Below are positions 1-35,714 of a stretch of DNA of 35,714 bases, in pieces. Numbering within the stretch: the first letter of the stretch is position 1; the number at the start of each line of letters is the position of its first letter. The notes under the pieces were generated by a model. The model saw only the letters and a program-made list of their open reading frames with translations. It was not told where the DNA came from and did no database searches. Origin of the DNA: Bacteroidota bacterium. GTDB lineage: Bacteria > Bacteroidota > Bacteroidia > Flavobacteriales_C > GCA-002722245. The stretch spans positions 1 through 35,714 of the forward strand of contig JAPLEZ010000138.1 in NCBI GenBank assembly GCA_026390935.1, read 5' to 3'. Both the position numbers and the translations under genes were made by a program.

Positions 1-227
1 ATGCCCAGGTCGGCCAGGAGTTTCTGCGGCACTTCGGTCACTTTGGGTAACACCAGATTCACTCGCACTTGAAACGGGAATTTGCCGCCCCAGATTTTGG
101 GGACCAGATTTCGAGTGACATCGCTAGGTGAGTTCAACGGAATGGTATAATATAGCAAGTGTGGAAGAATTGAAGCAGAAGATATTGAGAGTTCACCCGA
201 TGGGTTAGAAATAACATAGTTATAACA
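1..227 (-). pseudogene. Possible coding fragment running off the left edge
   Basis: The minus strand is open from an in-frame stop at 228-230 to the window edge. The right part is AT-rich, but about 1-145 is clearly richer in G+C than the rest of the window. It reads with a coding-like pattern, including the stretch YYTIPLNSPSDV followed by IWGGKFPFQVRVNLVLPKV, with many G/C third positions. No ATG is in frame; TTG codons at 158-156 and 137-135 are the only candidate starts. I do not recognise the family. It could be the start of a gene continuing outside the window, a truncated remnant, or foreign or chimeric sequence. A plus-strand frame open to about position 117 looks less protein-like. 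Confidence 0.35.
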
Positions 228-254
228 TTATTTGTTTTGTTATAACATTGTTTG
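211..254 (+). repeat. Tandem operator-like repeats upstream of mazEF
   Basis: Two near-identical 16-base copies, GTTATAACATTATTTG at 219-234 and GTTATAACATTGTTTG at 239-254, are spaced 20 bases apart. Each contains the palindrome GTTATAAC. A looser dyad, ATAAC-ATA-GTTAT, lies at 211-223. The second copy fills the spacer between the -33 and -7 promoter boxes. This is where an autorepressing MazE-MazF complex would be expected to bind; the function is inferred from position and symmetry. Confidence 0.6.
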
Positions 255-262
255 TACATTTG
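231..262 (+). promoter_or_regulatory. Bacteroidota-type promoter of the mazEF operon
   Basis: TTTG at 231-234, a 20-base spacer and TACATTTG at 255-262 match the TTTG / TAnnTTTG consensus of the Bacteroidota primary sigma factor. Transcription would begin near 268, so the antitoxin start must be the ATG at 300. The upstream in-frame TTG at 252 lies inside the promoter. Confidence 0.65.
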
Positions 263-299
263 GAGTATTGGTTGTCTAAATCATATAAATAGAAAGATT

Positions 300-590
300 A
301 TGGAAAAGAGATTGGTAAAAATAGGAAACTCAATGGGGTTTGTAATTCCGAAGAGTTATTTGAAGTCATTTGGCGAGAGTGTGATTATTGAAAAAACTTT
401 GACGGGCTTACTTATTAAGCCAAGCGTGCCACAAAAAGTTAGTTTAAGCGATTTATTAGCTTTGACTGATTTGGATGCGATGTATAAACAGATGAAGAAG
501 GATGCTGATTCATCTAAGACGCAGAAATACTATAAAAGCAAGGAGGTTCGAGATATTGATAATTCAAATGATGCTGTAGATGAATATTAA
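300..590 (+). CDS. mazE: MazE/AbrB-family antitoxin
   Basis: A 96-residue protein, the likely DNA-binding antitoxin of a type II toxin-antitoxin pair. Residues 1-45 (MEKRLVKIGNSMGFVIPKSY onward) form the SpoVT/AbrB swapped-hairpin fold, with the usual KIGNSxGxxIPK signature. The remaining polar tail would wrap the toxin. The ATG at 300 is preferred over a TTG at 252, which falls inside the predicted promoter. The stop overlaps the toxin start by 11 bases, giving coupled translation in the usual antitoxin-first order. Autoregulation through the repeats at 219-254 is inferred. Confidence 0.85.
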   Translation: MEKRLVKIGNSMGFVIPKSYLKSFGESVIIEKTLTGLLIKPSVPQKVSLSDLLALTDLDAMYKQMKKDADSSKTQKYYKSKEVRDIDNSNDAVDEY

Positions 591-921
591 TCAATGGGAA
601 ATATGGATGGTAGATTTTAATCCTACCAGAGGACAAGAAATAAGTAAGTTGCGTCCTGCAATTGTGGTTAACGACCAGCGATTAGGTAAGCTGAATTTAA
701 GAGTGGTGGTTCCAATTACTGATGTGAAGTTTGCTAATGTTTGGCATCATGAGATAGCGCCAAATAAAGGTAACGGATTAAGTAAAAACAGTTCTGCTGA
801 TTGCTTTCAATTGAAATCACTTTCTTGTGATAGGTTTGTAAAGAAGATAGGTTCGTTAGATGCAATTCATAAACCTCATGTCCAGTTAAAGATGATGTTG
901 GTGTTGGGAATAAAAGTTTAA
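580..921 (+). CDS. mazF: PemK/MazF-family toxin (endoribonuclease)
   Basis: A 113-residue protein of normal MazF length. It has the family opening W-E-I-W-M-V-D-F-N-P-T-R-G-Q-E, then K-L-R-P-A-I-V-V with the Arg at residue 25, and V-V-V-P-I-T with the Thr at residue 47. These match the catalytic Arg and Thr positions known in MazF. Family members cleave single-stranded RNA at short motifs when the labile antitoxin is lost. The start overlaps mazE, and a hairpin terminator follows within 20 bases, so the pair is a compact two-gene operon. The reading frame is intact. Its cleavage specificity cannot be told from sequence. Confidence 0.88.
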   Translation: MNINQWEIWMVDFNPTRGQEISKLRPAIVVNDQRLGKLNLRVVVPITDVKFANVWHHEIAPNKGNGLSKNSSADCFQLKSLSCDRFVKKIGSLDAIHKPHVQLKMMLVLGIKV

Positions 922-940
922 GAAAACAGAAATAAATCCA

Positions 941-974
941 AGCCTGAAGCAGCAATGTTTCAGGCTTTTTTTTT
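941..974 (+). terminator. Rho-independent terminator of mazEF
   Basis: Perfect 8-bp stem AGCCTGAA (941-948) / TTCAGGCT (959-966) with a 10-base loop, followed by an uninterrupted run of nine T. It lies 19 bases after the toxin stop. Confidence 0.85.
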
Positions 975-1012
975 GTTTAAATTAGATCCTTCGTTCATTG
1001 AAATTATTGTAG

Positions 1013-1348
1013 CTAAATATAACAGCCTCCACTTACTGGGTACAAAATGCCAGCGGAGCCAATAGCGGATCACGCGGCGGCGGTATAGTTTATTCAGTGA
1101 TAGGCGAGGACGGAAATCCGCTTCTTGATGTAAATGGCAACACGCATTGGTATCAGTTGCCACTTGTTCCATGGTGGGGAGATCTGCCAAATCGTTGGAA
1201 TCCTCAAGACTTAAGCAACTGGCAGGTACCAGAGTTGTATTATTTAAATTCATCAAATCAGGCCCCTGCGCAGACTTATTTCAGTAGTGTTACTATAAGT
1301 AAGATAATCGGTGAAAAGAATATTTCACTGGTTGATATAGGGCAATAA
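1013..1348 (+). pseudogene. 3' remnant of an unidentified gene
   Basis: The frame is open from just after a TAG at 1010-1012 to a TAA at 1346-1348. The reading is protein-like: Gly-rich S-G-A-N-S-G-S-R-G-G-G, then IGEDGNPLLDVNGNTHWYQL, PWWGDLPNRWNPQDLSNW and a Ser/Thr-rich end. No ATG starts it; the first usable codon is the GTG at 1097, which would cut into the coherent reading. GC content is above that of its neighbours. The picture fits the C-terminal end of a larger, perhaps secreted, protein truncated by rearrangement. I cannot name the family. It lies between the mazEF terminator and tRNA-Ser and is not in frame with the fragment at 1-227. Confidence 0.5.
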
Positions 1349-1375
1349 AAAAACGCCCTGATATCAAGGCGTTTT
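1347..1375 (-). terminator. Terminator, mainly for tRNA-Ser (bidirectional stem)
   Basis: Stem AAAACGCC (1350-1357) / GGCGTTTT (1368-1375). Read on minus it is followed by seven T (A run at 1347-1353), so it suits transcripts arriving from tRNA-Ser. On plus only four T follow. Confidence 0.7.
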
Positions 1376-1416
1376 AATATAATGCAATTTTGATTTCTTT
1401 CGAAATCCTTGTAAAG

Positions 1417-1503
1417 CGGAGAGGGGGGGATTCGAACCCCCGATAGGATTGCTCCTACGACAGTTTAGCAAACTGTTGGTTTCAGCCACTCACCCACCTC
1501 TCC
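1417..1503 (-). tRNA. tRNA-Ser (anticodon GCU)
   Basis: On the minus strand the RNA runs from GGAGAGG (acceptor 5' arm, 1503-1497) to CCTCTCC plus a G discriminator (1417). The anticodon stem-loop is ACAGT-TTGCTAA-ACTGT, giving GCU, which reads AGC and AGU serine codons. A long variable arm (TAGGAGCAATCCTA) identifies a class II tRNA such as tRNA-Ser, and the T arm GGGGG-TTCGAAT-CCCCC is clear. The 3' CCA is not encoded. The gene borders a patch of toxin-antitoxin and remnant DNA, but I found no copy of its 3' end elsewhere that would mark an integration site. Confidence 0.95.
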
Positions 1504-1638
1504 AAAATGTTCAATATTTGCGATCTCTACCACAAACATTATTAAAGAACAGGGGGCAAATATAAGCCTTCAATTTAGAAACAACAATAGTTTAAAGAAT
1601 TCTGTGCGTTTTTTTTGAAATTAAGCATAGATTAATCA

Positions 1639-3174
1639 TTATTTATACAGCTGAGCGTATTGTTTTTTATACTCTTGAGTAATGGAGGAATTGCTTACAA
1701 CACAATGACACCATGTGTTTATGTCGATAAGAAACTGATCCCAGCACATGTCAAGTGGAATTTTTTCTTCTCTTATTTTTTCGGCTGTTAATTTTGCAAT
1801 TTGTTTCTTTTCTGCCAAAGGATTTTTTACAATGACTTCGACAAACGCTTTTCTCTGATAAAAGTTGAGCGACTCTTTTTCTAAAAGATTTTTGTATGAT
1901 TTAGCGATATAAAAAGCAGCTTCTGAGTTCCCCATTTCAAGATGCGACAGGATTTTTAGTAAGTAAAATTCTGAGTCGGCGTAGGGGTGCGTATGCTTTT
2001 CTGTATATAATTCAATGGCGTTCAAGGCTTTGATGGCTTCGGGAAATTGTTGAAGTAAAAAGTGACTCACGCTCTTATTAATATAAAAAATCATCAGATT
2101 GTCATTTAGAGCATCATCGATGATCTTTCCTTTTTTGATGTATTGCTCGCAGACCTGAAGTCCTTTCTCAAATTCCCCTAACAGCAGAAGTGAGCCAAAG
2201 TGTAAATCACTCAAACAACTTTCGGCAAGGATATAAGCATGATTTTCAGGGTCGCCAATTTCATTTTTGAATTCCTCCAATCCTTTGATACAACTTGTAA
2301 ATAATTTTTTGTTGTAAAATCGAGATGCTGCAACTCCTAAATTTACAATTAGTCCTACAATGACTTCTCGTGTAAAAGAAGTGTTTTGCTTTTTATCTAA
2401 GCAATATTTCAATAAAATTTCCCCTTCTTTATTGAATAACTCAGTTTCTACCTTTATATAGTGGTGGTAAGTGATTACGTTTTGATGCAACAGCGCTATT
2501 TTTTTGCTTGCCAGATAGAGTAGGCGCTGGTAGTTTTCGGAAGTAACCAATTGTTCATACTTATCTAGAACTACTTGTTTGTCGCCTTTTCCCATCAAAT
2601 GCGCATATAAAAATGATTTGAATGCAGCATCGGTAAAAAAGGCTACCGCTTCGTCCATGTATTTGTAGTGCTTTTCCTCTTCCTGACTTAGTTTAAATAA
2701 AATGTCATTTTGAATTGGATTTACATGATAAGATGGCCAAATCCTTCTTTCAATATACAATGCTTCTATCAGAGGAAAGTAAATTTCGTTTTCCAGCGCC
2801 GTTTTTTTTGTTCGCTTAATTATTGAAAGTGCTTCTTTATAGAGTCCTTTATCTTTTAAGATATCGGCATTCTGAATTTGTGTTTTCATACTATAGCTTT
2901 CTTTCTTTTCAGAATAGTAGTTTCTAAGCGCTTTTAATATGAGTTCGAAAAGGTAGTTTTTAGTTTTAGGCAGGTGATTAGCGAATTTTTCCTTTCGAAC
3001 CAGTTTTTCAATTTTCTCCTTACTATAAATTTTTACGTTGTTGTATATGTCGAAAAGCCTTATTCCATTGGCATCTTCCTTCACATGAAGTGCGGCAAAT
3101 TTCTTTACATATCCTTTTTCAGATTTATCTAACGAGTGTATCAATCGGTGCAATTTATCTTCAGATTCGCTCAT
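1639..3174 (-). CDS. Helical-repeat (TPR-like) hypothetical protein
   Basis: A 511-residue protein without signal peptide or membrane segment. The N-terminus (LHRLIHSLDKSEKGYVKKFA, then a segment predicted to pack as helices up to about residue 100) resembles a group of long cytoplasmic hypothetical proteins common in Bacteroidota. The rest is a succession of amphipathic helices in the spacing of degenerate tetratricopeptide repeats (for example around residues 110-135, 320-345, 360-390 and 400-425), ending in a polar helix. No catalytic motif is visible. A role as a protein-interaction scaffold is the family-level guess; the substrate is unknown. It is followed by 135 bases and then the oppositely read end of tRNA-Ser. 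Confidence 0.75.
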   Translation of the reverse strand: MSESEDKLHRLIHSLDKSEKGYVKKFAALHVKEDANGIRLFDIYNNVKIYSKEKIEKLVRKEKFANHLPKTKNYLFELILKALRNYYSEKKESYSMKTQIQNADILKDKGLYKEALSIIKRTKKTALENEIYFPLIEALYIERRIWPSYHVNPIQNDILFKLSQEEEKHYKYMDEAVAFFTDAAFKSFLYAHLMGKGDKQVVLDKYEQLVTSENYQRLLYLASKKIALLHQNVITYHHYIKVETELFNKEGEILLKYCLDKKQNTSFTREVIVGLIVNLGVAASRFYNKKLFTSCIKGLEEFKNEIGDPENHAYILAESCLSDLHFGSLLLLGEFEKGLQVCEQYIKKGKIIDDALNDNLMIFYINKSVSHFLLQQFPEAIKALNAIELYTEKHTHPYADSEFYLLKILSHLEMGNSEAAFYIAKSYKNLLEKESLNFYQRKAFVEVIVKNPLAEKKQIAKLTAEKIREEKIPLDMCWDQFLIDINTWCHCVVSNSSITQEYKKQYAQLYK

Positions 3175-3353
3175 CGGGATGTAATTTGAGTTGATTTTAA
3201 AAAATTAAATATCAAATACTTACGTGAAAAAATCAAGTCAGAAAAAGGAAATTATCAAACTTATAATGTTTTGCCGCTGCCTTTACTAAGTTAATTTTAC
3301 TCCATCAAGAAGGCGTTCTTTATATTACAACTGGTTCATAGAAAGTAAATTAT

Positions 3354-3482
3354 GGTTCGCGCAGAACAGTACATTTCAATTATGGTGCCTGTACAATTTT
3401 AATGCTAATTTACCCGTTAGTTTATCCCTAGTTTTCTGCGTGAGCTTTGTTCCTCCATCCCCAAATGGAGGAACTTTTTTTT
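3354..3482 (+). ncRNA. Candidate small structured RNA with intrinsic terminator
   Basis: An outer helix pairs GGTTCGCGCAGAA (3354-3366) with TTCTGCGTGAGCT (3434-3446): 13 consecutive pairs, three of them G-U. Inside it are a 5-bp hairpin GTACA (3369-3373) / TGTAC (3390-3394) and a small CTAA (3405-3408) / TTAG (3417-3420) hairpin, giving a three-way junction. A strong terminator follows at 3449-3482. Both flanking genes read the other way and no plus-strand ORF precedes it, so a free-standing RNA is more likely than a leader. I cannot match it to 6S, SRP, tmRNA, RNase P or a riboswitch class. No perfect TAnnTTTG box is visible upstream, so the 5' end is undetermined. Confidence 0.4.
3449..3482 (+). 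terminator. Strong plus-strand terminator with no gene before it
   Basis: Perfect 10-bp stem GTTCCTCCAT (3449-3458) / ATGGAGGAAC (3465-3474) with a 6-base loop and eight T after it. No matching T run exists on the minus strand, so it is directional and orphan with respect to coding genes. Confidence 0.8.
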
Positions 3483-3509
3483 ACACCTATTCGAAGTACG
3501 AAAACAGCA

Positions 3510-4322
3510 TTATTTTATAGATGAACAATTCAGGACTTTTATCGGTGAATCCCCTTGACTCTGATAGATCACAACTAGGTATTCTAAATTACTTTTGTTG
3601 ATGTTTCCAGGCACAGTTAATTGAATGGGTACTTTATAAGTGATGCCGATGACAGGCGATGAGCTTATGCTTTGACCAAAGTCACCATTTCCAGCCGCCA
3701 CCAAAACATGATGGTGGGAGTATGAAAAAGAAGTATCGGAAGGAGTAACACGTTGAGGAGCTACAACGGTGTTTTCTACTAAATAAACAGCGAGAAATAC
3801 TGGCGCATTTACAGAAGAATAAAACTCAACTTTCGCATATATATTCACTGATGATCCAAATTCTTCTTTTGCTAATCCGATACCACAAACAGAAGGGGCT
3901 TTTTGAGTGGAATCAATCGCGTGCTTCCATGTGCTATAAGTTTTTTGATGATTGGTCATTCCTTCAAAAATCGACGGATAGGAAGAAAATGTTTTATTGC
4001 CGTTATTATCAAATAATCGCAAAAAACTTTCAGCTGTCGATGTGAATAGGGTAGTGTCAAAAAATACGTCGGGATACAATGTCATTCCATAAAGTCTGCT
4101 TGCATTTACACCGTTCATATTTCCTGAAAGCGCTTTATTGAAAATCGTATCGTGTGCGTCATCGCTGAAATAATTCCCTTGATCAGCCAACATAAAAATG
4201 AAGGAGTTATGTTGATTAGAAACTGTGATGTTATCAAAAGCTTTTTGGGTATTGTCAACTCTACATCCGAAATAAAGACCAATGGTCAGTAATAATAGTA
4301 ATGACAATAACTTTCTTTTCAT
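3510..4322 (-). CDS. Omp28-like outer-membrane lipoprotein
   Basis: A 270-residue lipoprotein. The signal sequence MKRKLLSLLLLLTIGLYFGC places the lipidated Cys at residue 20. The middle and C-terminal half (residues about 150-270) have the Omp28-like pattern: a beta-rich domain with FLAVYLVENTVVAPQ, then a short loop and SYSHHHVLVAAGNGDFG, followed by strands ending near the C-terminus. Omp28-family proteins are surface or outer-membrane lipoproteins of Bacteroidota; their function is poorly defined. It appears monocistronic. A near-match to the TAnnTTTG box (TACATTTA) lies on minus at 4354-4347. The family assignment is from remembered motif similarity. Confidence 0.7.
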   Translation of the reverse strand: MKRKLLSLLLLLTIGLYFGCRVDNTQKAFDNITVSNQHNSFIFMLADQGNYFSDDAHDTIFNKALSGNMNGVNASRLYGMTLYPDVFFDTTLFTSTAESFLRLFDNNGNKTFSSYPSIFEGMTNHQKTYSTWKHAIDSTQKAPSVCGIGLAKEEFGSSVNIYAKVEFYSSVNAPVFLAVYLVENTVVAPQRVTPSDTSFSYSHHHVLVAAGNGDFGQSISSSPVIGITYKVPIQLTVPGNINKSNLEYLVVIYQSQGDSPIKVLNCSSIK

Positions 4323-4445
4323 CGGTGCATTTTGAGAAATATCGATTAAATGTACGGATAATCACACAAGGCAAAAATATTAATTTCAATGCGAATTTTG
4401 CTTTCACAATCGATTAAAAAAACTAAATTTACGTGCTGTTAAACG

Positions 4446-6911
4446 ATGAGAATTGTCATATCCATATTATTTGTTTGTTTCGCTCAATTCGGCTGGGCGC
4501 AAAACAATGGTAAAAGTATTGAGGATCTGAAGAAGGATCTCACATTAAAAATCCCCGACAGTAATCGCTTGCAAGTATATCTAGATTTATCCACAGCTTT
4601 TAGAAATACTGACGCTGATTCTGCTTTACATTATGCTACTTTGGCCTATCAAGGTTCTACTGCAAGAGAAAATAGTAAATATAGAGCTGAAGCACTGTTG
4701 TGCCAGGGAGTTGCAGTAAATAAAAAGGGGGATTTCAAGGAAGCCTTAAAATATTTCACTTCTGCACTGAAGTACAGTACATCTGTGAGTTATGAAAAAG
4801 GCGTTGCATCAGCCTATCGTTCAATGGGAATTTGTTATTATCAAATGGCCGATTTTAGTTTAGCTATTGAGTTTTATCAAAAATCTATTTCCATTTCGAA
4901 ACAAATGGGCGACAAAGAAAATATCGGTAAAACAACAGGTCAAATTGCAAGTATTTACCACTCCAAAGGCGATTATGACAAAGCCTTGGAATACTATAAT
5001 CGAGCTCTCGAGATTGCCGACGAAACACACAATATGGAGCAGGTTGCCCTATTAGTTAATAAAATAGGCAATGTCTTTAACGATAAAGGAGAAGTTATTC
5101 AAGCGCTTAATTATTATGAAAAGTCTTTGGAGATATATCAAAAGAAAGGGGACACTAGAGGTGAATCCACTGCACATGCTAATATTGGTAATGTGTTTTT
5201 TAAACAAGGAAAATATGTTGCTGCTTTAGATGCACATTACAAGTCCCTAAGAATTAACGAGAAAATGGGCAATAAGTACGGCATAGCCAATTCATATCTT
5301 ACTTTGGGCTTAATTTACAGTGAACAAAAAGACAATGTAAAGGCTTTAGATTTTTACAACAAAGCGATGAAGCTAGTGGAGAAAATGGGGGATAAGGCAC
5401 TTCTTTCTACTACAATCAGAAACATTGGACAGATTTACCAAAACATGGAGCAAAAAGTAGAGGCTCAGGAGTATTTTTATAAAGGCTTAGCAATTTCAAA
5501 AGAAATTGGGGATCTGTCAGGTGTTGCCGAATCACTTAATTTATTAGGGAATTTCTATTTGAATGACAGTAATTTAGTGAAGGCTCAAGAGCTCTTTCAG
5601 CAATATTTGCAGCGTTCATTAGAGTTAGGAGACAAAAACGGTATTGCCTCAGCCTATTCAAATGTTGGTAATGTTTATTTGCGACTTAATAATACAAAGG
5701 AAGCCATATTGAATTGCAGAAATGGTTATAACCTTTCTAAAGAATATGGTGGAAATTCTATTAAAAAAGCGGTTTGTGAGTGTTTGTACAAAGCATTTGA
5801 AACTCAAGGAAAATCAGATTCAGCTTATCATTACTTCAAATTATTTGATACTTATCGCGATAGTTTAATCAATAATGAAAGCTCAAAATTGATGGCCCGT
5901 CATGAAATTCAGTACGAATTCGATAAAAAATTCCTTTCCGATAGTATAGCTGGCGCGCAACAAAAAGAATTGGATGAGTTGCGCTACCACGATGAATCTC
6001 GCAAACAAAAGCTATACACATATATGAGCTTGGGTGCCTTCGTCATCACCTTAATTTTAGCCATAGGTATTTTCACCAACTTCCGGTTAAAGCAACAAAG
6101 CAACCGAATTATCAAAAAACAAAAAGAGCTGGTAGAAGAGAAGAATGCTGAAATTATGTCATCTATCCGTTATGCCCAAAGGATTCAAAATGCCTTACTA
6201 ACAAGTGATGAACATTGGGATGCCATCAGTCACGATCATTTCGTTTACTTAAAACCTAAAGATGTTGTGAGTGGCGACTTCTATTGGGCGCATTATTTTA
6301 GCGATAACAAAGCGATTTGGGTGGCAGCCGATTGCACCGGTCATGGAGTTCCAGGTGCTTTCATGAGTATGTTGGGAATTGGTTTTCTCAACGAAATTGT
6401 TGTGGAGGACAACATTGTTTATCCTAATGAAATTTTGGACAGGCTACGTACAAAAATCATCAATGCTTTGCGTCAAAAGGGTTTACAACATCAACAAATG
6501 GATGGAATGGATTTGGCTCTTTGTCTATGGGATAAAAACACCAATAAACTCATGTACTCTGGGGCAAATAATCCTTTGTGGTTAATGAGGGCAGGGGAGT
6601 TAGTGGAAATAAAACCCGACAAGCAACCTGTTGGTTTCTTGTTGGATGACACTTCAGAGCCATTTACGATTCATGAAATTCAATTGCAAAAAGGCGATAT
6701 AGTTTACACTTTTACCGACGGATACACAGATCAGTTCGGTGGAAAAGATGGAAAAAAATTCAAGTATAAGAGATTTAGAGATTTGCTAAAATCAATTCAA
6801 TCAAAAGCCATGTATCAGCAAAAAGAATCCATTGAAGAGGCTTTTGAAGCATGGAAAGGTGAGCATGAGCAAGTGGATGACGTGTGTATCATTGGTGTGA
6901 AAGTTGTATAA
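4446..6911 (+). CDS. Membrane TPR protein with SpoIIE/PP2C Ser/Thr phosphatase domain
   Basis: An 821-residue sensor-phosphatase. Signal peptide 1-18 (cut after WAQ) leads to about ten tetratricopeptide repeats (residues ~45-470), which would lie in the periplasm. One transmembrane helix follows at ~524-544, then a short coiled coil (550-575) and a cytoplasmic SpoIIE-type phosphatase domain (~580-821). Metal-binding acidic residues expected for PPM phosphatases are visible: D611 in SGDFYW, D629 in AADCTGHG, D759 in FTDG and D811/D812 in QVDDVCIIG. Such proteins dephosphorylate anti-sigma-antagonist-like partners, but no STAS or kinase gene is in the window. The next gene follows closely. The domains look intact and active. 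Confidence 0.9.
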   Translation: MRIVISILFVCFAQFGWAQNNGKSIEDLKKDLTLKIPDSNRLQVYLDLSTAFRNTDADSALHYATLAYQGSTARENSKYRAEALLCQGVAVNKKGDFKEALKYFTSALKYSTSVSYEKGVASAYRSMGICYYQMADFSLAIEFYQKSISISKQMGDKENIGKTTGQIASIYHSKGDYDKALEYYNRALEIADETHNMEQVALLVNKIGNVFNDKGEVIQALNYYEKSLEIYQKKGDTRGESTAHANIGNVFFKQGKYVAALDAHYKSLRINEKMGNKYGIANSYLTLGLIYSEQKDNVKALDFYNKAMKLVEKMGDKALLSTTIRNIGQIYQNMEQKVEAQEYFYKGLAISKEIGDLSGVAESLNLLGNFYLNDSNLVKAQELFQQYLQRSLELGDKNGIASAYSNVGNVYLRLNNTKEAILNCRNGYNLSKEYGGNSIKKAVCECLYKAFETQGKSDSAYHYFKLFDTYRDSLINNESSKLMARHEIQYEFDKKFLSDSIAGAQQKELDELRYHDESRKQKLYTYMSLGAFVITLILAIGIFTNFRLKQQSNRIIKKQKELVEEKNAEIMSSIRYAQRIQNALLTSDEHWDAISHDHFVYLKPKDVVSGDFYWAHYFSDNKAIWVAADCTGHGVPGAFMSMLGIGFLNEIVVEDNIVYPNEILDRLRTKIINALRQKGLQHQQMDGMDLALCLWDKNTNKLMYSGANNPLWLMRAGELVEIKPDKQPVGFLLDDTSEPFTIHEIQLQKGDIVYTFTDGYTDQFGGKDGKKFKYKRFRDLLKSIQSKAMYQQKESIEEAFEAWKGEHEQVDDVCIIGVKVV

Positions 6912-6928
6912 ACAATCAAAAAGTGAGT

Positions 6929-8164
6929 ATGAACATGAAAGTGGTTTTATTTCTGGCGCTAAGTTTAACTTCGGGTTTGACTTTCGCTCAAGGTAAATTT
7001 ATTACTGATGCCGGAATAGCAATTAATTCAAGCGATTTTGAAGAAGCAAAATCGGCAATAGAAAAGGCAGAAGCTGAAATCGGGAAAAAAGAAAGTGCCG
7101 GAGAAAAAATTGAAGACAAAGATCTTCGTAAATTCTGGAGATATAAAGAACACATCTTTTTACGATTGGCCAATAATCAACCTGATACACTTTTAAAACA
7201 AAATTATCTTTCTTTATCAAAAGAGGCAGCGTTGAAGTATTTTGAAGTTGACAAATCAAAGTACTACGAAACAGAAGTAAAAGAAGACATGGCGGCATTA
7301 TCTGTTTTGTATCAAAATGTAGGAGTGGAGTATTTTAACAAAAGGGATTTTGTCAATGCATCTAAAATGTTTGAGGAATCAATTGCTTTAAACAAAGCAT
7401 GCGGAAAGGAAGATTTCAAATTGTATCATAACGCCGCTTTTTCAGCTATTTACGCAAAAAACTACGATGCAGCAATAAGCTATTTCAATGTGTTGATTGC
7501 AAATAAATACAATGATCAAAATAGTTTGGTGACTTATAAAAGAAAGTTGGTTCACGCTTATTCAGAGCAAGGAAATAAAGAAATGGCACTTAATAAGCTG
7601 ACAGAATTCAATTCGGGAGACAGCATCAATATGGATCTTTTGAAAGAGGAAATTGCCATTTTGGTTGAAATGAACAAAACTGACGATGCATTAAAGAAAA
7701 TGGATCAATTGGTAAAAATGGGATATAAAGATGCTTTGACACTTGAAAATATGGGGATATTGTACGACCAAATTGGCGACAGTAAAAAAGCAATTGCTTC
7801 TTATCAAGCAGCATTGCAAATAGATTCATCTAGAGCCAATTCATACTACGGAATTGGTAAGGTTATTTGTTTGGACTACAATACCATAAATCAGGAGATC
7901 AATGTATTAAATAAAGAAAATGAAAATCTACAGACCGTACATCCTAATAAAGAACAGAATAAAATAAATGCTAATTCAAAGCTGGTGGCCGAAAAAGAAA
8001 AAGCTGCCATTGCCAAAGCTCAAGAAGCTCTAGAGTACATTGAAAAGGCTTTGTTTTATGCTCCAAATGATAAAGATGCATTGACTCTTGCAATGCAGAT
8101 TTATAAGAATTTGGGACAAAAGGAAAAAGCAGCAGCCGTAAAAGAGAGATTATCTCACTTATAA
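6929..8164 (+). CDS. Exported TPR protein
   Basis: A 411-residue protein starting at the ATG at 6929 (a second ATG at 6935 is equally possible). An upstream GTG at 6884 would overlap the phosphatase gene and spoil the signal peptide. Signal sequence MNMKVVLFLALSLTSGLTFA is cut before Q-G-K. The mature part is helical, with tetratricopeptide repeats near residues 135-200 and 275-315 (DALTLENMGILYDQIGDSKK is a clear one) and a Lys/Glu-rich segment around 330-375, with another repeat at the end. No catalytic motif. It starts 17 bases after the TPR-phosphatase and 9 bases before the next gene, so a three-gene operon is likely, perhaps a partner of the phosphatase sensor. Confidence 0.85.
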   Translation: MNMKVVLFLALSLTSGLTFAQGKFITDAGIAINSSDFEEAKSAIEKAEAEIGKKESAGEKIEDKDLRKFWRYKEHIFLRLANNQPDTLLKQNYLSLSKEAALKYFEVDKSKYYETEVKEDMAALSVLYQNVGVEYFNKRDFVNASKMFEESIALNKACGKEDFKLYHNAAFSAIYAKNYDAAISYFNVLIANKYNDQNSLVTYKRKLVHAYSEQGNKEMALNKLTEFNSGDSINMDLLKEEIAILVEMNKTDDALKKMDQLVKMGYKDALTLENMGILYDQIGDSKKAIASYQAALQIDSSRANSYYGIGKVICLDYNTINQEINVLNKENENLQTVHPNKEQNKINANSKLVAEKEKAAIAKAQEALEYIEKALFYAPNDKDALTLAMQIYKNLGQKEKAAAVKERLSHL

Positions 8165-8173
8165 AAGAAAACG

Positions 8174-8950
8174 GTGTTAGTGATACTCAAAAAAGTTCTT
8201 CGAATTTGGTTTTTTAGGTACTGGTTTGTAATACTACTATCATTGATTGCAGGTCTTTCTGGGACACTGATTCAATGTGTTTACGAAAATAAAACGAAAC
8301 ATTACACAGCAAACATGGTTGGTTGCACGTTGCTCTTATCATACCCGAGCTTGAATTCGTATTTCTATTCTTTAATGGACAATGTAAAAAATGGAAAAGT
8401 AAATGAGGCGGCTTCAATTTTAAAAGTTAATCCTGATGATATTAAAAACATTACAGATTTATATGTGGAAACTGTAGCCGAAGTAGCTGAAGAAAGCGAA
8501 GTTCGTTATGAATTCACTATAGTTATTAGGGCGGACAACGATACTTCGGGTTTTCATAAATTAGAATCTGCAATAATTTCCTTTCTTAAAAAGCACGAAT
8601 TAATTGTGAATCTCAAACAAAACAGCTCATTTGTGTATGTTGAAAATAAAAAAATACAAGAAAAAGAATTAAATAGAATTGACTCAATACTTTCTGTGGG
8701 AAATCTACAGTTTGCTGATAAAGAGTTGCTTTATAAAAGGAATGCAGAAATTGAGATGCAGTTGGTGAATTTAAAGGCTTTGGATAGAAAAATATTTGAT
8801 GTGAAGTTAATCCACCCTTTTAAATACTCTGCAATCGAGGAAAAGTCGGTTCTTAGTGATTATTTACTTTTATGGATTGAGATGTCTATTTTGGTAAGTT
8901 TGATTATTGTGCTGTCCATAGATAAAGAATTACGAAATCTTCTTTTTTAA
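8174..8950 (+). CDS. Two-TM envelope protein, Wzz-like topology, function unknown
   Basis: A 258-residue protein with a GTG start (GTG at 8174 or 8180). One hydrophobic helix lies at ~12-33 and a second at ~230-250, close to the C-terminus. Between them are about 195 mostly polar, partly coiled-coil residues predicted to be periplasmic. That layout is the one of polysaccharide co-polymerases (Wzz type), but the proline-rich stretch normally seen before the second helix is missing and there is no kinase domain, so I would not name it Wzz. It follows the TPR gene by 9 bases. Its stop TAA overlaps the stop of the convergent glycoside hydrolase gene within the palindrome TTAA (8947-8950). Confidence 0.7.
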   Translation: MLVILKKVLRIWFFRYWFVILLSLIAGLSGTLIQCVYENKTKHYTANMVGCTLLLSYPSLNSYFYSLMDNVKNGKVNEAASILKVNPDDIKNITDLYVETVAEVAEESEVRYEFTIVIRADNDTSGFHKLESAIISFLKKHELIVNLKQNSSFVYVENKKIQEKELNRIDSILSVGNLQFADKELLYKRNAEIEMQLVNLKALDRKIFDVKLIHPFKYSAIEEKSVLSDYLLLWIEMSILVSLIIVLSIDKELRNLLF

Positions 8951-10500
8951 TTCTCAGATGCAAATTCAGTGCTTTCATTATGTAAGCGGTCCACAGCTGT
9001 AACTATATAACGATAACCATCCTTGTTTTTCCCTGATTCAAAGTATGACGTTTGCTTAACTATTGCGGCAATATTCTTAGCGGAAGAAATTTTAATCATC
9101 TCATTTTTCTCAAAGCGATAAACTACATAATAATAGGCGCCGTCGTTATCAGACTTTATTTCAGGTTCTTTCCACTTTAACAAAACACCGTCTTCATTTA
9201 TCTTAATCTTTAAATTGTGCGGGGCGCATGGCGGAACGCTGTCGAGCCATTTCATTGCAGGAATTAATGCAGGATACTTATATAATGAGCTTTGCAAGGA
9301 ATCTTGAATATTCTGTGCGTTGTTTCTAAAAGTTTTTGCTCTGAAAAATACATTGCCATGCACATTCTCTTCCAAGCGATTCAATTTTATTTGCTCCAAT
9401 ACCTCAGAAACCTGATAACCTTGTTTCGTTTCATCCTCCAAACGATACAATGCTTGGCCGATGTAAATATGTCCCTTATAATCATGGGAAGTCCACCAGT
9501 TCAATAAGTTTTTATATGATGCGTAAGGACTTTTTCTGCTCCAGTACAATTGCGGAACAACGTAATCAATCCAGCCTTTTTGCAGCCATTTACGAGTGTC
9601 GCAATACAGATTGTCGTAGGAAGTTTGAGCGCTTTGAGTCTCTGAACCCTGCGGATCTTGCTTTTTATTTCTCCAGAAAGCCAAAGGACTAACACCAAAT
9701 TTAACGTAAGGTTTGGTGAATTTAATGAGAGCCGATGTTTCCTTGATGAGTTCGTTTATGTTGTTTCGGCGCCAATCATGAATAGAAGGATGTGAAGTTC
9801 CGTACATTTTGTATGCTGCAGCATCATTAATAAATTCACCTTCAATAGAATAAGGATAAAAGTAGTCGTCGAAGTGAATTGCATCTACATCATAATTATT
9901 AACGATTTCACCCACAACGTTCAATATATGCTGACGAGCTTCCTTAATGCCAGGATTGAAGTATACACTGCTTCCATATTTGAAAAACCAGTCCGGATGT
10001 TTGTTGTAAAGGTTATTTTCACAAACACTACTAAATTGAGCGCTTGATACCGCTCGAAAAGGATTGAGCCAAGCATGAAACTCCATATTCCTTTGATGAC
10101 ATTGATCTATCATGAACTGCAGTGGATCGTACTTAGGCGCAACACCTTGTTTTCCAGACAAGTATTCTGACCATGGAGCGTACTTGCTTGGATAGAATGC
10201 ATCACCAGCTGCGCGAACTTGAACGACCACACAATTGATTTTATTCATTTGAAGCTCGTCTAAAAGGCGGATAAATTCTAGTTTTTGCTCGCTATCAGAC
10301 AATCCTTTTTTAGAAGGCCAATCGAGATTGGTAAAGGTAGTTATCCATGCAGCTCTCAATTCATGTTTGGGATTCAGGATCGGTTGAATCGGACTTGTTA
10401 CAACGTCTGCTGTTTTGATAGGATCATTGTCGCCAACCAGAGTTCCTGAAAAAAACAGAAACACAATTAAAAAAGATATGGCGATGATTTTAATTTTCAT
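8947..10500 (-). CDS. Exported GHL10-type (PF02638) glycoside hydrolase
   Basis: A 517-residue protein starting at the ATG at 10500. A longer in-frame start at 10539 is rejected because it lies inside the promoter. Signal peptide 1-~22 has no lipobox. Next comes the glycosyl hydrolase-like 10 domain (~45-375), with ELRAAWITTFTNLDWPSKKG at the start, QVRAAGDAFYPS, AWLNPFRA, DAIHFDDYFYPY and DYVVPQLYWSR as barrel-strand landmarks. These are typical of the former DUF187 family. A fibronectin-III-like domain fills the C-terminus (~415-515). Family members are linked to glycan or peptidoglycan-related hydrolysis; the substrate is not clear here. Single gene with its own promoter. Confidence 0.88.
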   Translation of the reverse strand: MKIKIIAISFLIVFLFFSGTLVGDNDPIKTADVVTSPIQPILNPKHELRAAWITTFTNLDWPSKKGLSDSEQKLEFIRLLDELQMNKINCVVVQVRAAGDAFYPSKYAPWSEYLSGKQGVAPKYDPLQFMIDQCHQRNMEFHAWLNPFRAVSSAQFSSVCENNLYNKHPDWFFKYGSSVYFNPGIKEARQHILNVVGEIVNNYDVDAIHFDDYFYPYSIEGEFINDAAAYKMYGTSHPSIHDWRRNNINELIKETSALIKFTKPYVKFGVSPLAFWRNKKQDPQGSETQSAQTSYDNLYCDTRKWLQKGWIDYVVPQLYWSRKSPYASYKNLLNWWTSHDYKGHIYIGQALYRLEDETKQGYQVSEVLEQIKLNRLEENVHGNVFFRAKTFRNNAQNIQDSLQSSLYKYPALIPAMKWLDSVPPCAPHNLKIKINEDGVLLKWKEPEIKSDNDGAYYYVVYRFEKNEMIKISSAKNIAAIVKQTSYFESGKNKDGYRYIVTAVDRLHNESTEFASEN

Positions 10501-11047
10501 TTCGATTTGCACAAAAGTAAGTGAAGCTATTAAATACAATTTACGACAATTGACGGATTTATGAACATTAACTTATTAAGAAGACCTAAAAGCTAAAAAC
10601 ACTCTGATGTCATATAATTAATATTATGTTAAATAGTTATTTTGAGTACGAAAACATTAATTTAATTGACTTCTATGGACTTTGACTACTGCCACTCCCT
10701 GCTCAAAAAGTGTTCTATAGTAAACGCTCACTTCATAATTGATGAATACAACAGTAGTATCAGCCAAGAACAAATTCAGAACTTAAAAAACACAATTCAC
10801 ACGATTTTATGCCTTGCAATCGAAACACAGAATCTCAAGTCTTGTATTATATCTTTTAATCAAGTAACTAATGTTTATATTTGATTTTCATGCACTTACC
10901 AATATTTTTACAGAATCACAAAATATTATTCGGACGCTTTTACAATCAATTAGGACTACTTCACAATCAATCATAAATACAAGTACATGCTTGCTGTTGT
11001 ACATTAGTTTGATCTAATAAATACTATAAACCAATTCTAACAAAAAA
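10501..11047. other. Long intergenic region before the GH8 gene
   Basis: 547 bases. It holds the GHL10 promoter at its left end and a 70-codon open frame (ATG 10675 to 10884, plus). That frame has no recognisable motif and unremarkable composition; I do not call it a gene. Two copies of ACAATCAAT (10942-10950 and 10963-10971), 21 bases apart, lie about 80-100 bases before the GH8 start. A 7-of-8 match to the -7 box (TTAGTTTG, 11004-11011) could be its promoter. Confidence 0.5.
10512..10539 (-). promoter_or_regulatory. Promoter of the GHL10 gene
   Basis: Read on minus: TTG (10539-10537), a 17-base spacer and TACTTTTG (10519-10512), a perfect TAnnTTTG box. The predicted transcription start falls a few bases before the ATG at 10500. 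Confidence 0.6.
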
Positions 11048-14000
11048 ATGAAAAGAAAAATTACAAAACTAAAAGCATGGCTCGCCTCAGGCCTTTTGCT
11101 GGTAAGTATTGTTGCTGATGCACAAACGAATTCATATCCGTTTCCGCAAAACACAACTTATACTTACGGTAGAAAGCCTAGTTCTCCTGCTTCTGCAGAC
11201 GCTCAAGCGTCTTATGATTATTGGAAAACAAATTTCGTAACTTCTTCTGGAGCTTGTGGTTACCGAAGAGTAATCTGGGATTATTACAATGGTGGTCGTG
11301 GTAAAACCGACAAATCCTCTTCAGTATCCGAAGGTATTGGGTACGGAATGTTGCTAGCGGCTTATGCTGGTGACGCAAGCCTTTTCTCAGATCTTTGGAA
11401 TTTCTACAAAGTCAATCGCAATGGAAATGGCGTAATGAACTGGCATGTTGAAAATTGCGGAGCAGTTGGACAAAACGGTGCTACGGATGCTGAATTGGAT
11501 GTTGCTATGGCTCTTGTTGTCGCTTCTTACCAATGGCAAAGTAACGCTTACTTGAATGATGCTAAGTCAATGATCTCTATTATTAGAACTAAGGAATTTG
11601 ATGGCTCAATTCAAAAGCCAGGTGATCAATTTGGAGGATCTAACTTAGTTAATCCTTCCTACTTCGCACCAGGATATTACAGAGTGTTTGCAACTATCGA
11701 ACCTGCATACGCTTCTTTTTGGACTGCTGCCGCTGCTAAAGGTTATGAGATCATTTTCAAAGCTGACAAAAAAAGCAATGGGTTGGTTCCTGACTGGTGC
11801 GATGCTAATGGAAATGCCTCTAGTTCAGCAACAGCTTACGAAGATCAAGGTAAAAACTTCATCTATGATGCGGTAAGAACCCCACTTCGTTCTGCAATCG
11901 ACTACCTATGGTTTGGTAATGCTGATGCAGCAAAATATTGTACACGAATCACCGATTGGTCATACAATGCAAATGGAGGAACAACTAACTCTTTAGGTTC
12001 TAAATACAGTCCTACAGGGTCAAAATTAGACGCTTCTCATAGCAACACTTTTGTTGGTTGTTTTACTGTAGCGGCAATGGCTGCTGAGCAAGCACAAGGG
12101 ACTCATACTAGTGCTCAATATTTGAGTTACCTGAATGCAGGTTACACTGACAATAAAAATACTAGTCCTGGATATGGACAATATTTTAACGCTACTTTAA
12201 AGGCATTATCACAATTCATTTTAAGTGGTAACTTCTATCTTCCTCCACCTGATAATTGTACTGCCCCTGACTTAGGTGCTGCTAAATCACTTTGTAAGTC
12301 TAATCCTGTTGTTTTGAATTCAAATATACCTTCAGCAACTTCTTATGTATGGAAGAAAAATGATGTAGTAATTTCTGGAGCTACTTCATCTACTTATGAC
12401 GCTAAAACTGAAGGAACTTATGAAGTTGTTGTGAAACAAGGAGCATGTGTTAGAAGATCTTCTGTTGAAGTTGCTTCTGCAACTATTGCGGCTGATTTTT
12501 CTTATAGCGTTCAAGCGACTAACGTTGCCTTCACCAATACTTCATCTGGAGCTTCGAATTATGCATGGAGCTACAAATTAGGTGCAGGTGCATCTACACC
12601 ATTTGCAACAACTAGAGATGCTAATAATAGCTTTTTAACAGCTGGTTCTTACGACATCACGTTAACAGTTACTAATGCTGCATTTGGTTGCGCAGGAACT
12701 TCAACTATGACTAAAAAAGTAGTTGTTGGAGGTGGTGCTGGCTGGGTTGCTGATGACTTCAATGACCATCAAAATGGAGATGCATGGGTTGGAAGTACAC
12801 CATATATCAATGAATTACCTATGACCTATTGCTCAGCAGATGATGCAAAAACTCCTGGTGCAACAAAAGATTGTCCAAACAATCCTTGTTCTCTTTTTGA
12901 GGCGGTTTGTAAAGGTACTAAAGACGCTACATACACTCCATTTGGAATTACATTTAACGACAAAGGAACTAAGGTTAATATGGATTTAACTGCTGTGCCT
13001 TACTTTAGTATTAAACTAAGATCAACTGTTGCTGTTAATCTTGGGTTTGGAGTAAATGCTGCAGTTGTTGGAAAAGTTGGTGATAGAACTACAAATCGTC
13101 AATTCGTTACTATTCCAGCTAATAAAGACACAATCATTAATCTTGATTTTTCATCCCCTTCATCAAAATTGTGCTGGTATGATGCATTAAATTCTTCTGT
13201 AGCTACAGATTTTACAAAAGTTCATGGAATTGAATTTTATGCTTTTGAGAAATTACCAACCTTCACAGGTACTATCTCTATTGATTGGGTTATTGCAGGG
13301 GGGAAAAGCTTACCAGCTCCTCAATTTAATTTAAAGAGAGATGTTAATGGATACTTAGTGTATGAAGATCCAGACGGTGACACATTTTACAATACAGTTC
13401 CAGATTGGAAAAAGAAAGTTAGATCTTGTTCATCAACTGCAACTTTAAAAGCTAACGCTTGTTCAGCTTCAACAATTAAGTGGTTCAGCGGTGCGTCACA
13501 GGTAGGCACAGGTGACACATATATTGCTGCTCCTGGTATTTATACCGTGCAATTAATTAATAATGGTGGTGTAACCACTGATACGGTTGAAGTAACTGCT
13601 GCTGGGACAACTGCGGATTTTGTTGTTGACAGAACAAACTATGATGTTCATCTTAATAACAACTCTACAGGATATCACACATTCACTTGGGCTTATGGAG
13701 ATCTTGCGAATGATTTACCAGGTTCTACTAAATGGGATATTGGATATCACAACTACAAAAAGAAAGGTGCAGGAACATATACAATTGTATTAACTATTAC
13801 CGATACTCTTTGTAATGTTACTAAAACGCACTCAAAAGATGTTGTCATTTCTTGTGATTCATTGGTTTCTAAACCTGTGTTTGTAACGGTTGACACTGTT
13901 GGTTGCGCTGGAGATAAAGTAACAATTAAAATTTCGCCTGTAGCTAATCACTCTGGTGTTTATGGATGGTTTGGTCCAACTGGAACTACTTTCACTAAAA

Positions 14001-14608
14001 CTGTAGGTGACACATTGCTTTCAAGAGATGTAACATTTGGAAGTGTTTCTGGTCCGTTGACGGTTCAAGCTTATAACGATTGTGGAATTGCGGCAAGAAC
14101 TGCAAACTTGACTATCAGCACAGTTGCAACTTCAGAGTTTACTTCAGGCGGTTCATTTTTGGACGCTACTTTTAGTGCTACTCACAAAGGTGCAGGAGAC
14201 ATTTATGCTTGGACTTTCGGAGATGTTGCTGCAGGAACAAGCACCAAAGCTTCTCCTGTATACACTTATGCTGATGGAGGAACATATGATGTTTGTTTAA
14301 CTGTAAGCAATGCTTGTGGAGTTGCGCCTAAAGTTTGCAAAACACTTGGTTACTTTGGTGTTGGTATCAACGAAGTAGCTAAAAATGGTGGATTGAACAT
14401 TTATCCAAGCATTTCATCTACTGAAATCAATGTTAGCTTGTCAGGAACATCTACAATACAAATTGTTAACATGATTGGTGCTGTTGTTTCAACGCGCACT
14501 ATGACTGATAAAGCTGTATTTGATGTGTCAGTATTACCTGCTGGTGTTTATTTCTTTAACATTCAACAAGGATCAGAAAGTTTAGTGAAGAAATTCATTG
14601 TTCAATAA
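11048..14608 (+). CDS. Secreted GH8 glycoside hydrolase with Ig/PKD modules and T9SS sorting domain
   Basis: A 1186-residue multidomain secreted enzyme. Signal peptide 1-25 (VADA-Q). The glycoside hydrolase family 8 domain spans ~30-395: E95 in SEGIGYGM is the expected general acid, GATDAELDVAMAL (144-156) is the conserved core, and D274 in YDAVRTP is the likely base. Ig-like ~405-475, PKD-like ~480-560, and a ~200-residue beta-rich module (565-755) opening with DDFNDH that may bind carbohydrate. Further Ig/PKD-like modules follow at ~790-850, 855-935, 940-1025 and 1028-1100. A type IX secretion Por tail (NIYPS to KKFIVQ, 1115-1186) ends it. GH8 enzymes act on cellulose, xylan, lichenan or chitosan; the substrate is not resolved. 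Codons are strongly biased to GCT, ACT and GGT, suggesting high expression. Confidence 0.92.
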   Translation: MKRKITKLKAWLASGLLLVSIVADAQTNSYPFPQNTTYTYGRKPSSPASADAQASYDYWKTNFVTSSGACGYRRVIWDYYNGGRGKTDKSSSVSEGIGYGMLLAAYAGDASLFSDLWNFYKVNRNGNGVMNWHVENCGAVGQNGATDAELDVAMALVVASYQWQSNAYLNDAKSMISIIRTKEFDGSIQKPGDQFGGSNLVNPSYFAPGYYRVFATIEPAYASFWTAAAAKGYEIIFKADKKSNGLVPDWCDANGNASSSATAYEDQGKNFIYDAVRTPLRSAIDYLWFGNADAAKYCTRITDWSYNANGGTTNSLGSKYSPTGSKLDASHSNTFVGCFTVAAMAAEQAQGTHTSAQYLSYLNAGYTDNKNTSPGYGQYFNATLKALSQFILSGNFYLPPPDNCTAPDLGAAKSLCKSNPVVLNSNIPSATSYVWKKNDVVISGATSSTYDAKTEGTYEVVVKQGACVRRSSVEVASATIAADFSYSVQATNVAFTNTSSGASNYAWSYKLGAGASTPFATTRDANNSFLTAGSYDITLTVTNAAFGCAGTSTMTKKVVVGGGAGWVADDFNDHQNGDAWVGSTPYINELPMTYCSADDAKTPGATKDCPNNPCSLFEAVCKGTKDATYTPFGITFNDKGTKVNMDLTAVPYFSIKLRSTVAVNLGFGVNAAVVGKVGDRTTNRQFVTIPANKDTIINLDFSSPSSKLCWYDALNSSVATDFTKVHGIEFYAFEKLPTFTGTISIDWVIAGGKSLPAPQFNLKRDVNGYLVYEDPDGDTFYNTVPDWKKKVRSCSSTATLKANACSASTIKWFSGASQVGTGDTYIAAPGIYTVQLINNGGVTTDTVEVTAAGTTADFVVDRTNYDVHLNNNSTGYHTFTWAYGDLANDLPGSTKWDIGYHNYKKKGAGTYTIVLTITDTLCNVTKTHSKDVVISCDSLVSKPVFVTVDTVGCAGDKVTIKISPVANHSGVYGWFGPTGTTFTKTVGDTLLSRDVTFGSVSGPLTVQAYNDCGIAARTANLTISTVATSEFTSGGSFLDATFSATHKGAGDIYAWTFGDVAAGTSTKASPVYTYADGGTYDVCLTVSNACGVAPKVCKTLGYFGVGINEVAKNGGLNIYPSISSTEINVSLSGTSTIQIVNMIGAVVSTRTMTDKAVFDVSVLPAGVYFFNIQQGSESLVKKFIVQ

Positions 14609-14627
14609 ATTCTGATTTATAATTCAT

Positions 14628-14657
14628 AAAAAAGGGGCCGCGAGGCCCCTTTTTTTT
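14628..14657 (+). terminator. Terminator after the GH8 gene
   Basis: GC-rich stem GGGGCC (14634-14639) / GGCCCC (14644-14649) with a GCGA loop, flanked by six A on the left and eight T on the right. It should stop transcription in both directions. Confidence 0.9.
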
Positions 14658-14660
14658 ATT

Positions 14661-14748
14661 GTCTGAACCATGATTCACTTGATGAAAGGATTTAAGGATG
14701 ATTACACTCCAGGTCTTTTAACACTTTCATTAAGTGAATCAAGGTTCA
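14661..14748. repeat. Inverted-repeat element, family A copy 1
   Basis: Left arm 14661-14683 begins GTCTGAACCATGATTCACTT. The right arm (14729-14748) is its complement with two mismatches over 20 bases, separated by a 45-base loop. The same arms, and the AAAGGAT start of the loop, recur at 19756-19843. It lies between the GH8 terminator and the stop of the convergent phospholipase-like gene. Confidence 0.85.
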
Positions 14749-14754
14749 TTCAAT

Positions 14755-15615
14755 TTACAATGTCGGCTGTCCCGCTTCTACCCAAGCTGTGTACCACAAA
14801 CTCGACACAAACTTTATTGATTCTAGTAATTGAGCTTCTACCATTCCTTTTATTTCTTTATCGAAAGCTTCAACATATTCCTTACTGAAAACCTTTTGCT
14901 TTTTTCCGGTGTGTATCTCAAAGATTTGGTCCTTCAAAAATTTCTCTCTTAGTCTTTTGTCTTTTAATAAAACCTTTCCACTCAACTCATAGCTTTTCTT
15001 TAATAAAGTCCATGTATATTTCAGTGGATCAGAAATATATCCTGCTACCACCATATTCAATTGATAAGTATCGTGATACCTTTCAGGGATAGATGATTCC
15101 CATAATTTATGAATGCCTTTTTGATTGGTCAACTGACCGTCGTAGTTTTCTGTAGCGTGCAGAGGCACGCAGGCATCCGACGCATAATGTCCGAGATCAG
15201 CCGACAATTTCATAATCTTGCTTTTGTCTTTGTCTTTGAAAGCTTTAATCAATTGATAGTACTTTTCCTGAATCGCCCAAGGAAGCGTTCCGTATTTGCG
15301 CAATGTATCTTCCGAATATTTGACTACTGCATCTTTCCAGTACTTAGGAACACTATCAAAAGGATGTTTGAGGTCATAATGATCAATATCCATGTAGTGC
15401 AACCCTCCCTCCTTTTCATCACTGTGTTTGCGTAAATCGGGATCAACAGAGTGCTCTGTTATGAATATAACATTGAGTTTATAAAACTCAATCAATCCGG
15501 GAGGCAATGCATATACCGCCTTTTCATTGATGAGTTTATGTGCGAAAAATCCCCATGCATTTGACGACAATGGCAATAAGGCCAGTGCCAAATAAACCAA
15601 AAATCGTTTTACCAT
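14755..15615 (-). CDS. Exported zinc phospholipase C / S1-P1 nuclease-like protein
   Basis: A 286-residue protein. The signal peptide ends ...SSNA, leaving Trp21 as the first mature residue. In this superfamily the N-terminal Trp itself ligates zinc, and the sequence here is WGFFAHKLINEKAVYALP, with the second expected His at 26. Further ligands are plausible in MDIDHYD and in LGHYASDACVPLHATENYDG, the core motif of the family. Members cleave phospholipids or single-stranded nucleic acids in the periplasm or outside the cell; the Bacteroidota group is usually annotated as zinc-dependent phospholipase C. It is the last gene of a minus operon, 6 bases after gcvT, and ends 6 bases from a palindromic element. 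Confidence 0.8.
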   Translation of the reverse strand: MVKRFLVYLALALLPLSSNAWGFFAHKLINEKAVYALPPGLIEFYKLNVIFITEHSVDPDLRKHSDEKEGGLHYMDIDHYDLKHPFDSVPKYWKDAVVKYSEDTLRKYGTLPWAIQEKYYQLIKAFKDKDKSKIMKLSADLGHYASDACVPLHATENYDGQLTNQKGIHKLWESSIPERYHDTYQLNMVVAGYISDPLKYTWTLLKKSYELSGKVLLKDKRLREKFLKDQIFEIHTGKKQKVFSKEYVEAFDKEIKGMVEAQLLESIKFVSSLWYTAWVEAGQPTL

Positions 15616-15621
15616 ATAGAA

Positions 15622-16713
15622 TTACTTAACCGCCGAACTCAAAAACGGAAGCGCCACCACTTTTGCCTTCAGGTTTTTATCGCGCACTTTAATGTATATT
15701 TCGCTGTTTAATGTGGATAACTCAGTGCTCACGTAGCCCATTCCAATTGATTTTTTAAGCGTAGGCGACATGGTTCCAGAGGTTACAATACCAATGTTTT
15801 TCCCATCGGCATTCACAATTTCGTAATCGTGACGAGGAATTCCCTTATCTACTAATTCAAAGCCTATCAATTTTTTGCTTACTCCTTTTTCTTTTTGATT
15901 TTTCAAAGCTTCGCTATTCACAAATGATTTGCTGAATTTAGTGATCCAGCTCAATCCTGCTTCAATTGGAGAAGTACTATCGTTAATGTCATTGCCATAC
16001 AAGCAATATCCCATTTCCAATCTTAGTGTATCTCTAGCGGCCAAACCAATAGGTTTAATATTGTATTCAGCACCTGCTTTCATAATGGAATCCCACACTT
16101 TTTCGGCGTCGTTGTTGTGCACATAAATTTCAAATCCGCCAGCACCTGTATATCCGGTCGCAGAAATGATAACATCTTCCACTCCTGCAAATTGATCGAT
16201 AGCAAAAGTATAATAAGGCATTTCTTCTAAATTCACTTTTGTGAGAGTTTGTAAAGCATCTTTCGCATTAGGACCCTGAATGGCGAAAAGACAATAGTCG
16301 TCGGAAATATTTCGCAGGTTAGCTCCAAATGAATTGTGCTTGCTGATCCAATCCCAGTCTTTTTCAATATTAGAAGCATTGACCACCAACATATATTCCA
16401 CATCAGAAACTCTGTACACCAACAAATCATCCACTATTCCGCCTTTATCGTTTGGCAAGCAGGAATATTGAATTTTACCATCGCTTAGTTTTGAAGCGTC
16501 ATTAGAAGTAACTGCTTGGATCAATTCCAAAGCACCTTCTCCCGTAACCAGAAATTCTCCCATGTGAGAAACATCAAAAATTCCCAATCCATTTCTAACC
16601 GCTTCGTGCTCAGCGTTTACTCCTTCATATTGCACTGGCATATTGAAACCGGCGAAAGGAACCATTTTAGCACCAAGGCTAACGTGTTTGTTGTTTAAAA
16701 CGAGTTGTTTCAT
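15622..16713 (-). CDS. gcvT: Aminomethyltransferase (glycine cleavage T protein)
   Basis: A 363-residue T protein of the glycine cleavage system. It transfers the methylene group from the aminomethyl-lipoyl H protein to tetrahydrofolate and releases ammonia. Length and motifs are standard: AGFNMPVQY at the start, FDVSHMGEF, the folate-site Asp in [12 protein letters not shown] (D95/D96), the [13 protein letters not shown] loop and [20 protein letters not shown], then the C-terminal barrel with [20 protein letters not shown]. The ATG overlaps the stop of the upstream glycosyltransferase as ATGA (16713-16710), so translation is probably coupled. The other gcv genes are not in the window, as is common in this phylum. 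Confidence 0.96.
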
Positions 16714-17801
16714 TTTGATTGGTTTGTTAGTTGCTTAAAATATTTAATATAAACGTCTTTTTGAGATTCAACGGAATATCGGTCGACAATGGTTTTTCGA
16801 GCTTTTTCTCCAAGTTTTTTTCTTAACTCTTCCGATTCAATTAGTAAGGATAATTTCGCTACCCATTCATCATCGCTCGTGGCTAAAAATCCATTTACCC
16901 CGTCTTCAATTATTTCGGTGTTTACGCCTACCGGAGATAAAATAGTAGGGATTTCAAGTGCCATATAAGAAAGTCCTTTCAATCCGCATTTACCTTTTGC
17001 CCATTCGTCATCCGGCAATGGCATAATGCCAATATCAAAACTAGACAGGACTTCTACTTCCGTATCGCTCGACCAAGGAATTCCTTGAATGTTCAATTCT
17101 TCATTTTTGTAATTAGGATCTCCCATTACTTTAAAAAATACTTTGTCGCCGTACTTTGCCTTTATCTTTTTTAAGAAAGGAATGGCGTATTCAAAGTGCT
17201 TGATAGTAGTACTGCTTCCACTCCATCCTATGCATATTTTTTCACCTGCAGCGTAAGGTATTTGCCTTTTGTGCTTTTCTGTATCAATGGTTGTTGGAAT
17301 AATGACTACATTGGAATTGCTCTGCTTTGCATAATCGGCCAGGTATTGATTTCCGGCAAAGATGATATCACATAAAGCTATGATTTCTCTGGTTTTTGCC
17401 GGATTTTTAAGAAACTTAAATTTCTTATTTCCCTCCGATACATCCATGTGCCATATCGCATCATCAAAATCGAAAACTACCTTCGCCTTCGATTTGGCAA
17501 ATTGTTTTTCAAAATACACCGAGCCCAGCATAAAAGCTTCTCTTTGGATAAAAACGATGTCGTAATTATCGGCATTCTTTATGTCGCGTAATCGTGTTTG
17601 AATACTACGAATCAACACACCTATTTTTCTAAATAAATTTCCCGGTTTGTAAAAGAATTTATCGTCTTCTTCTGATATTAAGTAGGAAAGATCACATTGC
17701 CAGCCATTGGCTCTGAAATATGAAAAATATTGCTCGAACCTATATCTCTGACTAGGAGATCTATCATGGCGATGGGCAGCAATAAAAAGGATTTTTTTCA
17801 T
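16710..17801 (-). CDS. GT4-type glycosyltransferase
   Basis: A 363-residue GT-B glycosyltransferase, probably transferring a sugar during envelope or capsule polysaccharide assembly. The start is the ATG at 17801 ([20 protein letters not shown]). A longer frame to 17843 runs through a TATTTTTG promoter box and is rejected. The N-terminal domain holds [11 protein letters not shown]. The C-terminal domain begins near ICIGWSGSS, and [21 protein letters not shown] with the following acidic E residues ([12 protein letters not shown]) is the nucleotide-sugar site of the family. First gene of the operon with gcvT; divergent from the dehydratase gene, which also points to polysaccharide synthesis. 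Confidence 0.88.
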
Positions 17802-17813
17802 ACTCAATGGCCC

Positions 17814-17821
17814 CAAAAATA
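17814..17821 (-). promoter_or_regulatory. -7 box of the glycosyltransferase-gcvT operon
   Basis: TATTTTTG on minus matches TAnnTTTG and lies 13 bases before the ATG at 17801, giving a very short leader. No convincing -33 box was seen. Confidence 0.45.
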
Positions 17822-17877
17822 TAAATTTTGACCAAAAGCGCACTATAAAATCACACGGGGGTTTACCTCTATTTAAT

Positions 17878-17885
17878 TATCTTTG
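17878..17885 (+). promoter_or_regulatory. -7 box of the nucleotide-sugar dehydratase gene
   Basis: TATCTTTG lies 7 bases before the ATG at 17893, so the message would be nearly leaderless. No clear -33 box. Confidence 0.45.
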
Positions 17886-17892
17886 GTTTCCG

Positions 17893-19761
17893 ATGATAAA
17901 AAACGAATTAAAAAATGCTCCGAGATGGTTTATACTCGGGACTGACCTGCTGATTTGCCTGGTGTCCATTTCCATTGCATTTTTATTGCGTTTTGATTTC
18001 CACCTGAATGATTTGGAAATGTTTTATTTAAAACAGGCCATCCCCGTTTTACTTGCAGTACGTTTACTTTCCTTCCTGATTTTTAAATCCTATGCGGGCT
18101 TGATTCGCTACACCGGATCCAAAGACATTCAAAGAATTTTCACCGTGCTGCTGACCGGAAGTGCTTTCTTGTTTGTTTTGAATTTCGTAGCCCATTTAAC
18201 TGAAACAGAATACAATATCCCTAGAACCATTATCATCATAGATTTCATGGTTTCCCTGGTAATAATGGTTTTATTCCGCATGAGCATCAAACTTTCCTAT
18301 GAACACATCCGGAATCTAGAAAAAGAAAAATCCAGCGTTATTATATATGGCGCAGGGGAATTCGGGACTATCACTAAAAGGGCTTTAGACAGGGATGCTG
18401 GGACAAAATATACCGTGGTGGCTTTTGTGGACGATGTAAAAACCCGCACAGGAAAAACCATTGAAGGCATTAGTATTATTGGCGAAAAGGACCTGGAGAA
18501 ATTCATTGAAAACAAAGATATTCATCATGTTATCCTTGCAGATCAAACTCTCCTTCCGGCCAAGAAAAAGGAAATTGTTGATTTTGCATTGTCCAAAAAT
18601 ATACGTGTTTTAGATGTCCCTCCTTCCAACAGCTGGATCAACGGGGAACTAAGTTTCAAGCAAATTAAAAAAGTGAAAATTGAAGACTTGCTGGAACGTG
18701 ATGTCATCAAACTCGATAAACAAAAAATCAAAGAAGTAAACACAGGGAAAATCATTTTAATTTCTGGAGCTGCTGGTTCTATAGGTAGTGAAATTGTAAG
18801 GCAAATAGCACAATACGATCCTAAGCAAATCATTCTTTTGGATCAGGCTGAATCTCCATTGTATCATATGGAAACTGAGCTTCGAACTACCTTCACTAAC
18901 CTTTCTTTTGAGGTAGTGATTGGCGACATTTCCAATGAAGTGCGAATGAAATTACTTTTTGAGACTTTCCGTCCGCAAATTGTATATCATGCTGCAGCCT
19001 ATAAACACGTGCCAATGATGGAGAACAATCCTGCTGAAGCCGTGAGAGTAAACATCAAAGGAACAAGGACTTTGGCTGATCTGTCGGTTCAATATGGTGT
19101 TGAGAAATTTGTAATGGTTTCTACCGACAAGGCTGTAAATCCTACCAATGTGATGGGTGCTTCCAAAAGAATTGCCGAAATATATTGTCAGTCACTCAAT
19201 AAAAATGCGACAACAAATTTTGTCACCACCCGCTTCGGGAATGTACTTGGCTCCAATGGTTCGGTGATTCCAATCTTTAGAAAACAAATTGAGGAAGGCG
19301 GACCGATTACCGTTACTCACCCCGACATCACTCGTTATTTCATGACCATCCCCGAGGCTTGTCAGCTCGTGCTGGAAGCTGGTGCTTATGGTAAAGGTGG
19401 CGAAATATTCATTTTTGATATGGGCGAATCTGTAAAGATTGTGGACCTCGCTAAAAAGATGATTAAACTTTCCCGATTGGAACTCGGCAAAGACATACAA
19501 ATTCAATTCACAGGTTTGCGTCCGGGCGAAAAGCTCTACGAAGAACTACTCAACAACGAAGAGAATACCGTTAAAACCCACCACCCAAAAATCATGATTG
19601 CCAATGTGAAAGAATACAATTTCACAGATATTCAAAATCACATCAACGAAGTGATTGCTTTATACAACAACAACGATAACAATACTTTAGTGGCAAAAAT
19701 GAAACAGATTGTTCCTGAGTTTGTGAGTAAGAATTCGGAGTTTGAGAAGTTGGATGTCTGA
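17893..19761 (+). CDS. Membrane nucleotide-sugar 4,6-dehydratase (CapD/WbpM family)
   Basis: A 622-residue polysaccharide biosynthesis protein. Four transmembrane helices (~12-32, 47-66, 82-102, 112-132) precede a first Rossmann-like domain with GAGEFG (153-158). The catalytic extended-SDR domain (~285-600) has the NAD motif SGAAGSIGSE (291-300), the atypical active site S-T-D-K-A (410-414) with M421 and K425 in MGASKR, and RPGEKLYEELL near 543. Relatives dehydrate UDP-GlcNAc at C4/C6 as the first step to deoxy-amino sugars of capsule, O-antigen or glycoprotein. The stop TGA (19759-19761) is supplied by the left arm of a palindromic element, so the last residues may have been trimmed. Confidence 0.93.
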   Translation: MIKNELKNAPRWFILGTDLLICLVSISIAFLLRFDFHLNDLEMFYLKQAIPVLLAVRLLSFLIFKSYAGLIRYTGSKDIQRIFTVLLTGSAFLFVLNFVAHLTETEYNIPRTIIIIDFMVSLVIMVLFRMSIKLSYEHIRNLEKEKSSVIIYGAGEFGTITKRALDRDAGTKYTVVAFVDDVKTRTGKTIEGISIIGEKDLEKFIENKDIHHVILADQTLLPAKKKEIVDFALSKNIRVLDVPPSNSWINGELSFKQIKKVKIEDLLERDVIKLDKQKIKEVNTGKIILISGAAGSIGSEIVRQIAQYDPKQIILLDQAESPLYHMETELRTTFTNLSFEVVIGDISNEVRMKLLFETFRPQIVYHAAAYKHVPMMENNPAEAVRVNIKGTRTLADLSVQYGVEKFVMVSTDKAVNPTNVMGASKRIAEIYCQSLNKNATTNFVTTRFGNVLGSNGSVIPIFRKQIEEGGPITVTHPDITRYFMTIPEACQLVLEAGAYGKGGEIFIFDMGESVKIVDLAKKMIKLSRLELGKDIQIQFTGLRPGEKLYEELLNNEENTVKTHHPKIMIANVKEYNFTDIQNHINEVIALYNNNDNNTLVAKMKQIVPEFVSKNSEFEKLDV

Positions 19762-19843
19762 ACCTTGATTCACTTGATTAAAGGATAAAAGGAAAGCTAA
19801 CTCTAAACACACTTTGCATCATCAAGTGAATCAAGGTTCAGAC
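19756..19843. repeat. Inverted-repeat element, family A copy 2, carrying two stop codons
   Basis: Perfect 23-bp inverted repeat, 19756-19778 and 19821-19843, starting GTCTGAACCTTGATTCACTT, with a 42-base loop. It is the second copy of the element at 14661-14748. The GTC-TGA of each arm, read inward from the two sides, forms the last codon (Val) and the stop of the dehydratase gene (plus) and of metX (minus). It is likely also a bidirectional transcription end, though without a long T run. Confidence 0.9.
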
Positions 19844-20866
19844 GATAAAATCAAAATACCCTTTTATCGATTCCGCGATTTTTTCATTTTCAATTAAAAA
19901 ACCATCGTGACCGAAAAGTGATTCAATCTCGTGGTATTCGCAATTCGGAATGTTTTCCTTCATGTGAATTTGCTCGGAAATCGGACACAATAAATCGGAG
20001 TGAATTCCAATGATCAGGGTTTTCTGACCGATAGAAGCCAAAGCTTCTTCAACTGTATCAAAACGGTTTCTAGCAATATTGTGAGTATCTAAAACTCTAG
20101 TCAGCTTGTAATAGGAAATTGGATTAAAATATCTTTTTGCCAATTTATCGCCTTGGTATTTCAAGTAGGAACTCACTTTAAAATATTGAGTTACATTTTC
20201 CGATTCTTCTTTTTGTCTTTCGTTATATGCCTCGTGGTTTCTGTAAAACAGCAAACCCACTTGTCGCGCTCTTTTCATTCCCTCAATCCCAGCTTCCTTG
20301 TTTTCCTGTCCCCAAGTTGGATCCAACTCAATAGTAGCGCGATGAACCGTATGAATGGCAACACCCCAAGGCGCTTCTTTTGGAGAAGAACATAAAATAG
20401 TCATGTTCTCAATCACTTGTGGCTCCATCATCCCCCACTCCATTACTTGATATCCACCGCAAGAACCACCAATAGCCATTTTAATTTTTTGAATACCCAA
20501 ATGCTTTCTCAGCAAAACAAAGCTGTTCACAATGTCCCGAATAGTAACATCTGGAAAACTATAATAGTAAGGTTTTCCTGTTGCCGGATTCACAGAAGTT
20601 GGTCCGGTGCTTCCGTAGCAGGAACCTAAAATGTTCGCGCAAACGATAAAATATTTTTTTGGATCGAAGAGTTTTCCTTCTCCTACCAGTCCGTCCCACC
20701 ATACAGCCGGATCAGAATTTGCAGTTAAGGCGTGACAAATCCAAACAACGTTCGACTGATCCTTATTCATTTCACCGTAAGTATGATAGGCTACTGTCAA
20801 CTCAGGTAATGAGCCTCCTAACTCTAATTCAAACTTTCCAAATTGTTGAAATTGCTTTTGCGACAC
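19838..20866 (-). CDS. metX: Homoserine O-acetyltransferase
   Basis: A 342-residue alpha/beta hydrolase-fold enzyme that acetylates homoserine with acetyl-CoA in methionine synthesis (cytoplasm). The nucleophile elbow is GGSCGGYQ with Ser135; many relatives have Met where Cys136 stands. The rest of the triad is D291 (HSDLLCP) and H320 (FGHDGFLIE). The WICHALTANSDP oxyanion-hole region and the GSTGPTSVNPATGKPY loop typical of MetX are present. Serine/homoserine acyl specificity in this family depends on a few residues, so succinyl transfer is not excluded. Its stop lies in the arm of the palindromic repeat. A TACTTTTG promoter box lies 25 bases upstream of the ATG. Confidence 0.94.
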   Translation of the reverse strand: MSQKQFQQFGKFELELGGSLPELTVAYHTYGEMNKDQSNVVWICHALTANSDPAVWWDGLVGEGKLFDPKKYFIVCANILGSCYGSTGPTSVNPATGKPYYYSFPDVTIRDIVNSFVLLRKHLGIQKIKMAIGGSCGGYQVMEWGMMEPQVIENMTILCSSPKEAPWGVAIHTVHRATIELDPTWGQENKEAGIEGMKRARQVGLLFYRNHEAYNERQKEESENVTQYFKVSSYLKYQGDKLAKRYFNPISYYKLTRVLDTHNIARNRFDTVEEALASIGQKTLIIGIHSDLLCPISEQIHMKENIPNCEYHEIESLFGHDGFLIENEKIAESIKGYFDFIV

Positions 20867-20890
20867 GTTGTATTTTTTTTAACAAGGCAT

Positions 20891-20898
20891 CAAAAGTA
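20891..20898 (-). promoter_or_regulatory. -7 box of metX
   Basis: TACTTTTG on minus, a perfect TAnnTTTG match, 25 bases before the metX ATG. The half-site array between metX and rocD lies just upstream of it. Confidence 0.5.
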
Positions 20899-20923
20899 AG
20901 TAAAGAAGTGCAAACTAGGAAAT

Positions 20924-20986
20924 TAGTTCACAGAGTGTGATTCATAGATAATTTTCCGTGAACTGAGAACTCTAAACTGTGAACTA
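20924..20986. promoter_or_regulatory. Dyad and repeated half-sites between metX and rocD
   Basis: TAGTTCACAG (20924-20933) and CTGTGAACTA (20977-20986) form a perfect 10-bp inverted repeat. An extra GTGAACT (20958-20964) lies exactly 21 bases before the one inside the right arm (20979-20985). The right arm ends 5 bases before the rocD -7 box. Operator function is inferred from placement. Confidence 0.4.
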
Positions 20987-20991
20987 TGTCT

Positions 20992-20999
20992 TACCTTTG
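20992..20999 (+). promoter_or_regulatory. -7 box of rocD
   Basis: TACCTTTG, a perfect TAnnTTTG match, 15 bases before the rocD ATG. No TTTG at -33 spacing. Confidence 0.5.
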
Positions 21000-21014
21000 T
21001 GAAAATTTAAGGCC

Positions 21015-22244
21015 ATGGAAAAAGCAATTAGTGTTAGCACAGAACATATTATAGAAGAAGAAGGAAAGTATAGCGCACACAACTATCATCCTTTACCAGT
21101 AGTGCTTTCCAAAGGAGAAGGTGTTTTTGTTTGGGATGTTGAAGGAAAAAAATATTACGATTTTCTTTCGGCTTATTCAGCTGTAAATCAAGGTCACTCC
21201 CACCCTAAAATTGTGGCGGCTTTAGTGGATCAAGCGCAAACTCTGGCACTTACTTCACGTGCTTTTCACAACGACGTGTTTTATAAATTCTCAAAATACA
21301 TCACCTCCTATTTCGGTTTCGATAAGGTGTTGCCGATGAATACAGGAGCTGAAGCTGTTGAAACAGCTTTAAAAATTTCTAGAAAATGGGGTTATGAGAA
21401 AAAGGGAATTCCTGCCAACAAGGCGCGAATCATCTTCTGTCAGAATAATTTCCATGGAAGAACAATTACAATTATCAGCGCATCTAATGATCCTGATGCG
21501 ACTAAAAATTTCGGACCATTTACTCCTGGAATCAGCTCTATTCCATACAATGATATTGAAGCTCTAAGCAAAGAATTGGAAGATCCTAATGTTGCTGCTT
21601 TTGTGGTTGAGCCTATTCAAGGTGAAGCCGGTGTTTATGTTCCTGAGCTTGGGTTTTTGAAAAAATCTTATGATTTGTGTAAAAGCAAAAACGTGCTTTT
21701 TGTGGCCGATGAAGTTCAAACTGGTATTGCGCGCACAGGAAAACTAATCGCTTGTGACCATGAAGGTGTAAAACCAGATATATTGATTTTAGGAAAAGCA
21801 GTCAGTGGCGGTGTTTATCCAGTGTCCTGTGTATTGGCCAACAATGAAGTGATGGATGTAATTCATCCGGGAGAGCATGGCTCTACTTTCGGTGGAAATC
21901 CTGTTGCCTGCAGAGTTGCCATGGCTGCGCTAGAAGTGGTAAGAGAAGAAAAATTAGCTGAACGTTCAGAATATTTAGGCGAGATTTTAAGAAAAGAATT
22001 ACGCGCAATTAAATCCGATATGATTTCCATAGTTCGCGGAAAAGGCTTGCTGAACGCTATTGTTATCAAACCTAAGAATGGAAAAGAAGCTTGGGATGTT
22101 TGTTTGAAATTACGCGACAATGGTTTGTTGGCTAAACCAACTCATGGCGATATCATTCGCTTTGCTCCTCCTTTGGTGATTACAGAAGAGCAGTTGATGG
22201 AGTGCGTGGATATTATTAGAAAATCTATTTTGGAGTTTGAATAA
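21015..22244 (+). CDS. rocD: Ornithine--oxo-acid aminotransferase
   Basis: A 409-residue class III PLP aminotransferase, converting ornithine and 2-oxoglutarate to glutamate semialdehyde and glutamate. The opening [20 protein letters not shown] and the segment [20 protein letters not shown] are characteristic of ornithine aminotransferase. N-F-H-G-R-T (145-150) holds the PLP-stacking site, E-P-I-Q-G-E (199-204) and D232-E-V-Q-T-G follow, and the Schiff-base lysine is K261 in [19 protein letters not shown] closes the active site. Length is normal. It has its own promoter, divergent from metX, and ends at a long hairpin repeat. Relatives such as acetylornithine aminotransferase are less likely given the N-terminal signature. 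Confidence 0.93.
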
Positions 22245-22249
22245 AACAA

Positions 22250-22326
22250 TTTCTCCCACAGATTTCACAGATCTACACAGAAGAGGTCTTAAAATCTGTG
22301 CAGATCTGTGAAATCTGTGGGAGAAA
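22250..22326. repeat. Long hairpin repeat between rocD and the DUF1905 gene
   Basis: Perfect 25-bp inverted repeat: 22250-22274 (contains CCCACAGATTTCACAGATCT) and 22302-22326. A further 6-bp stem (22276-22281 / 22295-22300) lies inside, so about 31 pairs can form. It starts 6 bases after the rocD stop and ends 3 bases from the other gene's stop. Probable bidirectional transcription end. Confidence 0.85.
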
Positions 22327-22328
22327 AA

Positions 22329-22832
22329 TTATTTCCCTTTATTCGCTCTAATCATTTCGTTGTAATCCCATTTTTTCAATAAGGCATCAATCGTCATTGC
22401 TATGCGTTTTGCCTTAGTGGGCTCTGTTTTAGCACTTTCAATCCATTTCGAAAAATAGTTGCGATGTCCAGGAGTCAAGCTGTCAAATTGTTGCAATGCT
22501 TCAAGATCTTCATTCAAACAAGCCATCAAATCGGCATCCATTTCCAATGGATCTTTGTCTTCTTGAATGTGAACCGATAAATTATCGCCCTCCGATTTCT
22601 TGAGCGCTTTCCTCATGTCGGCATTAATGGCAAGAATGAAATCCCCTTCTCCCATCGGCACTAAAGAAACAGCCTTGATAGAATGATTATCGAGAGTACC
22701 TTTTACTCTGTACGATTTTTTAGTTCCAGGCTTTATTTTTTCAGCAATTGCGCTAGGAATGTCAATGTAGTACCAGCCTGTTTTTTCGCCTTTTTTTTGA
22801 AATCGCAATATTTCTGTTGTAAACTTTACCAT
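22329..22832 (-). CDS. DUF1905 / YdeI-OmpD-associated family protein
   Basis: A 167-residue cytoplasmic protein with two parts. The N-terminal beta-barrel of the DUF1905 type (1-~95) includes GWYYIDIPSAIAEKI and a closing DFILAINADMRKAL. The C-terminal helical YdeI/OmpD-associated segment (~105-165) has LTPGHRNYFSKWIESAKTEP and a Lys-rich end, as in proteins annotated as bacteriocin-protection family. No enzymatic motif; the molecular function is not established. The ATG directly follows the TAG of the DUF4421 gene with no spacer, indicating one transcript with coupled translation. Confidence 0.8.
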   Translation of the reverse strand: MVKFTTEILRFQKKGEKTGWYYIDIPSAIAEKIKPGTKKSYRVKGTLDNHSIKAVSLVPMGEGDFILAINADMRKALKKSEGDNLSVHIQEDKDPLEMDADLMACLNEDLEALQQFDSLTPGHRNYFSKWIESAKTEPTKAKRIAMTIDALLKKWDYNEMIRANKGK

Positions 22833-23843
22833 CTATTTATTCAAACTAAAACGACGAGCATACATTAAATTGAGTGTTCCGAAGGAATAATCGAAAGTAC
22901 TACCTAATCTTCTTCCCAAAGGAATATTGTCGGCAATAAAAATCACTCCATAATAATTTCTGTCGTTGTTATAGCCAAAAGCGCCTCTCGACAGAAAATT
23001 AATATTTAAACCAGGTTGCACGCGTGGAGCAGGATTGCCCTGCAACACATATTGATAGGTTTGTGCAACTAAAAACAAAGTGGCCGACAAAGAGGCAAAC
23101 CAATGTTTTTTGAAAACATAGGTATAAGCATAACCACCCCCTGCACCTAAAGTGATGGCAGTGATACTTTGCACACGTTGTTCAGGAGTAAATTTTGATA
23201 ATGCAGAAGGTAATAAAGCTGAATCACCACGAACACCAAAAGCCGACCAGTTAACACCTAATATAGGAGCTCCGGCACTTTTCAGTTGGCGATCGGTTTG
23301 CGAAAAAGACGCTTTGTAAGAAAACTCTTTTTTATTTCTATTGAAGTACATCACACCGCCAAGGCTCGCCACCTTGATATCGGGTCTTCTATAATAGGCG
23401 TTAGGATTGTTCCAATTAGGAATCGTTACATTGGAATTGGCCAAATAATATCCGTTGTAAAACTGAAACCAAATGTCAGTCACGGTTGATCTGCCGTACA
23501 TATTCACACGTAAATCGAAATGATTTGTTTTTCCTTTTTTATATTCATTCACAGGGAAAGGCGTAATTACCGTGGCCAACAAGTTGAACCATTTGTAACT
23601 CACTCCAAACCCAATTTTAAAAGGATTGTTAATCGTATAGTCGAGAGTTTTGTTTTTGCCATCTGTCTCGGTAATGTTGTTTGATTTAAAGTTACCGTAG
23701 CATTTCAAAGTAATGTCGTGATGAAATGATTTGATGAAAGAAGTGTCAAATTTAACCTCTTGTTCTTTTCCATTCTTTTCTTTTTTTTGACCAAAAAGAA
23801 ACATTGGAGCCAGGAATAATATCAAGAGAATTTTCTGTAACAC
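22833..23843 (-). CDS. DUF4421 outer-membrane-like protein
   Basis: A 336-residue protein with a GTG start at 23843 and a signal peptide (MLQKILLILFLAPMFLFG, cut near Q19). The remainder alternates hydrophobic and polar residues in the way of an outer-membrane beta-barrel, with aromatic-rich strands (VTDIWFQFYNGYYLANSN, YSFGTLNLMYARRFSLNK at the C-terminus). Landmarks match DUF4421, a family seen in Bacteroidota with no known function. It begins 1 base after the stop of the split aminotransferase gene and abuts the DUF1905 gene, so it is in the middle of a minus-strand operon. Confidence 0.75.
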   Translation of the reverse strand: MLQKILLILFLAPMFLFGQKKEKNGKEQEVKFDTSFIKSFHHDITLKCYGNFKSNNITETDGKNKTLDYTINNPFKIGFGVSYKWFNLLATVITPFPVNEYKKGKTNHFDLRVNMYGRSTVTDIWFQFYNGYYLANSNVTIPNWNNPNAYYRRPDIKVASLGGVMYFNRNKKEFSYKASFSQTDRQLKSAGAPILGVNWSAFGVRGDSALLPSALSKFTPEQRVQSITAITLGAGGGYAYTYVFKKHWFASLSATLFLVAQTYQYVLQGNPAPRVQPGLNINFLSRGAFGYNNDRNYYGVIFIADNIPLGRRLGSTFDYSFGTLNLMYARRFSLNK

Positions 23844-23844
23844 C

Positions 23845-24671
23845 CTATAACAAAGACATGTTCAGCGTGTTCATTAATTGAGACGATCGGTTGGCAGAGT
23901 AATTTTTTCCGTCCAAAGAGGCCACCCATTGTATCCCGCGAATGGCATTGGTGAAAAAAATCTCGTCGGCATTTTTCAACATATCCATATCAATCAAACC
24001 TTCTTTTATTTTACCCGGATGCATTTCCAAAAGCACTTTTCGCATTACACCATTGATACATCCTTCATCGAGTGAAGGAGTTATAATCTGATCTCCCAGC
24101 ACTACAAAAACATTGGAGCTTACTGCTTCGCTGATTCTTCCAGCATCATTTAATATATGACGTCATCAAAAGAATGTTTTTCAGCAAACAATCCGGCCAG
24201 AATAAAATTGATGGAATTGGTAGTTTTTAAGTTGGAGAATTTTTGTCGACTGCGTACAACATCACTATACACTCCTACATTCAATCCTTTAACATTGAGT
24301 TCGTAAGTGCTTTTATCCAAGGAAGTTCCTTCAATTAAAAAAGCACACTTGTGACGCTGCGGAACATAGAGTCCGGGTGAATCTCTATAGATAGTCAAAC
24401 GCAAACGCGCATCAGGAAAATTATTTCTAACGAATACTTTCTGCAATTGATTTTCCCAAAAAGCCTGATCCACACCTGTGGTATCAAATCCTAAAAAATC
24501 GAGGGTATGCTGTAATCGCTGGTAATGCTTATCCCAAAATAAAATTTTGCTGTTGCTTACTCTAAGTGTTTCAAATAAAGCGTCACCAAATTTAAAAGCG
24601 CGGTTGGTGGAACTAAATAGCTTTTCGCCATCCTCCACTAAAAAGCCATTATAATTAGAATAAACGTGCAT
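23845..24671 (-). pseudogene. Class IV aminotransferase, interrupted by a one-base frameshift
   Basis: Two adjacent frames on minus together make one PLP fold-type IV enzyme (branched-chain aminotransferase / aminodeoxychorismate lyase group). The first (24671-24150) covers residues 1-173: NYNGFLVEDGEKLFSSTNRAF, FGDALFETLRV, and the lysine in FSNLKTTNSINFILAG. It stops at TAA right after FDDVIY. Adding one base there (ATATATT to ATATATTT) continues smoothly as LNDAGRISEAVSSNVFVV and into the second part (SLDEGCINGVMRKVLLEM to the stop at 23845). Only one base is missing and both halves are otherwise clean, so recent mutation or a sequencing/assembly error are equally likely. Programmed frameshifting is less likely because no slippery heptamer is visible. 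Confidence 0.88.
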
Positions 24672-24677
24672 TTATTT

Positions 24678-25160
24678 TTAATCGATTTTATCTAAGATAG
24701 AAAGTTTCATTTGATTCACATCAATTTTTATCCCTCTTACTCCAGCCCCTTCCGCACAAACGATGTCGCGTTGTTTATCTCCAATGAAAAAGGATTTTGA
24801 TGGATCAATATTGTATTTCGCTAAAGCCCTCTCTACCATCAATGATCCGGGTTTGCGACACATGCATTTTTGCAGATCACTGTGGTGCGGACAATAATAA
24901 ATCTCGGTAAGAGGTGTGCCGTTTTCCTTAAATCCTTTTTCAACATGAGCATGAATTCGCTCTACATCATTGGCAGAATAACGGTTTTTATCTATACCTC
25001 CTTGATTGGTAATGACAATGATTTTATAACCTCTCTTCGTCACTTCAGTTGCGATTTCAAAAAGATTATCAAGGAAGCGAAAGTCCTCCATTCTATAGAT
25101 GTAGTCATCTGGATCATAGTTGATCACGCCGTCTCTGTCGAGGAAGATTGCTTTATTCAT
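24678..25160 (-). CDS. GmhB-like HAD phosphatase
   Basis: A 160-residue HAD-superfamily phosphatase of the histidinol-phosphate/heptose-bisphosphate group. Catalytic D8 and D10 are in FLDRDGV, T51-N52 in ITNQGG, K103 in CRKPG, and D128/D132 in IGDKQRD. The zinc-binding loop is C90-x-H92-x6-C99-x-C101. GmhB removes the C7 phosphate of heptose 1,7-bisphosphate in lipopolysaccharide core sugar synthesis; the class is also seen as a nucleotide-sugar precursor enzyme, so the substrate is inferred. The gene overlaps the rhomboid gene as ATGA (25160-25157) and is followed 6 bases later by the aminotransferase gene, all in one minus operon. Confidence 0.85.
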   Translation of the reverse strand: MNKAIFLDRDGVINYDPDDYIYRMEDFRFLDNLFEIATEVTKRGYKIIVITNQGGIDKNRYSANDVERIHAHVEKGFKENGTPLTEIYYCPHHSDLQKCMCRKPGSLMVERALAKYNIDPSKSFFIGDKQRDIVCAEGAGVRGIKIDVNQMKLSILDKID

Positions 25161-25780
25161 TTCAATAATTCTTGAACTATATTAATAAATCGTGAGAACA
25201 ATTCAGGTTTCATTATAATAGGAAATATGAAGCCGAAAACCGATCCCCAAAAATGCGCATCGTGGCCAATGTTATCTCTACCTCTTTTAGCCATGTAATA
25301 AGAGAGGATTAAATAGACAACTCCAAAAATTACCGAATTGATGCCAAAAGGAAAAAACATCAAGTAAATCTTTCCTTCAGGACGAAGTAAAATACTTGCG
25401 AATACCACTGCGCTAACGGCTCCAGATGCGCCTAGCGCGTTATAGCTGTGATTGTCCTTGTGCTTCGCGATGGAATAAATGGAACTAAAAATCATTCCGC
25501 AGAAATACAAAAGCAAAAAATTGATCGGCCCTTTTGATGGTCCGAACAAAGATTTGAAATCAAACTCAATTTGCATTCCGAAAGAATACAAAGCCAGCAT
25601 GTTAAAAGCTAAATGCCCCCAATCGGCATGTAAAAAACCATGACTTAATACTCTATAATACTGCTTGCGGTGAACTACCTGATAAGGATTCAACATGTAT
25701 TTGTACAGCAAATCCGACCGGGTAAAACCCAGATAGGAAAAAATTGCTGTACCAATAACAATGATTAGAGTGATGCTCAT
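25157..25780 (-). CDS. Rhomboid-family intramembrane serine protease
   Basis: A 207-residue polytopic membrane protease with six predicted helices. HGFLHADWGHLAFNML (residues 47-62) contains the oxyanion-side His and Asn. Ser119 in GASG is the nucleophile and H176 in GHDAHFWGSVFG the base, so the catalytic dyad is complete. It cleaves single-pass substrates within the cytoplasmic membrane; its substrate here is unknown. The C-terminal helix ends close to the stop, which overlaps the start of the GmhB-like gene. It is the first gene of that operon, and a family-B palindrome lies directly upstream. Confidence 0.93.
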   Translation of the reverse strand: MSITLIIVIGTAIFSYLGFTRSDLLYKYMLNPYQVVHRKQYYRVLSHGFLHADWGHLAFNMLALYSFGMQIEFDFKSLFGPSKGPINFLLLYFCGMIFSSIYSIAKHKDNHSYNALGASGAVSAVVFASILLRPEGKIYLMFFPFGINSVIFGVVYLILSYYMAKRGRDNIGHDAHFWGSVFGFIFPIIMKPELFSRFINIVQELLK

Positions 25781-25809
25781 TAAAAATATTTAAGATCAAT
25801 CATAAGTAA

Positions 25810-25902
25810 TAGATCCTGAAACAAGTTCAGGATGACATTAGTGAACCATTCTTCAAAACACAATGAGCAACATTTGTCATCCTGAACTTGTTTCAGGATC
25901 TA
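25810..25902. repeat. Inverted-repeat element, family B copy 1
   Basis: Perfect 28-bp inverted repeat, 25810-25837 and 25875-25902, with the core TCCTGAAACAAGTTCAGGAT and a 37-base loop. The loop (with AAAACACAATGA) as well as the arms recur at 31227-31318. It lies between two minus-strand genes. Elements of this arm sequence are common in bacterial genomes, as far as I recall. Confidence 0.9.
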
Positions 25903-25919
25903 TAATTCACAAAAGCAGT

Positions 25920-26429
25920 TTAATCATCAAACTCCTCCGACTTTTTCAAAGCCTTTTTCTTTTTTGATTTCTTAGCAGCAGTTTTCATGTCTTCCAATGT
26001 ACCGTCTTCCAAATACGGGAAAACCTCTGTAATTGTAGATTTGCTGATGGCAGGCAACTCCCACTCCACTATTGAACCCTCTAAACGAGTTTCAATTTTT
26101 TCGCAGGCATCTTTCAAAGTATCAGCAGCTACGAGGTAGTTTTCAGTGATTGTTCTCTCTTTTCCAGAATCCTCGTCGGTAGATTTATAAGTCACTTTTG
26201 CCTTATAATATGCTTCAGCATTCTCTTCAAAAATGATATCGCTGATGTTTGTTTTAACACAAGTCAATAAATTGTATTCGGGGATAGTTTCTTCCAAAGC
26301 CGCTAGCAACCTTGCTTCCGCTTCGGTAAACGACATAGAATTCAGTACATAGCTCTCACTTTTTTTGTAGATGCTTCCGTTTTCAGCTTGTTTTAAATAG
26401 CTGATTTTACAAATAAACCAATTTGACAT
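25920..26429 (-). CDS. DUF4494 domain protein
   Basis: A 169-residue cytoplasmic protein. The start is the ATG at 26429 (MSNWFICKISYLKQAENGSI); an in-frame ATG at 26456 overlaps a TAATTTTG promoter box and is rejected. Residues ~1-140 match the DUF4494 pattern, with SYVLNSMSFTEAEARLLAAL and a second beta-rich half (KVTYKSTDEDSGKERTITEN, LVAADTLKDACEKI). The tail is strongly Lys-rich (KKSKKKKALKKSEEFDD). DUF4494 is of unknown function and confined to Bacteroidota as far as I know. It is divergent from the dihydroorotase-like gene. Confidence 0.85.
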   Translation of the reverse strand: MSNWFICKISYLKQAENGSIYKKSESYVLNSMSFTEAEARLLAALEETIPEYNLLTCVKTNISDIIFEENAEAYYKAKVTYKSTDEDSGKERTITENYLVAADTLKDACEKIETRLEGSIVEWELPAISKSTITEVFPYLEDGTLEDMKTAAKKSKKKKALKKSEEFDD

Positions 26430-26457
26430 TTCGTAGATTTTTAAATTTATAACCAAC

Positions 26458-26465
26458 CAAAATTA
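26458..26465 (-). promoter_or_regulatory. -7 box of the DUF4494 gene
   Basis: TAATTTTG on minus, a TAnnTTTG match 28 bases before the ATG at 26429. Fixes that ATG as the start. Confidence 0.45.
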
Positions 26466-26497
26466 GACTTTACAGTTTACACTTTAAACTTTTTTTC

Positions 26498-26505
26498 TAC
26501 ATTTG
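26498..26505 (+). promoter_or_regulatory. -7 box of the dihydroorotase-like gene
   Basis: TACATTTG, a TAnnTTTG match 11 bases before the ATG at 26517. A weak GTTT lies at -33 spacing (26475-26478). Confidence 0.5.
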
Positions 26506-26516
26506 GTAAAATTAAA

Positions 26517-27779
26517 ATGCCAATGGATCTTCTGATAAAGAAAGTACGCGTAATTGATCCAAATTCTCCATTCAACAATAAGCAAGTCGACATATTTATT
26601 AAGGCCGGTAAAATTGCCGAAATTGGTAAAATCACAAAAAAGGGAGTAAAAACTATTGAATCTATTGAGCTTTGCGTGTCACCAGGCTGGTTAGATGTGA
26701 ACGCGAACTTTTGTGATCCAGGCAATGAACACAAGGAAACTTTAGCCAACGGAATATTAACGGCAGCCAAAGGTGGGTACACTGGCGTGGTGCTCTCCCC
26801 TTCTACTCAACCGGCTATTGATAGTAAATCAGGAGTAGAATACATCGTCAATCAAACATCCAAAAGTCTAGTAGATATTTTCCCGATGGGACATCTATCT
26901 GCAAAAGGAAGTAACAAGGATTTGAGCGAAATGTTTGATATGCAGCAGTCGGGAGCCATTGCTTTCTCCGACGGAAAACATGCTATCAGCAATACCGAGC
27001 TGATTAAACTCGCGCTTTTATATACCAAGAAATTCAACTCTATTATAGTATTGTATTCCGAAGATCCACACCTGGCCAATGATGGAATGGTAAACGAAGG
27101 AAAAGCAAGTGCTGGATTGGGGTTAAAAACCCGACCATCAATTGCTGAAGAAGTTGCAGTTGCTACCAATATCACCATTGCAGAATACACAGAAGGAAGA
27201 TTGCACTTATCATTAGTTTCTACTTCCAAAGCGGTTGATCTGATTAAATCAGCGAAAAAAAGCAAAGTAAAAATTTCAGCAGACGTTGCAGTAATGAATT
27301 TAGTGTTGAATGATTCAGCAACAGAAAGCTTCAATTCAAATTATAAAGTATTACCTCCGCTTCGTGATGAAGTCGACAGAAAAGCATTGATCAGCGGATT
27401 GAAATCGGGAGCCATAGATTTTATCACCACGAACTACGAACCTCAAAATATTGAAAATAAACAATGTGAGTTTGATCAAGCCGATTTTGGTGTAGCGATT
27501 ATGGAAACTGCTTTTGCGATTTTGAACACACACATCGGAAAAGATATTGAGCTCTCTTTGTTGATTGAAAAATTATCCATTGCTCCGCGCAAGGCATTTA
27601 ATATTGAGGCTCCAAAAATTAAAGTTGGAGAAAAAGCCAACATTACTTTGTTTGACCCTTCAGTAAAATGGGAAGTAAAGGAAAAGTCTTTACAAGCCCT
27701 TTCTAAAAACAATCCTTTCATTGGAAAAACTTTAAAAGGAAAAGTTATCGGAGTATACAATAATGGTAAACTGCTGTAA
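26517..27779 (+). CDS. Dihydroorotase-family protein without metal ligands
   Basis: A 420-residue PyrC-type cyclic amidohydrolase. The fold landmarks are there: IDPNSPFNNKQVDIFIKAGK at the start, SPGWLDVN...DPGNEHKET at 55-75, PPLRDEVDRKALI (280-292) and a C-terminal small-domain return (VGEKANITLFDP). The catalytic residues are not. The HxH zinc pair is N62-A-N64, and the late Asp-His of the (S/T)DH(N/A)P motif is T305-N306-Y307-E-P. It therefore probably has no dihydroorotase activity. Non-catalytic dihydroorotase homologues that support aspartate transcarbamoylase are known, and similar degenerate copies occur in Flavobacteria, as far as I recall. Carries its own promoter; ends in open intergenic sequence. 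Confidence 0.85.
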   Translation: MPMDLLIKKVRVIDPNSPFNNKQVDIFIKAGKIAEIGKITKKGVKTIESIELCVSPGWLDVNANFCDPGNEHKETLANGILTAAKGGYTGVVLSPSTQPAIDSKSGVEYIVNQTSKSLVDIFPMGHLSAKGSNKDLSEMFDMQQSGAIAFSDGKHAISNTELIKLALLYTKKFNSIIVLYSEDPHLANDGMVNEGKASAGLGLKTRPSIAEEVAVATNITIAEYTEGRLHLSLVSTSKAVDLIKSAKKSKVKISADVAVMNLVLNDSATESFNSNYKVLPPLRDEVDRKALISGLKSGAIDFITTNYEPQNIENKQCEFDQADFGVAIMETAFAILNTHIGKDIELSLLIEKLSIAPRKAFNIEAPKIKVGEKANITLFDPSVKWEVKEKSLQALSKNNPFIGKTLKGKVIGVYNNGKLL

Positions 27780-27910
27780 GCACACGTTTTAACGCCTTCT
27801 CATTAAATCTTTCCTTTTTTTTTCCACAAAATTTAGTGAATAATTAAATGGAGATCCTATTGTGAGATAGAATTTAAATTGAAACATTTATCCATACGTT
27901 TAGGCAAAGC

Positions 27911-29314
27911 ATGGAAGAAAACGAATTTCACGAAGAGAACGAAGGAATCAACAACGATATAGAACGTTTCGAGCAGATGATTGCGAGAAATGATTTGTAC
28001 TACTTCGACCGTGAAAAATTTTCTGATATCATTGAGCATTATGCGCAGCAAAAAGATTTTCAAAGAGCGCTGCTCGTTTTGAAATATGCCAAATCACAGC
28101 ATCCCGAATCCAAAGAATTGCTATTGTCGGAAGTTCAAATTCTGACTGGAAACTATAAATTCAAAAAAGCCTTGCGTCTTCTCGCTCAACTGGAGCATGA
28201 ATTGCCATGGAATCCTGAAGTGTACTTAACGAAGGCAACAATATTAAGTAAACTAAAATTGCACGAACAAGCTGTTCAATGCTTGAAGAAAGGATTGCAG
28301 TTTGCTGAGCACAAAGATGAGGTACATATTTTACTTGCATTTGAATATCAGTTTTTAAACAATTACGACAAAGCCATTGAATACTTTAAAAAAGCATTGA
28401 AGGACAATCCTGAAAATGAAGCGGCTTTGTATGAATTGTCCTATTGCTTTGATACACTCGACAGAAGCGAGGAAGGAATAGAATTTTACATGGACTTCGT
28501 GGATCAAAACCCATACAGCGAAGCCTCTTGGTACAATCTAGGAAATCTTTACAGCAAAATAAATAAGTTTGAAGAAGCCATTGATGCCTTCGATTTTGTA
28601 ATCGCTATCAATGATTTTTTCACTGCTGCTTATTTCAGCAAAGCCAATTTACTTGCTCACTTAGAGCGATATGAAGAAGCGATCGTTATTTACAAAGAAA
28701 CATTTGATCAGGAAGCACCAAGTGGCGTTGTATTTTGTCATATTGCAGAATGCTATGAGAAAATGGGGAATTTTGAATTGGGCTTGGAGTACTACGAAAA
28801 AGCAATTTCATTGGATCCTGAATATGGCGACTCTTGGTTAGGAAAAGCAATTTGTTTGGATGAATTGGGAAGATTGGAAGATTCTTTTAAATGTTTGCAA
28901 AAGGCTTTGGATATTGACAAAGAGAATGCTGATTATTGGTATGCCTTTGCTGAAATTGAAGATAAGTTAGGAAGAACAGATGACGCAATTGCTTCATTCA
29001 GAAAAGCATTAACGCTAAATCCCGACGATCCCGAAATGTATATGGAGTATGCTGATTTACTGATGAAGGAACAAAACTTCAAAGTCACTATTGAAGCCAT
29101 ACACCAAGGATTAATGATACACCCTGAGTTTCACAGATTTCATTACTATTTAACAGCAGTATACTTAGAGAAAGGTTCGTTTAATAAAGCTTACGAACAT
29201 TTTGAAAAAGGATTGATCATGAATCCTAAAGACTGCAACTTCCTTTTTGAAATCCAACCGGAAGCAAGCTCTAACCAGAATATACTGGAGTTGATTGACT
29301 TGTATAATAATTGA
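27911..29314 (+). CDS. Cytoplasmic TPR protein
   Basis: A 467-residue protein with no signal peptide, built almost wholly of tetratricopeptide repeats (~50-440). Clear repeats include PENEAALYELSYCFDTLDRS, SEASWYNLGNLYSKINKFEE, EYGDSWLGKAICLDELGRLE and NADYWYAFAEIEDKLGRTDD. The N-terminal 40 residues are acidic. It would be a protein-interaction scaffold; partners are unknown. A TACGTTTA near-match to the -7 box lies at 27895-27902, 8 bases before the ATG. Its stop TGA (29312-29314) lies in the arm of a long inverted repeat, as with other genes in this window. Confidence 0.85.
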   Translation: MEENEFHEENEGINNDIERFEQMIARNDLYYFDREKFSDIIEHYAQQKDFQRALLVLKYAKSQHPESKELLLSEVQILTGNYKFKKALRLLAQLEHELPWNPEVYLTKATILSKLKLHEQAVQCLKKGLQFAEHKDEVHILLAFEYQFLNNYDKAIEYFKKALKDNPENEAALYELSYCFDTLDRSEEGIEFYMDFVDQNPYSEASWYNLGNLYSKINKFEEAIDAFDFVIAINDFFTAAYFSKANLLAHLERYEEAIVIYKETFDQEAPSGVVFCHIAECYEKMGNFELGLEYYEKAISLDPEYGDSWLGKAICLDELGRLEDSFKCLQKALDIDKENADYWYAFAEIEDKLGRTDDAIASFRKALTLNPDDPEMYMEYADLLMKEQNFKVTIEAIHQGLMIHPEFHRFHYYLTAVYLEKGSFNKAYEHFEKGLIMNPKDCNFLFEIQPEASSNQNILELIDLYNN

Positions 29315-29399
29315 AGAAGAGTGAGAGCGGGAGTGAGTCTTGAATAAAACATTTTTCTCAAAACTCGCTCTCGCTCTCACTCTCACTCTTCTTCAATTA
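29308..29399. repeat. Purine-rich inverted repeat at the TPR/rhodanese junction
   Basis: A 20-bp perfect inverted repeat, 29308-29327 and 29380-29399 (TAATTGAAGAAGAGTGAGAG on the left), extended imperfectly inward by GAGTGAG/CTCGCTC tracts. It covers the TPR stop codon and ends 7 bases from the rhodanese stop. Its sequence is unrelated to families A and B. Confidence 0.8.
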
Positions 29400-29406
29400 A
29401 TTTCAA

Positions 29407-29724
29407 TTAATACGACTCCATCGCTGGATCAACATCTTCCGCCCACTCCAAAATACCACCGCCTAAATTCATCAAATTGGTAAATCCAAATCTCTCTTCT
29501 AACGCAGCTATAACCGATGCTGAACGACGGCCACTTCTGCAATACACCACTACAGGTTTTTCTTTGGAAATTTTATCTACGTTATTCAATATCAAATTCA
29601 TAGGAATATGTTCGCCGCCAATAGTAGCAATTTCCAATTCATATGCTTCGCGAACATCAATCAATTGAATGTCTTCACCTTTATCTAATCTTTCTTTTAA
29701 TTCTACAGCTGAAATATTATACAT
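29407..29724 (-). CDS. Rhodanese-domain protein
   Basis: A 105-residue single-domain rhodanese (sulfurtransferase), cytoplasmic. The ELIDVREAYE region with an Arg/Asp pair is near residue 20 and the active-site loop is V-V-V-Y-C62-R-S-G-R-R-S-A. The Cys carries persulfide sulfur in family members; the sulfur acceptor is unknown. Length is typical of stand-alone domains. It is divergent from the DedA gene, with a TATTTTTG promoter box on minus at 29748-29741, 17 bases before the ATG. Confidence 0.93.
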   Translation of the reverse strand: MYNISAVELKERLDKGEDIQLIDVREAYELEIATIGGEHIPMNLILNNVDKISKEKPVVVYCRSGRRSASVIAALEERFGFTNLMNLGGGILEWAEDVDPAMESY

Positions 29725-29740
29725 AACATATTGTTTGAAT

Positions 29741-29748
29741 CAAAAATA
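29741..29748 (-). promoter_or_regulatory. -7 box of the rhodanese gene
   Basis: TATTTTTG on minus, a TAnnTTTG match 17 bases before the ATG at 29724. Confidence 0.45.
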
Positions 29749-29806
29749 GAAAATAATAGCAACTTCCTTTTATCTTTTTACTTTTACCAAAATTTAATCC
29801 ATCAAC

Positions 29807-30457
29807 ATGATTTTCCAAGACCTTTTAGATTTGCTCACCAACCTCAAGCCCACCATGGAGGCTTGGATCACCGAATATCAAACTACCACTTATTTCATTT
29901 TAGCATTGATTATCTTTTGTGAAACAGGATTGATTGCCTTGCCCATTTTGCCTGGCGACTCCCTGTTGTTTACAGCCGGACTCCTTTGTAAAACATTAGG
30001 AGTATTAAACATATGGGTATTGATTCCTCTTCTTTTTGGCGCAGCTATTTTAGGTGACAATGTGAATTATTTAGTCGGGAAATTTTTCGGCGAAAAAGTT
30101 TTTGAAATCAAATGGCTTAAGAAATTTATTAAAAGAGAATACTTGGATAAAACCCATCTCTTTTTTGAAAAACACGGAGGTAAAACCATTATCATGGCTC
30201 GATTTGTCCCTATTGTAAGAACCTTTGCTCCTTTTGCTGCCGGCATCGGACAAATGAATTACGCTAAATACATCACCTTTTGTTTAGTGGGTGGTTTGCT
30301 TTGGGTAAGCGGATTATCGCTTTTAGGATATTTCCTTGCAGAAAATGAATTCATCAATGCCAATTATGAAAAGGTGATTTTAGGTATAGTCGCCATTTCA
30401 GTGCTGCCAATTATTTTTTCATTCCTGAAAAGTAAATTTTCAAAGAAAACAGCATGA
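29807..30457 (+). CDS. DedA-family membrane protein
   Basis: A 216-residue DedA/VTT-domain integral membrane protein with about five to six hydrophobic segments (helices near 27-60, 66-90, 135-165, 180-205). The family stretch F-C-E-T-G-L (38-43), then PILPGDSLLF, and R-F-V-P-I-V-R-T-F-A-P-F-A-A-G (~127-141) with its conserved Arg residues, are present. DedA proteins are thought to move or flip lipids such as undecaprenyl phosphate or phosphatidylethanolamine in the inner membrane; which lipid this one handles is unclear. The stop overlaps the aroE start as ATGA (30454-30457), so the two genes are co-translated. Confidence 0.93.
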   Translation: MIFQDLLDLLTNLKPTMEAWITEYQTTTYFILALIIFCETGLIALPILPGDSLLFTAGLLCKTLGVLNIWVLIPLLFGAAILGDNVNYLVGKFFGEKVFEIKWLKKFIKREYLDKTHLFFEKHGGKTIIMARFVPIVRTFAPFAAGIGQMNYAKYITFCLVGGLLWVSGLSLLGYFLAENEFINANYEKVILGIVAISVLPIIFSFLKSKFSKKTA

Positions 30458-31215
30458 AAACTTACGGATTAATTGGCTTTCCTCTCTCCCACTCTTTTTC
30501 AGCGGGATACTTCAAAAAGAAGTTTGAGCATGAAGGTATTGTTGATTCTCAGTATTTGAATTTTGAAATCCCGTCGATAGAAAAAGTGTTGGAAGTCATT
30601 AAATCCAATCCTGACTTAAAAGGAATTAATGTTACCATCCCGTACAAAGAACAAGTTCTCCCTTATCTTGATAAATTGGATGATGCAGCCAAAGAGATTG
30701 GTGCAGTAAACACCATAAAGATTTATAGAGAAGGAGATAATGTTTTGTTGAAAGGCTATAACACTGATGTTTATGGATTTAAAGAAACGCTAAAACCACT
30801 ATTGAAAAACTTTCACCACAAAGCACTTATCCTTGGTACAGGTGGAGCGGCAAAAGCAGTGGAGTATGTTTTAAAAAATATCGGATTGGATGTTTTGTAT
30901 ATTTCCAGAAATCCTGAAAATGAAAATGAGCGCTCGTATTCTGAATTGAATGAAATTGCTATTCGCAATTTTCCAGTGATTGTGAACTCTAGTCCGCTGG
31001 GCATGTATCCCAAGGTAGACGCTTGTCCGGAAATACCTTATGAATTCATCAATGAAAATAATTTGTTGTATGATTTGATATACAATCCTGCAGAAACCCT
31101 ATTCCTAAAAAAAGGAAGAGAGCAAGGAGCATTAACTCAAAACGGATTAGCCATGTTGGAGTTGCAAGCTGAAAAAGCTTATGAGATCTGGACTTCTGAA
31201 AAATATCAGTTTTAA
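30454..31215 (+). CDS. aroE: Shikimate dehydrogenase
   Basis: A 253-residue NADP-dependent enzyme reducing 3-dehydroshikimate to shikimate in aromatic amino-acid synthesis (cytoplasm). Substrate site: S-H-S (12-14), N-V-T-I-P-Y-K65 with the catalytic Lys, N86-T, and D105 in YNTDVYGF. Cofactor site: G-T-G-G-A-A-K-A (128-135). The C-terminal GALTQNGLAMLELQAEKAYEI is standard. Slightly short of the E. coli protein but complete. Second gene of the DedA-aroE pair; the pairing is not an obvious functional link. A family-B palindrome follows its stop by about 11 bases. Confidence 0.96.
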   Translation: MKTYGLIGFPLSHSFSAGYFKKKFEHEGIVDSQYLNFEIPSIEKVLEVIKSNPDLKGINVTIPYKEQVLPYLDKLDDAAKEIGAVNTIKIYREGDNVLLKGYNTDVYGFKETLKPLLKNFHHKALILGTGGAAKAVEYVLKNIGLDVLYISRNPENENERSYSELNEIAIRNFPVIVNSSPLGMYPKVDACPEIPYEFINENNLLYDLIYNPAETLFLKKGREQGALTQNGLAMLELQAEKAYEIWTSEKYQF

Positions 31216-31226
31216 TACATCTCTGC

Positions 31227-31318
31227 TAGATCCTGAAACAAGTTCAGGATGACATTAGTTAACCACTCGTAAAACACAATGAATCACATTTGTCATCCTG
31301 AACTTGTTTCAGGATCTA
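31227..31318. repeat. Inverted-repeat element, family B copy 2
   Basis: Perfect 28-bp inverted repeat, 31227-31254 and 31291-31318, with the same arms as 25810-25902 and a related 36-base loop. It lies between the convergent aroE and the LRR gene and probably marks both transcript ends. Confidence 0.9.
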
Positions 31319-31329
31319 TTATACACAAA

Positions 31330-33468
31330 TTAAATCTTAGTAAACTTTTTCAATACCACTTCATTCCCAGAAGTGATTTTCATAAAATAAATTCCCGAAG
31401 AAAAACGATTGATGTCCACTAATGTTTTTCCATTAAGATTTTGCTCGAGCACAATTCTTCCTTCCAAATCGCAAATCGTTAATTGCGAAAATCCAATTTT
31501 ATCTACTGTAATAAAATCGTCGGCCGGATTCGGATATACCTCTATATTATATGTATACTCTTTTGTGCCTACATCACATAAAGTTGAATATTGAACATTG
31601 TTGCTGCCTATGTCGTTTAGCTCAACACCTATCGGAGGAAAAGGTTTTTGCCAAACACAGGCTAAAGTCAAAGATGTCATCCCTCCTATTTTAATATCCC
31701 CCAATTTAATGTTGGTTCGCATATCTATATAACTCAACTTATTTGATGCGGCATAAAAAGTTTTAAGATTTGTAGCAGCAGAAATATTTAATTCTTTCAA
31801 ATGATTTGTTCCACAAGAGAGAGTAATTAATTCATTAACACTAGAAGGCAAAATCAAACTATCTAAATTGTTTCCGGCGCAATACAATTCAGTAAGATGA
31901 CTATTTGAATTCACTTTTAAATCGTTCAACTTATTAAAGTGCACATATAAATATTTTAGTTGCGGATTAGCACTGCAATCCAAGGTAGAAATGGAATTGG
32001 AGGAACAATCTAAATGAGTCAACCCACTTTGCAGTGCTGTCGATAAAGTTGAAATAAAATTATTGGCGCAGTACAATTTTTTCAATTGCAAATTAGAAGC
32101 AACATTCAATTGCGATAAGGCATTGCTAGAGCAGTTGAGTAATTTAAGTGAACTTTGACTACTCACATCTAAAGTAGAAATGCTGTTGTTATTGCATTTT
32201 AAAGAATCCAAAGTTGCGATTCCTGTTAAGTCGAGAACACTAAGATTGTTGCGAGAACAATCCACAACACTTAAATTAATGTTAGTGATATTTAAATAAG
32301 TGAGTTTATTATATGTACAAATCAGCGTATCGAGATCAGAGTTTGAAACATCTAAATATTCTAACTTATTAGATTCGGTTTTAAAATTCTTGAAAGAACC
32401 GCCATTCGCTTTCGCGCTTAATTTTTTAATAGCAGCCAATGCAGGAATATGAATGGCTGCAAGAGTATTAGAATCTATTAATGCAGTTTCCAAAAGCAGC
32501 AATGAATCAAAAGGAAAAGAAGTCAATGCATTGGAATTTACGTCTACATATATAAGAGGTGTTTTTTTTGTGAGTTGAACTGCAGTGATGCTATTGTGAT
32601 TAGCAACAAGTTTATTCAATTTAGTTTGTGTGCTGATATTTAATGATGATAATAAATTGTGTTCACACAAAAGCGTTTTGATTTGACTAAAACCAGAAAG
32701 CGTTAACGTACTAATGGAATTATAGCCACACACTAGGGAATCCAGCAAGGTATTGCTTTTAAGATTTAAGGAGCTTAATGAATTCATTTTGCAATTCAAG
32801 CTTTTTATTTTTCCATTACTTGGAAGAGAAAGCGAGGATAAAACATTGTTAGCGCAATTCACATTAACTACTGCCTTAGAAGAATCAAGCTTTAAATCAC
32901 TAAGAAAATTATTATTGCAGCGCAGTTCTGTAATTTCTTTGTTGGTGATTACATTTAAATCCGTCAATAGATTTTCAGAAACATCTACATAATTCAAATG
33001 AATAATGGCCGAAACATCGATATCAGTGAGTTTGTTGTTTTTTGCACTGAGGTATTTAATGTTGTTGCTTCCCGCTAGAATCAACTGAGGCAAGTTATTA
33101 TTGTCTGCTTTTAAAATTTTTAGTTTGTTTAAGCTGGAGACTTTCAATTCATCGAGCTGATTCTTGTTTACCGATATTGTATCCAATAAAGTATTAGAAA
33201 GTAAATTGAGTTTTATAATGAAATTGGAATCCACTTCTAATTTCGTTAATCCTGTAAACCACTCTATTCCTGTTAAATCGAGAATTTGCTTGTTGTTTAA
33301 TTTTAGTGATTTCACTGCTTGCGCTTCAGGAATACTTATTTCGGTATCTTTATTAAGATCCACTCCGAGATTGATCAACGCGATTTTAAAATTAGCATCA
33401 GATATTGTGATTTGCGCGCTAGCATTGGCGAACAATAGAAATAGAATAAATCCAAAAACACACTTCAT
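31330..33468 (-). CDS. Secreted leucine-rich-repeat protein with T9SS sorting domain
   Basis: A 712-residue protein. Signal peptide 1-19 (ANASAQ). After an N-terminal cap (DANFKIALINLGVDLNKDTE), about 25 leucine-rich repeats of 20-22 residues cover ~50-610, in the form L-x-x-L-x-C-S-x-N-x-L-x-x-L with many CSSN/CNNN asparagine-ladder positions. The last ~75 residues are a type IX secretion Por tail (EVYPNPADDFITVDK to VVLKKFTKI), so it is probably exported and attached to or released from the cell surface. LRR surface proteins of this type bind proteins or glycans; nothing points to one target. Serine and asparagine are unusually frequent. Confidence 0.9.
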   Translation of the reverse strand: MKCVFGFILFLLFANASAQITISDANFKIALINLGVDLNKDTEISIPEAQAVKSLKLNNKQILDLTGIEWFTGLTKLEVDSNFIIKLNLLSNTLLDTISVNKNQLDELKVSSLNKLKILKADNNNLPQLILAGSNNIKYLSAKNNKLTDIDVSAIIHLNYVDVSENLLTDLNVITNKEITELRCNNNFLSDLKLDSSKAVVNVNCANNVLSSLSLPSNGKIKSLNCKMNSLSSLNLKSNTLLDSLVCGYNSISTLTLSGFSQIKTLLCEHNLLSSLNISTQTKLNKLVANHNSITAVQLTKKTPLIYVDVNSNALTSFPFDSLLLLETALIDSNTLAAIHIPALAAIKKLSAKANGGSFKNFKTESNKLEYLDVSNSDLDTLICTYNKLTYLNITNINLSVVDCSRNNLSVLDLTGIATLDSLKCNNNSISTLDVSSQSSLKLLNCSSNALSQLNVASNLQLKKLYCANNFISTLSTALQSGLTHLDCSSNSISTLDCSANPQLKYLYVHFNKLNDLKVNSNSHLTELYCAGNNLDSLILPSSVNELITLSCGTNHLKELNISAATNLKTFYAASNKLSYIDMRTNIKLGDIKIGGMTSLTLACVWQKPFPPIGVELNDIGSNNVQYSTLCDVGTKEYTYNIEVYPNPADDFITVDKIGFSQLTICDLEGRIVLEQNLNGKTLVDINRFSSGIYFMKITSGNEVVLKKFTKI

Positions 33469-33521
33469 AAGTAGATAATTTATTTTTATAGTGATATGGA
33501 ATTCGCCGAAACTTCATTGGT

Positions 33522-33548
33522 GTTTGCTCTGCAAACGAGTCATGACTC
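33522..33548. promoter_or_regulatory. Two adjacent dyads upstream of the LRR gene
   Basis: GTTTGC-TCT-GCAAAC (33522-33536) is directly followed by the perfect 12-base palindrome GAGTCATGACTC (33537-33548). They lie 54-80 bases upstream of the LRR start and after the thioesterase gene. No T run follows on minus, so a regulator site is likelier than a terminator. Confidence 0.3.
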
Positions 33549-33565
33549 ATTTCATAAAATTCATT

Positions 33566-33982
33566 TTAATTTTCCTTCTTTATATATGTAGCAATTTTTT
33601 CTAATAAGTCAGTGGGTCCTTTTGTAGGTTTTTTTGTCAAAGCATCCATAAAAACAAGCGTTACCGAAGCTTCTACTATAAGATCACCTTTAGCGTTATA
33701 TATTTCCGATTCAAAAACAAATTTAACGGAAGGCATTTGCTTCACGCTTGTTTTGACAGTGAGCAAATCGTCGTAAACAGCGGGTTTCCTGAAGTTTACT
33801 GTAAGATTAACAAGAGGAAGCAATACTCCTTTTTCTTCTAAATCCTTGTATGGATAACCTAAGTTTCTTAATGTTTCCACTCTTCCTACCTCCAGATAAG
33901 CCGCATAATTTCCATGATAAACAAATCCCATTTGATCAGTCTCCGAATATCTCACCCTTATTTTAAATTCGTCTGTAAGCAT
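33566..33982 (-). CDS. YbgC/FadM-type acyl-CoA thioesterase
   Basis: A 138-residue hotdog-fold 4-hydroxybenzoyl-CoA thioesterase family protein, hydrolysing acyl-CoA thioesters in the cytoplasm. The active site is R-Y-S-E-T-D16-Q-M-G-F-V-Y-H-G-N-Y, with the catalytic Asp at 16, and YLEVGRVETLRNLG follows as the start of the long central helix. Length is standard. Its acyl chain preference cannot be read from sequence. It is divergent from dnaA, an arrangement I recall from Flavobacteria. Confidence 0.9.
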   Translation of the reverse strand: MLTDEFKIRVRYSETDQMGFVYHGNYAAYLEVGRVETLRNLGYPYKDLEEKGVLLPLVNLTVNFRKPAVYDDLLTVKTSVKQMPSVKFVFESEIYNAKGDLIVEASVTLVFMDALTKKPTKGPTDLLEKIATYIKKEN

Positions 33983-34305
33983 TTTTTTTATGAATTTTCT
34001 GAATCTGAATTGATTATGATTTTAAATAAAAATTAAGTGTCTGAAAAATAAGATGTAAGATAAAATTTTAGATGCAATTTTTTATCTTTTTCTTGCTTTT
34101 CATTTAAAAATGAAAACATTTTGTATGCATTGTAAACACTGGCATAACGTGCTAGAATAAAAATTTCTAAAATACAATAGCTAAAAGATTTTTTTATCAA
34201 CTTTTTTTTGCAATATTTGTTCACGATTCGGAATAAGTTAGGTAATGAGGCATACCCGATCAAAAAAAAGAAATTTTAGTAACCCTGCAATTGGAATATT
34301 TATAA
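33983..34305. other. AT-rich intergenic region between thioesterase and dnaA
   Basis: 323 very AT-rich bases containing the promoter region of both divergent genes. I see no match to the DnaA box TTATNCACA, no clean TAnnTTTG and no iteron array; TTTTCATTT/AAATGAAAA (34097-34116) can form a weak hairpin. An origin here is not supported. A minus open frame of 76 codons starting with TTG is Lys/Phe-rich and unlike a protein. Confidence 0.5.
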
Positions 34306-35714
34306 ATGGAGAAGCCACACGAAAAAGCATGGAAAGATTGTCTCGCGGTAATTAAAGATAACGTTAGTTTACAAAGTTTTAAAACATGGTTCGAACCAAT
34401 CGTTCCCTTGAAACTCAAAAACAAAGTTCTTACAATTCAGGTCCCAAGTCAGTTTTTTTACGAATGGTTAGAAGAGCATTACATCACGTTGCTTAAAAAA
34501 ACCATTCAAAAAGAATTAGGCACAGGCGGTCGCTTAGAGTACAGCATCATTATGGATAATGCGCAAAACAACACAAAGCCGTATTCCATAAAAATCCCAA
34601 CATCAGATAAAAAAGTAATTAAAAATCCGGCGTTGTCAATGCCATTGGATTTGAATCAGGCTACTATCCGTAACCCATTCATCATTCCTGGATTGAAAAA
34701 AGTGGTGGTTGATTCTCAATTGAATCCAAACTATTCCTTTGAAAATTTCATTGAAGGTGATTGCAATCGTTTGGCGCGTTCAGCAGGTTTTGCTGTTGCT
34801 AACAAACCAGGTGGAACCGCTTTCAATCCTTTATTAGTTTACGGAGATGTTGGTTTAGGAAAAACACATTTGGCCAATGCAATTGGTATCGAAATAAAAA
34901 AGAACTACCCGAACAAAACCGTTCTGTATGTTTCCTCTGAAAAATTCACACATCAATTTATCGATGCAGTAAGAAATAACACACAAAACGACTTTGTTCA
35001 TTTCTATCAAATGATAGATGTTCTGATTATCGACGATGTTCAGTTCTTCGCTGGAAAAGAAAAAACACAAGACGTATTCTTTCATATTTTCAATCACTTG
35101 CACCAAAACGGAAAACAGTTGGTATTAACTTCCGACAAACCTCCTGTTGAGTTGCAAGGAATGGAACAACGATTATTGTCGAGATTCAAATGGGGACTTT
35201 CTGCAGATTTGCAAGCTCCCGATTTAGAAACAAGAATTGCGGTGTTGAACAAAAAAATGTATGCCGACGGTATTGAACTTCCAAAAGAAGTTGTAGAATA
35301 CTTAGCTTACAGCATCACTTCAAACATCAGAGAATTGGAAGGCGCATTAATTTCATTGATCGCTCAATCTTCATTGAACAAAAAAGCAATCACTCTGGAT
35401 CTTGCGAAACAGATGATCGACAAGTTCGTGAAAAACACAGCTCGTGAAGTTTCTATCGACTATATCCAAAAAGTGGTTTGTGATTATTTCAGTCTGCCTT
35501 TGGATTTAATGAAATCAAAAACCAGAAAACGTGAAGTGGTACAAGCCCGTCAAATTGCAATGTACTTCTCTAAAAGCTTAACTAAGTCGTCATTGGCAAC
35601 AATTGGTATGCACTGCGGAGGGAAAGACCACGCAACTGTATTACACGCTTGTCGCACAGTGAACAACTTAATGGAAACTGACAAACGCTTTAAAGTGTAT
35701 GGGTGTTCTCCGGG
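34306..35714 (+). CDS. dnaA: Chromosomal replication initiator DnaA (cut by right edge)
   Basis: The ATG at 34306 opens a frame that runs to the window edge (469 codons). Domain I: WKDCLAVIKDNVSLQSFKTW (9-28). Linker ~85-135. AAA+ domain: NYSFENFIEGDCNRLA, Walker A GDVGLGKTH (~183-191), Walker B IDVLIIDDVQFF (~241-252), and sensor/arginine region around the RLLSRFKWG segment. Domain IV: the DnaA-box helix-turn-helix signature, with KSKTRKREVVQARQIAMYFS and then C-G-G-K-D-H-A-T-V-L-H-A-C (~440-452). The reading up to KRFKVY is normal. It initiates replication by binding oriC and unwinding it. The last 14 bases (35701-35714) give GCSPG, unlike a DnaA end; see findings. Confidence 0.96.
   Translation, partial: MEKPHEKAWKDCLAVIKDNVSLQSFKTWFEPIVPLKLKNKVLTIQVPSQFFYEWLEEHYITLLKKTIQKELGTGGRLEYSIIMDNAQNNTKPYSIKIPTSDKKVIKNPALSMPLDLNQATIRNPFIIPGLKKVVVDSQLNPNYSFENFIEGDCNRLARSAGFAVANKPGGTAFNPLLVYGDVGLGKTHLANAIGIEIKKNYPNKTVLYVSSEKFTHQFIDAVRNNTQNDFVHFYQMIDVLIIDDVQFFAGKEKTQDVFFHIFNHLHQNGKQLVLTSDKPPVELQGMEQRLLSRFKWGLSADLQAPDLETRIAVLNKKMYADGIELPKEVVEYLAYSITSNIRELEGALISLIAQSSLNKKAITLDLAKQMIDKFVKNTAREVSIDYIQKVVCDYFSLPLDLMKSKTRKREVVQARQIAMYFSKSLTKSSLATIGMHCGGKDHATVLHACRTVNNLMETDKRFKVYGCSP

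Follow-up and report, generated by a model that had tools for sequence, protein, structure and literature searches.

A conserved structured RNA, probably a new small RNA family, beside omp28 in uncultured Flavobacteriales

In a 3.76-Mb draft genome from the Flavobacteriales (G000), a plus-strand region at positions 3354-3482 of one contig is very probably a real, conserved non-coding RNA gene. The window is that whole contig (contig 68, 35,714 nt), and the region lies between two minus-strand ORFs on its ORF list (1639-3174 and 3510-4322), as the initial annotation had said; the next sizeable plus-strand gene begins only at 4446. On comparative grounds the RNA is a new, genus-restricted family of small RNAs (sRNAs) of a known kind, whose structure is supported by the comparison. 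The proposal of a new small RNA thus gains from homologues in two relatives (G002 and G003), from compensatory changes, from conservation that exceeds that of the flanking genes, and from the lack of a downstream plus-strand gene. Such a family would be new in uncultured Flavobacteriales, whose small RNAs are little studied, and its invariant loops would offer a direct handle for target tests.

Fold and comparative support

The anatomy agrees exactly with the earlier description: a 13-bp helix closes a region holding two further hairpins, and a perfect 10-bp stem with eight T forms the terminator (Table 1). The minimum free energy of 3354-3482 is -40.4 kcal/mol against -21.1 +/- 3.0 kcal/mol for dinucleotide shuffles (z = -6.4; 0/200), and with the terminator removed the fold still stands at z = -3.4 (0/200 shuffles). 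The reverse strand of the region folds less stably, at -32.5, and a T-run follows the stem on the plus strand only, with none on the reverse strand. The intrinsic terminator belongs to the RNA strand, and the unit contains no conserved ORF. A small protein was rejected: the only small frame, with an ATG at 3352, lacks the start in G002 and carries a 1-nt insertion there.

Table 1. Features of the RNA locus, and related loci in other genomes and contigs
Feature	Coordinates	Strand	Remarks
511-aa protein gene	1639..3174	-	divergent from the RNA; accompanies it in G000, G002, G003
Upstream block	3302..3352	+	51 nt; 51/51 identical to G002, identity drops farther upstream
Inverted repeat AAGAA-N4-TTCTT	3307-3320		5 bp; in upstream block
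-7-like box TAAATTAT	3346-3353		poor match, 2 mismatches to flavobacterial TAnnTTTG
Closing helix, 5' arm	3354..3366	+	from the fold; compensatory and consistent changes; transcript start probably here or nearby
Hairpin 1	3369..3394	+	stem 3369-3372/3391-3394; stem invariant where present, hence no covariation support
Loop motif AUGGUGCCUG	3382-3391	+	in hairpin 1; invariant in G000, G002, G003
Hairpin 2	3404..3421	+	stem 3404-3409/3416-3421; one G-U to A-U in G002, pairing kept
ACCCG	3412-3416	+	in hairpin 2 loop; identical in G000, G002, G003
Closing helix, 3' arm	3434..3446	+	13 pairs with 3354-3366, three G-U, enclosing exactly 67 nt
Intrinsic terminator	3449..3482	+	stem 3449-3458/3465-3474, perfect 10 bp; 6-nt loop; T8 at 3475-3482; two two-sided changes with G003
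omp28 (Omp28-family lipoprotein gene)	3510..4322	-	convergent with the RNA; Pfam PF11551 Omp28, E = 1.3e-14
Sister-genus hairpin-terminator	G006:C8:92591-92663 (L122)
Sister-genus hairpin-terminator	G009:C14:69421-69493 (L121)
Sister-genus hairpin-terminator	G007:C8:13361-13434 (L123)
Sister-genus hairpin-terminator	G005:C92:7020-7087 (L125)
6S-like gene	G000:C69:30099-30257 (L143)		relatives: L113, L114, L116, L145

Between G000 and G002, a 181-nt block is 96% identical, whereas the flanking proteins share only 71% and 57% amino-acid identity; the adjoining intergenic DNA is 74% identical just upstream of the block and 38% just downstream, where the stretch from the terminator to the omp28 stop is poorly conserved. 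By this comparison, the conservation of the RNA exceeds that of both flanking protein genes, and strong purifying selection on the region is shown at the level of sequence. Since it is better conserved than the proteins around it, the RNA probably does something that the cell needs where it is present. Three substitutions between the two genomes fall inside helices, all from G-U to A-U with pairing kept. The G-U pairs had been taken as a sign of selection for structure; in this comparison the G-U sites change one-sidedly and neutrally with respect to pairing.

An independent homologue comes from G003. A covariance model built from G000 and G002 only, with G003 left out (R1), finds G003:C17:80688-80797 with 37.4 bits and a genome-wide E of 1.3e-4. 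As in G002, this copy occupies the same place and has the same orientation; the two genes beside it are homologous to those of the window, at a protein identity of 36-37%. The closing helix of this copy, a perfect run of 10 bp, has several base pairs that differ. In a three-genome alignment that offers few independent changes and in which a structure-fitted model placed the G003 row, pairing holds in 88/88 countable helix cells. Two-sided changes affect five pairs, of which three belong to the closing helix and two to the terminator. When the pairing is shifted by 1-3 columns, pairing falls to 35-49% and no two-sided change is left. The compensatory changes expected of a structured RNA are thus found in relatives, and the structure of the closing helix and terminator is well supported by comparison. 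Both elements are kept in G003, while its inner hairpins are mostly gapped and not clearly formed, and no two-sided change falls in them anywhere in the three-genome alignment. Therefore the three-way junction of the initial annotation stands as a model of the RNA in G000 and G002, the only genomes in which the two inner hairpins are supported.

Start site, neighbours and distribution

The block of perfect identity just upstream of the RNA is probably promoter or regulatory DNA, and this reading places the start of transcription near 3354. No convincing promoter for the RNA was identified in the upstream sequence; the -7 box of flavobacteria has the consensus TAnnTTTG (PMC9723704), and the candidate in Table 1 resembles it poorly. 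The block could instead be the 5' part of the transcript, but by itself it hardly folds (-2.4 kcal/mol). On another contig of the same genome (G000:C119, L146 1571-1600, minus strand), some 25 nt match the upstream block and the helix foot almost completely (TTCATAGAAAGNAAATTANGGTTCG). This partial match adjoins a tRNA and the tRNA's terminator; with an E of 0.004 it may be due to chance, and its meaning is doubtful.

Among the ten genomes of the family set, the RNA is present in G000, G002 and G003 only, in each case divergent from the gene for the 511-aa protein and convergent with omp28. In the window, the omp28 stop codon lies 28 nt beyond the RNA terminator. It is absent from G001 and G004, two members of the same genus. 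A weak model match in G004 lies inside an aspartyl-tRNA synthetase gene and was rejected as false. Model R3 yields no believable additional copy over the 395 genomes of the class set, and its matches outside the genus, which have only the terminator hairpin in common with the RNA, were rejected. The motif pair GGTGCCTGT...TTTACCC was likewise discarded as a marker, its matches outside the RNA-bearing genomes among the 395 being chance-like and without the closing helix. A pattern scan of the GTDB-wide collection (84,980 species) gave only two real records, both from the sister genomes, and no copy was found in viral contigs.

In G004 (L186 2356-3407, corresponding to 1416-3482 of the window), neither the RNA nor the gene for the 511-aa protein is present between omp28 and a tRNA-Ser(gct) with the same anticodon; at this site the two are thus gained or lost as a pair. 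The site that they occupy may be a variable cassette. At the G004 locus, a recombinase-like ORF ends over the tRNA-Ser. No Pfam domain was found in the 511-aa protein, and its N-terminus matches the NCBIfam BT2802 family only weakly (63 bits, cut-off 550). The protein is a member of a large paralogous family, which reaches 38 matches in the genome G014 and whose conserved N-terminal ~140 aa show the same weak similarity to BT2802; no RNA of this kind lies upstream of the paralogues at other sites. Farther off in the window, at 252-921 on the plus strand, an ORF of 112 aa and one of 113 aa that overlaps it resemble a MazE/MazF-type toxin-antitoxin pair, judged by eye only.

In four genomes of the sister genus (G005, G006, G007 and G009), a shorter hairpin of 70-75 nt with a terminator lies beside omp28, in the same position and orientation. 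Its stem is kept through paired changes, and its loop holds UGUGCC or AUGCC; from its sequence it is a candidate second small RNA. This hairpin is located 3' of omp28 and is preceded by a promoter-like pair GTAAC...GTTTG. Models R1 and R3 miss the sister-genus loci, and R2, the model of the sister-genus type, misses G000; matches of R2 outside the sister genus look like ordinary terminators and were rejected. Common descent of the two RNAs is possible, and it is unproven because their similarity does not exceed chance: local alignments of the window RNA with the sister-genus RNAs score no better than shuffles (p 0.08-0.58). It is doubtful, though conceivable, that both derive from one family-wide RNA beside omp28 whose structure was rebuilt and of which only a GUGCC-type loop was kept. 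If that were true, the conserved loop would be the working part, and the scaffold would have been rapidly remodelled around a fixed recognition loop.

Possible modes of action

The explanation that we favour as a whole, with somewhat more confidence than doubt, is an independent structured sRNA of ~130 nt with its own promoter and terminator that would act in trans by base-pairing with mRNAs. Transcription would begin from a promoter in 3302-3352, at or close to the base of the closing helix (about 3354), and would end at the intrinsic terminator at 3482. The closing helix would protect the ends of the RNA and hold up its single-stranded segments, notably AUGGUGCCUG and ACCCG. Once exposed, these two segments would most likely pair with mRNAs made elsewhere, changing the translation or stability of the targets. 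A base-pairing regulatory RNA is the most likely reading because of the class of the RNA and its anatomy of exposed loops; in this it is like the independent sRNAs mapped in Flavobacterium psychrophilum. That trans base-pairing is the main mechanism is judged an even chance. Exact matches to the complement of the 10-nt loop motif were sought in the five genomes of the genus; all sites lie within coding sequence or on its opposite strand, and none of them marks a conserved target near a start codon. Apart from the RNA itself, the RNA-bearing genomes share one such site, which occurs as well in G004, a genome lacking the RNA.

Two other modes of action appear unlikely. The RNA might act in cis on the convergent omp28, whose read-through mRNA would span the complement of the entire RNA, with pairing or transcriptional collision adjusting omp28. 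The short distance between the terminator and the omp28 stop and the convergent arrangement in all three genomes are consistent with this, as is the presence at the same site in the four sister-genus genomes of a hairpin and terminator that look unrelated or diverged. But the strongest conservation falls in the loops and the upstream block and not at the end that faces omp28, and a perfect antisense RNA would need no compensated secondary structure. Protein binding in place of mRNA pairing is also improbable. The RNA would then titrate a protein or serve as a scaffold, by way of its paired loops (GGUG/UACC) or of a dimer formed by its near self-complementary GGUGCC loop. Both loop sequences are invariant in the three genomes, and the search with the exact loop motif gave no conserved mRNA complement, as this reading would allow; no known protein-binding RNA model matches, however, and the loop-loop pairing lacks covariation.

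Comparison with known RNAs

No Rfam family matches the RNA at curated or permissive thresholds. The best weak scores are those of the PyrR binding site (RF00515, 17.8 bits against a cut-off of 54) and of anti-hemB (RF02837, 15.6 bits against 49.5); both are at chance level, and their likeness to the RNA is that of the terminator hairpin alone. The initial annotation had also considered a divergent member of a known RNA, an idea that finds no support here: no Rfam family fits, and for 6S RNA, the obvious candidate, these genomes have a 6S-like gene at another site.

That the RNA should itself be a divergent 6S RNA is very improbable. Its size and closed-helix shape are alike, and Rfam 6S (RF00013) has no match anywhere in the family. 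It likewise resembles 6S-Flavo (RF01685) and Bacteroidales-1 6S (RF01693) in length and in its long closing helix, but neither model matches the region even at E <= 10, and two genus members do without the orphan RNA. All five genus members (5/5), by contrast, carry a separate conserved 6S-like locus, and this gene together with the lack of any 6S model match argues that the orphan RNA is not 6S. The separate locus is syntenic in the three genomes compared, and across the genus its copies are 75-90% identical to that of G003. It scores weakly with 6S-Flavo in G001, G003 and G004 (E 0.001-0.07) and with 6S-Bacteroidales in G000 (E 0.22). Judged from its sequence, it is likely to be a divergent 6S RNA below the Rfam 6S cut-offs, worth adding to the 6S family. 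Hardly credible, too, are a decayed gene and a plus-strand gene's riboswitch, attenuator or leader: a structure followed by a terminator does resemble an attenuator, but no plus-strand gene follows the RNA, omp28 runs towards it in each of the three genomes, and the region is conserved more strongly than its functional neighbours.

The preferred reading, an independent base-pairing sRNA, does not make the RNA a system of a new kind. Flavobacteria commonly have independent sRNAs with strong folds (PMC9723704). The Rfp set of Flavobacterium, of which Rfp18 is an example (PMC9723704), comes from a distant family. As described, the Rfp RNAs are like the window RNA in being short, non-coding, strongly folded, intergenic and conserved among near relatives, within the Flavobacteriales. 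One stem-loop of Rfp18 is predicted to make the pairing with its targets, and deletion of Rfp18 in Flavobacterium psychrophilum has a phenotype on the predicted target mRNAs (PMC9723704).
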